This document shows, one piece after another, positions 1 to 64,000 of a stretch of 64,000 nt of DNA. The position numbers and the translations under genes were made by a program. This stretch comes from Hypnocyclicus thermotrophus (GTDB taxonomy: Bacteria > Fusobacteriota > Fusobacteriia > Fusobacteriales > Fusobacteriaceae), in contig NZ_SOBG01000006.1 of assembly GCF_004365575.1 (NCBI RefSeq), forward strand, positions 1 through 64,000, in the 5' to 3' direction. Position 1 is the first letter of the stretch, and each line of letters opens with the position of its first letter. The notes under the pieces are model-generated. The model saw only the letters and a program-made list of their open reading frames with translations. It was not told the DNA's origin and made no database searches.

Positions 1-100
1 AATGTTTGGATTTAAAAGTCCAAATGAAGTTTATGAAGAAAAATTAGTTAAATTAGCATAGGGGTAGATGTGTGCAATTAAACTTGCAATTTTCATATCC
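1..100 (+). mobile_element. 3' end of an IS30-like insertion sequence (partial)
   Basis: An open frame runs in from the left edge and stops at TAG 59-61. Its last visible residues, MFGFKSPNEVYEEKLVKLA, resemble the conserved tail of IS30-family transposases (a G-[FY]-K-[ST]-P-x-E-V-[FY] motif). Just after the stop, about 66-100, comes a sequence containing GTGTGCAATTAAACTTGCAA, which looks like an IS30-type terminal inverted repeat. The rest of the element lies outside the window, so family assignment rests on this short tail plus the repeat. The element end lies about 60 bp before the next gene. Confidence 0.5.
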
Positions 101-158
101 TTAAAATTTATATACTTATTTTTAAAAAAATGTTAAAATATGCATTGAGGTGATTTTT

Positions 159-443
159 ATGGTAAAAGATTTAAAAGAACAAATTCTTAAATTAAGTAAA
201 AGAATTGAAGAAGAGTTCGGAATTGAAATTTTAGAAGAATTAACAGAATTTTTCGAAGAAGAAGAATATGCTAATCTACTTTTAGATATAAAAGTAAAGA
301 AAATAAAACTTTTTGGTGATAAAGATGAATTATCATTTGTTGGATTTTATTTAGGCGATTATCATATTACATTTAATTTTGAATACGGCGAAGATGAAGA
401 AGGCCCTTATTATGATGTAGAGGTTGAAATTATTAACGTATAA
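159..443 (+). CDS. small acidic hypothetical protein
   Basis: A 94-residue protein, not recognised as any family. The N-terminal half is helical and Glu-rich, with an EEFGIEILEELTEFFEEEE stretch. The C-terminal half looks like beta strands and ends in the acidic segment YGEDEEGPYYDVEVEI. There is no signal peptide or membrane segment, so it is probably cytosolic. ATG 159 is chosen because GAGGTG sits 6-7 bases upstream; an in-frame GTG at 150 would overlap that Shine-Dalgarno. It is monocistronic, between an IS end and its own terminator, and converges with dinG. Confidence 0.7.
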   Translation: MVKDLKEQILKLSKRIEEEFGIEILEELTEFFEEEEYANLLLDIKVKKIKLFGDKDELSFVGFYLGDYHITFNFEYGEDEEGPYYDVEVEIINV

Positions 444-468
444 AAATGGACTTTTTAAGTCCATTTTT
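442..468 (+). terminator. intrinsic terminator after the small acidic gene, shared with dinG
   Basis: Arms AAAAATGGACTT and AAGTCCATTTTT are perfectly complementary around a three-base loop and have T-rich flanks in both directions. It lies between convergent genes and overlaps the last codons on both sides, so it probably works bidirectionally. Confidence 0.8.
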
Positions 469-2902
469 ATATTTCATCTATTTTTTTATAATGTATATTT
501 TTTGTTGGAATATTATCTATAAAAATTTTGCCATATCTTTTTGTATATAATCTATTATCAAGTATTGTTACTATCCCTCTGTCGTCCTTACTTCTTATAA
601 GTCGACCTATTCCTTGCTTAAATTTTATTATTGATTCTGGAATTTGATATTCCATGAATGCATTTTTTCCTTCTTTATTCATATTTTCAATTATTGCTTC
701 TACTACTGGATCACTAGGTACTTTAAATGGAAGTTTTACTAAAATTACTGAACTTAATTTTTTCCCCTTTACATCTACTCCTTCCCAAAAACTATCTGTT
801 CCAAAAAGTACTGGTTTTTCAGCTATTTTATACATATTAATCAATTTGTTTCTTGGAGCACTTCCTTGTAAAAAAATTTCATATCCATCTTTTTCTAATT
901 TATCTCTTATTAAATAATAAAGATAATTCAAACTTGAATAAGATGTAAATAACAAAAATGTATTCCCTTTTGCTTTTTCAATAAGTTTTATTATAAAATC
1001 TTTTATTTCATCCAAAAAATTTCTATCATTTGGATTTGGAATATCTTTTGGAATATATACTTTCATTTGTTTATCATAATTAAATGGAGAATGTATTATT
1101 TTTTCATAAGTTTCTTCTTCTAATCCAATTGATTTTTTAAAATAATTAAAATCTTTTCCAATTGCAATAGTAGCAGAAGTAAATATTATTTTATCTAAAT
1201 TTTCATAAAGAGTAGTTTTTAATTCATTAGTTATTTTAAGTGGTGTTGCTACTAATTTTGCATTTCCTCTCTTTATATTTGTAGATAGCCAATATATGTA
1301 TTTCTCATCTTCCATTTCTGTAATAAATTTAAAACTCATAAAATAATTTTCAATTCTATCTACATATTTTTTATAATCATTAATAATACCTTCTTCATCT
1401 TCATAATCTTTTAAAACTCTATTAAATTCTCTCTGTTTTCTAATATATGTATTATATGAAATATATAGTTCTGCTTCAAATTTTTTTAAATTATTCCAAT
1501 TTTCATCTATTAATAATTTTTCTGGTCTTAATCTTAAATTTATACTTCCTGTTCCAGAATATAATTCCATTAATTTGATAAAATAATCATTCCCTTTTCT
1601 AAATAATTCTTCATGAATAGGGATAATTGTATCATTAATATATTTTTTTATTTTTTCATACTCTTTTTTATTTTTCTTTTTTATATAATAGCTTATATTA
1701 TATATCTGTCCTAAATTTTTTGATTTCCCTGGTTTTATTCTATATATATTATTCATTGCTTTTGTAAATGAATATTTTGATACTTCATAAGAAAAATAAT
1801 CTCTTGCTACTTTTTCTATATTATGTGCTTCGTCAAATATCACTAAATCATAATTTGGAATTATAGAAAATTCTGTATTAAATCCAACTTCTTTTCTTAT
1901 TGCTAAATCAGAAAAATACATGTGATGATTTGTAATAAGAAGATCTGCCTCTTCTTTTTCTTCTCTTGATTTCATAAAAAAACATTTATGCTTATTCGGA
2001 CATTTATTCATAGTACAAATATCTGTTTCACTTGCAAAAAGTTCCCATACATTTGATGATGGTTCAAAATATAATTCTGCTTTATCACCAGCTTTTGTTT
2101 TTGTAATCCATTCTTTTATTTTTTCTATTTCTTGGATTTGTGATTCACTAAAATCCTCACTATTTATTCCGCCATTTCTATTTAAATTTATATATTTTCT
2201 AAGACAAACATAATTCCCTCTTCCTTTTACTAAAACATATTTAAAATCTTCTGGAATTACTTTTTTTATTATAGGTATATCTTTATTTAAAAGCTGCTCT
2301 TGTAAATTTATTGTATTTGTCGTTACTATTACTTTCTTTTCATTTTTTATTGCCCATTCAATAGCAGGGATAAGATATGCCAGAGTTTTTCCTGTTCCTG
2401 TTCCCGCTTCTACAATAACTTTTTTATTATTATTAAGTCCTTCCTCTATAATTTTTGCCATTTCTAACTGTTCATATCTATATTCAAATTCATTAAATAC
2501 TTGACTTAAAACTCCTTCTTTTTCAAAAAAAGGAACAACATCTATTTTTTCCAAAATTTCTTCTTTTAACTCAACTATTACATATATGTCATCAACATCA
2601 TTATTTACTATATATGCCCCACCTTTTTTTTTATTTGCATACATTGATGCTACTGCTATATCTGCATCAGAAGGATAAAGATAACCAGATGGATGATTAT
2701 GTATTATAACTTCTTTTTTTTTCATATATGAAATTATAGCCGGTACACTTTTTTCATTCCCTCTTGCTATTACTTCTATATCATATACCATCATATCTTC
2801 ATCTGTTATCCCTCTAAAAAACACTTCATTTCCAAAGGCATTCTGTATCTCTTTTTTTATTTTTTCGCACGCTTCTTGTGTAATTCTATCTAAAATATTC
2901 AT
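467..2902 (-). CDS. dinG: DinG/XPD-family DNA helicase with N-terminal JAMM (RadC-like) domain
   Basis: An 811-residue superfamily 2 helicase of the iron-sulfur DinG/XPD type, expected to unwind DNA or R-loops 5'-3' during repair. Residues 1 to about 125 form an extra domain with a JAMM metal motif, H68-x-H70-x7-S78-x2-D81, inside HNHPSGYLYPSDAD, as in RadC. The Walker A motif is EAGTGTGKT (165-173) and the DEAH box is 356-359. C232, C295, C300 and C306 are spaced for a 4Fe-4S cluster. Motifs V and VI (WEGVDV and QGIGRLIRS) close the C-terminal RecA domain. The start is supported by GAGGTGA upstream. The fusion partner differs from the exonuclease domain seen on many Firmicute DinGs. The helicase call is firm; the biochemical role of the JAMM domain is unknown. 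Confidence 0.9.
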   Translation of the reverse strand: MNILDRITQEACEKIKKEIQNAFGNEVFFRGITDEDMMVYDIEVIARGNEKSVPAIISYMKKKEVIIHNHPSGYLYPSDADIAVASMYANKKKGGAYIVNNDVDDIYVIVELKEEILEKIDVVPFFEKEGVLSQVFNEFEYRYEQLEMAKIIEEGLNNNKKVIVEAGTGTGKTLAYLIPAIEWAIKNEKKVIVTTNTINLQEQLLNKDIPIIKKVIPEDFKYVLVKGRGNYVCLRKYINLNRNGGINSEDFSESQIQEIEKIKEWITKTKAGDKAELYFEPSSNVWELFASETDICTMNKCPNKHKCFFMKSREEKEEADLLITNHHMYFSDLAIRKEVGFNTEFSIIPNYDLVIFDEAHNIEKVARDYFSYEVSKYSFTKAMNNIYRIKPGKSKNLGQIYNISYYIKKKNKKEYEKIKKYINDTIIPIHEELFRKGNDYFIKLMELYSGTGSINLRLRPEKLLIDENWNNLKKFEAELYISYNTYIRKQREFNRVLKDYEDEEGIINDYKKYVDRIENYFMSFKFITEMEDEKYIYWLSTNIKRGNAKLVATPLKITNELKTTLYENLDKIIFTSATIAIGKDFNYFKKSIGLEEETYEKIIHSPFNYDKQMKVYIPKDIPNPNDRNFLDEIKDFIIKLIEKAKGNTFLLFTSYSSLNYLYYLIRDKLEKDGYEIFLQGSAPRNKLINMYKIAEKPVLFGTDSFWEGVDVKGKKLSSVILVKLPFKVPSDPVVEAIIENMNKEGKNAFMEYQIPESIIKFKQGIGRLIRSKDDRGIVTILDNRLYTKRYGKIFIDNIPTKNIHYKKIDEI

Positions 2903-2961
2903 TATTCACCTCATAATTTATTCATTATATAATTTTACTATGTTTTAAAAAATTTTTAAAG

Positions 2962-2990
2962 TTGATTTTTGTTTTTATTTTTGATATAAT
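2962..2990 (+). promoter_or_regulatory. rpsT promoter P1
   Basis: TTGATT, a 17-base spacer, then TATAAT. It is 134 bases upstream of rpsT, so the transcript carries a leader of about 125 nt that includes the palindrome at 3042-3060. Confidence 0.65.
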
Positions 2991-3041
2991 ATATATGGTC
3001 CATGTTCAATGAAAAAAGTCCATAACCTTGAATATCGTGTT

Positions 3042-3060
3042 GTCAAGAAAATATCTTGAC
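3042..3060 (+). promoter_or_regulatory. palindrome in the rpsT leader
   Basis: GTCAAGA, loop AAATA, TCTTGAC: a perfect 7-bp inverted repeat. Its right arm overlaps the -35 box of promoter P2, so it could be an operator as DNA or a hairpin in the P1 transcript. No regulator is identified. Confidence 0.4.
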
Positions 3061-3084
3061 TTATTTTAACAAAAATGTTAGATT
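3056..3084 (+). promoter_or_regulatory. possible second rpsT promoter P2
   Basis: TTGACT, 17 bases, TAGATT, with a TG two bases before the -10 (extended -10 element). It would start transcription about 30 bases before the rpsT start codon. Confidence 0.45.
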
Positions 3085-3123
3085 ATTGAAAGAATTTTTA
3101 ATTTTTTAAGGAGGTATGGAACT

Positions 3124-3384
3124 TTGGCTCATTCAAAATCAGCAAAAAAAAGAGTTGTTATCGCAGAAAGAAACAGAGTAAGAAATCAAGCAATAAAAAG
3201 TAAAGTAAAAACTATGGTTAAGAAAGTATTATTAGCAGTAGAGGCTAATGATGTAGAAGCTGCAAAAGCTGCTTTAGCTGTAGCTTATAAAGAACTTGAT
3301 AAAGCTGTTTCTAAAGGTGTATTAAAAAAACAAACTGTATCTAGAAAAAAATCTAGATTAGCTGCAAAAGTAAATTCATTATAA
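3124..3384 (+). CDS. rpsT: 30S ribosomal protein S20
   Basis: An 86-residue basic helical protein of the size usual for S20, which binds 16S rRNA early in small-subunit assembly. The N-terminal SKSAKKRVVIAERNR and the C-terminal SRKKSRLAAKVN are characteristic. The start codon is TTG, with a strong AAGGAGG Shine-Dalgarno 7-8 bases before it; an ATG a little upstream is out of frame. A non-ATG start is also seen in E. coli rpsT, where the gene is autoregulated at translation, so similar control is possible here (inference). It is transcribed alone, from one or two promoters and a structured leader. Confidence 0.95.
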   Translation: MAHSKSAKKRVVIAERNRVRNQAIKSKVKTMVKKVLLAVEANDVEAAKAALAVAYKELDKAVSKGVLKKQTVSRKKSRLAAKVNSL

Positions 3385-3413
3385 TAAAAAGGCTGAAAAC
3401 AGTCTTTTATTAT
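3384..3413 (+). terminator. rpsT terminator
   Basis: Arms AAAAGGCTG and CAGTCTTTT with an AAAA loop (one G-T pair), followed by a T-rich stretch, immediately after the rpsT stop. Confidence 0.7.
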
Positions 3414-3420
3414 ATTTAAA

Positions 3421-3448
3421 AAATACAATGATAATTATCATTGTATTT
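3421..3448. terminator. bidirectional palindromic terminator
   Basis: AAATACAATGATAA followed by its exact reverse complement TTATCATTGTATTT, with T runs on both strands. It sits between convergent rpsT and the LexA-like gene and probably ends both transcripts. Confidence 0.75.
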
Positions 3449-3454
3449 TTTTGT

Positions 3455-4180
3455 TTAACTTACTATTGCTTTCCAAAATTTCCCAACTATACTAAACTCT
3501 ATATTTTTATCTATTATTATAGGCTCATGGTTAATATTTAAACTTGTTAATATAACTCTTCCTGTTTTATCTCTATTATACACTTTAATTACTGTTTTAT
3601 TTTCTACTATAAATACCCCTATTTCACGATTTTCAGGCATTATCCCCACTTTTATAAGTACGATATCTCCTTCATGGAATTTAGGTTCCATACTATCTCC
3701 TTTTACCTTTACTCCTACTATATCTGCTCTTGCACCTATTAGTGGTATTTTAATACTTTCTTCTGGTTCTGGATAATTTTCGATTTCGTTATAACCTGCT
3801 CGTACATAAGAATATACCGGTATCTCTTTATAGTCATTATCTTGTATAAAACTAATATTTTGTTCTACATTTTCTACTTTTTTTAATTTTTCTATAATAC
3901 TGTTTTTTCTATTAATTTCTTTTTTTAATGTTTTCATTTCTTCTAAAACGATATTAGGAGTTTTTGCAAATGCTAAAATTCTTCTTAATTTACTCTCATC
4001 TTCTTTTTTTAAGTCATAATAATTTAACAATTTATTTAAAATTTTATCTGATGGAACAATTTTATTATTTTCAATATCATGTAAGTATGATTTTGATACT
4101 CCTGTATTTTTTGAAAGTTCAGTAAGAGTTAATTCACTATCTATTCTTAATTTTTTAAAATATTCCCCATGTGTATTCAA
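3455..4180 (-). CDS. LexA/CI-like self-cleaving repressor (XRE HTH plus S24 peptidase)
   Basis: A 241-residue repressor. Residues 5-60 are a Cro/CI-type helix-turn-helix (LTELSKNTGVSKSYLHDIEN). A coiled linker covers about 75-110, and the C-terminal half is a LexA-type S24 peptidase. Visible elements are the Ala128-Gly129 cleavage site in YVRAGYNE, the Ser163 nucleophile in GDSMEP and the Lys199 general base in TVIKVY. By family knowledge, RecA filaments would trigger autocleavage and derepression. The start is TTG at 4180, with AGGAGGG upstream; no ATG fits. It is divergent from a Cro-like gene across an AT-rich operator region. It may be the cell's SOS repressor or a domesticated phage repressor; the XRE-type DNA-binding domain differs from canonical LexA and favours the latter. 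Confidence 0.85.
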   Translation of the reverse strand: MNTHGEYFKKLRIDSELTLTELSKNTGVSKSYLHDIENNKIVPSDKILNKLLNYYDLKKEDESKLRRILAFAKTPNIVLEEMKTLKKEINRKNSIIEKLKKVENVEQNISFIQDNDYKEIPVYSYVRAGYNEIENYPEPEESIKIPLIGARADIVGVKVKGDSMEPKFHEGDIVLIKVGIMPENREIGVFIVENKTVIKVYNRDKTGRVILTSLNINHEPIIIDKNIEFSIVGKFWKAIVS

Positions 4181-4410
4181 AATTTTCCCTCCTTATTTAT
4201 TTGATTTTTATATTTTTTTAATTAAATTTATAAAAAATTTCTTCTATATAAAATATCTAATTTTTCAAATTATATAATTCACCTAAGTATAGCTTTTAAA
4301 TATTTTAACTTTCATATAAAAGTTTTTTTGTATTTATCTCTAATAATCTTGTAATTTGTTTTTTATTATATTTAATTATTCTTATCAAATATATTATACA
4401 TTTTTTTTTG

Positions 4411-4461
4411 AAAAAAATCAAAAAAATCCATTTTTTTTTGGAAATAACCTTGATTTTTTTT
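4411..4461. promoter_or_regulatory. candidate operator dyad
   Basis: AAAAAAATCAA (4411-4421) is repeated inverted as TTGATTTTTTT (4450-4460). A further AAAAAATCC half-site and a CCATTTTTTTTTGG dyad lie between them. The right arm contains the -35 of the promoter at 4450-4478, so binding there would block the small HTH gene. Identity as an operator of the neighbouring repressor is inference. Confidence 0.4.
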
Positions 4462-4478
4462 TAAAAATATATTACACT
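4450..4478 (+). promoter_or_regulatory. promoter of the Cro-like gene
   Basis: TTGATT, 17 bases, TACACT, about 40 bases before the start codon at 4522. The -35 lies in the inverted repeat described at 4411-4461. Confidence 0.5.
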
Positions 4479-4521
4479 ATTAATAGGAAATGTTCGATTA
4501 AAAACGGAAAAGGTGGGATTT

Positions 4522-4740
4522 ATGATAAGTGAAGTTATTTTAGCTGATAAAATTCAAGAAATTGCTAACAAAAAAAATATTTCAATTAACCAACTTGCGC
4601 ACATGATAAACTACTCGCCAAAATCATTGAAACATACTTTATATAAAATGAAAAAGAATAACCAAGATCAAAGCCTTAGTTTTGATTGTTTTATAGCTAT
4701 AACAGAAGCTTTAAATATTAATATAGAAGAACTCATGTAA
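4522..4740 (+). CDS. small Cro/CI-type helix-turn-helix protein
   Basis: A 72-residue protein that is essentially one XRE-like DNA-binding domain. It has a predicted helix-turn-helix around ISINQLAHMINYSPKSLKHTLYKMKK and a final helix, FIAITEALNINIEELM, typical of the last helix of this fold. ATG 4522 is preferred because AAAGGTGG lies seven bases upstream; a GTG at 4513 overlaps that site. It is divergent from the self-cleaving repressor, the arrangement of CI/Cro switches in phages and integrative elements. No integrase or phage structural gene is nearby, so a complete prophage is not supported. Confidence 0.7.
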   Translation: MISEVILADKIQEIANKKNISINQLAHMINYSPKSLKHTLYKMKKNNQDQSLSFDCFIAITEALNINIEELM

Positions 4741-4754
4741 CATCATCTTTTTTT

Positions 4755-4803
4755 ATAAGAGAGAGTAAAATATTTTTTCTAAATATTTTATGCACTCTCT
4801 TAT
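4755..4803 (+). other. long intergenic hairpin
   Basis: Outer arms ATAAGAGAG and CTCTCTTAT and inner arms TAAAATATTT and AAATATTTTA form a stem of about 19 bp interrupted by a small internal loop. It lies between the Cro-like gene and the next gene. Only a weak T tract follows, so it could be a leaky terminator, an mRNA-stabilising structure or a protein site. Confidence 0.55.
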
Positions 4804-4828
4804 ATTTATAAATTTAGGAGGAATTTCA

Positions 4829-5245
4829 ATGTCTAATTTATTTGAAAAACAATTAAAAAATTTGTTTTCATCACAAAATAGATTTATTCAAATTTTTGAA
4901 AAGCAATTATCTAATGAAAATCTTAAACTTTTATATCAAAACATGTTTAAAACACTTCAAACTAGAGCTTTTTATTACTCTTTAATTAGTCAAAATAATC
5001 ATTTCGAATCTTTACTATTTGAAAAAATTAATAATTATAACTTTTTCAAAATAAATAAACTTTTTAAAGAATTTGAAATATTAATTTTAAAAATATTTTA
5101 TAAAAATAATGAATTTAATAAATATAATTTAAAACTTATCCAACAACTAATTATTGAAGAAAAAGAATTTCATGATTTTTTAAAAAAATTATTATCTAAA
5201 AATATTTCTTTAGAATCTTCTAATATAAATAAAATCACTTCTTAA
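4829..5245 (+). CDS. helical protein of unknown function
   Basis: A 138-residue all-helical protein rich in Phe, Leu, Asn and Lys. The first 55 residues (LFEKQLKNLFSSQNRFIQIFEKQL...) recall the opening helices of four-helix-bundle proteins of the DUF892/YciF kind, but the acidic metal-ligand pattern is not evident, so I do not assign the family. There is no signal peptide or transmembrane segment. ATG 4829 has TTAGGAGGA upstream; an earlier in-frame ATG lies inside the preceding hairpin. It is downstream of the Cro-like gene in the same direction and may be co-regulated with it, if the hairpin at 4755-4803 is read through. Confidence 0.65.
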   Translation: MSNLFEKQLKNLFSSQNRFIQIFEKQLSNENLKLLYQNMFKTLQTRAFYYSLISQNNHFESLLFEKINNYNFFKINKLFKEFEILILKIFYKNNEFNKYNLKLIQQLIIEEKEFHDFLKKLLSKNISLESSNINKITS

Positions 5246-5265
5246 AATTAAGAAGTGATTTTATT
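5228..5265. terminator. bidirectional terminator
   Basis: AATAAAATCACTTCTTAA and its exact complement TTAAGAAGTGATTTTATT flank an AA loop, giving an 18-bp stem. It overlaps the stop codon of the helical protein gene and ends just before the gatB stop, serving both convergent units. Confidence 0.8.
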
Positions 5266-5270
5266 TATAA

Positions 5271-6713
5271 TTATAATTTTTTTTCAAATAATTCTGTTAC
5301 AAGTTTTGGATTTGCTTTTCCTTTTGTTATTTTCATTACTTGACCCATTAAACCTTTTAATACTCTCGGCTTTCTTCCTTCATCAGCTTGTTTATAATCT
5401 TCTACCATTTTAGGATTATTTGCTATTACTTCATCTACTATTTTTTCTATTTCTGAACTATCACTTACTTGAGTAAGACCTTCTACTTTTACTATTTCTT
5501 CTGGATCTCTACTATCTGTTAACTTCATTTCAAATACTTTTTTAGCTATTTTACTAGATATAGTTCCATTATCTATTAATTTTATAATTTTAGCTAAATG
5601 TTCTGCTCTAATACTAAAATCTGTTATTTCTTTGTTTTCTTCTTTTAATACTCTTAATACTTCTGTAATTATCCAGTTAGAACTAGATTTAGAATTATTA
5701 CTATATTTTGCAACTTGTTCAAAATAATCTGCTAATTCTATTTCATTAGACAATATTTCAGCATCTTTTTCTTTTAAATCATATTCTTTAATAAATCTTT
5801 TTACTTTATCTATTTTTGATTCTGGCATTTCAGCTTTTAATCTTTCTAATCTATCATTATCTATAATTACTTTTACTAAATCAGGCTCTGGAAAATATCT
5901 ATAATCATTTGCCTCTTCTTTACTTCTCATTACTCTTGTTACTCCATTTGCTTCATCCCAAAGCAATGTTTCTTGTTCTACTACTCCTCCATTTTCAATT
6001 AATTCTATCTGTCTTCCTATTTCATATTCTATAGCTTTTGCTACTGCTTTAAAAGAATTTAAATTTTTAGTTTCTGTTCTTGTTCCAAATTTTTCAGTTC
6101 CTTTTTCTCTTACAGATACATTTGCATCACATCTAAGAGAACCAAGCTCCATACTTACATCACTTATACCCGTATATTTTATAGCTGTTTTAAGTGTATT
6201 TAAATATTCATATGCTTCTTCTGGTGTTCTTATGTCTGGTTCTGATACTATTTCAATTAAAGGCATTGATGCTCTATTAAAATTTACAAATGATTCATTT
6301 GTTGTATGAATAGATTTTCCTGCATCTTCTTCTATGTGGATTCTAGTTATTCCAATTCTTTTTTCTCTACCAGAATTTAATTTTATATCTAAATATCCAT
6401 TTTCAGCATACGGTTTATCAAATTGAGTTATTTGATAATTTTTAGGTGTATCTGGATAAAAATAATTTTTTCTATCAAACTTACTTTCTTTATTTATGTC
6501 ACAGTTTAAAGCAAGTCCTGCTTTTATTGCATAATCTAATACTTTTTCATTTAGTTTTGGTAATACTCCTGGATGCCCTAAACATATTGGACATACATGT
6601 GTGTTAGGTTTTGCATTATCATAATCTGTACTACATCCACACCATACCTTTGTACCTGTTTTTAATTGACAATGTACTTCTAATCCTATTACGGCTTCCC
6701 ATTCTCTTGCCAT
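5271..6713 (-). CDS. gatB: Asp-tRNA(Asn)/Glu-tRNA(Gln) amidotransferase subunit B
   Basis: At 480 residues it is the usual GatB length. The kinase-like N-terminal cradle carries the zinc Cys pairs C25/C27 and C41/C44 (VWCGCSTD and CPICLGHPG). The tail-domain helical repeats and C-terminal YqeY-like domain (GLMGQVMKITKGKANPKLV) are complete. GatB recognises the mischarged tRNA, activates the glutamyl or aspartyl group and receives ammonia from GatA in the GatCAB complex. It follows gatA by 17 bases with an AGGAGG site. It ends the long minus-strand unit that starts upstream of gtrA. Confidence 0.97.
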   Translation of the reverse strand: MAREWEAVIGLEVHCQLKTGTKVWCGCSTDYDNAKPNTHVCPICLGHPGVLPKLNEKVLDYAIKAGLALNCDINKESKFDRKNYFYPDTPKNYQITQFDKPYAENGYLDIKLNSGREKRIGITRIHIEEDAGKSIHTTNESFVNFNRASMPLIEIVSEPDIRTPEEAYEYLNTLKTAIKYTGISDVSMELGSLRCDANVSVREKGTEKFGTRTETKNLNSFKAVAKAIEYEIGRQIELIENGGVVEQETLLWDEANGVTRVMRSKEEANDYRYFPEPDLVKVIIDNDRLERLKAEMPESKIDKVKRFIKEYDLKEKDAEILSNEIELADYFEQVAKYSNNSKSSSNWIITEVLRVLKEENKEITDFSIRAEHLAKIIKLIDNGTISSKIAKKVFEMKLTDSRDPEEIVKVEGLTQVSDSSEIEKIVDEVIANNPKMVEDYKQADEGRKPRVLKGLMGQVMKITKGKANPKLVTELFEKKL

Positions 6714-6730
6714 CTATATTAAACCTCCTA

Positions 6731-8191
6731 TTAAATATTATCTGGTAATTCTATTCTATAAGCTCTTTTTTCAAAATTATTTGCTACTTTTAATAAAGTT
6801 GTTTCGTCAAAATGTTTTCCTAATAATTGCATCCCTATCGGTAATCCATTTTTATTTTTTCCTGTTGGTATTACAATCCCTGGAATACCTGCTAAATTTG
6901 CTGATATTGTAAATACATCTTCTAAATACATTTCAACAGGTGATTTTTTATCTGTTAATTTAAATGCAGTATTTGGAGTAGCTGGTGTAAGTATTACATC
7001 TACATTTTTAAAAGCTTTATCAAAATCATTTTTTATTAATCTTCTTACTTTCTGAGCTTGTTTATAATATGCATCATAATATCCTGCACTAAGTACATAT
7101 GTACCTATCATAATTCTTCTCTTTACTTCATCTCCAAAACCTTCACTTCTAGTTTTAATATAAAGATCTTTTATATCTTTATAATTTTCAGTTCTATATC
7201 CATATCTAATTCCGTCAAATCTAGCAAGATTTGAACTAGCTTCAGCTGGAGCAATTATATAGTAAGTTGATGGAGCATATTCTGTATGCAAAAGTGAAAT
7301 TTCTACTATTTCAGCCCCCATTTTTTTATATTCTTCAATAGCATTTTCTATTGCTTTTTTTACTTCATTATCCATACCATCTATAAAATATTCTTTTGGA
7401 ATTCCTATTTTTAGTCCTTTTATATCTTCATTTAAATTTTTTGTATAATCAGGAGTTTCTATATTTAAAGAAGTTGTATCCATCTCGTCATGTTTAGCTA
7501 TTACATTCATAAACATAGCTACATCTTCTACAGTTTTTCCAAAAGGTCCTATTTGATCAAGTGATGAACCAAATGCAATAAGTCCATATCTTGATACTCT
7601 TCCATAAGTTGGTTTAAGTCCTACTACTCCACAAAACGCTGCTGGCTGTCTTATACTTCCTCCTGTATCACTTCCTAGAGTAAGGATTACTTCTTGTGCT
7701 GCTACTGCTGTAGCGGATCCTCCTGACGAACCACCTGGTACTCTCTCTAAATCCCATGGATTTTTACTTTCTTTTATAAATGAAGTTTTTGTTGTCGAAC
7801 CCATAGCAAACTCATCCATATTAGTTTTTCCTATAAGAATCATACCTTCATCTTTTATTAATTTAACAACAGTTGCATCATAAATACCCTTATAATTTGA
7901 TAAAATTTTTGAAGAAGCAGTAGTTGGCTCACCATTGCTTACCATATTATCTTTTATTGCTACTGGTATCCCTTCAAGTGGTTTTAATTCTATTCCTTTT
8001 TCTATTTTTTCATCTACTTTTTTAGCTTGTTCTAAAGCGTTTTCTTTATCTAAATAAACAAAACTACCTATTTTATCTTCTACTTCATTTATTCTTTCAA
8101 AAATACTATTTACTATATCAACAGCTTTTATCTTTTTTTCTTTTAAAAGTTTAGAAAGTTCTTTAGCTGTTAATTTATATAATTTTTTCAT
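6731..8191 (-). CDS. gatA: Asp-tRNA(Asn)/Glu-tRNA(Gln) amidotransferase subunit A
   Basis: A 486-residue amidase-signature enzyme that releases ammonia from glutamine for GatB. The catalytic triad is visible at the family positions: Lys80 (VAIKDN), cis-Ser155 (PGGSSGGS) and nucleophile Ser179 (DTGGSIRQPA). The TAT-like N-terminal helices and the C-terminal segment GIPIGMQLLG-type (LPIGMQLLGKHF) are intact. It is paired with gatB, but gatC lies about 2.2 kb upstream behind a PAP2 gene and a glycosyltransferase gene. Confidence 0.97.
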   Translation of the reverse strand: MKKLYKLTAKELSKLLKEKKIKAVDIVNSIFERINEVEDKIGSFVYLDKENALEQAKKVDEKIEKGIELKPLEGIPVAIKDNMVSNGEPTTASSKILSNYKGIYDATVVKLIKDEGMILIGKTNMDEFAMGSTTKTSFIKESKNPWDLERVPGGSSGGSATAVAAQEVILTLGSDTGGSIRQPAAFCGVVGLKPTYGRVSRYGLIAFGSSLDQIGPFGKTVEDVAMFMNVIAKHDEMDTTSLNIETPDYTKNLNEDIKGLKIGIPKEYFIDGMDNEVKKAIENAIEEYKKMGAEIVEISLLHTEYAPSTYYIIAPAEASSNLARFDGIRYGYRTENYKDIKDLYIKTRSEGFGDEVKRRIMIGTYVLSAGYYDAYYKQAQKVRRLIKNDFDKAFKNVDVILTPATPNTAFKLTDKKSPVEMYLEDVFTISANLAGIPGIVIPTGKNKNGLPIGMQLLGKHFDETTLLKVANNFEKRAYRIELPDNI

Positions 8192-8266
8192 TTATTCCTC
8201 CTTTTAAAATCAAATACATAATTTAAACTTATTAACTTAAATTAATTATTTTATTTTTATAGAAAA

Positions 8267-8953
8267 TTAAATATTTTCTTTATTTAATTCATATATTGTT
8301 TTTGCTACTATTATACCTAAATATGCCCCTATTATTACATCGCTTAACCAATGCTTTCCTTCATAGATTCTAAATATTCCTATTAAACTTGCTACTATTA
8401 TACACAAAATTCTTATTTTTTTATTTTTATAAAAATAAAAAAATATAAAACACACTGAAAATCCTGTAATTGTATGACCTGAAGGAAAGCTTGTATTTGT
8501 ATAATTAAATATTTTATTAAATTTAAAAAAATTCAATTCATTAAAACTAACAAATGGTCTTTCTCTAAGTATTATATGTTTTAATATTTGTACAAAAATT
8601 CCTGAATATAAATTACTTGCAAGGGCTAATATAGATATTTTAGATAAATTTTTATTAAATTTAATTCCTACAAAATATAATATTATTAATGGTATTGATA
8701 TAATATCTGCCTTGCCTAAATTTTGAAAAAAAACTGCAATATTCCCTAAATCTATATTATTAATTTTTTTCCAAAATAACATAGTAATTTTCTTATCTAA
8801 TAAAAAAATTGATAATATTACAAAAAATAATACAATATATGTTGATATATTTTTAAAAAGATTATTTAAAAAGTGTTTTGTTATTTTTAAATATCCCTCT
8901 TTTATTATTTTATAAATAAAAAATAATAATAAAATATAAACTAATATCATCAT
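8267..8953 (-). CDS. PAP2-family membrane phosphatase
   Basis: A 228-residue polytopic membrane protein with the three phosphatidic-acid-phosphatase-2 motifs: KHIILRERP, SFPSGHT, and RIYEGKHWLSD with its essential His and Asp. The likely substrates are lipid phosphates or undecaprenyl diphosphate. The ATGATG start overlaps the TGA stop of the upstream glycosyltransferase, so the two are translationally coupled. That context and the GtrA and DPM1-like genes further up suggest recycling or dephosphorylation of a polyprenyl carrier (inference). Six or so transmembrane segments are apparent. Confidence 0.85.
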   Translation of the reverse strand: MMILVYILLLFFIYKIIKEGYLKITKHFLNNLFKNISTYIVLFFVILSIFLLDKKITMLFWKKINNIDLGNIAVFFQNLGKADIISIPLIILYFVGIKFNKNLSKISILALASNLYSGIFVQILKHIILRERPFVSFNELNFFKFNKIFNYTNTSFPSGHTITGFSVCFIFFYFYKNKKIRILCIIVASLIGIFRIYEGKHWLSDVIIGAYLGIIVAKTIYELNKENI

Positions 8954-10377
8954 TTTAGTCCCTTATAATTATAACATTTATAAATATAAAATGTTCTATA
9001 TACTTTATTTTTTCGTTTTATATCTATAGTTTTTATAAGTTTTACTTTATCAAAATCATATATTCCTCTTGGATCATCATTATAAAAACTATGTGCTATA
9101 AATATACCGTTTTTTCCTATAAGATTTTTTTCGTTTTGTAGAAAATCAAATTGTTCTATTTTTTTATTTAATGAATATACATAATCTTTATTTGGCAAAT
9201 AAAAATAAAGCTGTGATGCTGTTTGATATCTAGAACCAAATATAAACCAATTATTTTTATCTGTATACATATTTTGTACTATTTTCCCTACTTTATCCCA
9301 TCCATACATATCAGTTGTTATATCATCTTTTTCTGGTATTGGCAATATAGGATAAATTAAATGTATATATATTATCAATGATAATCCTAAAGCTGTTTTC
9401 CATCCTATATTAAAACTTTTTTTTCTTAAATTAACACTATGAGTATATACAATTAAAAGTGGAATATATGCTGTAGCCAACCAATGTACTTTTGATGGAT
9501 TTGAAAAAGAGCTTATAGTAAATATAGCTACTAAAGGTAATGCATAAAAAATTAATAATTTAACATATTTTTTATTAAAATTTTTTATACTTTCTTTAAA
9601 TAATCCGACAAAAATAATTGGCGATACTATTGCTATTTGTCCAAATAGAAATTGTGAAAATAAATATGGTCTAAATTTATATACTTTTTTTTGTCTTTCA
9701 ACTAAATGAAACGAAAAAGATATAAAATCATGCTGTATATTCCATATTATTACTGGTAAAAAAAGAAGTAAAGATAGAACAAATCCTAAATATACTTCTT
9801 TTTTAGTAAACCAAAATCTTTCTTCTTTATCAAATATCAAATAAAAAAATATTGCAGGATATACCATAAACATATTATATTTACTAATTAATCCAAGCCC
9901 TACTACAATCCCAAGTAGATACCAATATTTTTCTTTTTTCTCTTTTATTATTTTAATAAAAATATATAAACTCAATGTATAAAAAATAAGTAATGGTGTA
10001 TCTGGCAAACTCATTATTCCTGCAAGAGCAAAAAGTGGTATTATATTAAATAAAATTACACTCCAAAATGCTCTTTTTTTATCATAAAATAAATATATAC
10101 TTATTTTATATATTAATAATGATACTATTAATATTCCAATATTTGCAGGTAATCTCACTGCGAAATTATTATTTCCAAATATTAATGTAAATATTTTTAT
10201 AAAATATGCTATCATTGGAGGATGATCATAATAACTTATACCTAAATGATTTGACCACATCCAATAATACGCTTCATCATCTGTTAAATTAAGTACTGTC
10301 CCCCATATTAACCTAATTATAAAAAATATTAAAAGTACAATTAATACTCTATTTTTTTTTAATATTTTTTCAAACAT
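8950..10377 (-). CDS. ArnT/PMT-like glycosyltransferase family 39 membrane protein
   Basis: A GT-C fold glycosyltransferase of about 475 residues. The first periplasmic loop carries the acidic motif DDEAYYWMWSNHLGISYYDH, typical of GT39/PMT_2 proteins that use polyprenyl-phosphate sugars. About ten hydrophobic segments follow, then a soluble C-terminal domain. The start at ATG 10377 is preceded by AAGGAG; the longer frame begins inside gatC. It is a paralogue of the gene at 11310-12761. Acceptor unknown: lipid A, another glycolipid or a protein are all possible. Confidence 0.85.
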   Translation of the reverse strand: MFEKILKKNRVLIVLLIFFIIRLIWGTVLNLTDDEAYYWMWSNHLGISYYDHPPMIAYFIKIFTLIFGNNNFAVRLPANIGILIVSLLIYKISIYLFYDKKRAFWSVILFNIIPLFALAGIMSLPDTPLLIFYTLSLYIFIKIIKEKKEKYWYLLGIVVGLGLISKYNMFMVYPAIFFYLIFDKEERFWFTKKEVYLGFVLSLLLFLPVIIWNIQHDFISFSFHLVERQKKVYKFRPYLFSQFLFGQIAIVSPIIFVGLFKESIKNFNKKYVKLLIFYALPLVAIFTISSFSNPSKVHWLATAYIPLLIVYTHSVNLRKKSFNIGWKTALGLSLIIYIHLIYPILPIPEKDDITTDMYGWDKVGKIVQNMYTDKNNWFIFGSRYQTASQLYFYLPNKDYVYSLNKKIEQFDFLQNEKNLIGKNGIFIAHSFYNDDPRGIYDFDKVKLIKTIDIKRKNKVYRTFYIYKCYNYKGLK

Positions 10378-10387
10378 ATTACTCTCC

Positions 10388-10681
10388 TTAATTTTCGCCA
10401 ACTATTTTAGGAACCACAAAAGATCCTTCCAAAGACTCTGGGGCATTTTCTAAAGCTTTTTCATTTGAAATAGATTTTACTATTTTATCATCTCTAAATA
10501 CATTATAAATATCATTTATTTGTGCCAGAGGTTCTACTCCTTCTGTATTTACCTCAGATAATTTTTCAACAAATTTTAAAATATCATTTAAGTCATGTTG
10601 AAATCTTTCAATATCTTTTTCTTCAAATTCTAGCATTGATAATTTTGCTATTTTTAATACTTCTTCTTTTGATAATGCCAT
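10388..10681 (-). CDS. gatC: Asp-tRNA(Asn)/Glu-tRNA(Gln) amidotransferase subunit C
   Basis: A 97-residue protein of the normal size, with the GatC pattern: an N-terminal helix pair (SKEEVLKIAKLSMLEFEEKDIERFQHDLNDIL) and a C-terminal extended belt (EGVEPLAQ ... VVPKIVGEN) that wraps between GatA and GatB. It is essential for complex assembly. It is detached from gatAB by two envelope genes, and is only 12 bases downstream of a HAD phosphatase gene, within one apparent transcription unit. Confidence 0.95.
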   Translation of the reverse strand: MALSKEEVLKIAKLSMLEFEEKDIERFQHDLNDILKFVEKLSEVNTEGVEPLAQINDIYNVFRDDKIVKSISNEKALENAPESLEGSFVVPKIVGEN

Positions 10682-10693
10682 TTTAATTCCTCC

Positions 10694-11341
10694 TTAAATT
10701 CTCTCTCTTTTTAATATTTCTATTATATTATTAAAATTATTATATTTATAATGTCTTATATTATTTTCAGAACAGTATTTTTCTAAATTATGTCCTATTT
10801 TTGCAAATACATAATCTGCAGATGTTACACACGGTATATCAGAACTTCCATCTCCGATAAATATTACTTTTTTATACTCTGTCTTATATTTTTCAACTAT
10901 ACTTTTCTTACAAATTCCTTCAAATGCCTCATTTACATCATATGGAAATGTTACTTTTATCCCATTATTAGTAAAATTTACTTTGTTTGAATAAATATGT
11001 TCAATTGGTATATTAATTTCATTTTTTTCAAAATTCGGTAATATATTTTCATAAGCTCCCGCACTAACTACTCTTATATTGTAATTAATATATTCTAAAA
11101 ATTCTTTAAAATATGGATCTAATACTATGTTTTTAATTACATTTTTCTTGTACTCTTCTTCATCAATATTAAGACTTTCCACAAGTCCTTTTATATAATC
11201 TCTTACTCTTAGTTTTCCTTCTTTAAATTTTTTTTGATATTCATATACAAGTTCTTTATTATACTGTTTTAATAATTCATCAGTACTATCTTTTAAACTT
11301 ATAGTTTTATCAAAGTCTACTAAAAAGATTTTTTCTTTCAT
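10694..11341 (-). CDS. HAD-superfamily phosphatase (MtnX/SerB-like)
   Basis: A 215-residue soluble HAD phosphatase. Motif I is DFDKT (D9 nucleophile, D11 acid), motif II is VSAG and motif III is GDGSSDIP. The helical cap between motifs I and II resembles MtnX and phosphoserine-phosphatase types. The substrate is not predictable from sequence. ATG 11341 has AGGAGAG upstream and overlaps the preceding glycosyltransferase gene by 32 bases. It sits between glycosyltransferase and gatC genes, so it may dephosphorylate a sugar or amino-acid phosphate (weak inference). Confidence 0.75.
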   Translation of the reverse strand: MKEKIFLVDFDKTISLKDSTDELLKQYNKELVYEYQKKFKEGKLRVRDYIKGLVESLNIDEEEYKKNVIKNIVLDPYFKEFLEYINYNIRVVSAGAYENILPNFEKNEINIPIEHIYSNKVNFTNNGIKVTFPYDVNEAFEGICKKSIVEKYKTEYKKVIFIGDGSSDIPCVTSADYVFAKIGHNLEKYCSENNIRHYKYNNFNNIIEILKRERI

Positions 11342-12761
11342 TAAAACTCTCCTCTTTTTCATCTATACATTCATACACAAAATATTCTTTTTTTATTAAA
11401 TCATTTCTATAATTTAATTTCTGTAATAAATTTACTTTACTAAATCTTTTTTCCAATTTTTCTTTAAAATTAATTTTTCCAATATATATAGCTCTTTTAA
11501 TAGGATGTTTTAAATCTTTTTTCCATAAATCATATTGAGAGAATCTAGTACTATCTAAAATATAAGTTTTTTTTGGCATATTTAAATAATATGCAATTTC
11601 AGAGCCATGATAAGAATCTATTAATAAATATTCATAGTTCTTTAAATTTATTTTTTTATCTAAACCTTTATATACCGTATCAAAACCTTTTAATCTATAC
11701 TGTAATATTTTTATAGGTTTAGGTAAAATTGGAATAAATTCTGGTGTTTTAACTAATCCTACTACAATAACAGTAAATATTATAGCTCCTTTTAAAGTTT
11801 TTTTCATATTATTTTTCACATAAAAATAAGCTAAAAATATTGCTCCACTTATATATGCTGGTGCTGTCCAATTTGGTTCTGATTTTTTATATAATGCATT
11901 ATATGCAAAAAATATAAATACAAATATAAAGTTTATAAAAAAATATCTAAGTTTTTTATTTTGCCAAATATATTTAAAATATTTAATTATAAAATAAAAA
12001 ATCGTTACAAAATATACTGGATGAAAAATTAAAATTTGACCTCCAATAAATTCTAAAAATTTATCAAATCGAATAATTTTTTTTATAGCTACTCCATGAT
12101 TAAATTGAAATCCAAATGATATAAAATCATTTTGATAATTCCAATAAAGAACTGGAAACGAAACTATTATTCCCAAAATTACAGCTAAATAGAAATCCTT
12201 TTTAAAAAATACTTTTCTATATTCTTTATCACTTAAAAGAAATATTATCATTACTATAGCTATTAATATTGCTGTATATTTTGATAAAAAAGCACATCCC
12301 ATAAAAATAGAAGCTAAATATATCCCTCTTCTCTTGTCTTCAAAAATATATTCATAAGCAAAATATAAAGATAAAGTCCAAAATAGTATCAACGGCGAAT
12401 CTGGGGTAATTAGCATAAATCCCCCTTGAACTATTATTGTTGATAAAAAAATATATATACTATATTTTGCAACTTTTTTATCAAAGGCTTTTTTAGCAAG
12501 TTGATATACTATATATGCAGATAAACTTATACTAAATAAAGCAGGTAATCTTATAAAAAATTTATTATCACTAAAAATTGTAAATATTTTTATAAAATAT
12601 GCTACCATAGGTGGATGATCAAAATATGATAATTGTAATCTTTTTGACCATACCCAATAATAAAGTTCATCACTATAAAAAGGCCATAATATATTAAAAA
12701 AAATATTTATTAATACTACAAAAGAAAGTACTCTTTTTGTTTTAATATCCATATTATTCAC
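11310..12761 (-). CDS. ArnT/PMT-like glycosyltransferase family 39 membrane protein (second copy)
   Basis: A 483-residue GT-C glycosyltransferase paralogous to the gene at 8950-10377. The motif SDELYYWVWSKRLQLSYFDHPPM aligns with that of its sister. Multiple transmembrane helices follow, and a soluble tail of about 90 residues ends the protein. Its start overlaps the end of the DPM1-like gene by eight bases. A dolichyl- or undecaprenyl-phosphate sugar made by that neighbour is the probable donor, flipped with GtrA help; this is inference from gene order. Confidence 0.85.
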   Translation of the reverse strand: MNNMDIKTKRVLSFVVLINIFFNILWPFYSDELYYWVWSKRLQLSYFDHPPMVAYFIKIFTIFSDNKFFIRLPALFSISLSAYIVYQLAKKAFDKKVAKYSIYIFLSTIIVQGGFMLITPDSPLILFWTLSLYFAYEYIFEDKRRGIYLASIFMGCAFLSKYTAILIAIVMIIFLLSDKEYRKVFFKKDFYLAVILGIIVSFPVLYWNYQNDFISFGFQFNHGVAIKKIIRFDKFLEFIGGQILIFHPVYFVTIFYFIIKYFKYIWQNKKLRYFFINFIFVFIFFAYNALYKKSEPNWTAPAYISGAIFLAYFYVKNNMKKTLKGAIIFTVIVVGLVKTPEFIPILPKPIKILQYRLKGFDTVYKGLDKKINLKNYEYLLIDSYHGSEIAYYLNMPKKTYILDSTRFSQYDLWKKDLKHPIKRAIYIGKINFKEKLEKRFSKVNLLQKLNYRNDLIKKEYFVYECIDEKEESFNERKNLFSRL

Positions 12762-13482
12762 CTTTTAATTTATTTTTATTAAATCTCATCCAAACTACTT
12801 TTAATACAGCTTCCAAAAATATTTTTTTAGACATTTTAGATTTTCCTAGTGTTCTATCTTCAAATATAATTGGTATTTCTTTTATTCTTAATCCTTTTAA
12901 CCAAACTTTATAGTTTAATTCTACTTGAAATGAATAACCATTAGATATAATTTTATCTAAATCTATTTTTTCCAATGTTTCTCTTCTAAAACATTTAAAT
13001 CCACCTGTAAAATCATTTATTTTTGCTCCTAATATAATTCTAGAATAAAGACTTCCGCCTCTACTAATAAATTTTCTAATAATTCCCCAGTTTTTTACTC
13101 CTCCACCTTTTACATACCTACTTCCTATTACAAGGTCATTATTTTCTATCTCTCTTAAAAAATCTGGAATATATTTTGGATTATGTGAAAAATCAGCATC
13201 CATTTCAAAAATATAATCATATTTTTTTTCTAAGGCCCATTTAAATCCTGCTATATATGCAGTCCCTAACCCTAATTTCCCTTTTCTTTTCATTAAAAAA
13301 AGTTTTTCTTTATATTTATCTCCCATTAATCTTTCAATTATTTCATAAGTTTTATCCGGAGAATTATCATCTACAATTAATATATTCAAATCATTTTTTA
13401 CAGAATATATTAATTCTAATAATTTTTCAATATTCTCACTTTCATTATAAGTAGGTATAATTATTAATGTTTTTTTACTCAT
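12754..13482 (-). CDS. polyprenyl-phosphate mannosyl/glucosyltransferase-like GT2 enzyme (DPM1 type)
   Basis: A 242-residue soluble GT-A glycosyltransferase. Motifs are IIPTYNESENI at the N terminus, VDDNSPDKT for nucleotide-sugar binding, the DAD signature (EMDADFSHNPKYIP) and GSRYVKGGG. There is no C-terminal membrane helix, as in the short DPM1 class. By family it transfers a hexose from a nucleotide sugar to a polyprenyl phosphate on the cytosolic face. It overlaps gtrA upstream and the GT39 gene downstream by eight bases each, making a compact three-step cassette of carrier loading, flipping and transfer. Confidence 0.9.
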   Translation of the reverse strand: MSKKTLIIIPTYNESENIEKLLELIYSVKNDLNILIVDDNSPDKTYEIIERLMGDKYKEKLFLMKRKGKLGLGTAYIAGFKWALEKKYDYIFEMDADFSHNPKYIPDFLREIENNDLVIGSRYVKGGGVKNWGIIRKFISRGGSLYSRIILGAKINDFTGGFKCFRRETLEKIDLDKIISNGYSFQVELNYKVWLKGLRIKEIPIIFEDRTLGKSKMSKKIFLEAVLKVVWMRFNKNKLKGE

Positions 13483-13921
13483 TACTATCTCCTTCTATTT
13501 TTTTGTCTTTAAATGTTATAAAATAATTTCCTAAAAAATTAAAAATTGTAGCAATTCCTATTGCAAAAAATTGTGCTAAAACTTTTGAAAATTTTAAATG
13601 ATCTTTTAAAAAGCTAACATTAGAAAATACTCTTATAAATATTTCTAAAAATATTAAATTTATTATAAAATTTATTGAACTTATAATCATAAAATTCATA
13701 TATTTTTCTTTAATGGTTTTATTTATCCCTTTATCTCTAAAAGTCCATAAAAAATTCCAAATAAAATTGTTTGTAACTGCAAATAAAAATGCAATACTTG
13801 CTGTTAAAACTGTATTTGTTACATCAAACACATATGTAAGTACTGAAAATACAGATAAATTAACGATTACTCCACTAGCACCTACTATTCCAAATTTTAA
13901 AAACATTCTAATTATTTCCAT
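13475..13921 (-). CDS. GtrA-like membrane protein
   Basis: A 148-residue protein with four hydrophobic helices and the GtrA-family opening LKFGIVGASGVIVNLSVF. Its motif FVTNNFIWNFLWTFR-like (AVTNNFIWNFLWTFRDKG) is the family signature. GtrA proteins are thought to flip polyprenyl-phosphate-linked sugars. ATG 13921 is preceded by TAGGAGGA, eight bases after the rluB stop. It starts the envelope-glycosylation run that ends at PAP2. Confidence 0.85.
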   Translation of the reverse strand: MEIIRMFLKFGIVGASGVIVNLSVFSVLTYVFDVTNTVLTASIAFLFAVTNNFIWNFLWTFRDKGINKTIKEKYMNFMIISSINFIINLIFLEIFIRVFSNVSFLKDHLKFSKVLAQFFAIGIATIFNFLGNYFITFKDKKIEGDSNE

Positions 13922-13928
13922 ATTCCTC

Positions 13929-14648
13929 CTAAAGTGTTTTCAAATAATTTAATTCTTCTTCTGTTAGCTTTTTATATTCTCCAACTTTTAAATCCCCTAA
14001 TTCAATTTTTCCTATTTTCACTCTTTTTAAATAAATTACTCTATTGTCTATAGCTTTTATCATTCTTCTAATTTGTCTATTTCTTCCTTCTCTTATTGAT
14101 ATATAAAAACTTGTTTTATTACTTTCATATTCAACATTTTCAATTATTGCTGGCAATGTTAGTCCTTCTTCTAATTCTATTCCATTTTCTAATTTGTCTA
14201 TATCAAATTTTGATAATTTATTTTTAACTACAACAAAATATTTTTTGTAGATTTTACTTTTAGGATGCATTATTTTATTAAATATCTCTCCGTCATTTGT
14301 AAGTAATATAAGACCTTCTGTTTCAAGATCTAATCTTCCTATTGGATATATTCTTTTATCTGTTTTTATTAATTCTACTATTGTTTTTTCTCTTGTATCT
14401 TTTACTGCAGATAAATATCCTTTTGGTTTATTTAATTTATAATAAACTTTTTTTTCTATTTCTAAACTAATTTTTTCCCCGTCAATTTCTATTGTATCAC
14501 TACAATTTACTTTTATTCCAGGTTCTGGAAATTGTCCATTTATTTTTATTCTATTATCTAATATCATTTTATCTATTTCTCTTCTAGAACCTATACCTAT
14601 ACTTGCTAAAAATTTATTAATTCTTATTTTTTCCAATCTCTTCACCAT
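13929..14648 (-). CDS. rluB: RsuA/RluB-family rRNA pseudouridine synthase
   Basis: A 239-residue enzyme with an N-terminal S4 domain (IRINKFLASIGIGSRREIDKMI) and a catalytic domain carrying GRLDLETEGLILLT, where the Asp is the nucleophile. The C-terminal EGRNRQIRRMIKA motif is present. It isomerises a uridine in 23S or 16S rRNA; RluB versus RsuA or RluE cannot be settled by eye. The start overlaps scpB by 32 bases. ATG 14648 lacks a clear Shine-Dalgarno, and TTG 14636 is a possible alternative. Adjacent scpB and rluB are common in Firmicutes and Fusobacteria. Confidence 0.85.
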   Translation of the reverse strand: MVKRLEKIRINKFLASIGIGSRREIDKMILDNRIKINGQFPEPGIKVNCSDTIEIDGEKISLEIEKKVYYKLNKPKGYLSAVKDTREKTIVELIKTDKRIYPIGRLDLETEGLILLTNDGEIFNKIMHPKSKIYKKYFVVVKNKLSKFDIDKLENGIELEEGLTLPAIIENVEYESNKTSFYISIREGRNRQIRRMIKAIDNRVIYLKRVKIGKIELGDLKVGEYKKLTEEELNYLKTL

Positions 14649-15189
14649 CTTTATTATTTTTATTTTCTTGATTTTCTTTAATTTTTTCTCTTATCTCTCG
14701 ATAATTTGGTAATTCTTCTAAAGAATTAATATTTAAATATGCACAAAAATCTTCTGTTACTTCATATAAATTTGGATTCCCAATTTTTTCAGCTTTTCCA
14801 ACTACTTTAACTAATTTTTTTTCATGCAAAGAAGAAACAACTCCATCTACATTTACACCTCTTATTTTTTCTATTTCACTTTTAGTTATTGGTCCATTAT
14901 ATGCTATAATCGTAAGAGTTTCAAAAGCAGCTCTACTTAATTTTTTAGGTTTTACTTCTGGATTAAAATATCTATAAACTGCCTCTCCACAATTTGGGTT
15001 TGTTACCAATGAGACTTTTTCATTTTCTATTTTTACATTAATTCCATTATCTTTTCTTAATTCTTTTAATTGAAATAAAGCTCTTTTCATATCTTCTATA
15101 TCTAATTCAAAAAAATTAGCGAGTTCTTTCATCGATATATCTTTTGCTTTTAAAAAAAGTATAGCTTCTAATTCATTTAACATCTGCAT
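14617..15189 (-). CDS. scpB: segregation and condensation protein B
   Basis: About 190 residues with the two winged-helix domains of ScpB. The signature PKKLSRAAFETLTIIAYNGPITKSEIEKIRGVNVDG is intact. ScpB dimers bind ScpA to form the SMC condensin kleisin complex for chromosome segregation. A Lys/Glu/Asn-rich tail of about 25 residues is disordered. ATG 15189 is preferred, with AGGTGAG upstream; GTG 15198 overlaps that site. scpA and smc are not in the window. Confidence 0.92.
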   Translation of the reverse strand: MQMLNELEAILFLKAKDISMKELANFFELDIEDMKRALFQLKELRKDNGINVKIENEKVSLVTNPNCGEAVYRYFNPEVKPKKLSRAAFETLTIIAYNGPITKSEIEKIRGVNVDGVVSSLHEKKLVKVVGKAEKIGNPNLYEVTEDFCAYLNINSLEELPNYREIREKIKENQENKNNKDGEEIGKNKN

Positions 15190-16444
15190 AATTCTCACCT
15201 AATATTTCTTTTAATTCTTGCATAAAATTTATATTATATTTTTCTCCTAATAAATTATTTTCATTAATAAATAATAAATCTTTTTTATTATATTTATTCA
15301 AATTTTGTTTATATTCTTTATCAAATATATTTTTTAATAATTTTATTTTTTCTTCAATTTCTAAACTTATTTTATCGTTAATATAATATCCTTTTATTTT
15401 TTTTAAAATAGTATATGTAATTAAAATATTTTCAATATAATATCCTTTTGGTTTTTTTATATCTCTTCCATTATCAAATATTAAACCATTTTTATTAATT
15501 TTTTCTAAAATTTTACTAAGATATTTTATTTTTATATTTTCTTGATTTTCACTTAAAAATTCTGTATCATTTGTTATTTTAATATATTCTAAAAAAACAT
15601 ATAAAAAAAGCATATTTGAATAACATAAATTTTCCCCTAAATCATTATTTAATTCAAAATTTAAAATTTCTTTTACATCATCTAAATATCCATTTTTTAA
15701 TAAATATAATGCTGAAAAAAACATATTTTCTCTATTTATAGAAAAATTTTTATTATAAAAAAAATTAATACTTCCATCTAAGTTTTTATTCATCAATATT
15801 TTTTTTATAATAACATCTTCTTTACCTTCATATTTAAAATATTCTTTCATTTTTATTTTTTTAAAATCACTTTTTTCTATAAATATATTTATTTCATCTA
15901 TTCCATTATTATTTATGATAACAATACTTTCTTCAATATCTTTTATTTTTTCTTCTCCATTTTTTAATTTTTTATTTAAAAAATTTTCTATAGTGCTAAA
16001 ATAAGCATTTAAATTATTTGAAAAAAAATAAAAATCATTATATTTATAGTATTTTTCTTCTTTTCGCAATTTTGATTCTTTTTCTGGTTTTATAAAAGTA
16101 ATCAACTTTATATCTTTATTATATGTATTTGTTATTAATTTTATTATTTTTCTATTTAAATAAAGATATATTTTTACATCTAATTTATAATTGTTTTCAA
16201 ATAAAAATAATAATTCTATATTATCTTTATTCTCTATTTTTTTTACTTCTTTTATATCTAAAAACTTATTTTTATGAAACATTTTAAATTTAATTTGTTT
16301 AATAATTTTTTTATTTTTTTGTATATTATATATATCAATAATATCAAAATTATCAATTTTATACTGAAGTAAACTATTACTATATATACTTATTCCAAAA
16401 CTAATTGAATATACAAATAAAAAAAGTATTACTATTTTTTTCAT
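15173..16444 (-). CDS. secreted hypothetical protein, possibly alpha/alpha-toroid fold
   Basis: A 423-residue protein with a clear signal peptide (KKIVILFLFVYSISFG). It is very rich in Ile, Lys, Asn and Phe. The first 200 residues look like beta strands. The second half (MFFSALYLLKNGYLDDVKEILNFEL ... NGLIFDNGRDIKKPKGYYIENILITYTIL) alternates amphipathic helices in a way reminiscent of six-hairpin glycosidases, but no catalytic motif is certain. Likely periplasmic or surface. It starts after the mreB terminator with GAGGTAA before ATG 16444 and overlaps scpB, so it may be co-transcribed with scpB-rluB. Confidence 0.7.
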   Translation of the reverse strand: MKKIVILFLFVYSISFGISIYSNSLLQYKIDNFDIIDIYNIQKNKKIIKQIKFKMFHKNKFLDIKEVKKIENKDNIELLFLFENNYKLDVKIYLYLNRKIIKLITNTYNKDIKLITFIKPEKESKLRKEEKYYKYNDFYFFSNNLNAYFSTIENFLNKKLKNGEEKIKDIEESIVIINNNGIDEINIFIEKSDFKKIKMKEYFKYEGKEDVIIKKILMNKNLDGSINFFYNKNFSINRENMFFSALYLLKNGYLDDVKEILNFELNNDLGENLCYSNMLFLYVFLEYIKITNDTEFLSENQENIKIKYLSKILEKINKNGLIFDNGRDIKKPKGYYIENILITYTILKKIKGYYINDKISLEIEEKIKLLKNIFDKEYKQNLNKYNKKDLLFINENNLLGEKYNINFMQELKEILGENYADVK

Positions 16445-16465
16445 AATTTACCTCACTATAAACAA

Positions 16466-16497
16466 TAAAATTGGGTGACCAAATTTCAAAGTCACCC
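16466..16497 (-). terminator. terminator downstream of mreB
   Basis: On the minus strand GGGTGAC and GTCACCC form a 7-bp stem with an 11-base loop, followed by AATTTTATTG. It lies between mreB and the secreted protein gene. Confidence 0.65.
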
Positions 16498-16507
16498 ATA
16501 TTTAAAA

Positions 16508-17554
16508 TTAATAATCTGTTTCTGGTGATATTATTACTTCTTTATATCTATCAAAATCATTTAATAATTTTTCAATTCCCATCACAACACAATTTAAAGG
16601 ATTTTCAGCTAAAATTACTGGTACATTTAAACTTTCAGATATTTTTTTATCTAATTCTCTAATAAGTCCCCCTCCACCAGCTAAAACTATTCCTTTTTGA
16701 TAAATATCCGCTGATAATTCTGGTGGTGTTTTTTCTAATGTTAATTTTATTTCTTCTATAATTTGAGATATAAGCTCTTCTAACGCTTCTTTTATTTCAT
16801 TTGCTTTTATTGTGATATTTCTTGGTAATCCATTTAACACATTTCTTCCTCTTACTTCACATTCTATATCTTCACTAAGTTCCATTGCTGTAGCAACATT
16901 TAATTTTATTTCTTCAGCTGTTTTTTCTCCTATTAACAAATTATGTTTTTGTCTTACATATTGGACTATTGCTTCATCAAATTTATTCCCAGCTATTCTT
17001 ACAGAAGTAGTTTTTACTATCCCTCCAAGAGATATTACAGCTATTTCTGTAGTCCCTCCTCCAATATCTACTATCATACTACCTTCTGGTTCGAATATCT
17101 CAAGTCCTGCTCCTATTGCTGCAGCCATAGGTTCTTCTATAAGATACGCTTCTCTTGCTCCAGCTTCTAATGTTACATCCATAACCGCCCTCTTTTCTAC
17201 TTGAGTTACTCCAGCTGGTACACATATTACTACTCTAGGTTTTGTTAAAAATTTTCTCTTATGAACTATCTTATAAAACTCTCTAAGCATTTTTTCTGTG
17301 ATTTCATAATCGGCTATAACTCCATTTTTAAGAGGTCTTATAGCTTCTATATTTGCGGGAGTTTTCCCTATCATTTTTTTTGCTTTTGCGCCTACTTCAT
17401 AGATTTTTTTACTTTTTACGTTAATAGCTACTACTGATGGTTCATTTAAAACTATCCCTTTATTCTTTAAGCACACTAATGTATTTGCTGTTCCTAAATC
17501 TATCCCTAAATCTTCTGAAAAAACTCCAAATACGTTGTTAAATATTCTTTTCAT
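16508..17554 (-). CDS. mreB: rod-shape actin homologue MreB
   Basis: About 348 residues with the actin-fold nucleotide motifs of MreB: DLGTANTLVCLK (phosphate 1), VDIGGGTTEIAVISLGG (phosphate 2) and VLAGGGGLIRELDKKI (adenosine). It polymerises under the membrane and directs elongasome peptidoglycan synthesis, implying a rod cell. ATG 17554 is preferred because GAGGTGG lies just upstream; the longer frame starts inside that site. It follows maf by 11 bases in a unit ftsK-like-maf-mreB. mreC is about 30 kb away under another promoter, and no mreD or rodA is seen here. Confidence 0.95.
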   Translation of the reverse strand: MKRIFNNVFGVFSEDLGIDLGTANTLVCLKNKGIVLNEPSVVAINVKSKKIYEVGAKAKKMIGKTPANIEAIRPLKNGVIADYEITEKMLREFYKIVHKRKFLTKPRVVICVPAGVTQVEKRAVMDVTLEAGAREAYLIEEPMAAAIGAGLEIFEPEGSMIVDIGGGTTEIAVISLGGIVKTTSVRIAGNKFDEAIVQYVRQKHNLLIGEKTAEEIKLNVATAMELSEDIECEVRGRNVLNGLPRNITIKANEIKEALEELISQIIEEIKLTLEKTPPELSADIYQKGIVLAGGGGLIRELDKKISESLNVPVILAENPLNCVVMGIEKLLNDFDRYKEVIISPETDY

Positions 17555-17565
17555 TTGCCACCTCA

Positions 17566-18147
17566 TTATAAATTTTCTATTTGTAATAAATCATATAATA
17601 ATTTTTCTCTTAGATCACTAACAAATTTTGATAAAGGAAATCCCATTACATTATAAAAATCTCCTTCTATCTTTTCAACTAATAAATTCCCTTTTTCTTG
17701 TATACCATAAGCTCCTGCCTTATCCAAAGGTTCTCCTTGGTTAATATACCATTTTATAAGTTCATTGTCTAGTTTTTTAAATGTTACTTTTGTTATTTCA
17801 TAATTTAATATTTTTATATTTTTTTCTATATTTAAAAACGAATATGCTGTTATTACATTATGGGTATTTCCTGACAACATTTTTAAATATTTTTTAGCTT
17901 CTTCTTTATTTTGGGGTTTCCCTAGAACCATATTATCATATACTACAACTGTATCTGCAGCTAATATATAACTAGTTTTATTTTGTTTTGCCACTTCAAT
18001 AGCTTTTTTATTTGCTATATCCATTATCTGTTCTAAAACATCATTTTTATCACTTACTTCTTCTACTTCTTTTGTTTTTATGTCAATATTTTTAAATATT
18101 TTTTCTAATATTTCTTTTCTTCGTGGAGATTTAGACGCTAATATCAT
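17566..18147 (-). CDS. maf: Maf-family nucleoside triphosphate pyrophosphatase
   Basis: A 193-residue house-cleaning pyrophosphatase. The N-terminal SKSPRRKEIL motif, the ADTVV segment, the LGKPQNKEEA motif and EPLDKAGAYGIQEKG are all family signatures. It hydrolyses dTTP/UTP or modified nucleotides to monophosphates, and overexpression in Bacillus inhibits septation. It overlaps the end of the FtsK-like gene by 17 bases and precedes mreB, an arrangement typical of cell-division loci. Confidence 0.92.
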   Translation of the reverse strand: MILASKSPRRKEILEKIFKNIDIKTKEVEEVSDKNDVLEQIMDIANKKAIEVAKQNKTSYILAADTVVVYDNMVLGKPQNKEEAKKYLKMLSGNTHNVITAYSFLNIEKNIKILNYEITKVTFKKLDNELIKWYINQGEPLDKAGAYGIQEKGNLLVEKIEGDFYNVMGFPLSKFVSDLREKLLYDLLQIENL

Positions 18148-19741
18148 TTTTCTCCTCCTTTAAATAATTTAATAATTCTTGTGTCATAGCTAATCCTACT
18201 TTATATTTTTTTTGCAAATATATAATATCCGTTTGATTATTTTTTATTTCCAACAATATTTTATCATATATATCTTTTCCAAAAATATCTATAAAAAAAT
18301 TTTCTTTTTGATTATTTTTTATTCCTTCACTCAATTTATCTTTATTAAAATTTTTTTGTTTTTCTTCTTCTAATTTTTCTTCTAATTTTTCTTTTTTTTC
18401 TAATTTTCTTTTCTTTTCTTTTATAATTTTATCTTTTATTTCTTTTTCTTTTTTATTCTCATCAATTGATTCTTCTTTTTTTAAATTAAAATCTATTTTT
18501 TTATTAATCACTTCTTTTTCTTCTATATCTTTTTTTCTATTATTTTCATTATTAAATAAAAATTGAACTTCTAAATTTTTTATATTTTTCAATTCTTCAT
18601 ATTCTTTAGTTATCATATTCGGCTCATTAAAAATTTTTTCCTGTACAAATTTTTTATTTTCTATATCTCTCAATTCTTCAACTTTTATTTCATTTTTATC
18701 TAAATTTTTTTTATTTTTTAATGACTCGTCTATTATTTTTATTTCTATTTGTTCTTTTTTTTGGTTTATTTTATTTTTTTCTTCTTTTCTTTTTTTTATT
18801 TCTCTTATTTTTTTTTCTCTTTCTTCTCTTTCTTTTCTTATTTTTTCTTTATGTTTCTTTTTTAATTCTTTTATTTTTTTTCTTCTTTCAAAAAAATTCG
18901 GTTTTTTAAATTTTATTAAATTATTTTTTTCTTGTATTAATTCACTTTTACTATTTAATTCTTCTTCTGCTTTTTTATTTTTTTTATCTTCTTTTTCTAT
19001 TTTTATAGATTTTTCAAATTCAAAAAAAGTATTTCTAAAATACTTTCTTTCTATTTGAAAATCATAATTTGAGTTTTTAGATTGTTTTTTTTCATTTTTT
19101 TTATTCTTACTTTCCCTTTTATTCTTACCCTCTTTTTTTTCAGTTCTCTCTTTTATTTGTTTTCTAAGCTTTTCCTTTTTATCATTTAAAAAAATATCCT
19201 CGAATTTATTGTTTTTCAATTCTACTGCTTTTTTTTCTTTTTTCTTAAATTTATTACTCTTTATTTTTTTTAATGTTCTATAACTAAAGCCTATTATTTT
19301 CCCAAAGACTATTAAAAAAACTAGGGGAAATACTAAACTATTTAATACAATAATAATGTTTTTACTTAACATATTAAATAAAGTACTTAATAATACAGTA
19401 ACTAATATTCCTTTTCTTTCCCAATAATTATTAAGAATATAAGTAATAATTTCTCGCTTCGATATGACACTTTTAAGATTCAAATATAAATTAAATATTT
19501 CTATTTGAAATAAAAACAGTAAAAATATTTTTAGTCTAAATGATATCATATCATATATTTCATTCTTAAAATTAATGATTATAGCAAAAATTATCAAGTA
19601 TATTGTTAATAAATTATAGTAACTTCCTAAAAAATTATAAATCAATTTATAAATGTTAGTATTAAGTATACTAATGGAAAGTAAAAATAATGCCGATATA
19701 AATAATGAAATACTTATAATTTTTTTTTGTTCTTTACCCAT
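18131..19741 (-). CDS. FtsK-like membrane protein lacking the ATPase motor domain
   Basis: A 536-residue protein. Residues about 8-150 hold four or five transmembrane helices with the layout of the FtsK N-terminal membrane domain. Residues about 150-480 are an extremely Lys/Glu/Asn-rich, low-complexity linker with coiled-coil potential. The last 53 residues (484-536) resemble the FtsK gamma winged helix: DIYDKILLEIKN followed by YLQKKYKVGLAMTQELLNYL, comparable with SLLQRRLRIGYNRAARL in FtsK. No Walker A, Walker B or RecA-like motor is present between them. The frame is open throughout, and there is a good promoter and AGGGG site. It may act as a septal scaffold or DNA-recognition adaptor; the function is unproven. 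Confidence 0.6.
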   Translation of the reverse strand: MGKEQKKIISISLFISALFLLSISILNTNIYKLIYNFLGSYYNLLTIYLIIFAIIINFKNEIYDMISFRLKIFLLFLFQIEIFNLYLNLKSVISKREIITYILNNYWERKGILVTVLLSTLFNMLSKNIIIVLNSLVFPLVFLIVFGKIIGFSYRTLKKIKSNKFKKKEKKAVELKNNKFEDIFLNDKKEKLRKQIKERTEKKEGKNKRESKNKKNEKKQSKNSNYDFQIERKYFRNTFFEFEKSIKIEKEDKKNKKAEEELNSKSELIQEKNNLIKFKKPNFFERRKKIKELKKKHKEKIRKEREEREKKIREIKKRKEEKNKINQKKEQIEIKIIDESLKNKKNLDKNEIKVEELRDIENKKFVQEKIFNEPNMITKEYEELKNIKNLEVQFLFNNENNRKKDIEEKEVINKKIDFNLKKEESIDENKKEKEIKDKIIKEKKRKLEKKEKLEEKLEEEKQKNFNKDKLSEGIKNNQKENFFIDIFGKDIYDKILLEIKNNQTDIIYLQKKYKVGLAMTQELLNYLKEEKNDISV

Positions 19742-19777
19742 TTATAATCCCCTTTTAAAAAAAAATATAATAAGTAA

Positions 19778-19806
19778 ATTCTATCATATCAAATTCTTTT
19801 TTTCAA
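19778..19806 (-). promoter_or_regulatory. promoter of the ftsK-like-maf-mreB unit
   Basis: On the minus strand TTGAAA, 17 bases, TAGAAT, about 40 bases before the start codon. Divergent from the promoter at 19833-19861. Confidence 0.65.
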
Positions 19807-19832
19807 GAATTGATAGTTAGATTTTTATACTA

Positions 19833-19861
19833 TTTACATTATTTTTATCATATGTTAAAAT
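19833..19861 (+). promoter_or_regulatory. promoter of the rseC-like/barrel unit
   Basis: TTTACA, 17 bases, TAAAAT, with the start codon about 36 bases downstream. Confidence 0.6.
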
Positions 19862-19897
19862 ATAAAATATTATTAATTTTTAAAGGAGTAGATGGAA

Positions 19898-20302
19898 ATG
19901 AAAAATAAAGGAATAATTACTGAAATAAATAATAACGAAATAAAAGTAAATTTATTTAAAGATAGTGCTTGTAGCCATTGTTCTGGTTGCAGTGATGGAG
20001 ATAAAATGTCATGTGAATATACTTTTAAAACAAATACTACTGGATTAAAAGAAGGAGATATAATTGACTTTGAAATGAATAACAACTCATTATTAAAACT
20101 TGGACTTACTGTTTATATTCTTCCTATATTTTTATTATTTTTTATGTATTTTTTAGGTAGTTTAATAAAATTATCTCAAGGAGCTAATATTTTATTTAGT
20201 TTTTTAGGTCTTATTATATATTTTATTATTCTTTTTGTAATAGAAAAAATATATGGTAAAAACTTTTTAAACCAAAATATAAAAATTTCAAAAGGTGAGT
20301 AA
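19898..20302 (+). CDS. RseC/MucC-like SoxR-reducing family protein
   Basis: A protein of about 134 residues with a short cytosolic domain carrying four cysteines, C25, C28, C31 and C39 (CSHCSGCSDGDKMSC), the pattern of RseC. It is followed by two transmembrane helices (about 66-86 and 94-115) and a basic tail. In Proteobacteria RseC influences sigma-E and SoxR reduction; in anaerobes similar proteins often accompany Rnf complexes, which are not seen here. Spacing to AAAGGAG favours ATG 19898 over ATG 19892. It is followed after two bases by two outer-membrane barrel genes, which hints at an envelope role. Confidence 0.8.
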   Translation: MKNKGIITEINNNEIKVNLFKDSACSHCSGCSDGDKMSCEYTFKTNTTGLKEGDIIDFEMNNNSLLKLGLTVYILPIFLLFFMYFLGSLIKLSQGANILFSFLGLIIYFIILFVIEKIYGKNFLNQNIKISKGE

Positions 20303-20304
20303 AT

Positions 20305-20748
20305 ATGTCTAAAATAAAAATAATCTTTTTATTTTTTCTAATAATTTCTCTTTCTAGTTTTTCAGAATACTATGCAATTGGAGCAAATTTAGGAAGTAAT
20401 AAAGGATTAAATCTTTTAATTTATAATTCACAAGAAAAAGCAGTTCAAGTAAACTCTTCTTGGAGTTTAAATAATACTAGTACAACTTTTATTTTTTCTT
20501 TTGATCAAGTCTATTTTTCTCTAATGCCTGATGGTGTTACTCCTATGTATTATGGTGTTGGTATGAAAGTCTCAAATAAAGAAGATGAATACATTGGTGT
20601 TAGAGGTGTTTTAGGTGCATCATATTTTGCCCAAGATATTGATGAAAACTTAGAACTTTATATCGAGCTAGATCCTACTTTTCATTTAGCAGCCACAACA
20701 AATTTTTTGGCATTAGAAATTGGCTTAGGATTTAGATACTATTTTTAA
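20305..20748 (+). CDS. small outer-membrane beta-barrel-like protein A
   Basis: A 147-residue protein with a signal peptide (KIKIIFLFFLIISLSSFS) and a mature part of alternating beta strands. It ends GLGFRYYF, where the terminal aromatic residue is the outer-membrane assembly signature. It is paralogous to the next gene, sharing a strand block around DENLELY and the final GFRYY. Probably a narrow eight-strand-type barrel; no known family was recognised. It is co-transcribed with the RseC-like gene. Confidence 0.75.
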   Translation: MSKIKIIFLFFLIISLSSFSEYYAIGANLGSNKGLNLLIYNSQEKAVQVNSSWSLNNTSTTFIFSFDQVYFSLMPDGVTPMYYGVGMKVSNKEDEYIGVRGVLGASYFAQDIDENLELYIELDPTFHLAATTNFLALEIGLGFRYYF

Positions 20749-20762
20749 AAAAGGTGAGAGAT

Positions 20763-21278
20763 GTGATAAAAAAAATTTGTGGGATTTATTTTTTAATTTT
20801 CATATACAGTTTTGCTGCATATGAAGAATTCAAAAATGATTCTAGCTATGAAGAAACTATAAATTTATATTCTGGAAGTTCTTATTTTAATAATAATATT
20901 ACTTCTGCTATTGGATTAAACCTTGGAACTACTACAGGATTAAATCTTGTTTACAATAACATTTCACTTACTTTAGATAGTAGGATTCTTAGTATTACTA
21001 ATCCTACTTTGGCTCTTAGTATTGATTCTATTTCTAAAGATGATTTTTTTACAATTGATTCTGGTATCCCATTTCATTATGGTATTGGTATTAAATTAAC
21101 TACTAGTGATAATACTAAATTTGGTTTTAGAGGATTAGTTGGTTCTAGTATTAGACTTTCTGATTTTGATGAGAATTTAGAATTATATGGAGATTTTATT
21201 CCTACTTTTTATTTACCATCATATGGAAACTTTTTAGTTTTCGAATTTGCGATTGGCTTTAGGTATTATTTACCATAA
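20763..21278 (+). CDS. small outer-membrane beta-barrel-like protein B
   Basis: About 171 residues: a signal peptide (IKKICGIYFLIFIYSFAA), a short acidic mature N terminus, then beta strands ending AIGFRYYLP. The block RGLVGSSIRLSDFDENLELYG matches RGVLGASYFAQDIDENLELYI of the preceding protein, so the pair arose by tandem duplication. The start is probably GTG 20763, with AAGGTGA a few bases upstream; GTG 20754 lies inside that site. It is the last gene of the unit, before a strong terminator. Confidence 0.75.
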   Translation: MIKKICGIYFLIFIYSFAAYEEFKNDSSYEETINLYSGSSYFNNNITSAIGLNLGTTTGLNLVYNNISLTLDSRILSITNPTLALSIDSISKDDFFTIDSGIPFHYGIGIKLTTSDNTKFGFRGLVGSSIRLSDFDENLELYGDFIPTFYLPSYGNFLVFEFAIGFRYYLP

Positions 21279-21316
21279 AAAAAGTGAAATTTGATTTTTC
21301 AAATTTCACTTTTTTT
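21277..21316. terminator. bidirectional terminator between barrel B and the LysR gene
   Basis: Arms AAAAAAAGTGAAATTTGA and TCAAATTTCACTTTTTTT form an 18-bp stem with a TTTT loop between convergent genes. Confidence 0.85.
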
Positions 21317-22178
21317 ATATTCTAAATTCTTTTAATTGTTTTATAAATTTTTGTATCTCTTTTTTATCGTATTTATCTTTAGTTACAACTAACTGATATC
21401 CATCATTATTATCAAATTCTTCTATAACTTTAAATTCACCTTTTTCTATCTCTAAATAAACTGAGTAATAAGGTAATACTGTATATCCAAATCCTTCTTT
21501 AACAAGATTTTTTATTGTTTCAATACTTCCTTGTACTGAAATTTTATCATCTAAACTTACTTTATATTTTTTTTCAAAATTAGCAATATTTTTTCTCGTT
21601 AATGGGCTATCATTTCTCATAATTAATTTTTTTTCTGCAAGTTCAGTAGGATCATCTATCTCTTCATTATAAATAATTACAAAAGGATAATTTGCTATTT
21701 CTATAACTTCTAATTCCTTATCTTTTACATAATATGTTCCCATCAAAGCAACATCTACTTTTCCTTCTTTTAAATCTTTAATAAGTGGTGTTCGATCTTT
21801 TATTATTAAATCAAATTCAATTTCAGGATAATTCATTACAAATTGTCTTAAAATTCTTGGAAGCATTTGCTCACCAATAAGATGTGTTGATCCTATTACA
21901 ATTTTTGCTTTATCATATACAACAATTCTTTCTATCTCTTTTTCTGCTCTTTTAACTTTTTGAAATATTTCTTCGGCTATTTTATATAATACTTCTCCAG
22001 AATAAGTTAACTTAATTTTTTTAGAACTTCTATCAAAAAGTTTTGTATTTAAAAGCTCTTCAAATTTTTTAATTTGAATAGATACCGCTGATTGATTTAT
22101 GTATAACTTATTTGCAGCTTTAGTAAAACTACCTTCATTTGCTACTTCATAAAATATTTTTAAATAATGTAAATCCAT
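21315..22178 (-). CDS. LysR-family transcriptional regulator
   Basis: About 287 residues. The N-terminal winged helix-turn-helix (MDLHYLKIFYEVANEGSFTKAANKLYINQSAVSIQIKKFEELL) is textbook LysR, followed by a periplasmic-binding-like effector domain (about 90-287). The sub-type resembles CysL/CbbR regulators, but the effector is unknown. ATG 22178 has GGGGG upstream; the upstream TTG alternative is less likely. It has its own promoter just after the valS terminator and is transcribed alone, so no divergent target gene is apparent. Confidence 0.9.
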   Translation of the reverse strand: MDLHYLKIFYEVANEGSFTKAANKLYINQSAVSIQIKKFEELLNTKLFDRSSKKIKLTYSGEVLYKIAEEIFQKVKRAEKEIERIVVYDKAKIVIGSTHLIGEQMLPRILRQFVMNYPEIEFDLIIKDRTPLIKDLKEGKVDVALMGTYYVKDKELEVIEIANYPFVIIYNEEIDDPTELAEKKLIMRNDSPLTRKNIANFEKKYKVSLDDKISVQGSIETIKNLVKEGFGYTVLPYYSVYLEIEKGEFKVIEEFDNNDGYQLVVTKDKYDKKEIQKFIKQLKEFRI

Positions 22179-22211
22179 ATATAATTCCCCCAAATTTGTT
22201 CTTTGTGTTTC

Positions 22212-22240
22212 ATTATACTACTTTTTATTTAATAATTCAA
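22212..22240 (-). promoter_or_regulatory. promoter of the LysR gene
   Basis: Minus strand TTGAAT, 17 bases, TATAAT, in the gap after valS. Confidence 0.7.
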
Positions 22241-22242
22241 GA

Positions 22243-22266
22243 AAAAAGAGGATTGCTCCTCTTTTT
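22243..22266 (-). terminator. valS terminator
   Basis: Arms AAAAAGAGGA and TCCTCTTTTT with a four-base loop, directly abutting the valS TAG stop and upstream of the lysR promoter. Confidence 0.75.
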
Positions 22267-24921
22267 CTATTTAAAACTTTCCAAATTGGCTTTTAATTTA
22301 GATAATTTATCTTCATATTCTTTTTGTATTTTTTTCTCTCTTTCTATAATTGCAGTTGGGGCTTTTGAAACAAATTTTTCATTATTTAACTTACCATTTA
22401 CCTTAGCTAACTCTTTTTCTATTTTCTCTATTTGCATAGTTATTTTTTTAATTTCTGCATCCAAATCTAATATTCCTTCTAAAGGTACATATAGTTCACT
22501 TCCATTTGCTACTCTAAATCCTGAACTTGCTGGTCTTTCCATATTTCTTCCGTATTTTAAATTAGATAATTTTGCCAGATTTTTTATAAAAATACTATTT
22601 TCTTCTAATACTTTTAATTCGTTTTCTACACTACTTTTTATTAAAACTTCTAAATCTTTTGCTGGTGATATATTCATTTCTGCTCTTATATTTCTTATTG
22701 AACTTACTAATGTTTGAATATATTCAAAATCTTTTTCAATGTTTTTATTAATTTTATTATTATTTAATACTGGATAAGCTTCTAACATAATAGTTTCTTT
22801 TCCAGTATTTAAATTTTGCCAAATTTCTTCTGTTATAAACGGCATAAATGGATGTAATAATCTAAGCCCTTTTTCTAATATATCCCAAAGAACATATTGA
22901 GCTGTTTTTTTACCTATTTCATCATTTGAATTATATAATCTTATTTTAGCTATTTCTACATACCAATCACAAAAATCTCCCCTTAAAAATTCATATACTA
23001 TTTTAGCTGCTTCATCTAAAATATGTTTTTCTAATTTTTCATTAACTTCTTTAATTGTAGTATTTAATCTTGAATATATCCATTTATCGACTAACTCAAG
23101 ATTTAACTCATCTTTATTTATACTATTCTTATCAAAACCTTCTAGATTCATAAGTACAAATCTTGATGCATTCCATATCTTATTAGCAAAATTTCTTCCC
23201 ATTTCAATAAGTTTTTCAGAAAAAAATACATCTTGACCTTGAGAAGTATTATATATCATTGTAAACCTAATAGCATCTGCCCCATATTTTTCTATTAAAT
23301 CAAGAGGATCTGGAGAATTTCCTAATGATTTCGACATTTTTCTACCTTGTTCATCTCTTACTATACCATGTAAGTACACTGTTTTAAATGGTACTTCTTT
23401 CATTTCATATAATCCCATCATTATCATTCTAGCAATCCAAAAAAATAATATATCTGCTCCTGTTACTATTGTTGCTGTTGGATAAAACATATCTAATTCA
23501 GGTGTTTTTTCCGGCCATCCCATAGTTGAAAAAGGCCAAAGTGCTGATGAAAACCATGTATCAAGTACATCTGTTTCTTGAGTAAGTTCTACTTCTTTAC
23601 CAAATTTTTCTTTTGCTTTAGCTTTAGCTTCTTCCATATTTCTAGCTACAAACATCGTTCCATCTTCTGCATAATATGCTGGTATTCTATGTCCCCACCA
23701 TATCTGTCTAGAAATACACCAATCTCTTATATTTTCAAGCCAATTAAAATATACTTTTTCCCATCTTTTAGGAATTATTTTTACTTCACCATTTCTTACT
23801 ACTTCAAGTGCTTTTTCAGCAAGAGGTTTCATTTTTACAAACCATTGTTTTGATACTCTAGGTTCTACTACTGTATCGCATCTATAGCAATGTCCTACAG
23901 CGTGATTATGAACTTTACTTCCTACTAATAATCCTAATTCTTCAAGATCTTTTAAAATTTCTTTTCTTGCTTCAAATCTATCAAGTCCTTTATATTTTCC
24001 ACCATTTTCATTTATCTTTCCAGTATCTGTCATTATATTTAAAATTTCTAAATTTTGTCTTTCTCCTACTTCAAAATCATTAGGATCATGTGCTGGTGTC
24101 ATTTTTACTACACCTGTCCCAAATTCCATATCTACATAATCGTCTGCTACTATTGATATTTCTCTATTTAATAATGGTAAAACAACTGATTTCCCTATAA
24201 GATGTTTATATCTTTCATCTTCTGGATGAACAGCTACCCCTGTATCACCAAGCATAGTTTCTGGTCTTGTAGTAGCTATTACTAAATAATCTTCACTATC
24301 TTTTATAGGATATTTTATTTCCCATATTCGTCCTTCTTTATCTATATGCTCTACTTCATCATCAGCAAGTGCTGTAGTACATCTAGGACACCAATTCACC
24401 ATATATTCCCCTTGATAAATAAGTCCATCTTCATATAATTTTATAAAAATCTCTTTAACTGCATCTGAAAGTCCCTCATCCATTGTAAATCTTTCTCTAT
24501 CCCAATCAAGAGAAGCACCTAATTTTCTAAGTTGTTTAGTTATTATTCCACCATGCTCTTCTTTCCATTTCCATACTTCTTCTATGAATTTCTCTCTTCC
24601 TAAATCTTCTTTCGTTAAATTTTCAGTAGCTAATTTTCTTTCTACTTTATTTTGAGTAGCTATCCCTGCATGATCAGTTCCTGGCATCCATAAAGTATTA
24701 TATCCACTCATTCTTTTCCATCTTACAAGTGTATCTTGAATAGAATTATTTAATACATGCCCCATATGTAAAATTCCTGTTACATTTGGTGGTGGAATAA
24801 CTATACTATATCCCTCTTTTTCGTTATCTAATGTAGCCGCAAAATATTTATTTTTTTCCCATTTTTTATACCACTTATCCTCAATTTCATTTGGAGAATA
24901 AGTTTTAGCCATATCTTTCAT
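22267..24921 (-). CDS. valS: valyl-tRNA synthetase
   Basis: An 884-residue class I synthetase charging tRNA(Val). The HMGH form of the HIGH motif is at 52-55 (VTGILHMGHVLNN) and KMSKS is at about 526-530 (GRKMSKSLGNS). The CP1 editing domain lies between them, with the Cys-containing zinc knuckle WCPRC. The anticodon-binding helical domain and the C-terminal coiled-coil arm (LDAEIKKITMQIEKIEKELAKVNGKL) are complete. The start is ATG 24921 with AAGGAGGAG upstream. It is monocistronic. Expression appears to be set by a leader-peptide attenuator at 24968-25122, described separately. Confidence 0.97.
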   Translation of the reverse strand: MKDMAKTYSPNEIEDKWYKKWEKNKYFAATLDNEKEGYSIVIPPPNVTGILHMGHVLNNSIQDTLVRWKRMSGYNTLWMPGTDHAGIATQNKVERKLATENLTKEDLGREKFIEEVWKWKEEHGGIITKQLRKLGASLDWDRERFTMDEGLSDAVKEIFIKLYEDGLIYQGEYMVNWCPRCTTALADDEVEHIDKEGRIWEIKYPIKDSEDYLVIATTRPETMLGDTGVAVHPEDERYKHLIGKSVVLPLLNREISIVADDYVDMEFGTGVVKMTPAHDPNDFEVGERQNLEILNIMTDTGKINENGGKYKGLDRFEARKEILKDLEELGLLVGSKVHNHAVGHCYRCDTVVEPRVSKQWFVKMKPLAEKALEVVRNGEVKIIPKRWEKVYFNWLENIRDWCISRQIWWGHRIPAYYAEDGTMFVARNMEEAKAKAKEKFGKEVELTQETDVLDTWFSSALWPFSTMGWPEKTPELDMFYPTATIVTGADILFFWIARMIMMGLYEMKEVPFKTVYLHGIVRDEQGRKMSKSLGNSPDPLDLIEKYGADAIRFTMIYNTSQGQDVFFSEKLIEMGRNFANKIWNASRFVLMNLEGFDKNSINKDELNLELVDKWIYSRLNTTIKEVNEKLEKHILDEAAKIVYEFLRGDFCDWYVEIAKIRLYNSNDEIGKKTAQYVLWDILEKGLRLLHPFMPFITEEIWQNLNTGKETIMLEAYPVLNNNKINKNIEKDFEYIQTLVSSIRNIRAEMNISPAKDLEVLIKSSVENELKVLEENSIFIKNLAKLSNLKYGRNMERPASSGFRVANGSELYVPLEGILDLDAEIKKITMQIEKIEKELAKVNGKLNNEKFVSKAPTAIIEREKKIQKEYEDKLSKLKANLESFK

Positions 24922-24967
24922 ATTAGCTCCTCCTTAAATATATTTTAAACTTTTAATTATTAAACAT

Positions 24968-24996
24968 AAAAAAAACAGCTATATAGAATAGCTGTT
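24968..24996 (-). terminator. intrinsic terminator in the valS leader (attenuator stem 3:4)
   Basis: On the minus strand AACAGCTA (24996-24989) and TAGCTGTT (24981-24974) pair perfectly around TTCTATA and run into eight Ts. It lies 46 bases before the valS start codon, so it must be regulated. Part of its 5' arm and loop, CTATTCTATA (24991-24982), is shared with the antiterminator. Confidence 0.85.
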
Positions 24997-25096
24997 AATT
25001 GACTTTTTAATAAATTTTGATAAAATCAATTCTTAGCATGAGTCATAACTATTCTATAATTATTATTTTAAAAATAATATATTATTTTTTACGACT
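24982..25096 (-). promoter_or_regulatory. valS transcription attenuator: competing RNA stems
   Basis: Segment 1 (AGTCGTAA, 25096-25089, the Val-Val codons of the leader peptide) can pair over 8 bp with segment 2b (TTATGACT, 25048-25041). Segment 2 (TATAGAATAG, 25058-25049, plus TGACT of 2b) can instead pair with segment 3 (AGTCA at 25004-25000 and CTATTCTATA at 24991-24982, 10 plus 5 bp). Segment 3 alternatively enters the terminator stem. Stalling at valine codons would mask segment 1, free segment 2 for segment 3, and prevent termination. The pairings are read from the sequence; the regulatory outcome is inferred from classical amino-acid attenuators. Confidence 0.75.
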
Positions 25097-25122
25097 TTGA
25101 CCACTGCTAAAAATTCTATCAT
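25063..25122 (-). CDS. valS leader peptide, valine-rich
   Basis: A 19-codon frame, MIEFLAVVKVVKNNILFLK, ending in TAA at 25065-25063. AAGGAG (25138-25133) lies ten bases before its ATG. Codons 7, 8, 10 and 11 are GTG GTC AAA-flanked GTC GTA, four valines within five codons. GTC and GTG look uncommon in this AT-rich genome. The block lies inside segment 1 of the attenuator. The stop codon lies only about five bases before segment 2, so a terminating ribosome would mask segment 2 and favour the terminator. No independent function is expected of the peptide; translation is the sensor. Confidence 0.8.
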   Translation of the reverse strand: MIEFLAVVKVVKNNILFLK

Positions 25123-25170
25123 AGTTTATTATCTCCTTAAAACAAAAAAATTATACTAAAAGATAATATC

Positions 25171-25199
25171 AGAATAACATTTTTTTATTTTTTTGTCAA
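25171..25199 (-). promoter_or_regulatory. valS promoter
   Basis: Minus strand TTGACA, 17 bases, TATTCT with TG upstream of the -10. Transcription would begin near 25164, giving a leader of about 240 nt that contains the leader peptide and attenuator. Confidence 0.65.
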
Positions 25200-25210
25200 G
25201 TTTTCATAAT

Positions 25211-25240
25211 AAAAGAGCTTTGTAAATACAAAGCTCTTTT
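25211..25240 (-). terminator. terminator of the CoA-disulfide reductase gene
   Basis: Arms AAAAGAGCTTTGTA and TACAAAGCTCTTTT with a two-base centre, immediately after the stop codon at 25245. Confidence 0.85.
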
Positions 25241-25244
25241 AAAA

Positions 25245-27254
25245 CTATCTTCTATTCATCATCATATGCATTATTCCGCCACCATTTTCAAGATTTGTAA
25301 ATCCTAATCTTGATAAAATTGATATAGCGTATGAACTTCTACTTCCAGAAGCACAATATAATATTATTTTTCTATTTTTAGGTCCTAATTCATCTACTCT
25401 ATTTAATAATTCATCTAAAGGTATATTTATAGCTCCAGGATATGCTCCACTTAAAAATTCTCCTGTTGTTCTAACATCAACAATTAAAGGTTCGTTTAAA
25501 TCTACTTTTTTAGTCTCTTTTACTTTTTCTTCTTTTATTTCTTCTTTTTCTATTTCATTAATATCTTTTTTTTCTATTTCTTCTAAATTCACATCAAAAT
25601 TTTTAGGAGTTATTGCCATAGCATAATTAGCTATACTCATAAATCCTCCACTTACATTAATTACATTTTTATATCCAGCTCCAATTAATGTTCTTAATGC
25701 TTGATGTCCTTTTTTACCATTATAATCATATAAAATTATTAATTTATCTTTAGGAATTTCATTTAATTTTGTAGCAAATACTTCAAGTGGTATATTTTTA
25801 GCTCCTTGAACATTTGCTTTTTCATATGCAAATAAGTCTCTTACATCTATCCATAGTGCATTTTTATTTTCTAAATATTCATCTAATTCAGCTACTGTTA
25901 AAGATGGAGAATATCCAGTTATTCTATTTTCTGCTGCATATGCTGCCATATTTATAACATCATTAGCAGTTCCAAGTGGTGGTGAGTAAGCAAAATCAAC
26001 ATCTGCTAATTCATAAATAGTACGACCTGTTGCTGTTGCAACTGCAAGAACATCTAGTCTTCTATCCGCTCCTTGATATCCAGCTGTCTGTCCTCCTAAA
26101 ATCACTCCTGTTTCTTTATCATAAACAATAGTTACAGTTACATCTTTTGACCCTGGATAATATGAAGTATGATGTTCTTTATGAACTGTAATTGCATCTG
26201 CATTTATTCCAAATTTTCGAGCTGCTTTTAAAGATAATCCTGTAATTCCTGCAACCGCTTCAAATACCCTAACAATAGATGTCCCTATTGATCCACTATA
26301 TTTATGGTTTCCACCTAATGCATTTTCTGCAGCTATTCTTCCTTGTCTATTTGCAGGTCCTGCAAGAGGTATTCTTACTTTTTTACCACTTACTCTATGT
26401 TCTAATTCTACCATATCACCTGCAGCAAATATATTTTCATCGCTTGTTTTTAAATATGAATCAACTAATAATCCACCAGCCTCTCCAATAGCAAGCCCTG
26501 TTTCTTGCGCAAGTTTTAATGTTGGTTTTACTCCTATTGACATTATTACCATATCTGCATCTATTTTATTTCCATCATTTAATACAACATTTTTTCGAGA
26601 GATTTCAGTTACACTTTTATTTGTATAAAGTTCTACACCATACGATATTAATTCTTTTTGAATAAATCCAGCTATCTCTGCTTCCATTAGTGCCATTACA
26701 TGTGGTTGCATTTCTACTAATGATACTTTTAATCCTCTTTTTACTAATGCTTCAGCCATTTCAAGACCAATAAATCCTCCACCAACAACAACAGCTGATT
26801 GTGGTTCTTCATCCTCTATATATGAATGGATTTTATCCATATCATCCAATGTCCAAAGTTGAAACACATGATTTTCTTTTGCTCCTGGAATTGGAGGTGC
26901 TATAGGACGTCCTCCTTGTGCAAGTATAAGTTTTGTATACTCATACTCTCTTTTTTCTCCTGTTCTTGAATCTACAGCATAAACTATTTTATTCTTTCTG
27001 TCAATTTCAGTAGCTGTCGTATGAATATCTACTTTTATTTGATATTTATCATAAAAACTTTCTGGACTTTCTAAAATCAATTTTGATCTATTTTTTATAT
27101 CTCCTCCAATATAATATGGTAATCCACAATTTGCAAATGATATATCATTTCCTGATTCTAATATTGTTATTTCAGCGTCACTTGATACTCTTCTAGCTTT
27201 TGCTCCTGCTGTTGCTCCTGCAGCAACTCCTCCGATTATTAATATTTTTTCCAT
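25245..27254 (-). CDS. CoA-disulfide reductase-type flavoprotein with two rhodanese domains
   Basis: A 669-residue protein. Residues 1-445 are a pyridine-nucleotide disulfide oxidoreductase: FAD motif IGGVAAGATAGAKA, single active cysteine C43 in SFANCGLPYYIGG, and NAD(P)H motif VVGGGFIGLEMAEAL. It should reduce CoA disulfide or persulfides. Two rhodanese domains follow. The first (about 460-545) has Asp where the catalytic Cys should be (ILYDYNGKKGHQ). The second (588-669) keeps C634 (ILYCASGSRSS). An acidic/basic linker of about 35 residues joins them. Family members usually carry one rhodanese, so the second one, and its loss of Cys, is an oddity. It has a promoter divergent from the VIT1-like gene. 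Confidence 0.88.
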   Translation of the reverse strand: MEKILIIGGVAAGATAGAKARRVSSDAEITILESGNDISFANCGLPYYIGGDIKNRSKLILESPESFYDKYQIKVDIHTTATEIDRKNKIVYAVDSRTGEKREYEYTKLILAQGGRPIAPPIPGAKENHVFQLWTLDDMDKIHSYIEDEEPQSAVVVGGGFIGLEMAEALVKRGLKVSLVEMQPHVMALMEAEIAGFIQKELISYGVELYTNKSVTEISRKNVVLNDGNKIDADMVIMSIGVKPTLKLAQETGLAIGEAGGLLVDSYLKTSDENIFAAGDMVELEHRVSGKKVRIPLAGPANRQGRIAAENALGGNHKYSGSIGTSIVRVFEAVAGITGLSLKAARKFGINADAITVHKEHHTSYYPGSKDVTVTIVYDKETGVILGGQTAGYQGADRRLDVLAVATATGRTIYELADVDFAYSPPLGTANDVINMAAYAAENRITGYSPSLTVAELDEYLENKNALWIDVRDLFAYEKANVQGAKNIPLEVFATKLNEIPKDKLIILYDYNGKKGHQALRTLIGAGYKNVINVSGGFMSIANYAMAITPKNFDVNLEEIEKKDINEIEKEEIKEEKVKETKKVDLNEPLIVDVRTTGEFLSGAYPGAINIPLDELLNRVDELGPKNRKIILYCASGSRSSYAISILSRLGFTNLENGGGIMHMMMNRR

Positions 27255-27294
27255 AAATCTCCTCCATTATTCTATATTAATATATTACAATATT

Positions 27295-27323
27295 ATAATA
27301 TATCAGTATTTTTATTTTGTCAA
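27295..27323 (-). promoter_or_regulatory. promoter of the CoA-disulfide reductase gene
   Basis: Minus strand TTGACA, 17 bases, TATTAT. An imperfect palindrome, TTATAATATTGTAA, overlaps the -10 and could be an operator, but AT richness makes this weak. Confidence 0.65.
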
Positions 27324-27361
27324 TAGTTTATTTTTATATAGTTATAATATCCTTTTATTCC

Positions 27362-27390
27362 TTGAACTCCTGTTTTATAAATGATAAAAT
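27362..27390 (+). promoter_or_regulatory. promoter of the ferritin/VIT1-like gene
   Basis: TTGAAC, 17 bases, TAAAAT, about 34 bases before the start codon at 27424; AGGAGG precedes that start. Confidence 0.6.
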
Positions 27391-27423
27391 TAATATATAA
27401 TCTAATATAAAATAGGAGGAAAT

Positions 27424-28302
27424 ATGACTATCGATAAAAATATTATAAGAAAATTTATGCAAGAAGAGTATGAAGGTTATTTAGTTTATAAAAAACTAGC
27501 AAAACTCGAAAAAAATCTAGAAAATTCTAAAATTTTAGATAATATAGGAGAAGAAGAATTAAAACATTTAGAAACTTGGAAAACACTTTTAAATGAAAAA
27601 CCTAAAATTAGGATTTTTAAAGTATGGTTTTATATTTTTATTGCTAGATTTTTAGGTCTTACTTTTGGTATAAAATTAATGGAAATAAATGAAGATAAAG
27701 GAAAAAATGCTTATTTAGAAATATTAAAAAATAACTTAGATAAAGATCTAGCAACTAATATTCAAAAAATGATTGATGATGAAGACAAACATGAAAAATT
27801 ACTTATTAATATGATAAATGAAGAAAAGTTGGATTATATTGGTTCTATTGTTCTTGGACTTAATGATGCTCTTGTTGAACTTACTGGAACTCTGGCCGGA
27901 CTTACTTTTGCATTGAAAAATACAAAATTAATCGCTATGTCTGGATTAATTACTGGAATTGCAGCTTCGTTTTCTATGGCTGCAAGTGAATATTTAGCGA
28001 CAAAAGCAGAAGGCGATGATGATGCATTAAAATCTAGTATTTATACAGGAATTGCATATATTTTTACTGTTATAATTCTAGCTTTACCATATCTTGTATT
28101 AAAAAGTTATTCTTCAGCCCTTATACTTACATTAATATTTGCTTTACTTATTATTTTAGTATTTAATTTCTATATTTCTATTGCAAAAGATTATAATTTT
28201 ATACATAGATTTTTAGAAATGGCACTTTTAAGTATGGGTGTTGCAGGTTTATCATTTATTATTGGAATAATCGTAAAAAATTTATTAGGAGTAGAAATAT
28301 AG
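27424..28302 (+). CDS. ferritin-like/VIT1 (MbfA-type) iron or manganese transporter
   Basis: A 292-residue two-domain protein. Residues 1 to about 130 form a rubrerythrin/ferritin-like helical bundle with diiron-type acidic motifs EEYEGY, EEELKH and DDEDKH. Residues about 140-292 form a CCC1/VIT1 membrane domain with five helices and the motif GLNDALVELTGTLAGLTFAL. Homologues such as MbfA export iron and protect against peroxide. Here it is divergent from the CoA-disulfide reductase, another redox-defence enzyme. It is followed after nine bases by a HAD hydrolase gene. The ion specificity is inferred only. Confidence 0.85.
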   Translation: MTIDKNIIRKFMQEEYEGYLVYKKLAKLEKNLENSKILDNIGEEELKHLETWKTLLNEKPKIRIFKVWFYIFIARFLGLTFGIKLMEINEDKGKNAYLEILKNNLDKDLATNIQKMIDDEDKHEKLLINMINEEKLDYIGSIVLGLNDALVELTGTLAGLTFALKNTKLIAMSGLITGIAASFSMAASEYLATKAEGDDDALKSSIYTGIAYIFTVIILALPYLVLKSYSSALILTLIFALLIILVFNFYISIAKDYNFIHRFLEMALLSMGVAGLSFIIGIIVKNLLGVEI

Positions 28303-28311
28303 GAGAAATTT

Positions 28312-29103
28312 ATGAAAAATATTAAATTAATTGTGTGTGACCTCGATGGTACTTTACTAAATAGTAATCATGAAATATCTGATTTTAACATAGAAATATT
28401 AAAAAAATTAAAAAAAAATGGACTTGAAATAATTTTAGCTAGTGGTAGAAGTTATGAGGCTATGCTACCTACTATAAATAAACTAAATCTAACTAATGAA
28501 ATTATTAGTTATAATGGTGCTGCCATCTATAAAAATAATAATTTGATTTTTCAAAAAGTTTTATCTAAAAATATTTCTAAAGAACTTATTAATATAGGAA
28601 AAACAAAAAATATCTACTTCCATGCTTTTCATAATTTCAAGTGGTATATTGAGGAGTTTACAAATGAAGCCAAAGAATACAAAGAACGTTCGGGCTTACA
28701 AGAACATTATATAGATTTTTCTACTCTAGAAAATCCAAATTTTCTTAAATTAATGTATATCTCTTCAAAAGAAAATATAGATATCTTAGAAAAATTTTTA
28801 AAAGAAAAATACAAAAATACAATATATTTAGGTCGTTCTAATGATAATTTTCTTGAAGTTATGCATAAAAACGTCTCAAAAGCTAATGCATTAAAACAAA
28901 TATTAAAAAATAAAAATTTTAACACTGAAAATATCATGGCTTTTGGTGATGGTTTTAATGACTATGAAATGTTGAAATATGCTAAAATAGGTGTTGTTAT
29001 GGATAACGCTAATAAAAAATTAAAATCTCTTATAAAATATAAAACTATTTCTAATGATGAGAATGGTGTAGGTATATTTTTAAAAAAATTTTTTAATTTA
29101 TAA
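28312..29103 (+). CDS. Cof-type HAD-IIB hydrolase
   Basis: A 263-residue sugar- or cofactor-phosphate phosphatase. Motif I is CDLDGTLL (D10, D12), motif II is ILASGRS, and motifs III/IV are MAFGDGFNDYEML. The C2 cap lies between about 80 and 185. Cof-type enzymes act on pyridoxal phosphate, FMN or sugar phosphates; the substrate is not predictable here. It is co-directional with the VIT1-like gene and ends at a strong terminator. Confidence 0.9.
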   Translation: MKNIKLIVCDLDGTLLNSNHEISDFNIEILKKLKKNGLEIILASGRSYEAMLPTINKLNLTNEIISYNGAAIYKNNNLIFQKVLSKNISKELINIGKTKNIYFHAFHNFKWYIEEFTNEAKEYKERSGLQEHYIDFSTLENPNFLKLMYISSKENIDILEKFLKEKYKNTIYLGRSNDNFLEVMHKNVSKANALKQILKNKNFNTENIMAFGDGFNDYEMLKYAKIGVVMDNANKKLKSLIKYKTISNDENGVGIFLKKFFNL

Positions 29104-29118
29104 ATTTTTTAATTTAAT

Positions 29119-29154
29119 AAAAAAAAGTGAGTAAATTTTATCTCACTTTTTTTA
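29119..29154. terminator. bidirectional terminator
   Basis: AAAAAAGTGAG and CTCACTTTTTT with a ten-base loop, between the convergent HAD hydrolase and fumarase alpha genes. Confidence 0.8.
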
Positions 29155-29171
29155 TTAAATTAATCAAATTT

Positions 29172-30011
29172 TTATATTATTCTCTCTTTATGCCTAGCAG
29201 CATGGCAATTTATATTTATAGCTACTGGCATCGATGCTATATGACATGGATGGGATTTTATTTTTACAGCAAGTGCTGTTGTATCACCACCAAATCCCAT
29301 AGGCCCTATATTCAACTTATTTATTTCTTCTAATAATTCATTTTCTATTTTAGCTAATTCTTTATCTTCATTTATATCATCTATTTTTCTAAAAAGCGCT
29401 TCTTTTGCTAAAATAGCTGATTTTTCAAAATTCCCACCTATTCCAATTCCTACTATTATCGGTGGACATGGATTCCCACCTGCATTTTTTACAAAATCTA
29501 TTACAAAGTTTTTAATTCCTCCTATACCATCAGATGGCTTCATCATTTTAACAGTACTCATATTTTCACTACCACCACCTTTTGGAGCAAAAATAATTTT
29601 TAATTTATCTCCAGCTACTAATTTTGTATGAATAACTGCTGGCGTGTTTGTTTTTGTATTTTCTCTAAATATAGGACTTCTTACAATCGATTTTCTTAAA
29701 TATCCTTCACTATAACCTTTTTTTACTCCTTCATTTATAGCTTCATATATATCAAAGTCAAAATATATTTCTCTTCCTATTTCTAGAAATACTACTGCTA
29801 ATCCTGTGTCTTGACACATTGCCATCTTTTCTCTACTAGCTATCTCATCATTTTTTATTATTTCCTCTAATACATTTTTACCCAACTTATTTTTTTCGTT
29901 ATCTTTTGATATTTTTAATTTGCTTATGACATCTAATGGTATATTATGATTTGCATCTACACAAAGTTTTGCTACTTCTTCTATTATTAATTTTTTTTCT
30001 ATTTTTCTCAT
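29172..30011 (-). CDS. class I fumarate hydratase, alpha subunit (or L-tartrate dehydratase alpha)
   Basis: A 279-residue iron-sulfur hydro-lyase subunit. The three cluster cysteines are visible: C66 (MCQDTG), C182 (GNPCPP) and C256 (SHPCHIAS). The motif GGGSENMS is also present. With its beta subunit it would interconvert fumarate and malate. ATG 30011 has TTGGAG upstream and lies 12 bases after guaB. The beta subunit gene, normally the next gene downstream, is absent: a convergent HAD gene and terminator follow instead. FumA-type versus TtdA-type cannot be separated by eye. Confidence 0.9.
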   Translation of the reverse strand: MRKIEKKLIIEEVAKLCVDANHNIPLDVISKLKISKDNEKNKLGKNVLEEIIKNDEIASREKMAMCQDTGLAVVFLEIGREIYFDFDIYEAINEGVKKGYSEGYLRKSIVRSPIFRENTKTNTPAVIHTKLVAGDKLKIIFAPKGGGSENMSTVKMMKPSDGIGGIKNFVIDFVKNAGGNPCPPIIVGIGIGGNFEKSAILAKEALFRKIDDINEDKELAKIENELLEEINKLNIGPMGFGGDTTALAVKIKSHPCHIASMPVAININCHAARHKERII

Positions 30012-30023
30012 TTTATTCTCCAA

Positions 30024-31481
30024 TTATCTTTGATAATTTGGTGCTTCTTTTGTTATACTTATATCATGTGGATGACTTTCTTTAAGACCTGCTCCAGTAA
30101 TTTTTACGAATTTACCATTTTTTATTAAATCATCAATAGTAGGCGCTCCACAATATCCCATTCCAGCTCTTATTCCTCCACACATTTGAAATATTACATC
30201 TGATAAACTTCCTTTATATGCTACTTTTCCTTCTATTCCTTCAGGTACAAGTTTTTTTGCATTATTTTGAAAATATCTATCTTTACTTCCTCTTTGCATA
30301 GCAGCCATTGAGCCCATCCCTACATATATTTTAAATTTTCTTCCTTCGTATATTATTTCTTCTCCAGGTGCTTCATCTGTTCCTGCAAGTAATCCTCCTA
30401 CCATAACACAATTTGCTCCTGCAGCTAAAGCTTTAACTATATCACCAGATAATTTTATACCACCGTCAGCTATAACTCCTATTTCCATTTCTTTTAAAAC
30501 TTCATATACATCATTTACTGCAGTAAGTTGAGGAACCCCTACTCCTGCTACAACTCTAGTTGTACAAATAGAACCTGGTCCTACTCCTACTTTTACAGCT
30601 GTTACTCCTGCTTTTACTAAATCAAGAGCAGCTTCTTTTGTTACAATATTTCCACCTATAATATCTAAATCAGGAAATTTATTTCTTATTTTTTTTATAG
30701 TTTCAAGTACTCCCCTAGAATGTCCATGTGCTGAATCTACAGTTATTATATCTACTCCTGCTTTTACAAGAGCTTCTACTCTTTCTAAAGTGTCGTTCCC
30801 TACTCCTACAGCTGCACCAACTCTAAGTCTTCCTTTTTCATCTTTACATGCTAATGGAAATTCCTCTGCTTTATCTATATCTTTTATAGTTATTAATCCT
30901 TTTAACTTATTATTTTTATCCACAATTGGTAATTTTTCTATTCTATTTTCTAACAATATTTCTTTTGCTTCTTCTAAGGTAGTTCCTTCGGAAGCCGTTA
31001 TTAAATTTTCTTTAGTCATTATTTTTTCTACATTTTCATCTAAATTTTTTCTATATTTAAGATCTCTATTTGTGATTATCCCAACTAAAGTTCCATCATC
31101 TTCTACTACAGGCAATCCAGATATTTTATATTTGCCCATAATAGTATCTGCATCTAAAAGAGTTGAATTTCTATGAAGTGTTATAGGATCTGTTATCATC
31201 CCACTTTCATTTCTTTTTACTTTATCTACTTCAGCCGCTTGTTCTTCTATAGTCATATTTTTATGTATAAATCCAAGTCCGCCTTCTCTTGCAATTGCAA
31301 TCGCTAATCTTGCTTCTGTTACTGTATCCATTGCAGCACTTAAAATAGGTATATTCAATTCTATTTTTTTAGTAAGTTTTGTTTTTAATGATACTTCATG
31401 AGGCAACACCTCTGATTTTTGTGGCACCAATAATACATCATCAAATGTTATGGCTTCTTTTATTATTTTCCCGTTTAACAT
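30024..31481 (-). CDS. guaB: inosine-5'-monophosphate dehydrogenase
   Basis: At 485 residues it is standard length. The (beta/alpha)8 barrel is split by two CBS domains (about 95-205). Catalytic C306 lies in [13 protein letters not shown], and the mobile flap ends ...[17 protein letters not shown]. It oxidises IMP to XMP, the first committed step to GMP; guaA, the next enzyme, is 0.6 kb upstream. No purine riboswitch is seen in front of guaB itself, so it may depend on read-through from guaA or its own promoter. Confidence 0.97.
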
Positions 31482-31490
31482 TATTCCTCC

Positions 31491-31991
31491 TTAAATATCA
31501 TCTTTTATTATTTTAAATTTCTCTCTTTTTAATTCTCTCAAAATTGCGCAAAATTCTATTTTTTTATTCATTACAAGTGGTATTATATATTGTTTTTTTT
31601 CTACTGTAATAATATCTAAGCAAGCCTCTATTTTTTTAGTTCTAGGAATAACCATTTTTTTTAACTCTATACTATCTATACTACTAATATTAAATCTAAA
31701 TGTTTTTGTAATTATCTCATCATTTTTCTTATCAATAATAAGCCTAAAAGTAAATACTTCTTGTACTATTAATATTCCTGTATAAAATATAAGCGCTCCA
31801 AGTATTGCCGAAATAGATAATTTTTTATTTACAATATCAGCCATATAATATAAACCTATTAAAATTAACGGTAATCCTGTTCCTATTTTAATAATTTTTG
31901 TTCTAAAATTAAGAGAAAATTTATATTTTTCTTTATCTAAATTTACCTCTTTTTTTTCTACATTTTTGACCAAATCTTCATAAAAAAACAT
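31491..31991 (-). CDS. membrane protein of unknown function
   Basis: 166 residues: a basic cytosolic N terminus of about 30, two transmembrane helices (about 35-50 and 58-77), then a C-terminal domain of about 85 residues with alternating beta strands (FRLIIDKKNDEIITKTFRFNISSIDSIELKK), like bacterial PH-type domains. No family was recognised with certainty. It sits between guaA and guaB in the same direction, and nothing in the sequence connects it to purine synthesis. Confidence 0.7.
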   Translation of the reverse strand: MFFYEDLVKNVEKKEVNLDKEKYKFSLNFRTKIIKIGTGLPLILIGLYYMADIVNKKLSISAILGALIFYTGILIVQEVFTFRLIIDKKNDEIITKTFRFNISSIDSIELKKMVIPRTKKIEACLDIITVEKKQYIIPLVMNKKIEFCAILRELKREKFKIIKDDI

Positions 31992-32054
31992 AGTATCAAC
32001 TCCTCTTATAATATTTTTTATATGATACTATATTTCATTATATTATGTAAAGGA

Positions 32055-33593
32055 TTATTCCCATTCAATAGTTGCAGGTGGTTTAGAACTTATATCATAA
32101 GCAAGTCTATTTATTCCTTTTACTTCATTAATTATTCTATTTGATACTTTTTCTAAAAGTTCATATGGTAGATGCGACCATGTAGCTGTCATAAAGTCTG
32201 TTGTATTAGCACTTCTTAATACTGCGGTATATTCATATGTTCTTTCATCACCCATTACTCCAACTGATTTAACTGGTAAAAGTACTACAAATGCTTGACT
32301 TACTTTATCATATAATTTATTTTTTCTAAGTTCTTCTATAAAAATATCATCTGCTTCTCTCAAAATATCTGCTTTTTCTTTTGTTACTTCTCCAAGTATT
32401 CTTATACCAAGACCTGGTCCTGGAAATGGATGTCTATCTATCATATATTCAGGAATTCCTAATTCTTTTCCTACTTTTCTTACTTCATCTTTAAATAATT
32501 CTCTAAGTGGTTCTAATAACTCAAATTCCATTTCTTCAGGTAGCCCACCTACATTATGATGTGATTTTATTGTTGATGATGGTCCTTTTATAGATTGTGA
32601 TTCTATTACATCTGGATAAATTGTTCCTTGTGCTAAAAAATCTGCATCTTTAAATTTTTGTTTTTGTTCTTCAAATATATCAATAAACTCTTTTCCAATT
32701 ATCTTTCTTTTTTCTTCTGGATCAGTTATTCCTTTTAACTTTGTTAAAAACCTATCTTCTGCATTTATACATTCAATATTCATTTTAAAATTTTTACCAT
32801 ATGTTTCCATTACTTTTTTTGCTTCATCTTTTCTCATAAGTCCTGTATCTACAAAAAAACAATTTAAATTATCTCCAATAGCTTTATGTATCAATACTGC
32901 TGCTACTGATGAATCTACTCCTCCAGAAAGAGCTAAAATTACTTTTTTATCTCCTACTCTTTCTCTTATTTCTTTTATTGTTTTTTCTATATAATTTTCC
33001 ATTGACCAGTTCTTTTCACATTTTGCTATTTCAAAAACAAAGTTTTTTAATATATTTTTACCATATACTGAATGTGTTACTTCTGGATGAAACTGAACTG
33101 TATATATTCTTTTTTCTTCATCAGCAAGTACTGCTATTGATGAATCAGTATGAGCTAATTTTTCAAATCCAGGTGCTATTTCTACTACATGATCTGCATG
33201 ACTCATCCATACTTGTGATTTTTTAGGTATTTCATTAAAAAATTTACTTTTATTTTTATCAATTATTAATTCTGCTTTTCCAAATTCTTGCTTATCAGCT
33301 TTATCTACTTTACCACCAAGTAAATGCATAGTAAGCTGCATTCCATAGCAAATCCCAAGTATAGGAATATTTAACTCATAAATTTCTTTATCTAATGTAG
33401 GTGCCTCTTCTAAATATACTGATGCTGGGCCTCCTGATAATATAATTCCTTTTGGTTTCATGGATTTTATATCTTCTATTGGTGTAAAATAAGGTACTAT
33501 TTCAGCATATACTCCCATTTCTCTAATTCTTCTAGCAATAAGTTGATTATATTGTGAACCAAAATCTAAAATTAGTATACTATCTTTATACAT
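32055..33593 (-). CDS. guaA: GMP synthase (glutamine-hydrolysing)
   Basis: At 512 residues it is the full-length bifunctional enzyme. The glutamine amidotransferase domain has C82 (GICYGMQ) and VQFHPEV. The ATP pyrophosphatase domain has the P-loop [10 protein letters not shown]. The dimerisation domain ends PPATIEWE, the invariant GuaA terminus. It converts XMP to GMP. Its leader carries a guanine-class riboswitch with a terminator, so guanine should switch it off. Confidence 0.97.
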
Positions 33594-33628
33594 CTATTTT
33601 CTCTCCTTAAATTAAAATTGTTTATAAC

Positions 33629-33676
33629 AAAAAACCTAAGTATATACTTATCCCATGGTGAAAGTATATACTTAGG
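33629..33676 (-). terminator. riboswitch-controlled terminator before guaA
   Basis: On the minus strand CCTAAGTATATACTT and AAGTATATACTTAGG form a 15-bp stem followed by six Ts. ACTTTCAC in the stem-loop can instead pair with GTGAAAGT, the 3' strand of aptamer helix P1, giving an antiterminator. Confidence 0.85.
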
Positions 33677-33692
33677 CTAACTAAATATAAAA

Positions 33693-33769
33693 ACTTTCAC
33701 TCATAGAAGATTGATTTACGGTCAATCGTAGAAACACCAATCCTTATTATTGGCTTATATGAATGAAGT
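33693..33769 (-). promoter_or_regulatory. purine riboswitch aptamer, guanine class
   Basis: Read on the minus strand, all core elements are present: P1 (ACTTCATTC with GAGTGAAAGT, one bulge), J1/2 ATATAA, P2 (GCCAAT/ATTGGT) with loop AATAAGG, J2/3 GTTTCTAC, P3 (GATTGA/TCAATC) with loop CCGTAAA, and J3/1 TTCTAT. The GG and CC needed for the loop-loop contact are there. A C occupies the ligand-pairing position in J3/1 (CTAT), which specifies guanine or hypoxanthine rather than adenine. With the terminator at 33629-33676 it should repress guaA transcription when guanine is abundant. Confidence 0.92.
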
Positions 33770-33798
33770 ATTCATTATTCTATTTTTAAATTTATAAG

Positions 33799-33827
33799 AT
33801 AATATCACAAAAACAAAACATTGTCAA
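33799..33827 (-). promoter_or_regulatory. guaA promoter
   Basis: Minus strand TTGACA, 17 bases, TATTAT, about 30 bases before the riboswitch aptamer. Confidence 0.75.
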
Positions 33828-33859
33828 CACTTTCGATTGTTAAAAATCTTTTTATAATA

Positions 33860-35911
33860 TTATTTAAGTTTGAAAAATTTTAGTTCATTATCTAGATCTC
33901 TATTTTTTTCTAATATATCCCTAATTATTTCTAATTTATCTTTTAGTATTAAGCTGATATTTTCTCCTAATTCATCTGTTTTAATTCCATATGATTCTAT
34001 AGTTGTTGAATTATTTGCAATATTCTCCACCGCTTTTGCTATTTCTTCTACCGCAAGCATTTGTTCATTTAAATTTGTGTCTATATCTTTTATTTTTTCA
34101 TCTGTTGATTTGGATAAATCAACCACTTTATTTAAATTATCTACTAAATCTATAATTCCTTTTTCAGCATATATTATTTTTTCTTTTACTACTTCATTTC
34201 CTTTTGCAACAATTTCTACTTCTTTTTGTATTGTAGTTGTTATTTCATCTATTTTTTTAGTTTCACTACTTGTTTGCTCTGCTAATTTTCTTATTTCTTC
34301 TGCTACTACGCTAAATCCTCTTCCGGCTTCTCCTGCTCTTGCCGCTTCTATTGCTGCATTTAATGCAAGTAAATTTGTTTGTTCTGATATTGCATTTATT
34401 GCTACTGTTATATTCCCTATATCTTTTGATATATTTACTAAATCTTTTACCTTTTCATTGGTATCTATTACTTTTTTAGTTACATCATTCATATCAGTTT
34501 TTACTATAGTACCAAACTCAATTCCTTGTTTTGCAACATCTAACGTTACCTTTGAATTTTCTAATATTTCTGTATTAAATTCTCTTACCGTTCTAACAGA
34601 TGCAGATACTTCTTCTACACTTGCTAATGTTTCTTCTGTACTTGCTGTTTGATCCCTTACTTGATCTAGTATGTTTTCTATCATATTTTTTAATATAAAT
34701 ATACTGTCTTTTGTTTCACTATTTATTATAGTTGTCATATCTTCTTCTAATTCTATATTTTGAATATTAATATCTTGTGATAAATTATGAGCTTTATTTA
34801 TTGTAATATTTAATTTATCTATTAAATTATTAATTCTTTCTGATATAGTATTTATCTCATCTTTTGTTTTTATATTAGTTTTAAAAGTTAAATCTCCATT
34901 TGATAGTTGATCTATATCACTTGTTAATTTTTTTATTGGCTTTGCAAATGTATTTCCTATTATACTAGAAGTTATAGCTACTATTATTAAAATAAATATA
35001 TTTATTATAAATAATAAATTTCTAAAATTTATTATTGGTCCCATTATTTCTTCTGTATAAGTACCACTTACAATATACCAATCTAAATCTTTATAATATT
35101 TTGAATTTACAATTTTTTCTCTTGCTATTTTATCATTTGGATTTTTCCAATAATATATTGTATTCCCTTCTTTTTTATCTATTATATCTTTTACAAACTC
35201 TTTTCCATTTATATCTTTTGCATTTAATATGCTTTTTCCTTCTATTGCTGGATGAATTACAAGTACACCCTTACTATCCATTATATATGTATATCCTGTT
35301 TTTCCTATTTTTACTGATAATACTTTATCCCTAAAGTCTTCTTTTTTTATTAACTCTTTAAATTCATCTTTATAACTAGTTGCACTTATTAAAAAATCCC
35401 ATGGTTTAAAATATACTCTATATAAAGCTTTCTTTTTCCCTTTATACTCATATTCTATATATTCATTTTTAGATTGTTCTCTTCCTTTAATGTCCTTATA
35501 TAAAGATGAAACTTTTCCTATTACGCTTTTTTTAGGATGAATTAATATTTTACCTGTTTTATATGACATTACATATGGATACCCTGTTTTTCCTATTTTT
35601 TGACTTAATATAATTCGAGATAATTCTTTTTTTGCTTCAGCTTCTGTTAATTCACCATTTTGTACTTTTTTATAATATTCTTTTACAATATCTAAATTCT
35701 TCTCCGCTATTCCTCTTAAGTAGCTTTTTACTGATACATTCACACTTGTATCAACCATATTATAAGTTAATTCATTAATTCTTTCAATATCACTTATTAT
35801 TTGCTTTCTTAATAGTGCTTTACCAAATTGATAAACTAAAATATTAATTATTAATAATATGAATATTGTTATACTGACAAAAATAATACTAATTTTTTTA
35901 CCTATTTTCAT
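33860..35911 (-). CDS. methyl-accepting chemotaxis protein with double Cache sensor
   Basis: A 683-residue chemoreceptor. It has an N-terminal transmembrane helix, then a periplasmic sensor with two Cache repeats ([19 protein letters not shown] and [18 protein letters not shown]). A second transmembrane helix lies at about 300-322 and a HAMP domain at about 325-375. The cytoplasmic signalling hairpin contains the invariant tip [33 protein letters not shown]-type block. The ligand is unknown; such Cache modules often bind small organic acids. ATG 35911 is preferred, with AAGGAG upstream. It is single-gene and adjacent to, but not within, the flagellar unit; no che genes are in the window. Confidence 0.93.
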
Positions 35912-35942
35912 TTTTACCACACTCCTTATAATAACTTATAAT

Positions 35943-35971
35943 AAAAAAGGGTATATAAAATTACATACCCT
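35943..35971 (-). terminator. glpX terminator
   Basis: On the minus strand AGGGTAT and ATACCCT form a stem with a ten-base loop, followed by TTTTTTATT. It ends the long flagellar/glpX unit. Confidence 0.75.
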
Positions 35972-35985
35972 AAATAATAATTAAA

Positions 35986-37008
35986 CTATATTAACAACTC
36001 TTTTACTGCATCATCTTTATATTCAAGATTATGTATTGAGTTAATGTATCTTATAGTTTTTGTTTTTCCCCTAATTAAAAGTGTTTGAGTTCTAGCTATA
36101 TTTCCATTTCTTTTTATCCCTTCTAAAAGATCTCCTTTTGTTATTCCTGTTGCTGAAAAAACTATTTCATCATCTTTTACCATATCATCAATTGTTAAAA
36201 CTTTTGTTATATCTATTCCCATTTCTTCACAACGTTTTTTCTCAAAGTTACTTATTTTATCATTTTCTAATGATATCCCTTTTACTTCCCGTCTTAATTT
36301 AAGTCTAGCATTCATGTCACCACCAAGAGCTTTTAATGCTGCCGCTGATACTACTCCTTCTGGTGCTCCACCTATTCCATATAAAAAATCTATTCCTGAA
36401 TCAACTATAGCTGTCAATAATGACCCCGCTACATCTCCATCAGGAAGTGCATATATACTCACACCCATTCTTTGTAAGTCTTCTATTACTTGATAATGTC
36501 TTTGTTTATATAATATTATCCCTTTAAGCTCTGATACCTTTTTATTCATTTTTTCTGCTATATTATTTATATTTTCCATAAGTGGTAAATTTAAATCTAT
36601 TGCACCTTTAGCTCGTGGGCCAACTATTAATTTTTCCATATACATATCTGGTGCTTTTAAAAAACTCCCTTTATTTCCTGCTGCAAGTACTGCTATTGCA
36701 TTTGCTTGCCCTTGTGCAACCATCCTTGTTCCTTCTACAGGATCTACTGCTATATCTACTTGAGATATATTTTCAATTTCTTCATATTTACCAACTTTTT
36801 CACCAATATAAAGCATTGGTGCTTCATCAATCTCACCTTCACCTATTACAATTTCACCTTCAATTTCAATTTCATTAAGCATATTTCTCATTGCATCAAC
36901 TGCTGCTTGATCTGCCCCTTCTTTGTCTCCTTTTCCTATCCATTTATATGCTGCAAGGGCTGCTGCTTCTGTAATTCTAGCAAATTCTAACGCTAGTTCT
37001 CTTTTCAT
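35986..37008 (-). CDS. glpX: class II fructose-1,6-bisphosphatase
   Basis: A 340-residue metal-dependent sugar phosphatase. The motifs GEGEIDEAPML and VDPVEGTRM, with their metal-binding acidic residues, and the GGAPEGV segment are GlpX signatures. It dephosphorylates fructose-1,6-bisphosphate in gluconeogenesis. It follows the FtsB-like gene by eight bases and is the last gene of the long minus-strand run that includes the flagellar genes. That linkage looks fortuitous. Confidence 0.93.
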   Translation of the reverse strand: MKRELALEFARITEAAALAAYKWIGKGDKEGADQAAVDAMRNMLNEIEIEGEIVIGEGEIDEAPMLYIGEKVGKYEEIENISQVDIAVDPVEGTRMVAQGQANAIAVLAAGNKGSFLKAPDMYMEKLIVGPRAKGAIDLNLPLMENINNIAEKMNKKVSELKGIILYKQRHYQVIEDLQRMGVSIYALPDGDVAGSLLTAIVDSGIDFLYGIGGAPEGVVSAAALKALGGDMNARLKLRREVKGISLENDKISNFEKKRCEEMGIDITKVLTIDDMVKDDEIVFSATGITKGDLLEGIKRNGNIARTQTLLIRGKTKTIRYINSIHNLEYKDDAVKELLI

Positions 37009-37016
37009 TATTCCTC

Positions 37017-37304
37017 CTACTCTATTATTCTATAAATTTTTTCATTTTCCTTTTTCATATCTAACAAATTTCTAGCTTTTTTTTCTATAATATCTAAATT
37101 TTCTATATTTTTTAATTCTAATTGTAGTTTTGAATATGTTTTTTCAAGTGTATTTATTTTTAATTCATTATTTTTAATTTTCAAATTAAGTTTATTTATA
37201 TCATATAATACATTTATTATAGGAAATAGCCACCATTTTATCATAACTATTATTATTAATATAATAAGCACAATCTTTAATTTAATTCGTGTTTTTACTA
37301 ACAT
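37017..37304 (-). CDS. FtsB/DivIC-like septum-formation initiator
   Basis: A 95-residue bitopic protein: a basic N terminus, one transmembrane helix (about 10-30), a coiled coil (about 32-75), then the FtsB/DivIC-type tail ARNLLDMKKENEKIYRI. Such proteins bridge FtsL and FtsQ/DivIB in the divisome. It overlaps the end of the motE/flbB gene by 23 bases and precedes glpX. No other division gene is adjacent, so a flagellum-specific role is not excluded. Confidence 0.75.
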   Translation of the reverse strand: MLVKTRIKLKIVLIILIIIVMIKWWLFPIINVLYDINKLNLKIKNNELKINTLEKTYSKLQLELKNIENLDIIEKKARNLLDMKKENEKIYRIIE

Positions 37305-37974
37305 TTGGAACCTCGTTTTTTTTAGTCATTGTTTCAACTATTTCTTTTACACGAAGCGGATTTATTTTGGAAAGCTCATCAAGTATAAGTGCTACTTTTT
37401 TTTCATCCATTTTTTCAAATATTTTAGAAACAATATCTAATTCCATATTATTAACAGCTATTGCTACTGAATTTGGTTGCATTTTAGCATATATGTTTGA
37501 AAATTTTGTTATATTTTCATCTTTAGCTGAATACTCCGCATTTAATTTTTTTAATATTTCTTCCTTTTTTATTAATTCTTCTTCTTTTTGTTGAAGCTCT
37601 TTTTCTTTTGTTAATAATTCTTTTTCTAATACTTTTACATCCTCTTCTCTTTTTGTTACTGCCAATTCTTTTAATTCAATTTCTTTTCTTTTATTTTCAA
37701 GAATTTCTTGATATTTCAACATTGTATTTTTTAATCTCTCTTCTTCTGTTAAATGAATATTATAACTATAACTAATATAATTACCTATATAAGGTAATTT
37801 TGCTATATTTGAATCTTTAGATATTACTTTACTTAAGTTTAATACTCCTATTATATCTAAAAATATTATTCCTCCTATTAATGTAAAAAGAAAAATTAAA
37901 AACATTATAATAGTTAGTATAAAGTATTTCATTCCATTATTTTTTTTCTTTATTTCTTTTTTATTTTCAGCCAT
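37282..37974 (-). CDS. MotE/FlbB-like flagellar protein
   Basis: 230 residues: a short basic N terminus, a transmembrane helix (about 16-40), a long coiled coil (about 80-155, with repeats of KEKELQQKEEELIKKEE type) and a C-terminal MgtE-N-like domain (IYAKMQPNSVAIAVNNMELDIVSKIFEKMDEKKVALILDEL). This is the MotE/FlbB architecture. In spirochaetes FlbB is a periplasmic collar protein encoded just after fliJ, and in other bacteria MotE chaperones MotC. It has the same position here, after fliJ. I infer a stator- or collar-related role; motA and motB are not in the window. Confidence 0.8.
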   Translation of the reverse strand: MAENKKEIKKKNNGMKYFILTIIMFLIFLFTLIGGIIFLDIIGVLNLSKVISKDSNIAKLPYIGNYISYSYNIHLTEEERLKNTMLKYQEILENKRKEIELKELAVTKREEDVKVLEKELLTKEKELQQKEEELIKKEEILKKLNAEYSAKDENITKFSNIYAKMQPNSVAIAVNNMELDIVSKIFEKMDEKKVALILDELSKINPLRVKEIVETMTKKNEVPNVSKNTN

Positions 37975-37976
37975 TA

Positions 37977-38414
37977 TTAGTTTCTCCTATTATATAAATT
38001 ATTACTTAATTCATCTATTAATTTATCTTCTTTTTTCTGCATATTTTTTTTATATTCTTCAAGCTGTTTTTCTTTTAATTTCTCAAATATTTTTCTTTCT
38101 TTACGTATTTCAAAAAATTCTTCTCTCGCTTTTTCAAGATTTTTCTCTATAATATTAAGCTCTTTATTAAATTCTTCTATTTCATTATTTATTTTTAATA
38201 TAAAATTATTATAATTTTTTAAGCTATTTATATCTATATTCCCAACTTTATAAGCTTTGAATTCTTGATGTAATTCTGCTTTTCTATTAATTAATATTTC
38301 TTTTTCTTTAAGTTTTTTATTTTTTTTCTCTTGAATTCTAAAATATATATCTTTTGCTTGATGCTCTTCTTCCAGTTTATAATCTAATGCTTTTTGAAAT
38401 TTAAATTTAAACAT
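37977..38414 (-). CDS. fliJ: flagellar export chaperone-like coiled-coil protein FliJ
   Basis: A 145-residue, highly charged, almost wholly coiled-coil protein starting FKFKFQKALDYKLEEEHQAK, the usual FliJ opening (F-x-F-x-L-x-x-L-L-x-x-x-x-x-E). FliJ sits in the central pore of the FliI hexamer and promotes export. It is 13 bases after fliI, the expected place. Sequence conservation is low in this family, so the call depends partly on position. Confidence 0.85.
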   Translation of the reverse strand: MFKFKFQKALDYKLEEEHQAKDIYFRIQEKKNKKLKEKEILINRKAELHQEFKAYKVGNIDINSLKNYNNFILKINNEIEEFNKELNIIEKNLEKAREEFFEIRKERKIFEKLKEKQLEEYKKNMQKKEDKLIDELSNNLYNRRN

Positions 38415-38427
38415 TTTTTATCCCTTT

Positions 38428-39738
38428 TTAATTAAAAAGATTTATTAAAATATCTTTAGTATCTTCAAAATTACTTTCTTCATGTATACCTTGCTTTAAA
38501 AAATTATTTACTTCTTCTATTTTTGATATAGCATAATCAACTTTTGGATTACTTCCTTGTTTATAAGCTCCTATGCTTATTAAATCTTCAACTTCATTAT
38601 ATGTTGCTAATACTTCTCTTAATTTTTGGTTAGCTTCTAAATGCTCCTTTGAAACTATATTATTTATAACCCTAGATACACTAGCAAGTACATCTATTGC
38701 AGGATAATGATTTTTTTCAGCCATTTTTCTAGATAAAACTATATGACCATCTAAAATCCCTCTTACTGTATCTGCTATTGGGTCATTTAAATCATCACCG
38801 TCTACTAATACTGTATAAAGTCCTGTTATCGTTCCTTTATCTGAATTTCCTGTTCTTTCTAAAAGCTTTGGAAGTTCTGCAAAAACACTTGGTGTATAAC
38901 CTCTAGTAGCTGGTGGTTCTCCTACCGCAAGTCCTATTTCTCTTTGTGCCATAGCAAATCTCGTAAGTGAATCCATCATAAGCATTACATTATAACCTTT
39001 ATCTCTAAAATATTCTGCTATTGCCGTTGCTGTAGAAGCACCTTTAAGTCTTACTAATGCTGGCTGATCAGATGTAGCAACTACTACAACTGTATTTTTC
39101 ATCCCTTTTTCTCCAAGATCCTTTTCTATAAATTCTCTTACTTCTCTTCCCCGTTCTCCAATTAATGCTATTACATTTATATCTGCTGAACTATTCCTAG
39201 ATATCATCCCAAGTAATGTTGATTTCCCTACTCCAGAACCAGCAAATATACCTATTCTTTGTCCTTTTCCACAAGATATATTAGCATCTATTGCCCTTAC
39301 TCCTATATTAAGAGGTTCTGTTATTCTTTTTCTAGCTAATGGATTAGGTGCTTGATTTTCAAGTGGCATATATTTTTCTATTTCTATTTTACCTTTATCA
39401 TCAATTGGATTTCCAAGCCCATCTATTACTCTTCCCAGTAATTTTTTACTCACTCCTACACTAAGGCTTCTACCACTAGGAATTACTTCACATCCATGTC
39501 CTATTCCTTTCATATCCCCAAGTGGCATAAGAAGTACTTTATTATCGTTAAACCCTACTACTTCTGCATCTATTTTTTTATTTGAATTTAGTAACTTTAT
39601 ATAACAATGTTCTCCTAGATGTACTAGTGGCCCAGAAGATTCTATAGTAAGTCCTACTACTCTTACTACTCTCCCAACAGATTTTATAGTTTGAATACTA
39701 TCAACTATTTCATTATATCTATCAAAATCTATTTTCAT
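38428..39738 (-). CDS. fliI: flagellum-specific export ATPase
   Basis: A 436-residue F1-beta-like ATPase of the type III export apparatus. Walker A is GSGVGKST (167-174), and Walker B falls within YNVMLMMDSLTRFAMAQREIGLAVGEPPATRGYTPSVFAELPKLLERTG-type conserved sequence. The N-terminal beta-barrel is GPLVHLGEHCYIK. It energises unfolding and delivery of flagellar substrates with FliH and FliJ. Order fliF-fliG-fliH-fliI-fliJ is conserved. Confidence 0.96.
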   Translation of the reverse strand: MKIDFDRYNEIVDSIQTIKSVGRVVRVVGLTIESSGPLVHLGEHCYIKLLNSNKKIDAEVVGFNDNKVLLMPLGDMKGIGHGCEVIPSGRSLSVGVSKKLLGRVIDGLGNPIDDKGKIEIEKYMPLENQAPNPLARKRITEPLNIGVRAIDANISCGKGQRIGIFAGSGVGKSTLLGMISRNSSADINVIALIGERGREVREFIEKDLGEKGMKNTVVVVATSDQPALVRLKGASTATAIAEYFRDKGYNVMLMMDSLTRFAMAQREIGLAVGEPPATRGYTPSVFAELPKLLERTGNSDKGTITGLYTVLVDGDDLNDPIADTVRGILDGHIVLSRKMAEKNHYPAIDVLASVSRVINNIVSKEHLEANQKLREVLATYNEVEDLISIGAYKQGSNPKVDYAISKIEEVNNFLKQGIHEESNFEDTKDILINLFN

Positions 39739-39746
39739 CTTCTCTC

Positions 39747-40574
39747 CTACTCTTCATGTAGTTTATCTATTATAGTTTCTAATTGTGTTTCAATACTTGC
39801 ATCTACTCTTCCCATTTGTGTTTCTATTACACACCCTCCTGGAGTTAAAGTTTTATCCTCTAAAATATTAAATTCTTCTATATTATAAAATTTACTTTTC
39901 ATTTCTTCTTTTAATTCTTTTGCATATTGAACTTGTTCCCAATTTACATAAACTGTAATTTTTGGTGAAACAGATATATTTTTTAAAGCTTCTAATAAAT
40001 TTTGTTTTAATATTTCTTTATTATTTACTTCTATTTTTATGACTTTTTCTGCTACTTTTATTATCAAATTTATTATTTCTTCTTTAGAATTATTTAACAT
40101 AATCTCTTTTTCATTCATTGCTTCTTCTAAAACTCTTTGAACGTTTGAAAAAACATTACTCGAATTTAATAAAACTTGATTTTTCCCTGCTTCATATCCT
40201 TCTTGATATCCTTGATCCCAAGCTTTAGCTTTTATATCATTACTTTCTTTTTCAGCCTCAATTCTTGCTTCTTCTATTATTCTATAAGCTTCATTTTCTG
40301 CTTCTTGTTTTAATTTTTCCATTTGTATTTCTAATTCTTTTAATTCATTTTGTTTTGAAAGTAATATTTCATCAAGTTCAAAATTATCAAATTCATCTGA
40401 TTTTTCTTCTGTTTCATCATAGTATTCTTCTTCGTAATCAATCTCGTTTTCTATTTTTTGTTCATTTTTTTTAATTAAGTCTTCATTTTCTTTTGCAACT
40501 GTATTTTTTTTATGTTTAATTACTACAGGTTCTGTATTTTTTTTTACAAAATTACCCTTAATTACATTAAACAA
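39747..40574 (-). CDS. fliH: flagellar assembly protein FliH
   Basis: 275 residues. The N-terminal 75 are charged and include the acidic stretch EIDYEEEYYDETEEKSDEF. A long helix follows, with the spaced small residues (DQGYQEGYEAGKNQ) diagnostic of FliH, then an HrpE/V-ATPase E-subunit-like C-terminal domain (LIIKVAEKVIKIEV). It dimerises, binds FliI and anchors it to the C ring. It overlaps fliG by eight bases. Confidence 0.9.
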   Translation of the reverse strand: MFNVIKGNFVKKNTEPVVIKHKKNTVAKENEDLIKKNEQKIENEIDYEEEYYDETEEKSDEFDNFELDEILLSKQNELKELEIQMEKLKQEAENEAYRIIEEARIEAEKESNDIKAKAWDQGYQEGYEAGKNQVLLNSSNVFSNVQRVLEEAMNEKEIMLNNSKEEIINLIIKVAEKVIKIEVNNKEILKQNLLEALKNISVSPKITVYVNWEQVQYAKELKEEMKSKFYNIEEFNILEDKTLTPGGCVIETQMGRVDASIETQLETIIDKLHEE

Positions 40575-41571
40575 TTAGCTCATCCTCACTTCCTCTAGCT
40601 ATTTGAATTTCACCTGATTCTTCAAGTTTTCTTACAACAGCAACAATTCTTTGTTGAGCTTCTTGTACATCTCTTACTCTTACAGGTCCAGTATATTCCA
40701 TATCTTCACGTAAATTATCTGCAGCTCTTTTAGACATATTTTTAAATATTTTTTCTGCAACCTCTTCACTTGATCCTTTAAGAGCCATAGTAAGATCTTT
40801 ATTTTCTACATTTTTAAGTACTTGCTGTACTGATTTATCATCAAGCAAGATAAGATCTTCAAATACAAACATTTTCTTTTTAACTTCTTCAGCAAGTGTT
40901 GCTTCTGCTTCTTCTAATCCTTCTATAATAGTTTTTTCTGTTGTTCTATCTACATTATTTAATATTTCAACTAATGCATCTATACCACCTGTCATAGTAT
41001 AATCTTGACCCATAACTGTTGAAATTTTTCTTTCTAAAATTCTTTCTACTTCTCTTATCATCTCTGGAGAAGTTCTTTCCATTTGTGCTATTCTTCTTGC
41101 AATATCTATTTGCTTTTCTGAAGGTAAATGTGACATAATCTCTCCAGCTTTATCTGCAGGAAGATAGGATATTATAAGTGCTATAATTTGCGGATGCTCT
41201 CCAGATATAAAGTTAAGTATTTGCTCTGACTCTGTTCTTTGAATAAAATCAAAAGGTCTAACTTGAAGATTTGATGTAAGTTTTGTAATAATCTCTACAG
41301 CTTTATTTTCACCTACAGCTTTTTGAAGTAATTCTCTTGCATAATTTATACCACCTTGTGATATATATTGTTGAGCTACCATCATTTCATTAAATTCTTC
41401 ATATACTTTTTCTTTTTGATCTAACTGAACTTTATTAACCTTTGCTATTTCAAATGTCAGATCTTCTATTTCATCAGGTTTTAAATATTTAAAAACTTCT
41501 GCAGCTGCATCTTGTCCTAATGCAATCATAAGTATTGCTGCTTTTTGTTTCCCTGTTAATTTTTCTGCCAA
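40567..41571 (-). CDS. fliG: flagellar motor switch protein FliG
   Basis: 334 residues with the N, middle and C domains. LTGKQKAAILMIALG starts the FliF-binding N domain. EHPQ (ISGEHPQIIALIISYL) is the FliM-binding motif in the middle domain. The C-terminal torque helix has charged residues within LKGSSEEVAEKIFKNMSKRAADNLREDME. It transmits stator force to rotation and sets switching. Together with FliF it shows that a rotary motor is intended. Confidence 0.96.
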   Translation of the reverse strand: MAEKLTGKQKAAILMIALGQDAAAEVFKYLKPDEIEDLTFEIAKVNKVQLDQKEKVYEEFNEMMVAQQYISQGGINYARELLQKAVGENKAVEIITKLTSNLQVRPFDFIQRTESEQILNFISGEHPQIIALIISYLPADKAGEIMSHLPSEKQIDIARRIAQMERTSPEMIREVERILERKISTVMGQDYTMTGGIDALVEILNNVDRTTEKTIIEGLEEAEATLAEEVKKKMFVFEDLILLDDKSVQQVLKNVENKDLTMALKGSSEEVAEKIFKNMSKRAADNLREDMEYTGPVRVRDVQEAQQRIVAVVRKLEESGEIQIARGSEDELIV

Positions 41572-41583
41572 TTTTCTTTCCCC

Positions 41584-43182
41584 CTAATCTTCCATTAACC
41601 AATTTCTTAAAAGATTGGCTACTTCTTCAGGTTTTTGGATTGCTATTTGTCTAATTTGATTTTCTTGATCTGCTCTCTCTTGCTCCTCTATGCTCATCGC
41701 TTCTTCATTTAAATTTACGTCATCAAGCTGAGGTAATAAATCAGCAATTGCTTTTTCTTCTCTTTCTTTAATTCTTTTACTTTCAAGTCTTTTAAATAAT
41801 AATAATGCGCCTCCCGCTATTATTAGAGTAATAATAATAAAATAAATTCCTATCAATTGATATTTTTTCCATTTTTGTTCTTCTGCAATAGAATCATTAT
41901 ATCTTTTTGCTATTTCAAAATTAAATGGTAATACCGTAACATTTATTTTATCTCCTCTATTTTCATTAAACCCAACTGCTGTTTTTACCATGTTTTCAAA
42001 TTGTGTTATTTCTGCTGGCGTTATATTTTCTTTATCTTTAAAATATACAGAATCTTTATTTAATGTAACTGATACTGTCATTCTTTTAATATTTCCAATA
42101 GATTTTTCATAAACTGTATTTTTTTTATCTAATTCATAATTTTTTACAACATTATTTTCTTTATAATTACTACTATTACTTTCTTCTTTCCCAACATATC
42201 CTGGTATATTACTTGTTGTTCCTGGTACTCCACTAGCTACATCATTTACTCCACCACTTACTTCTTTTAAATTATTTTGTTCACTTCTTATAAGTCCTTG
42301 TGTTAATTGTTCACCTGATACAGTTGGTGTAGTATAACTTTCTGTTTGATAACTTTCTTTATTAAAATCTAATTCCACACTTACTTTTACTCTATAGTTT
42401 CCACCACCAAGAACATTTAATACCCCATTAGCACTTCTCTCTAACTTTTTTTCTATTTCTTGTTGTAATTCTATTCTTTTTCTAGATGCTAAAGATCCTT
42501 CTTGCGAAAAATCAACCATATCTGAAAGTATATTTCCAGAAGTATCTACAACTTCTACATTTTCTTTTGGCAAATTTTCAATAGCTCCTGCTACTAGTAC
42601 AATAATACTTTTTATATTTTCTTCTTTTAAAGTTTCAAATGATTCTAGTTCTATTAATACTGATGCTTTTGCTTCTGTTTTTTCATTAGCAAAAGGACTA
42701 TTATTAGCTGGTGTTATATTTACTACCGCTCTTTTTACTTGACTAAGAGACTTTATAGTTTTTTCTAATTCACCTTTTTGTGCTCTCAAAAACATCATTT
42801 GTTTATCAAATTCAGTAGCACCAATTTTTGAATTATCAAAAATTTCAAATCCTACTGCTGAATCTGGTAAAACTCCTTCTTTACTTAAATCTAGTCTAAT
42901 AGCATATTTTTGTTCTTTTGGTACTTCTATTACTGTACCATTACCTGTAATTCTATATGTAATACCCCTTTTGTCTAGACTAGCTTTTATTTTAGCTGCA
43001 TCTTTTGATTCTAATTCTGTAAATAATGGCTCATAATTAACTTTACTACTTAATACAAAAAATAAAATTAAAAAAGTCAATAAACTTCCTAATAAAAAAA
43101 ATATTGTAATTTTTTGAATCTTAGTTAAATTTTTCCAAATTGTTGTAAACTGATTTTTTATTCTTTTGAAAAACTCATTCAT
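41584..43182 (-). CDS. fliF: flagellar MS-ring protein FliF
   Basis: 532 residues with an N-terminal transmembrane helix (about 26-48), ring-building motifs (LSQVKRAVVNITPANNSPF), a low-complexity periplasmic loop (about 285-345) and a second transmembrane helix (about 432-455). The cytoplasmic tail ends with EEVANLLRNWLMED, the FliG-binding helix. It forms the MS ring in the inner membrane. The tail is complete, so the FliG interface is preserved. Confidence 0.95.
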   Translation of the reverse strand: MNEFFKRIKNQFTTIWKNLTKIQKITIFFLLGSLLTFLILFFVLSSKVNYEPLFTELESKDAAKIKASLDKRGITYRITGNGTVIEVPKEQKYAIRLDLSKEGVLPDSAVGFEIFDNSKIGATEFDKQMMFLRAQKGELEKTIKSLSQVKRAVVNITPANNSPFANEKTEAKASVLIELESFETLKEENIKSIIVLVAGAIENLPKENVEVVDTSGNILSDMVDFSQEGSLASRKRIELQQEIEKKLERSANGVLNVLGGGNYRVKVSVELDFNKESYQTESYTTPTVSGEQLTQGLIRSEQNNLKEVSGGVNDVASGVPGTTSNIPGYVGKEESNSSNYKENNVVKNYELDKKNTVYEKSIGNIKRMTVSVTLNKDSVYFKDKENITPAEITQFENMVKTAVGFNENRGDKINVTVLPFNFEIAKRYNDSIAEEQKWKKYQLIGIYFIIITLIIAGGALLLFKRLESKRIKEREEKAIADLLPQLDDVNLNEEAMSIEEQERADQENQIRQIAIQKPEEVANLLRNWLMED

Positions 43183-43204
43183 TTTTTATTTCCTCCAAAT
43201 AATA

Positions 43205-43501
43205 TTAAATCTGCATTTTTGCGAATTCTTGATACCCTTCAATAACTTTATTTCTTACTTCTGTTACAAATAACAATGCTATTTCAGCTTTTTGGCTTGC
43301 TATCATGACCTCATGCAGATTATCTGTTTTCCCTGTTAAAAAATCAGTTGTTAAATTATCTGATTCAATTTTTAATTCATTAGCTTCATTAATTGCATTT
43401 TTTAGATAATCACTAAATTTTTCCGTCCCTTTTTTTGTGTTTTTATTTATCTCGTTGTTATTGAAAATTCCATTTATTTTATTTGTAGACTTTACTATCA
43501 T
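43205..43501 (-). CDS. fliE: flagellar hook-basal body protein FliE
   Basis: A 98-residue protein with a disordered N terminus and the conserved C-terminal helices (FSDYLKNAINEAN ... LHEVMIASQKAEIALLFVTEVRNKVIEGYQEFAKMQI). FliE joins the MS ring to the proximal rod. Position between flgC and fliF is the common order. Confidence 0.93.
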   Translation of the reverse strand: MIVKSTNKINGIFNNNEINKNTKKGTEKFSDYLKNAINEANELKIESDNLTTDFLTGKTDNLHEVMIASQKAEIALLFVTEVRNKVIEGYQEFAKMQI

Positions 43502-43513
43502 TATATACTCCTC

Positions 43514-43966
43514 CTATTTACCTATTTGAAGTGCTGCTGTAGCCATACTTTTAGCATTAGTAACAACAGTCGCATTTGCTTCATATGCTCTTTGTGCAGT
43601 AATCAAGTCTACCATTTCGTTTATTGTATTTACATTTGGCATAGCCACATATCCTTTTTCATTTGCATTTGGATGATTAGGATCATATACATATCTAAAA
43701 GGTGTTTTGTCCTCTATAACTTTTGCTACTTTTACTCCTTCGCTTTTAGAAATACTTGCCTCTTTGCTATCTATATTTATATTCATTGGTACTTTTAATT
43801 CTTTTTTTAATTTTTCTTCAAATACAACTAATTTTCTTCTATATGGTCCTCCCTGTTCTGTTACTGTAGTATTCGCATTTGCTATATTATCTGCTATAAT
43901 ATCCATTCTAAATCTTTCTGCTGTCATACCAGAAGCTGCTTTATTCATAATATTAAATACACCCAT
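43514..43966 (-). CDS. flgC: flagellar basal-body rod protein FlgC
   Basis: A 150-residue proximal rod protein with the N-terminal rod motif (ASGMTAERFRMDIIADNIANANTTVTEQGGPYRRK) and the C-terminal helix with YEANATVVTNAKSMATAALQIG. The N- and C-terminal helices pack together in the rod. It is followed by fliE after 12 bases. Confidence 0.95.
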   Translation of the reverse strand: MGVFNIMNKAASGMTAERFRMDIIADNIANANTTVTEQGGPYRRKLVVFEEKLKKELKVPMNINIDSKEASISKSEGVKVAKVIEDKTPFRYVYDPNHPNANEKGYVAMPNVNTINEMVDLITAQRAYEANATVVTNAKSMATAALQIGK

Positions 43967-43983
43967 TTTTAGTCCCTCCTATT

Positions 43984-44388
43984 TTACTTAGATTTTATAA
44001 CAGATTTTAATAATGTGAAATCTTGAGATATTCTTGTAATAGCTGTTTGATATCTAATATTATTTTTAGCTTGCTCTACTTTTTCTTTTTCTATATCTAC
44101 ATTATTTTTATCATTTCTCATAATAGTATTTTTTTCTACTACTTCTAATGGTTTTATTTCTTTTATATTTAATGTATTAATTTTAATATGTTTTGAGTTT
44201 GTTGTTACTCCTTCTAAAGATTTATTTTCTCCAAGTGCGGTATTTAAATATTTTTCAAATTCAATATCTTTTCTTTTATAATTTGGAGTATTTACATTTG
44301 CTATATTATTTGCTATCGCTTCAGCTCTTTTATTATAAGCGTCTAATCCTTTTTCTAATATAGTAAATCTGTTATCAAAAAGTTTCAT
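43984..44388 (-). CDS. flgB: flagellar basal-body rod protein FlgB
   Basis: A 134-residue proximal rod protein with ANNIANVNTPNYKRKDIEFEKYL at the N terminus and a C-terminal helix ending ISQDFTLLKSVIKSK. It begins the basal-body gene run. There is only a 31-base gap after popT, with no convincing separate promoter, so the flagellar genes may be read from further upstream. Confidence 0.94.
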   Translation of the reverse strand: MKLFDNRFTILEKGLDAYNKRAEAIANNIANVNTPNYKRKDIEFEKYLNTALGENKSLEGVTTNSKHIKINTLNIKEIKPLEVVEKNTIMRNDKNNVDIEKEKVEQAKNNIRYQTAITRISQDFTLLKSVIKSK

Positions 44389-44419
44389 GATTTCCCTCCT
44401 TAAAAAATTTTAACTATTT

Positions 44420-45223
44420 TTAAGAAATTTTATATACAATAAACATTCCTAAAATAATTGATATAATATCTAAAATAAGCATAGAAAAAGTAATCCCAGG
44501 ATAAATTTCTATTATTGACGCTAAAATAAGTCCTATGATAAATAAAATAGTTTGCTCTCTATGGGTTTTTAATAAAAAATCAATAATTCTTGCAAATATT
44601 ACTATCCCCAATATAGCACCTATTCCAATTACTGATAATGGTAATATATTTAAGTTATTTACAAATCCTATTACATTATGGTATTCTCCTAATAATAATA
44701 ATATTAATGATCCTGATACTCCAGGCATTACCATTGTTCCTGCAGCTATTATACCACAAAAAAACAATTTAATTAAGTATACAGTACTCATATTAATTAT
44801 ACCACTTTCAATTCTTTGAAAACCATTAAAATATCCTAAACCTATTACAATAAGCATCCCTAGTACTAAAAATAAAAAATTAATACTCTTTATTCTTACT
44901 TTTTCTTTTTTAGAAATAAAAAAAACAGATGGTATTATGAGTCCTATAAAGAAAAAATTTGTTGCTTCATTATAATTATTATACATATATTCAATAATTT
45001 TTGAAAAAATTAATATTCCTATAATAACACCTATACCAATCTGAATTAAAAATTTAATAAATTCTATTCTTTTTTTATTATCTACCTCAAAAAATTCTCC
45101 TATTGCTTCTGTTAATTTATCATAAATTCCTAATACAAAAGCTAATGTTCCACCTGAAACACCAGGAATAATATTTGCTGCTCCTATAGCACTTCCTTTT
45201 AGTATGTTTTTAATATACTCCAT
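44420..45223 (-). CDS. DUF368 (PopT-type) polyprenyl-phosphate transporter
   Basis: A 267-residue membrane protein with about eight helices and the two inverted family motifs: GAANIIPGVSGGTLAFVLGIYDKL near the start and GTMVMPGVSGSLILLLLGEYHNV in the middle. DUF368 proteins were identified as undecaprenyl-phosphate recycling transporters (PopT). It returns the lipid carrier used for cell wall and glycan export. It overlaps aroQ by 14 bases and precedes flgB. Confidence 0.88.
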   Translation of the reverse strand: MEYIKNILKGSAIGAANIIPGVSGGTLAFVLGIYDKLTEAIGEFFEVDNKKRIEFIKFLIQIGIGVIIGILIFSKIIEYMYNNYNEATNFFFIGLIIPSVFFISKKEKVRIKSINFLFLVLGMLIVIGLGYFNGFQRIESGIINMSTVYLIKLFFCGIIAAGTMVMPGVSGSLILLLLGEYHNVIGFVNNLNILPLSVIGIGAILGIVIFARIIDFLLKTHREQTILFIIGLILASIIEIYPGITFSMLILDIISIILGMFIVYKIS

Positions 45224-45662
45224 CTATACTCTCCTCTTTTTCTTTTATATATTCTATTGCCATTAAATACCCAATATCTCCAAAACCAGTCAATTTACCT
45301 ATTACAATATCTGAAATAACAGATATATGTCTAAATTCTTCTCTTTTGTATACATTTGTCATATGAACTTCTATAGTTGGGATTTTTACCGATAATAAGG
45401 CATCTCGAATAGCAATACTATAATGAGTAAAAGCGCCTGGATTAAATATAATATAATTTATATCTTCAAAATATGCTTGTTGAATTCTATTTACAATTTC
45501 TCCTTCAATATTCGATTGAAAGTCTAAAATTTCATAATTATATTTTTGAGCTTTGATTTTTATATTATTTATTATATCGTCTAAAGTTTTGTCTCCATAA
45601 AGGCTCTTTTCTCTTTTTCCTAAAAAATTTAAATTAACTCCATTAATAACTAATATTTTCAT
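45210..45662 (-). CDS. aroQ: type II 3-dehydroquinate dehydratase
   Basis: A 150-residue flavodoxin-like enzyme of the shikimate pathway converting 3-dehydroquinate to 3-dehydroshikimate. NGVNLNFLGKREKSLYG carries Arg17 and Tyr22 of the active-site lid. INPGAFTHYSIAIRDAL and EVHMTNVYKREEFRHIS supply the other catalytic residues, including His. It sits between nrdR and popT in the same unit. Confidence 0.95.
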   Translation of the reverse strand: MKILVINGVNLNFLGKREKSLYGDKTLDDIINNIKIKAQKYNYEILDFQSNIEGEIVNRIQQAYFEDINYIIFNPGAFTHYSIAIRDALLSVKIPTIEVHMTNVYKREEFRHISVISDIVIGKLTGFGDIGYLMAIEYIKEKEESIDGVY

Positions 45663-45672
45663 ATTTTATCCC

Positions 45673-46125
45673 CTATTTTTTTATAGTTTCTATTTCTTTA
45701 ATAAAAGACTTTAAATCATCAAATTTTTTATATACCGAAGCAAATCTTACATATGCTACTTCATCTATTTTTTTTAATTTTTTCATTATAAGCTCCCCTA
45801 AAAAAGAGCTTTTTATTTCTCTTTTATTTGAATTTTCTTCTATTTCTACCTCTATTTCATCCACTATTTTTTCTAATTCTTCTCTTTTTATTTCTCTTTT
45901 TATTGTTGCTCTTAAAAGTCCTCTTAAGATCTTATCTCTATTCAATATTTCTTTGCTTCCATCTCTTTTTATTACATATATAGGTAATCTTTCCACTCTT
46001 TCATATGTTGTAAAACGTTCTCCACAATTTATACATTCTCTTCTTCTTTTAATAGAAAAACCTTCTTGATAATTTCTACTATCAATTACTTTACTATCCT
46101 CAGATTTACAGTATGGACATCTCAT
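45673..46125 (-). CDS. nrdR: transcriptional repressor NrdR
   Basis: A 150-residue protein with a zinc ribbon (C3, C6, C31, C34) followed by an ATP-cone (VIKRDGSKEILNRDKILRGLLRA). It senses ATP/dATP and represses ribonucleotide reductase genes. No NrdR boxes or nrd genes were noticed in the window. It is eight bases after the EIIA gene. Confidence 0.96.
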   Translation of the reverse strand: MRCPYCKSEDSKVIDSRNYQEGFSIKRRRECINCGERFTTYERVERLPIYVIKRDGSKEILNRDKILRGLLRATIKREIKREELEKIVDEIEVEIEENSNKREIKSSFLGELIMKKLKKIDEVAYVRFASVYKKFDDLKSFIKEIETIKK

Positions 46126-46133
46126 ATAATCAC

Positions 46134-46601
46134 CTAAATTTTTTCTTCTTTATCAATTAACTCTAATATCTCTTTTGGAGTTTTTGCATTAATAAGTTTA
46201 TTTCTAAATACCTCTTCTCTAATTAATCTAGATATTCTAGCTAATATTTTTAAATATACTTTACTTTCTGAAGATGGCGATGCAAAAATAAAGAATAATT
46301 TTACTTTTTCTCCATCTAGTGATTCATATTCTATTGGAGTTTTAGCACTAACAAAAGCAATCGTTAATCTAGTTGCAGCTTTAGTTTTTGCATGTGGAAT
46401 TGCTACACCTTTTCCTATTCCTGTTGTTCCCAACATCTCTCTTTCATTTAAATCTTTATAACACTTTTCTTTATCAATTATATTTTCTGAAAATGATAGT
46501 ATTTCTGAAAACTTGTTTAATGCTTCTTTTTTATCCTCTAAATCTAAATCTAATTTTATAAGTTTTTCCTCCATAAAATCAGTAATTTTAACTAATTCCA
46601 T
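46134..46601 (-). CDS. PTS EIIA component, fructose/nitrogen (PtsN-like) type
   Basis: A 155-residue PTS_EIIA_2 domain with phosphorylatable His70 in GVAIPHAKTKAA. It stands alone without EIIB or EIIC, which favours a regulatory PtsN-like role over sugar transport. Neighbours are recO and nrdR, not sugar genes. It overlaps recO by 14 bases. Confidence 0.85.
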   Translation of the reverse strand: MELVKITDFMEEKLIKLDLDLEDKKEALNKFSEILSFSENIIDKEKCYKDLNEREMLGTTGIGKGVAIPHAKTKAATRLTIAFVSAKTPIEYESLDGEKVKLFFIFASPSSESKVYLKILARISRLIREEVFRNKLINAKTPKEILELIDKEEKI

Positions 46602-47313
46602 TTAAAATATTCCTCCTCATTAACTGCTTAAAATCTATTTTTATATGTAAATGGTAATTTATATATCTTTCTAAAATAACAATAATATCAATTATTTGTT
46701 TATCATCAAATTTTAACTTATTTATTCCTTCAATGTCAATATTAAATAATTTTTCTAAATATATAACTTGTTCCTCACTTAATTTTATAATATTATAATT
46801 ATTATGCTTTGTTATTTTCCCATTTATAATATCAAATTTATTTCCTTTTTCAACACTAAATAATATCCCTTCATACTTTATTATATTAAACAAATATACA
46901 GTAAGCATTATATAAATATTATTAATATTTTCTTCTTTATTTAAATAAATCAACGCTTTTTTAGTCATAACATATATTTTTTCTATCAAATTTTCTTCTA
47001 CATTAATAGAATTCAAAATAAATAATATATAATAAAGTAAATTAATTTTATCTAAATTACTGTAAATTTTATTTAGATATTTATTTATTTCAAATGATTT
47101 TATATTATATTTATTGTTATTCTTATAGATATAATAGTTTGATATAACACCTATTTCTGTTGCATTTATATCTCTATTTTTCGATTTTCTTATTCCTTTA
47201 ATAAATATTTCTAATATTCCTAAATCTTTTGAAAATAATTTTACAATTCTATCTGACTCATTAATATCTATTTTTTTTATTATTATACACTCTGTATTTA
47301 TTATTTTTTTCAT
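46588..47313 (-). CDS. recO: DNA repair protein RecO
   Basis: About 241 residues with the RecO N-terminal OB-fold (ECIIIKKIDINESDRIVKLFSKDLGILEIFIKGIRKSKN) and a helical C-terminal half. The C-terminal zinc cysteines found in many RecO proteins are absent, and the sequence there is extremely Asn/Ile/Lys-rich. RecO helps load RecA at gaps. ATG 47313 is preferred: the OB-fold begins there and AGGG precedes it; the longer frame overlaps the upstream gene. It is divergent enough that the call rests chiefly on the N terminus. Confidence 0.8.
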   Translation of the reverse strand: MKKIINTECIIIKKIDINESDRIVKLFSKDLGILEIFIKGIRKSKNRDINATEIGVISNYYIYKNNNKYNIKSFEINKYLNKIYSNLDKINLLYYILFILNSINVEENLIEKIYVMTKKALIYLNKEENINNIYIMLTVYLFNIIKYEGILFSVEKGNKFDIINGKITKHNNYNIIKLSEEQVIYLEKLFNIDIEGINKLKFDDKQIIDIIVILERYINYHLHIKIDFKQLMRRNILNGIS

Positions 47314-47320
47314 TTTTTCC

Positions 47321-47842
47321 CTATTCAAATAAATTTTCATCTATATTCTTATCTATCTCTATATCAAAAAAACGAATTTTTTTTATAATAATATTTTTTT
47401 CATATATCTCAATTAATTTAGGAAATTTTATTCCTCCTATCTCTTCTACATCTCTAATTAAAATACTATATCCATTATCATACTCTACTTTAATATTTAT
47501 ATTCTCCTCTATATCAAAATCATTTTTAATAAAATTAATATAGTCTAATATATTATCTTCTTCTATTGGCTCTTCTATATATTGTTCGAGTAAAGGATAA
47601 TAAGTTTTTTTCACATTATTATTATAAATGTATTTTTCTCCTTTATTTATTTCTGGATATATAACTTCTTTATATAATTTATCTGGAAATTCTACTATTA
47701 AATTATATTTTTTGATTTTAACATTTTTTTCAATAAAAGTCTCTTCTTCTACAAAACTCTTAAAACTCTTTATATTTATTAACTCTTTTCCATATATAAA
47801 CACATTAAACACTATAAACATTATACTTATTATTTTTTTCAT
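47321..47842 (-). CDS. LolA-like outer-membrane lipoprotein carrier homologue
   Basis: A 173-residue exported protein with a signal peptide (KKIISIMFIVFNVFIYG). The mature part has the beta-strand pattern of LolA-like half-barrels: an early FKSFVEEETFIE segment, the strand pair YNLIVEFPDKLYKEVIYPEINKGEKYIYNNN and a YIEEPI loop. Family similarity is faint but consistent in length and order. It would shuttle lipoproteins across the periplasm. It is transcribed between mreC and recO. Confidence 0.55.
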   Translation of the reverse strand: MKKIISIMFIVFNVFIYGKELINIKSFKSFVEEETFIEKNVKIKKYNLIVEFPDKLYKEVIYPEINKGEKYIYNNNVKKTYYPLLEQYIEEPIEEDNILDYINFIKNDFDIEENINIKVEYDNGYSILIRDVEEIGGIKFPKLIEIYEKNIIIKKIRFFDIEIDKNIDENLFE

Positions 47843-47854
47843 AATGACTCTCCT

Positions 47855-48649
47855 TTATTTTATGACTAAAACTTCATATACTTCAAAAATATTAAATGGA
47901 ATTTTTACATAAATTGTTTTAAAAAATTCATTTTTCTTATCTTCTACTCTTGTTACACTTCCTATATAAATTCCTTTTTTATAAATATCACTTATTCCCG
48001 AAGTATAGACTTTATCTCCTACTTTAATATTATTATCACTTGTTACATCCTCGATTTCTAATATTTCTGATTTCGCTCCTTTTAATATTGCAAGTATATT
48101 TTTTTCTCCTATAATTACACTTGTATAAATATTTTCTTTTGTTATCATTTCTACAATCGAATTAGTTTTATATACCTTTTTTACTTTCCCTAATAAATTA
48201 TTTTTATATAAAACAACTGAATCTTCTTTTATTCCATCATCTGAACCTTTATTTATAAAAAATTCATCATATACACTTAGTGCATCTCTAAAAGAAACCT
48301 TAGCTATTACAAAATCTTCTTTTATTTCTGACTTGATATTTAATATTTCTTTTAATCTATTATTTTCTTCTAGAACATTTTTTAAATTATTATTTTCTAA
48401 AATCAATTTATAATTTTCACTCTTTAATCTGTTATTTTCTTCTAGAATCAAATTTATATTTTTTATATTATCTACAGTATTTTTCGCACCTCTAGAAACT
48501 TTATAAAAAAATATTTTAAAAGGCAAAACTACTCCATTTATACTATTTTTTACAATATTCAAAGGCATTTGGAATAATAATATAATTATAATTAATAAAA
48601 ACAAGAGTAATCTTAATCTTTTTTTTCTTTTTATATCCTTTATTTTCAT
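47855..48649 (-). CDS. mreC: rod-shape-determining protein MreC
   Basis: About 264 residues: a short cytosolic basic end, a transmembrane helix (about 15-33), a coiled coil (about 65-105, ENNRLKSENYKLILENN) and the double beta-barrel periplasmic domain (VSFRDALSVYDEFFINKGSDDGIKEDSVVL). It scaffolds the elongasome. ATG 48649 is chosen, with AGGAG eight bases upstream. It has its own promoter and heads the run to glpX. mreB is about 30 kb away, and no mreD follows. Confidence 0.93.
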   Translation of the reverse strand: MKIKDIKRKKRLRLLLFLLIIIILLFQMPLNIVKNSINGVVLPFKIFFYKVSRGAKNTVDNIKNINLILEENNRLKSENYKLILENNNLKNVLEENNRLKEILNIKSEIKEDFVIAKVSFRDALSVYDEFFINKGSDDGIKEDSVVLYKNNLLGKVKKVYKTNSIVEMITKENIYTSVIIGEKNILAILKGAKSEILEIEDVTSDNNIKVGDKVYTSGISDIYKKGIYIGSVTRVEDKKNEFFKTIYVKIPFNIFEVYEVLVIK

Positions 48650-48677
48650 AATTTGCACTCCTAATTAAGTTTCTAAT

Positions 48678-48706
48678 ATTATATAATAAATAACCTCGTT
48701 TGTAAA
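48678..48706 (-). promoter_or_regulatory. promoter of the mreC unit
   Basis: Minus strand TTTACA, 17 bases, TATAAT, immediately after the groEL terminator. It may drive the whole mreC to glpX run, including the flagellar genes, since no gap in that run exceeds about 35 bases. Confidence 0.7.
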
Positions 48707-48715
48707 GTTGAGCAA

Positions 48716-48738
48716 TAAAAAAAGGGAGCTAAGCTCCC
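48716..48738 (-). terminator. groEL terminator
   Basis: On the minus strand GGGAGC and GCTCCC with a TTA loop, followed by a run of seven Ts. Confidence 0.85.
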
Positions 48739-48749
48739 TCAAATTTTTT

Positions 48750-50384
<1,635 letters not shown>

Positions 50385-50421
50385 TCATTCCTCCTTTTGT
50401 CTTAATATGAATTAAAACAAA

Positions 50422-50691
50422 TTATTCAACTATCGCTAATATATCATCAATATTTAATAATAAATATTTTTCTTCACCATCTTTTATTTCAGTTCCTGCA
50501 TACTTTGAATATACTACTTTATCTTTTATTTTTAAATCTTCTAATTTTTCTCCTTTTCCTAAAGCAATAACCTCTCCAGTAGTAGGTTTTTCTTTAGAAG
50601 ATGAGCTCGGTAAAATTAATCCACTTGCTGTTTTTTCTTCCAATTCAACAGGTTTTACTAATACTCTTTCACCTAATGGTTTAATTGTCAT
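50422..50691 (-). CDS. groES: 10 kDa co-chaperonin GroES
   Basis: An 89-residue co-chaperonin. The N-terminal [21 protein letters not shown] includes the mobile loop; GLILPSSS follows. It caps GroEL. An AGGAGG site precedes ATG 50691. It is the first gene of the heat-shock operon. Confidence 0.97.
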
Positions 50692-50729
50692 TTTTAAAAC
50701 CCTCCTTTTTTTATTTTATTTTATTTTTA

Positions 50730-50756
50730 TTAGCACTCACTTAAAAAGAGTGCTAA
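50730..50756. promoter_or_regulatory. CIRCE operator (HrcA binding site)
   Basis: TTAGCACTC, nine bases, GAGTGCTAA: a perfect match to the CIRCE consensus. It lies between the groES promoter and start codon, so HrcA should repress groSL in unstressed cells. hrcA itself is not in the window. Confidence 0.96.
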
Positions 50757-50770
50757 ATACTTACATATGT

Positions 50771-50799
50771 ATAATATTATATTTTTAATTTCTTGTCAA
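50771..50799 (-). promoter_or_regulatory. groSL promoter
   Basis: Minus strand TTGACA, 17 bases, TATTAT; the CIRCE begins at about the predicted transcript start. Confidence 0.8.
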
Positions 50800-50880
50800 T
50801 AATTTTTTTGAAAATTTTTATTGATTATTTTAAATTTTTATGATAAAAAAAATTATTTATTTCAATGTGGGAGGATATAT

Positions 50881-52002
50881 ATGAAATTAACTGAAAATAT
50901 TTTAAATTTTTCAAAATCTCAAGATGAACCATTTTTTATATTTGATACTAATATTATTAAGGAAAATTATAATTTATTAAAAGAAAATATTAACTATTCA
51001 AAAATTTATTATGCTGTAAAAGCTAATTCGCATGAACGTATAATCAAAACTTTGATATCATTAAATTCTTGTTTTGATGTTGCCTCAATTGGTGAACTAG
51101 ATTTAGTATTAAATTTAGGTAGTTCACCCGAAAATATTAGTTTTGGAAATACAATAAAAAAAGAAAAACATATTAAATATGCATATGATAAAGGAGTTCG
51201 TTTGTTTGTTGCTGATGAATTTGATGAAGTCAAAAAGATAAGTAGAGTTGCTCCAAATTCTAAATTATTTATAAGAATTGAAATGAGTGATTCTGATTCT
51301 GACTGGCCACTTACAAAAAAATTTGGCACAAATATTGAAAAAGCAAAAGATTTATTAAGATACGGAAAAAAACTTAATCTTATTCCATATGGAGTATCTT
51401 TTCATGTGGGTTCTCAATGCTATGATAAATATATGTGGAAAAAGGCTTTATTAGAAGTTTTTGATATCTTTGAAACTTTAAAATATGAGGATATTCATTT
51501 AAAATTTATAAATACTGGTGGAGGAATGCCTGTTCAACATCTTAGAGAAATACCAAAAATAAAAGATATTTGCCATATAATAAATGATACTATCTCTGAA
51601 TATTTTTCAAATTATTCAGATCTTATCGTTGCCGTTGAACCAGGTCGTTCTATGGTTGGAAATAGTGCTATCTTATGCTCTAATGTTATACTCGTTTCTC
51701 AAAAAGAAAAAAATGAATGGGTTTATATTGATACTGGTATTTTTCATTCTTTAATGGAGGCGATAGAAGGTTTTCAATATGAAATAGTTTGTCCCTTTAA
51801 TAAAGGTAAAGAAAAGCTTTATACTCTATCTGGGCCTACTTGTGATAGTGTAGATACTCTTTATGAGGAGATACATTTACCTAATGATATAAAAATTAAT
51901 GATAAAATATTTTTTATTAATGCTGGTGCTTATACTACTGGATACGCAAGTAAATTTAATGGTATTTTACCACCAAAAATATTTTTTATTGATGAAATAT
52001 AA
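50881..52002 (+). CDS. ornithine/lysine-type PLP decarboxylase (alanine racemase fold)
   Basis: A 373-residue fold-type III PLP enzyme. Lys47 in YYAVKAN binds PLP. FHVGSQ is a conserved core motif, and C321 in GPTCDSVDTL donates to the active site across the dimer. The GPTCDSxD motif and length match eukaryotic-like ornithine decarboxylases and bacterial L/ODCs rather than diaminopimelate decarboxylase. It would supply putrescine or cadaverine. The start is ATG 50881 with GGGAGG upstream; a longer in-frame ATG lies within the leader. It stands alone, divergent from groSL. Ornithine versus lysine preference is not decidable by eye. Confidence 0.85.
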   Translation: MKLTENILNFSKSQDEPFFIFDTNIIKENYNLLKENINYSKIYYAVKANSHERIIKTLISLNSCFDVASIGELDLVLNLGSSPENISFGNTIKKEKHIKYAYDKGVRLFVADEFDEVKKISRVAPNSKLFIRIEMSDSDSDWPLTKKFGTNIEKAKDLLRYGKKLNLIPYGVSFHVGSQCYDKYMWKKALLEVFDIFETLKYEDIHLKFINTGGGMPVQHLREIPKIKDICHIINDTISEYFSNYSDLIVAVEPGRSMVGNSAILCSNVILVSQKEKNEWVYIDTGIFHSLMEAIEGFQYEIVCPFNKGKEKLYTLSGPTCDSVDTLYEEIHLPNDIKINDKIFFINAGAYTTGYASKFNGILPPKIFFIDEI

Positions 52003-52032
52003 AAAGACCTCAAAATTTGAGGTCTTTTTATT
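52003..52032. terminator. bidirectional terminator
   Basis: AAAAAGACCTCAAA and TTTGAGGTCTTTTT form a long stem between the convergent decarboxylase and rpsP genes. Confidence 0.85.
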
Positions 52033-52037
52033 TTAAA

Positions 52038-52307
52038 TTAGTTACCTTTTTTAGCTTCTTCAAATTTAGCCCAAACACCAGATTTAACTAAAATACTTTT
52101 TACAGTTCTTGTAGGTTGTGCTCCATTTTTTAAGAATTTAATTATTTCTTCTTCATTTAATACAACTCCATTTTCTTCAACTAATGGATTATAAGAACCT
52201 AAATAAGCGATAGCTTTACCATCTCTTTTACTTAAAGCTTCCATCGCAGCAATTCTGTAAAAAGGTGCTTTTTTTCTTCCTAATCTAGTTAATCTTAATT
52301 TTACCAT
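52038..52307 (-). CDS. rpsP: 30S ribosomal protein S16
   Basis: 89 residues with the S16 signature MVKLRLTRLGRKKAPFYRIAAMEA and LKNGAQPTRTVKSIL. It assists 16S rRNA folding. It follows ffh in the same unit ylxM-ffh-rpsP, the order common in Firmicutes, though rimM and trmD do not follow. Confidence 0.97.
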   Translation of the reverse strand: MVKLRLTRLGRKKAPFYRIAAMEALSKRDGKAIAYLGSYNPLVEENGVVLNEEEIIKFLKNGAQPTRTVKSILVKSGVWAKFEEAKKGN

Positions 52308-52352
52308 TCTGTTTATCTCTCCTTTATTCTTATTTATTTATTATATATTTAT

Positions 52353-53675
52353 TTAAAAAGGAAATTTCATACCAGGAATTTTTGGCATGCTTCCTCCACT
52401 AAACATTTTCATCATTTTTTTCATTTGTTCGAATTGTTGAAGTAATTTATTTACTTCATGAACATTAGTACCGCTTCCTTTTGCAATTCTTTTTTTTCTA
52501 CTAGCATTAATAATTTTAGGTTTACTTCTTTCTTCTTTTGTCATTGACTGAATTATAGCTTCTACTTTTTTCATTTCTTTTTCAGCTGGTGCTAAATCAC
52601 CAATTTGATTTGCTCCAGGAATCATTTTCAATAAATTACTAATCGGCCCTAATTTCTTTATATTTTGCAATTGTTTTAAAAAATCTTCCAAATCAAATTC
52701 TTGTTTTTTTATTTTTTCTTCAAGTCTTTTAGCTTCATCTTCATCAATAGCTTCTTGTGCTTTTTCTACTAAAGACACTACATCTCCCATTCCTAAAATT
52801 CTTGAAGCTAATCTATCAGGATGAAAAAGTTCTATATCTTCTAATTTCTCTCCAACTCCAATAAATTTAATTGGTTTACCTGATACAGCTTTTATTGATA
52901 ATGCTGCTCCACCTCTAGCATCTCCATCTAACTTTGTTACAACAACGCCATCTATGTTAAGAGTTTCATTAAATTTTGAAGCTACATTTACAGCATCTTG
53001 CCCTGTCATAGCATCTACAACTAATAAAATTTCTTGAGGTCTTGCCATTTTCTTTATTTCTTTTAATTCATCCATTAAATTTTCATCTATATGAAGTCTA
53101 CCAGCAGTATCTAAAATTATATATGTTGCATGTTCTTCTTTTGATTTTGTTATTCCTTCTTCACATATTTTTACAGCATCTTGGCTTCCTTCAATAGTAA
53201 ATACTCCAACTCCAATACTTTCTCCTAATACTTGAAGTTGTTTCATAGCAGCAGGTCTATATATATCTGCTCCTACTAAATATGGTTTTTCACCTTTTTT
53301 CTTTAAGAATTTTGCCAATTTTGCTGCAAAAGTTGTTTTACCAGCTCCTTGAAGTCCTGCAAGCATTATTATTGTAGGTGGTTTATTTGCTTTTGTTAAG
53401 CGTGCATTTGTCCCCCCTAATAGTTCCACTAATTCATCATGAACTATTTTTATAAATTGTTGCGCTGGATTAATTCCTTTTAACACAGTTTCTCCAACTG
53501 CTTTTTCTTTTACTTTTCCTACAAATTCTTTTACAACTTTATAATTCACATCTGCTTCTAATAAAGCAAGCCTAACTTCTTTTAATGCATCTTTTATATT
53601 ACTTTCATTAAGTACTCCATTTCCACGTACTTTTTTAAATATTTCTTGAAATCTATTTCCTAAATTATCAAGCAT
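52353..53675 (-). CDS. ffh: signal recognition particle protein Ffh
   Basis: A 440-residue SRP54 GTPase. It has an N domain, a G domain with GLQGAGKTT (107-115), DTAGRLHID and TKLDGDARGG, and a methionine-rich M domain ending MKKMMKMFSGGSMPKIPGMKFPF-type sequence. It binds 4.5S/SRP RNA and signal sequences and docks at FtsY. The SRP RNA gene and ftsY are not in this window. Confidence 0.97.
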   Translation of the reverse strand: MLDNLGNRFQEIFKKVRGNGVLNESNIKDALKEVRLALLEADVNYKVVKEFVGKVKEKAVGETVLKGINPAQQFIKIVHDELVELLGGTNARLTKANKPPTIIMLAGLQGAGKTTFAAKLAKFLKKKGEKPYLVGADIYRPAAMKQLQVLGESIGVGVFTIEGSQDAVKICEEGITKSKEEHATYIILDTAGRLHIDENLMDELKEIKKMARPQEILLVVDAMTGQDAVNVASKFNETLNIDGVVVTKLDGDARGGAALSIKAVSGKPIKFIGVGEKLEDIELFHPDRLASRILGMGDVVSLVEKAQEAIDEDEAKRLEEKIKKQEFDLEDFLKQLQNIKKLGPISNLLKMIPGANQIGDLAPAEKEMKKVEAIIQSMTKEERSKPKIINASRKKRIAKGSGTNVHEVNKLLQQFEQMKKMMKMFSGGSMPKIPGMKFPF

Positions 53676-53688
53676 TAAAACACCTCTT

Positions 53689-54006
53689 TTATTGAGCTTC
53701 TAATAATTCTATAATTTTTTTAATCTCATCTATTTTATACTTTTTATCTATTTTTCTTAATATACTTAAGATTTTTTTATCTCTATGAAAAAATCCTAGT
53801 TTTTTTTCATAATCTTCAAGTATTTTTATTCCTCTTTTTATATTATCATATACAGCTTGTCTACTTACAGCATATTCTTTAGCTATTTCTGATAAAGAAT
53901 AATCTTCTTCAAAATGTTTAAGCATATATTCTTTTTGTCTATTACTTAGTAAATTTTTATAATAACTAAGTAATAGAGAAGTTTCCATAAACTCTTTTAG
54001 CTCCAT
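53689..54006 (-). CDS. ylxM: YlxM-like SRP-associated helix-turn-helix protein
   Basis: A 105-residue protein with the sigma-70 region-4-like HTH of YlxM (LSNRQKEYMLKHFEEDYSLSEIAKEYAVSRQAVYDNIKRGIKILE). YlxM stimulates the SRP GTPase cycle in streptococci. Its position directly before ffh is diagnostic. It starts the transcription unit with its own promoter. Confidence 0.92.
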   Translation of the reverse strand: MELKEFMETSLLLSYYKNLLSNRQKEYMLKHFEEDYSLSEIAKEYAVSRQAVYDNIKRGIKILEDYEKKLGFFHRDKKILSILRKIDKKYKIDEIKKIIELLEAQ

Positions 54007-54019
54007 TTTTAGCTCCTAC

Positions 54020-54048
54020 ATTATAATATTTTTATTATTTTTTGTCAA
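54020..54048 (-). promoter_or_regulatory. promoter of ylxM-ffh-rpsP
   Basis: Minus strand TTGACA, 17 bases, TATAAT: an exact consensus match. Confidence 0.85.
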
Positions 54049-54065
54049 GTGTTTTTTCTTTACAA

Positions 54066-54740
54066 CTAGTTTAATTTTTCTATTTCTATATACTTAGTTT
54101 TTATCCCTTTTTTAGTAAAAAGTTCTTCAAATTCAGTTCTAATATTTTCTATTCCTTTTTCATCATTATGCAAATCATCTGTATTATAAATAACTTTATA
54201 ACCTTTAACAGATTTTAATAATTCTAAAGTATCTTTATAATATCCCTCATGATCTGTTTTAAAAAATATTTTTCCACCTTCTATCATTATTTTATCTATT
54301 ATATCTGTAAATAACGATTCTTGAATAATTCTATTTTTTTCTCGTCCATCCCATGGGTCTGGAAAATTAATATACATTCCACTAATTTCTTTTTCGCCAA
54401 TAAATTCTGGTATTTCTTGCCCCCATCTACGTATAAATAAAATATTATTTAAATTTCTTTTTTTAGCTTTTATCGCTGATAGTACAAGTCTTTTAAATTT
54501 TAATTCTATTCCTATAAAATTTTTATTTTTATGATTTTCTGCATTTTTTACAGTAAAATTACCATTTCCACTTCCTATTTCTAAATATATAGGATTTTTA
54601 TTCTCAAAATAATCTTTCCATTTATTTTTTTTATTATTAATCTCATTCTTATCATACATTATATATTTGGGATAATCCTTTAATTTTTCCATATATGGAT
54701 TATAGTTTTTTTTAGGATTATCAAAAAAATTTTGCCACAT
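54066..54740 (-). CDS. trmB: tRNA (guanine-N7-)-methyltransferase
   Basis: A 224-residue Rossmann methyltransferase with the SAM motif IYLEIGSGNGNFTVKNA, IGIELKFKRL and the TrmB signature YINFPDPWDGREKNRIIQ. It makes m7G46 in tRNAs. It has a good promoter just upstream and is followed by the ylxM promoter, so it is probably monocistronic. Confidence 0.93.
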   Translation of the reverse strand: MWQNFFDNPKKNYNPYMEKLKDYPKYIMYDKNEINNKKNKWKDYFENKNPIYLEIGSGNGNFTVKNAENHKNKNFIGIELKFKRLVLSAIKAKKRNLNNILFIRRWGQEIPEFIGEKEISGMYINFPDPWDGREKNRIIQESLFTDIIDKIMIEGGKIFFKTDHEGYYKDTLELLKSVKGYKVIYNTDDLHNDEKGIENIRTEFEELFTKKGIKTKYIEIEKLN

Positions 54741-54763
54741 TATATTCCTCCAAATTGACTTAT

Positions 54764-54792
54764 ATTTTATTAAAATTCTATCTATTTGTCAA
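54764..54792 (-). promoter_or_regulatory. trmB promoter
   Basis: Minus strand TTGACA, 17 bases, TAAAAT, directly after the waaA stop codon. Confidence 0.75.
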
Positions 54793-54803
54793 GCATTCTA
54801 TCT

Positions 54804-55997
54804 TTACTTAATTGTTAAATTAAATACTTTATTAAGTGCTTCTGTATTTTCATTAAAAAAATCTTTTATCTTTTTTGCTACATCTTTTTTATCCTGCATT
54901 TCTATTTTTTTTATACTCTCTAAAAAATCTTTTTCTGATTCAACTTTATATCCAATATTATAATTTAAAATTTTTTCTGATATATATTTTACATTTTGCA
55001 AATATTTCCCAAATATTGGTGTTTTATTATATCCTAATGGTTCTAATAAACTATGCCCACCTATATTCACTAGTGTTCCTCCAACAAAACTAATATCACT
55101 AAGTGCATAAAATTTTCTAAGTACTCCAATTTTATCTATTATTACTATATCTACATTTTTATTTTCTTTTTTACTATATAAACTATAATTTCTATTTTTT
55201 ATTAATTCTTTTATTTTTTCTACTCTTTCAAGATGTCTAGGTACAATAAATAATATTGTATTTTCTAGTTTGTCAAATATATTTAATAAAATTTCTTCCT
55301 CGCCGTCTCTAGTACTACCTGCAACAAATACTTTTTTATTTTCAATTTTATACATTTCTTTTATTTCATTTAATTCTTTTTTATCATATTGTTCTAGTTC
55401 TATACTAAATTTTAGATTTCCTGTGTTAACTACTTTTTCTTTTTTAGCGCCTAATTTAATAATTCTTTCTCGATCTATATTACTTTGCATACAAAACAAA
55501 TCTATTTTATCAAATATTTTTTTTAAAATAAATTTAAATTTCAAATATATTTTATATGACTTATCTGATATTCTTCCATTTATCAAATAAATTTTTACAT
55601 TATTTTTATATGCAATATTTATAAAATTTTTCCATATTTCTGTTTCTATTAAAAATACTTTCTTTATTTTCATTTGTTTAAATATTTTATTTAATACAAA
55701 TGGATTATCTAATGGAAAATACTCTAATTTTATTCTAGTATCTGTATACTTTTTTTTAGCATTTTCATATCCTGTTTCAGTAATTACTGTTAAAAGTATA
55801 TTTTCGTTTGTTTCATTTAATATTTTATTTATAAAAGGTTTTATTAGATTTGTTTCCCCAACAGATGCACAATGTAACCATATATACTCTTTATCTTCTT
55901 TTAAATTAAAATTAAATCTTTTTAAGAAAAAAATTCTATGTCTTTTAAATAGCATTCCTATAGCATATATTATCATTAAAAAAATATTATATATCAT
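54804..55997 (-). CDS. waaA: 3-deoxy-D-manno-octulosonic acid (Kdo) transferase
   Basis: A 397-residue GT-B glycosyltransferase with a short N-terminal membrane anchor, WLHCASVGETNLIKPFI, the donor-site motif FVAGSTRDGEEEILL and the C-terminal VGGTLVNIGGHSLLEPLGYNKTPIFG. It attaches Kdo to lipid A precursors, proving an LPS-type outer membrane. The start overlaps the DMT transporter gene by four bases. Confidence 0.95.
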   Translation of the reverse strand: MIYNIFLMIIYAIGMLFKRHRIFFLKRFNFNLKEDKEYIWLHCASVGETNLIKPFINKILNETNENILLTVITETGYENAKKKYTDTRIKLEYFPLDNPFVLNKIFKQMKIKKVFLIETEIWKNFINIAYKNNVKIYLINGRISDKSYKIYLKFKFILKKIFDKIDLFCMQSNIDRERIIKLGAKKEKVVNTGNLKFSIELEQYDKKELNEIKEMYKIENKKVFVAGSTRDGEEEILLNIFDKLENTILFIVPRHLERVEKIKELIKNRNYSLYSKKENKNVDIVIIDKIGVLRKFYALSDISFVGGTLVNIGGHSLLEPLGYNKTPIFGKYLQNVKYISEKILNYNIGYKVESEKDFLESIKKIEMQDKKDVAKKIKDFFNENTEALNKVFNLTIK

Positions 55998-56854
55998 TTC
56001 TCCTCCACTTTATTAAGATTTAATATTAATATCGCAATAAATATAAGAGTTCCTCCTAAAAAAATTGTAAAATTATTTGCTTCATTTAAGAATATTATTC
56101 CCATTATAGATGCAATAAATATTCTTGTTGCTGAAAGTACGCTTCCTTCAACTGCTGATACATATTTATATCCTTTTGTAATGGTATATTGTCCTAAAAA
56201 AGATAGTATTCCCATTATTAATAATAATAATAATTCTTTTAGATTAGGCATTTTAAACATATAAAAAAACATTATTAGTGTAACTAAAGTTCCTATATTC
56301 ATCAAATAAAAAAGTATTGTACTAGGTTTATCTGTAAGTCTTGCTGCTCTTAATGAAACTATTGCAAGTCCTGCGACAACGCCCATTAAAATTCCTAAAA
56401 CATCTGCTATCTCAAAACTGTTTAATTGTATTCCTGATATAAGATATGTTCCGTAAAAAGCCAAAATTACTGCAAATATTTTTTTCAAATTAAAAGTTTC
56501 ATTTTTTAAAAATATAGGTGCAAATATAGCCACAAATATAGGGTATGTCATATTATAAATATTTGCTTTTGTTGTAGTTGTAAGTTGTATTGTTACAAAA
56601 AATAATATAACTGCAAAAGTATTTAAAAAAGCTCTTGCATATACAGCTTTTTTATTAACTGGTTTTATATTTTGATTATATCTTATTTTATTTCCCCATA
56701 CAATAATCATTCCTATTAAAAATCTAAAAAAAGATACTTCTACTCCTGGAATATTTCCATTTTTTGTTATTAATTTTACTGAAATCGACATTAAATAAAA
56801 AAATATAACTGAAAGTAAAATATATCCGTATCCTTTTATTTTATCAACATTCAT
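55994..56854 (-). CDS. EamA/DMT-family transporter
   Basis: 286 residues with ten transmembrane segments in two EamA repeats (about 7-140 and 150-282). The opening LSVIFFYLMSISVKLITKNGNIPGVEVSFFRFLIG is typical. Substrates of this family (amino acids, metabolites) cannot be predicted. It overlaps waaA by four bases, but a role in LPS is not implied by sequence. Confidence 0.88.
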   Translation of the reverse strand: MNVDKIKGYGYILLSVIFFYLMSISVKLITKNGNIPGVEVSFFRFLIGMIIVWGNKIRYNQNIKPVNKKAVYARAFLNTFAVILFFVTIQLTTTTKANIYNMTYPIFVAIFAPIFLKNETFNLKKIFAVILAFYGTYLISGIQLNSFEIADVLGILMGVVAGLAIVSLRAARLTDKPSTILFYLMNIGTLVTLIMFFYMFKMPNLKELLLLLIMGILSFLGQYTITKGYKYVSAVEGSVLSATRIFIASIMGIIFLNEANNFTIFLGGTLIFIAILILNLNKVEEK

Positions 56855-56920
56855 TAATTTCTCCTAACTATACATTAATTTTATAAAATTTTTTTTAATC
56901 TTCTTTTTTATTTTCTATAA

Positions 56921-56956
56921 AAAAATTGAGATTCAAAAGTTTTACCTTTGAATCTC
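56921..56956 (-). terminator. HU gene terminator
   Basis: On the minus strand GAGATTCAAA and TTTGAATCTC with a nine-base loop, then AATTTTTTT. Confidence 0.75.
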
Positions 56957-56965
56957 TATAATTTG

Positions 56966-57241
56966 TTATTCGTTTACTTTTTCAGCTAATTTTTTACCAA
57001 CTTTAAATTTAACTACTTTTCTAGCTGGTATTGTCATAGCTTCTCCTGTTTGAGGATTTCTTCCTATTCTTTCTTTTGTTTGTTTTACTTCAAATGTTCC
57101 CCATCCAACAAATTGAACAGCTCCTTTATCTATTAAGGCAGTTTGTACAGCTTCTAAAAATCCTTCTACTTGTTTTGTGGCTTCTTTTTTACCTAATTCT
57201 GCATTTTCCGCGTAGATTTCAATAAGTTCTTTTTTAGTCAT
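56966..57241 (-). CDS. hup: DNA-binding protein HU
   Basis: A 91-residue histone-like protein with TKKELIEIYAENAELGKKEATK, GWGTFEVKQTKERIGRNPQTGE (the DNA-wrapping beta arm) and IPARKVVKFKVGKKLAEKV. It compacts and bends DNA as a dimer. It is transcribed singly with a terminator. A close paralogue, IHF, needs a different arm and is less likely. Confidence 0.96.
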   Translation of the reverse strand: MTKKELIEIYAENAELGKKEATKQVEGFLEAVQTALIDKGAVQFVGWGTFEVKQTKERIGRNPQTGEAMTIPARKVVKFKVGKKLAEKVNE

Positions 57242-57275
57242 TTCTTTCCTCCTTAAGTCTTTGTCACAATTTCTT

Positions 57276-57303
57276 ATTATACTTATTTTTTTGATTTTGT
57301 AAA
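57276..57303 (-). promoter_or_regulatory. HU gene promoter
   Basis: Minus strand TTTACA, 16 bases, TATAAT, about 35 bases before the start codon. Confidence 0.7.
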
Positions 57304-57310
57304 GCTTTTT

Positions 57311-58333
57311 TTAATTTAGTACTTCATCAAGACTTACCATTTTAATATTTTCTTTTTCAATTTCATTAATACTTTCTTTTATAGCTTTAGCTACATTAGG
57401 ATGATAATGTGCAATAAAAGCAGCTTTTTTCCTTTTTTTTGTTATTTCAATTGCTTTTTTGATCTCTTTTTTTATTGCTTCAATATTTTTATCATTATCT
57501 AAAAAATGCATACAATAATTTGTTTTAATTCCCATTTCTTTTGCCAATTTATATCCTTTTGATTTTGAAGTAGTTCTACTATCAAAATAAAATAATCCTT
57601 TTGATTTTGCTTCATCTAATATAACTTTCATTTTATCATTTGACGCAGTAAATACAGACCCCATATGATTATTAAAACCTGATACTTCCCCTACATTTTT
57701 AAGTGCTTCATTAAATTTTTCTCTTATTAATTCATTACTCATATTTTTATATACAAGTCCTTTAGTTCTATCATTAAGATTTTTTAAGGATCCTTCCATA
57801 GGCATATGTAAAATAGTTTCATAACCTAATTCTTTAAGCTTTTCATTTGATTCTTTTGATTTTGATAAAAAAGGTATTATTGCGAAAGTTAACGGTTTAT
57901 CTATTTCTTTAAAATCATTTATATATCTTAAATTATTTCCTACATCGTCTATAATTATTGCCATTTTTATTCTTTCTAACATATGAGTATTAATCACTAT
58001 TTTTAATTCATTTTTATTATTTTTAAATAATATTTTATTATCTTTTTTATCTATAGTAAATAATTTTGATTGTAAAAGTTCGTTGAATTTTTGTTCATTA
58101 TCATCATAAAATTCTACATCTAATTCTAGTTTATCCGTTTCAATTATTTTGTTTATTTTAATTAAATTATTATTATTTAAAAATGATAAGCTTATTTTAA
58201 AGCTTTCTATTTCTTTATTTTCCATCTGTATTCTTTCTTTTTCTTTTTTCATTATATTATAATTATAAATAAAAAAAGATGTAAATAAAAAAATTATAAC
58301 ACTCCCTAGAATATAAAATTTCTTTTTCCCCAT
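57311..58333 (-). CDS. divergent polysaccharide deacetylase (YibQ-like)
   Basis: 340 residues: a basic cytosolic end, a transmembrane or signal helix (about 6-24), a 100-residue unassigned segment, then the divergent polysaccharide deacetylase domain. Motifs IAIIIDDVGNN-like (MAIIIDDVGNN), LHMPMEG, GFNNHMGS and FIAHYHP carry the probable metal and catalytic Asp and His residues. Such envelope enzymes often neighbour EnvC/CtpA genes, not seen here. It ends just before the HU promoter, 12 bases after cmk. Confidence 0.85.
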   Translation of the reverse strand: MGKKKFYILGSVIIFLFTSFFIYNYNIMKKEKERIQMENKEIESFKISLSFLNNNNLIKINKIIETDKLELDVEFYDDNEQKFNELLQSKLFTIDKKDNKILFKNNKNELKIVINTHMLERIKMAIIIDDVGNNLRYINDFKEIDKPLTFAIIPFLSKSKESNEKLKELGYETILHMPMEGSLKNLNDRTKGLVYKNMSNELIREKFNEALKNVGEVSGFNNHMGSVFTASNDKMKVILDEAKSKGLFYFDSRTTSKSKGYKLAKEMGIKTNYCMHFLDNDKNIEAIKKEIKKAIEITKKRKKAAFIAHYHPNVAKAIKESINEIEKENIKMVSLDEVLN

Positions 58334-58345
58334 AATTCCACCTCA

Positions 58346-58999
58346 TTATATTTTCATATATGATAATATTTTTTCTACTACTTCATCAATAGTTAATTTG
58401 CTTGTATCTAATTCAATTGCATCTTCTGCTTTTTTTAATGGACTTTCTTCTCTTTCACTATCTAATTTATCTCTTTTTATTATTTCTTTTAAAGTTTCAT
58501 TATAATCAGCTTTTATTCCTTTTGATTCATAATCTTTAACTCTTCTATTTGCTCTTTCTTCTGGAGAAGCAACTAAAAATATCTTTAATTCTGCATCAGG
58601 AAAAACAACCGTTCCTATATCTCTTCCATCTATTACTATTTTTTTACCTTCAGATATTTTTCTTTGTATATCTACTAGTTTTTCTCTAATAATTTTTACT
58701 GCAGCATATTTTGATACATTTGAAGTAACTTCTTTTGTACGAATATCAAAGCTAACATCTTTGTTATCTAAAAAGAATTTATCTTCTTTTATATCAAAAT
58801 TTGTTTCTTCTAATATTTTTTTTATTTTTTCAATTTCTTCCACTTGAATATTATTTTCTAAACACTTATACGTAATCATTCTGTACATTGCACCTGTATC
58901 AAGATAAACAAAACCATCTAATTTTTTAGCAACTAATTTTGATACTGTACTTTTTCCACTTCCTGCTGGTCCATCTATTGCTAATACATATCTCTTCAA
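58346..58999 (-). CDS. cmk: cytidylate kinase
   Basis: 217 residues. The P-loop is GPAGSGKST (10-18), the NMP-binding segment is YLDTGAMYRMITYKCL, and DGRDIGTVVFPDAELKIFL is the family signature. It phosphorylates CMP and dCMP. It is in a run with prmA and surE upstream. Confidence 0.96.
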   Translation of the reverse strand: MKRYVLAIDGPAGSGKSTVSKLVAKKLDGFVYLDTGAMYRMITYKCLENNIQVEEIEKIKKILEETNFDIKEDKFFLDNKDVSFDIRTKEVTSNVSKYAAVKIIREKLVDIQRKISEGKKIVIDGRDIGTVVFPDAELKIFLVASPEERANRRVKDYESKGIKADYNETLKEIIKRDKLDSEREESPLKKAEDAIELDTSKLTIDEVVEKILSYMKI

Positions 59000-59020
59000 A
59001 ACTTTTACACCCTTTCCTTA

Positions 59021-59953
59021 TTAAACACTCTTTACTGTAAATGCTATCCAATCTTTCGATTCATTTTTATCAATTACTTTAAGATTTTGATTTTTAATAG
59101 CATTTAATATATCTTGTTCTTTATCTTTAATTATACCTGATAAAATTATTATTCCATTTTCTTTTAATACTTTTGAAATAGAATCTAACAAAAGTATTAA
59201 AACATCTGGTAAAATATTAGCTACTACTACATCAAATTTTTTTTCTTCTACTTTTCCTAGTAAATCACCATGTATAACTTTAATTGTTTCATCTATTTTT
59301 ATATTATTTAACTCTAAATTTTCTTTTGCAGCTTCTACTGCATCTTCATCTATATCTATTCCCCATACCTCTTTCGAACCTAACATTTTAGCGACAATCA
59401 TAAGTATTCCAGAGCCTGTTCCTACATCTATTACATTTACATTTTCATCTATATATTTTTCCATAAGTTGTACACATAAATATGTTGTAGGATGACTTCC
59501 CGTTCCAAAAGCCCTTCCTGGATCAAGTTCTATTATTTTTTCATTTTCAGAAGCATTATATTTTCTCCAAGTAGGTTTTACTACAAAATGTTCACTAATC
59601 TTTTCTGGGTACAAATATTTTTTCCAATTTTCAAGATAATCCTCATCATCTAATTCATAAAATTCTAAATTATATATCAAGTCTTCTCTTTTAGAAAATT
59701 TTTCATTAAAAGATTCTATAATTAATTTTTTCTTCTTTTCGAAATAAAAGTTTTTTGGAAAATAAACAGAAATAGCATAAGTATCTAGTAAAAATTGTTT
59801 TTCATTTGAATAATAATCCAATGGATTTTTCTCAAATGGTTCATCTATTTTTACTCCTTGTATTCCAAATTCATATAAAAAATTTATAATTTCTTCTTTT
59901 GCTTTTTCATAATTCTCTGCTTCATACGTTACTTTTAATTCCACTAGTTTCAT
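59021..59953 (-). CDS. prmA: ribosomal protein L11 methyltransferase
   Basis: 310 residues. The N-terminal substrate-recognition domain includes LDDEDYLENWKKYLYPEKISEHFVVKPTW, and the Rossmann domain has DPGRAFGTGSHPTT, VIDVGTGSGILMI and VVANILPDVL. It trimethylates L11 lysines. It follows surE by eight bases. Confidence 0.95.
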   Translation of the reverse strand: MKLVELKVTYEAENYEKAKEEIINFLYEFGIQGVKIDEPFEKNPLDYYSNEKQFLLDTYAISVYFPKNFYFEKKKKLIIESFNEKFSKREDLIYNLEFYELDDEDYLENWKKYLYPEKISEHFVVKPTWRKYNASENEKIIELDPGRAFGTGSHPTTYLCVQLMEKYIDENVNVIDVGTGSGILMIVAKMLGSKEVWGIDIDEDAVEAAKENLELNNIKIDETIKVIHGDLLGKVEEKKFDVVVANILPDVLILLLDSISKVLKENGIIILSGIIKDKEQDILNAIKNQNLKVIDKNESKDWIAFTVKSV

Positions 59954-59961
59954 TTTATCAC

Positions 59962-60711
59962 CTAATCTAATATTTTTTTTAATTCATCTGAATACATATC
60001 AAGTTTTATAGGTGTTATTGAAATAAACCCTTGTTTTACTGCTACAAAATCTATTTCTAAATCTTCTCCTTTTTCAGAAGCTTTGCCACCTAACCAATAA
60101 TATTTGTTCCCTTGAGTATCTATTCTTTCTATAATATTATCTAAATATCTTCTATCTCCTTGTTTTGTATATACATATCCCTTTATATCTTCGTTTACTA
60201 TATTTGGTACATTTATATTTAATAAAGTATCTTTTGGAAATTTAATGTTTTTTATTTTATCACAATATTTTACTATAAAATTTGCAGCTGTTTCAAAGTG
60301 ATTATTATCTAATATATCACATAAAGATAAAGCTATTGATTTTACTCCTAATAAACTTCCTTCTGCTGCTGCTCCAAAAGTTCCTGAATAAAATATATCT
60401 GTTCCTAAATTTGTTCCTTTATTTATTCCAGATATTACAAGATCAATACTTTTATCTTTAAATAATTTTAATAAACCGATTTTTACACAATCTGCAGGTT
60501 TACCATTTATTCCATATCCAAAAAATTTTCCATCTCTTTCAATTTCTTTTATTCTTAATGGCGAATGTAATGTTATTCCATGTCCTGCTCCACTTTGTTC
60601 ATCTAATGGTGCTGTTACATATATTTTATGTCCTGCTTTTTCCAAAAAATTCTTTAAAATTTTTATTCCTTCAGCATATATTCCATCATCATTTGAAATA
60701 AGTATATTCAA
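59962..60711 (-). CDS. surE: 5'/3'-nucleotidase SurE
   Basis: 249 residues. ISNDDG (5-10) supplies the metal-binding Asp pair, and APLDEQSGAGHGIT and SGINKGTNLGTDIFYSGTFGAAAEG are catalytic loops. It dephosphorylates nucleoside monophosphates in stress and stationary phase. ATG 60711 overlaps the zinc-ribbon protein gene by four bases. Confidence 0.96.
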   Translation of the reverse strand: MNILISNDDGIYAEGIKILKNFLEKAGHKIYVTAPLDEQSGAGHGITLHSPLRIKEIERDGKFFGYGINGKPADCVKIGLLKLFKDKSIDLVISGINKGTNLGTDIFYSGTFGAAAEGSLLGVKSIALSLCDILDNNHFETAANFIVKYCDKIKNIKFPKDTLLNINVPNIVNEDIKGYVYTKQGDRRYLDNIIERIDTQGNKYYWLGGKASEKGEDLEIDFVAVKQGFISITPIKLDMYSDELKKILD

Positions 60712-61139
60712 TTGCTTTCTTCCTTTCTAATCCAAATCTCTAAAAAATTTTCTATGTATATTAAAAGTGTATTAAATAGTATTATAAATCCAAAACTTAT
60801 ATAAATAAGTTTAATTTCTTCTTTTATTTCAAATATATTTATATAAACAAATAAAACTATCCATATTAAAGGAATAAATATCCCACTAATTAAATAATTA
60901 AATCCTTTTATTATTTCTCCTTTTAAAAGTTTATTTACTCCAGGAAAAATAGTTGAAAAAATATTAAGTGCTATTTTAAAAAAATTAGGGGTTTCTTGAT
61001 TATTTTCATCGTTTTCAAATTCTAAATCCTTTTCACTTAAATTCATTAGCTTAAGACTGCAAGATTTACAATAAAATACTTTATCTGGATCTTGAGAGAT
61101 AACATCTATCTCTTTTCCACATCTAATACACTTTTTCAT
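60708..61139 (-). CDS. zinc-ribbon membrane protein of unknown function
   Basis: 143 residues. An N-terminal zinc ribbon (C4, C7, C24, C27 in KKCIRCGKEI and VFYCKSC) is followed by an acidic linker, then two or three hydrophobic helices separated by a LLKGEIIKGFNYLISG segment like that of small DUF/TM2-like membrane proteins. It starts 12 bases after the true end of ymdB, with GGAGGG upstream, and overlaps surE. Function unknown. Confidence 0.75.
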   Translation of the reverse strand: MKKCIRCGKEIDVISQDPDKVFYCKSCSLKLMNLSEKDLEFENDENNQETPNFFKIALNIFSTIFPGVNKLLKGEIIKGFNYLISGIFIPLIWIVLFVYINIFEIKEEIKLIYISFGFIILFNTLLIYIENFLEIWIRKEESN

Positions 61140-61151
61140 ATACCCTCCATT

Positions 61152-61939
61152 TTATATAAAATCTAATTCTTCTAAAGACACATCTATTCTATTGAATTCT
61201 TTTACATTTTTATTATCATCTAAAATTAATTCTACACCATTTAATCTTATGTTATCATTTCCAATTTCAAATTTTGAAGGCAAACTATTTAAAATTTAGG
61301 TAAAACACTTTCTATTGTCATTCCTATAATACTATCATGTGATCCTGTCATCCCTATATCTGTAATATAAGCTGTCCCTTCGCTTAATATTCTATTATCA
61401 GCAGTTTGTATATGCGTATGTGTTCCATAAATAGCTTTTACTTTCCCATCTAAAAACCATCCTAAAGCTACTTTTTCTGATGTTGCTTCAGCATGAAAAT
61501 CTACTATTATTATATCTGTTTCTTTTTTTATTTCATTTAATATATTTTCTATTACTTCAAAAGGTGAATCTACAAGTGGCATAAAAACTCTTCCTTGTAA
61601 ATTCACTACTGCTATTTTTTCACCATTTTTAGATTCTTTTATAATATAACCACTTCCTGGAACACTTTTTGGATAATTTAAAGGTCTAAGAAGTGCATTG
61701 TTTTCATCTAAATATTTGTATATTTCTTTTTTATCCCATATATGATTTCCACTAGTTATAACATCTATTCCATATTCAAAAAACTCATCTGCTATCTTAG
61801 TTGTAATTCCAAATCCTGCAGCAGAATTTTCGCCATTAACAATTATAAAATCATATTCTTCTTTTTTTCTTTCTAAAAATTCATATAATATTTTTCTTCC
61901 TGGTTTTCCTATTATATCTCCTATAATTAATATTTTCAT
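61152..61939 (-). pseudogene. ymdB: YmdB-type metallophosphoesterase with a single-base frameshift near its 3' end
   Basis: The first frame (61939 to stop 61289) encodes 216 residues of a YmdB/TIGR00282 phosphodiesterase: GDIIGKPGR, NGENSAAGFGIT, SGNHIWDKKE, DFHAEATSEK and YGTHTHIQTAD supply the metal-binding residues. It stops at VLPKF. From about 61292 down to TAA 61154-61152 another frame (-1) continues LNSLPSKFEIGNDNIRLNG ... NRIDVSLEELDFI, the expected YmdB tail. One extra T in the run AAATTTTAAAT would rejoin them into about 262 residues, the family's normal length. All catalytic residues precede the break. A sequencing error in a homopolymer is as likely as a real mutation. It lies directly downstream of rny, its conserved partner. 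Confidence 0.8.
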
Positions 61940-61974
61940 ATAATACCTTTCTAATGTTTACTTATAGAATTATA

Positions 61975-61999
61975 AATGGCGACCAAGTAAGTCGCCATT
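61975..61999 (-). terminator. hairpin between rny and ymdB
   Basis: AATGGCGAC and GTCGCCATT form a 9-bp stem with a seven-base loop; the following bases are AT-rich without a clean T run. It may terminate or attenuate rny transcription. Confidence 0.5.
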
Positions 62000-62004
62000 A
62001 TTAT

Positions 62005-63570
62005 TTATTTTGCGTATTCTACAGCTCTAGTTTCTCTAACAACTGTAACTTTAATTTGTCCTGGATATTGCATTCGTTCTTCTATTTTTTTAGCTACTTC
62101 TCTTGACATTATTGTTGCTTTATCATCATTAATTTCTTCTGCATTTACAATTATTCTTATTTCTCTTCCTGCTTGTATAGCATATGAACTTTCTACTCCT
62201 TCAAATGATGTTGCAATTTCTTCAAGATTTTCTAATCTTTTTAAATAAGTAGATAATGTTTCTCTTCTTGCCCCTGGTCTAGAAGCCGATATAGCATCTG
62301 CTGCTTGTACTAAAACTGATTCTACACAAGTAAATTCTTCTTCACCATGATGCGCCGCAGCTCCATTATAAACATTTTCTTTTTCACCAAATTTTTTAAG
62401 AAATTCTGCTCCAATTATAGCATGAGACCCTTCTATATCATGATCTAAGGCTTTTCCTATATCATGTAAAAGTCCAGATCTTTTAGCTAACTCTACATTA
62501 CATCCAAGTTCAGCAGCTAATGTTGAAGCTAAATTAGCTACTTCTATAGAGTGTACTAATACATTTTGACCATAACTTGTTCTATATTTTAATCTTCCTA
62601 AAGTTTTAATGATTTCTGGATGCATATCTGTAATTCCTAATTCAAATAATGCTTGTTCTCCAGCTTCGACAATAGCTTGATTAACTTCTTTAGTTGCTTT
62701 ATCAACACTTTCTTCTATTTTAGCAGGATGAATTCTTCCATCTTGAACTAATTTTTCTAAGGCTAATTTTGCTATTTCTCTTCTTACACCATCAAAACTC
62801 GAAACAACTACTGCTTCAGGTGTATCATCTATAATTACATCTACTCCTGTAAGTGCTTCTATTGCTCTTATATTTCTTCCTTCTCTACCTATTATTCTAC
62901 CTTTCATTTCTTCATTAGGTAATTGAACAACCGATATAGTTGCATCTACTACATATTCTGATGCAGCTTTTGATATTGCAGTTGAAAGTATTCTTTTTGA
63001 TATTCTTTCTTTATTATCTTCTAGTTTATTTTCGTATTCTCTTATAACAACAGCAGTTTCATGAGTTAATTCTTCTTTTATTTTATCTAAAAGAATTTCT
63101 TTTGCTTCTTGTTTTGATAATTCAGCTACTCTTTCTAATTCTAGTTCTTGTTTTTCTTTCAATTTTTCTATTTCTTCAATTTTAACATTTAATTCTCTTG
63201 ATTTTTCTTCTAAATGTTTTTCTTTTGTTTCAATTTTTTCTAATTTATTATCTACATTTTCTTCTTTTCTTATAATTCTTTGTTCTTTTTTATCTATTTC
63301 AATTTTTGCAGCTTTTATTTCTTTCTCTGCTTCTTCTTTCATTTTATAAATTTTTTCTTTTGTTTTTATTTCTGTTTCTCTTTTTATATCTTGAGCTTTC
63401 TTTTTTGCTGTTTCCACTATATCTTCTGCTTCAATTTTAGCATTTTCTAATTCTTTTATTTTTCCTTTTAATTGCTCTAGTCTACTATCTATATTTTTCT
63501 TTTTATAGTAAAGTGCTAAAAATATTCCGGCAACCAATATTGTAGCGGAAGCTAGTAATACTATATTCAT
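62005..63570 (-). CDS. rny: ribonuclease Y
   Basis: 521 residues: an N-terminal transmembrane helix (about 2-22), a long coiled coil (about 28-190), a KH domain ([29 protein letters not shown]) and an HD domain with the metal-binding [12 protein letters not shown] and HHGEEE. It is a membrane-anchored endoribonuclease initiating mRNA decay. The rny-ymdB order is conserved in Firmicutes and Fusobacteria. Confidence 0.97.
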
Positions 63571-63590
63571 AACTTCTCCCTCTTTCTGTA

Positions 63591-64000
63591 TTAGTTTATA
63601 ATGTATTCTTGATCAACTTCTATAACTGTATATTCTTCTATTATTTCAAATGTTGCTAATTTTTGATCAAGTCTACTTATTCTTACCCTTGCGACAGGTA
63701 ATGTTCTAGTTGCCAGTTTTTCTCCTGTTCTATTATCAAATACACTTGGTAATACACTGCTTAGTATATAAGTATCACCTAATGTAGCATTGGGAATTAT
63801 TCTTCTATCTATAGTTACTTGAGTATTCCATCTTGTGATAATTCTAACTCTTTTGTAATTATCTTTTTGGTCATAATATATAGATTTTAATATTTTTCTT
63901 ACTTCTGGAAGGTGTGAAATAGTTCTTGACATTTCATATACTTTATCATATTTTTTTTGGTCATAATAAAGTTTTAATAAACTTAATTTTATTTCTTCAG
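63591..64000 (-). CDS. C-terminal part of a TPR-like protein with a FlgT-C-like beta domain (5' end outside window)
   Basis: The frame stays open to the right edge, so the true start lies beyond 64000; an internal Met at 63932 is not a start with any Shine-Dalgarno. Visible are about 136 residues: helical, TPR-like repeats ([18 protein letters not shown]), then a beta-rich domain ([18 protein letters not shown] ... [23 protein letters not shown] ... [19 protein letters not shown]). The pattern 'GDxYxL...D..TGE.L.....ARVRI' resembles C-terminal domains of FlgT and related envelope proteins. The resemblance is by eye and modest. Confidence 0.6.

Follow-up and report, generated by a model that had tools for sequence, protein, structure and literature searches.

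The question raised by this locus is how valS is controlled in Hypnocyclicus thermotrophus, an organism that an earlier note on this DNA took to be a fusobacterium, in agreement with its relatives and with the valS protein tree. The window (the whole stretch of 64,000 nucleotides that was analysed) carries valS on the minus strand (22267..24921, 884 aa, SD AGGAGG), and an NCBIfam model assigns the name valine--tRNA ligase to its product with a score above cut-off. The leader region (25199-24921, minus strand) is bounded by valS itself and by the terminator of another gene, which judging by its sequence would encode a CoA-disulfide reductase/rhodanese-like protein. The interpretation put forward in the earlier note, a valine-sensing leader-peptide attenuator on valS, is supported by conservation, compensatory changes and predicted folding, and we consider it about 0.92 probable that valS is governed by transcription attenuation through a translating ribosome, with the four segments of the classical design.

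The elements of this leader all lie on the minus strand. A promoter of sigma-70 type, TTGACA-17-TATTCT with TG ahead of the -10 element, occupies 25171..25199 (-35 at 25199-25194, -10 at 25176-25171) and the transcript is expected to start near 25164; a comparable promoter is found right before the leader in genome G001 and in genera g10 and g14. It is followed by a leader ORF of 19 codons and a TAA stop, MIEFLAVVKVVKNNILFLK* (25063..25122), with an SD sequence AAGGAG at 25138-25133, ten bases before the ATG. Codons 7-11 (25090..25104) read GTG GTC AAA GTC GTA, four of the five being valine. The final two of these valine codons build segment 1 (AGUCGUAA, 25089..25096), as defined by folding and alignment, and its partner is segment 2 (UAUAGAAUAGUUAUGACU, 25041..25058). 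Helix 1:2 joins AGTCGTAA (25096-25089) to TTATGACT (25048-25041) through 8 bp including one G-U. The other part of segment 2, TATAGAATAG (25058-25049), pairs with CTATTCTATA (24991-24982) of its antiterminator partner, segment 3 (AGUCAAUUAACAGCUAUUCUAUA, 24982..25004), to give helix 2:3 of 10 bp plus TGACT:AGTCA. Segment 3 also includes the 5' arm of an intrinsic terminator (24968..24996), in which 24996-24988 pairs with 24982-24974 over 9 bp around the five-base loop UCUAU, followed by eight U. Helices 1:2, 2:3 and 3:4, the last being the terminator with its U-run, are mutually exclusive, support for 2:3 being the weaker. The promoter, the 19-codon frame with its AAGGAG and the four valines are thus all present as the earlier note described them, and of its three exclusive stems 1:2 and 2:3 are as it gave them, while the terminator has 9 bp and not 8. 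Its placing of the valine codons in segment 1 is true in every genus with a valS leader.

In the proposed mechanism RNA polymerase would start near 25164 and be followed by a ribosome translating the 19-codon leader. With ample Val-tRNA(Val) the ribosome would reach the stop codon and cover segment 2, leaving segment 3 free to form the terminator, and transcription would stop around position 24968. A shortage of charged tRNA(Val) would instead stall the ribosome on GUG GUC. GUC GUA, where it would occupy segment 1 and leave segment 2 free; helix 2:3 would then form as segment 3 leaves RNA polymerase, no terminator would arise and valS would be transcribed. If the leader were not translated at all, helix 1:2 would form and lead to termination.

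For comparison, valS upstream regions were gathered from Fusobacteriaceae and from the remaining Fusobacteriota. The order of SD-led, Val-rich leader, terminator and valS is shared by each of the 14 genomes with a readable valS 5' end in genera g1, g8, g10 and g14, the terminators of g8 and g10 and the g10 leader of genome G044 having been identified by eye; no Val-rich leader was seen outside these four genera in the upstream regions examined from the family and the rest of the phylum. The peptides differ between genera (MIEFLAVVKVVKNNILFLK, MPKNRVVKVVVKQTS, MLKVVEVRRNSKTI and MKRVEVKVNHILIKLI) and are all Val-rich, with 2-5 valine codons per leader across the 14 genomes. The earlier note had named the lack of a conserved short frame or stems in related genomes as grounds for refutation; the relatives in fact keep a short Val-rich frame before valS, with stems that covary. 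One of the genomes, G040, was recognised as Ilyobacter polytropus DSM 2926 from part of its second contig, which is 100% identical to the plasmid of that strain, and genera g3 and g6 could be linked to Cetobacterium and Fusobacterium, respectively. In several genera that have no leader, valS lies closely behind another coding region, read from its sequence as an EngB-like gene. The leader-bearing genera are early branches of the valS protein tree, on which leader presence needs three changes; since these are compatible with one origin and two losses, the valS element looks ancestral to Fusobacteriaceae and lost in Cetobacterium and Fusobacterium.

Pairing was assessed in an alignment (A2) of nine distinct valS leader sequences. 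For helix 1:2 the paired share is 94.4% of cells, with slid controls reaching no more than 47%; it shows compensatory changes, its strands varying by genus: AGUCGUAA:UUAUGACU in g1, AGUCGUAG:CUAUGACU in g8, and pairs that include GUCAGAA:UUCUGGC in g10. Helix 3:4 is paired in 94.9% of cells (slid controls at most 61%), and five of its nine pairs have changed on both sides across genera, that is, in a compensatory manner. Helix 2:3 is paired in 83.8% of cells, a score equalled by one slid control, and its covariation is weak, consisting mainly of G-U exchanges. When strands were swapped between genera, the native pairs were best or near best for most helices.

The order of events was modelled by snapshot folding of the RNA as it stands once segment 3 is complete and segment 4 has yet to be made, with the part covered by the ribosome taken out. 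For this genome the predicted probability of helix 2:3, a helix chosen for the snapshot after inspection, is 0.94-0.95 with the ribosome on the valine codons, 0.00 with the ribosome at the stop and 0.00 without a ribosome. The same three-state pattern is predicted for 12 of the 14 leaders, G044 and G057 deviating, and in these 12 helix 2:3 falls to about zero with a modelled ribosome at the stop, a codon placed, as in the earlier note, just before segment 2, so that a ribosome there would cover that segment. In a version of the snapshot that is agnostic to the helix, the amplitude exceeds all of 200 shuffles in this genome (G000), G042 and G053; shuffles do equally well in 5/200 cases for G001 and 3/200 for G040, and the result for G045 is not significant, with 31/200 shuffles as good. 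Ending this snapshot two bases earlier, with segment 3 incomplete, gives no clear signal in g1 and g8.

Of the competing explanations, the one that survives best, although very improbable, is a constitutive partial terminator that trims transcription behind a short ORF present by chance, the valine codons being meaningless. Small ORFs are plentiful in AT-rich DNA, and equilibrium folding of the full-length leaders lets the terminator win nearly everywhere and leaves the switch invisible in most of them. Such dominance is what folding models would be expected to give where kinetics decide, and the argument for attenuation rests on co-transcriptional order. A chance ORF is also hard to reconcile with 14 genomes that keep a Val-rich frame despite different peptides, and with compensatory changes in helix 1:2, for which a plain terminator has no need. 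An SD-led ORF with four valines in six residues appeared in 0 of 5000 dinucleotide shuffles of the valS leader (300 bases). The terminator scan of the leader region returned 2 sites against 0.0 expected, and the fold z-score of the leader is -3.3. The cognate leaders that thrS, tyrS and trpS also possess (see below) likewise speak against chance. A blind scan for short SD-led ORFs before terminators covered the window and a further 400 kb of the same genome (464 kb, about one fifth of the genome, with 436 CDS), in stretches picked to include several synthetase genes, which makes it a specificity check rather than a census. There, 43 CDS have a terminator 5-170 bases upstream, and the top two matches combining a terminator with a same-residue leader are tyrS (YYYSYYY; MHRNYYYSYYYNKINKK) and valS; the remaining matches with four alike residues contain Ser, Lys or Gly and have no evident link to the gene.

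The attenuator reading is also consistent with the choice of valine codons. Four genes encode tRNA-Val in this genome, all with anticodon UAC (61 tRNAs were detected, equal to the 61 Rfam tRNA matches). GUC occurs at an aligned position in all 14 valS leaders, and it makes up seven of the 15 valine codons of four genus representatives, whereas in long ORFs across the window it accounts for 1.6% of valine codons and 1.0 per 1000 of all codons, this genome serving as the sole background (binomial P about 2e-9). As the rarest valine codon here, read by wobble by the sole tRNA-Val(UAC), GUC probably sharpens the stall, and the preference for it may partly serve pairing in helix 1:2. In the thrS leader of the same genome the threonine codons are all ACC (0.8 per 1000).

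The codons behind the valine cluster bear on a second explanation, slightly less probable again than the chance ORF, in which the leader would act as a sensor of general starvation or of several residues and the Leu, Ile and Lys codons would matter too. The 3' part of the leader peptide here is KNNILFLK, and in other genera Lys, Arg or Ile codons come after the valine cluster; valine, however, is the residue whose enrichment every one of the 14 leaders shares, and it is the residue that the product of valS serves. In the model stalls at later codons would keep helix 2:3 as well, so the leader may respond to other residues to a minor degree. Control of valS by a T-box or another tRNA- or ligand-binding riboswitch is highly improbable here: although in Firmicutes valS is usually under T-box control (PMC2494555) and T-box-like elements occur elsewhere in this genome and its relatives, none of the Rfam families, T-box and other riboswitches included, matches the valS leader at the gathering or at a lenient threshold, in line with the earlier note, which saw no T-box consensus.

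The his, trp, leu, ilv and pheST attenuators of gamma-proteobacteria have the classical leader-peptide layout. The valS leader resembles them in its SD-led ORF with clustered cognate codons, its alternative helices 1:2, 2:3 and 3:4, the stop before segment 2 and the terminator before the gene; it differs in the gene, valS, the phylum, Fusobacteriota, and the use of the rare, wobble-read GUC, the comparison being one of layout and not of sequence similarity. Leader-peptide control of synthetase-type genes has been described or predicted before: a study that proposes attenuators for the Streptomyces genes trpS and leuS cites pheST (PMC1262725), hisS and hisZ have candidate leader-peptide attenuators in bacilli (PMC2965389), and cysS follows a predicted leader peptide, uORFC-8-2, in Rhodobacterales (PMC8632094). 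The Streptomyces, bacilli and Rhodobacterales cases share with valS a synthetase-type gene under a predicted cognate leader but belong to other phyla and other amino acids, none of those in the three papers being on valS. The earlier note's suggestion that the system is undescribed fits the literature searched, which covers subscription papers thinly and gave no relevant report of a leader peptide on valS or in fusobacteria; leader-peptide control of synthetases is itself known. With regard to its nature we have high confidence that the valS element is of this known kind, to which the gene and the phylum are new. It widens the range of aminoacyl-tRNA synthetase genes under leader-peptide control to include valS, and that of phyla to include Fusobacteriota.

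The valS switch belongs to a larger, family-wide set, a point that the earlier note missed. Leaders of tyrS with four to six Tyr codons and a terminator are found in 13 of 15 genomes from six genera, and thrS leaders with a terminator in eight genomes of g1, g8, g9, g13 and g14, those of g1 having two Thr only. The trpS leaders with a terminator contain WWW or W..WW in g8 and g14 and WW in g6 (Fusobacterium). No comparable leader lies directly upstream of ileS and leuS in this genome or of serS, proS, hisS and pheS in three genera, and trpS of this genome has no leader within 450 bases. In genome G042 the trpS leader reads TGGATACACTGATGG as against TGGATACACTGGTGG in G040, a Trp codon having become a stop, and it may be decaying. 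In the majority of the Thr, Tyr and Trp leaders the control codons sit near the stop and are followed by a P:Q hairpin, a repeat of the P arm (P') and the terminator. The P/P' arm is often UUGUAUC, and no such repeated arm is present in the valS leaders. A generic sequestration score run on the Tyr and Thr leaders gave no decisive result. In this five-segment design a stalled ribosome would leave P free, P:Q would form and P' would open the terminator; a ribosome at the stop would cover P, Q:P' would form and transcription would end.

The same arrangement bears on RF04312 (SRC-39-1, the 'trpB motif'), whose authors described it as a strong candidate riboswitch in Firmicutes and Fusobacteria, mostly located before an amino-acid-type ABC transporter, and left room for a classic attenuator (PMC11109978); the searchable literature gave no later paper on it. 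Its model matches the Q:P' hairpin and terminator of the tyrS leaders of two relatives with 41-43 bits (gathering score 59), and 47 of 61 family genomes contain matches at E <=0.01, every one below the gathering score, that of this genome being at G000:C3:47717-47813. Thirty loci were taken for leader inspection, and at 22 of them the match is preceded by an SD-led ORF carrying four to six His codons (e.g. MKVFKSLNNTIHHHHHR). These His leaders precede an amino-acid ABC substrate-binding protein or HisZ; at other loci aromatic codons (SFWYFYYF) precede DAHP synthase (aroF), Trp codons TrpX and Pro codons PutP. For representative genes, NCBIfam models place TrpX, PutP and DAHP synthase above cut-off, and the best models for HisZ and the amino-acid binding proteins are sub-threshold. 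Like the valS leader, RF04312 is a terminator-based 5' element behind cognate leader peptides in Fusobacteriaceae; it differs in its design of five segments rather than four, and its covariance model finds no match in the valS leader.

Folding of the five-segment design gives a graded picture. The terminator arm is predicted to be held with a probability of 0.95 with a stalled ribosome against 0.32 with the ribosome at the stop for the His leader of this genome, and 0.62 against 0.02 for aroF. Support is modest for hisZ (0.53 against 0.18) and for an element of Fusobacterium vincentii (0.74 against 0.54), and the other His transporter leaders give none (0.48-0.56 stalled, 0.42-0.53 at the stop). 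In Fusobacteriaceae RF04312 is probably a leader-peptide attenuator, the leader-peptide nature of its loci being well supported and the exact switch less so. It is likely that in this family cognate leader peptides govern the charging, uptake and synthesis of many amino acids, through the four-segment design of valS and a five-segment design at thrS, tyrS, trpS, hisZ, aroF, trpX, putP and amino-acid transporter genes, and that RF04312 is the 3' half of the latter and binds no ligand. This reading is more novel than the valS element and would give a riboswitch candidate of over 900 reported members a simple identity that can be tested, recognisable by a short ORF with a run of the cognate codon upstream of the Rfam boundary.

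The plasmid records searched for Firmicutes copies of RF04312 gave a single useful record, from F. vincentii. It holds the only gathering-level member seen (strain SB055, 68.5 bits, L380:2999-3118), whose leader MKQILTTTMRYWQNWHR contains Trp and whose P, Q and P' follow in the same order as in the relatives. No gene was recognised directly downstream, and the element is possibly a remnant. At 2.1 Mb the record, though labelled a plasmid, has the size of a chromosome.

T-boxes (RF00230) read tRNA charging and in that way control valS in Firmicutes. An older survey counted none in the Fusobacteria/Thermotogae group (PMC2494555), and most of the family's T-box matches score below cut-off. A single T-box-like element in this genome (G000:C1:27680-27857), below the gathering score, precedes an aspartate--tRNA(Asn) ligase gene with a gatC-like gene behind it, and I. 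polytropus has such elements, also below the gathering score, before asnB and asnS. As the T-box-like elements examined adjoin Asn/Asp genes, a division of labour suggests itself in these genomes, with T-boxes for Asn/Asp and leader peptides for Val, Thr, Tyr, Trp and His; with both kinds of element present together, two answers to one problem can be compared within one cell. Elsewhere in the window, a purine riboswitch (RF00167, 67.5 bits) occupies 33684-33782 on the minus strand, directly 5' of an apparent guaA.
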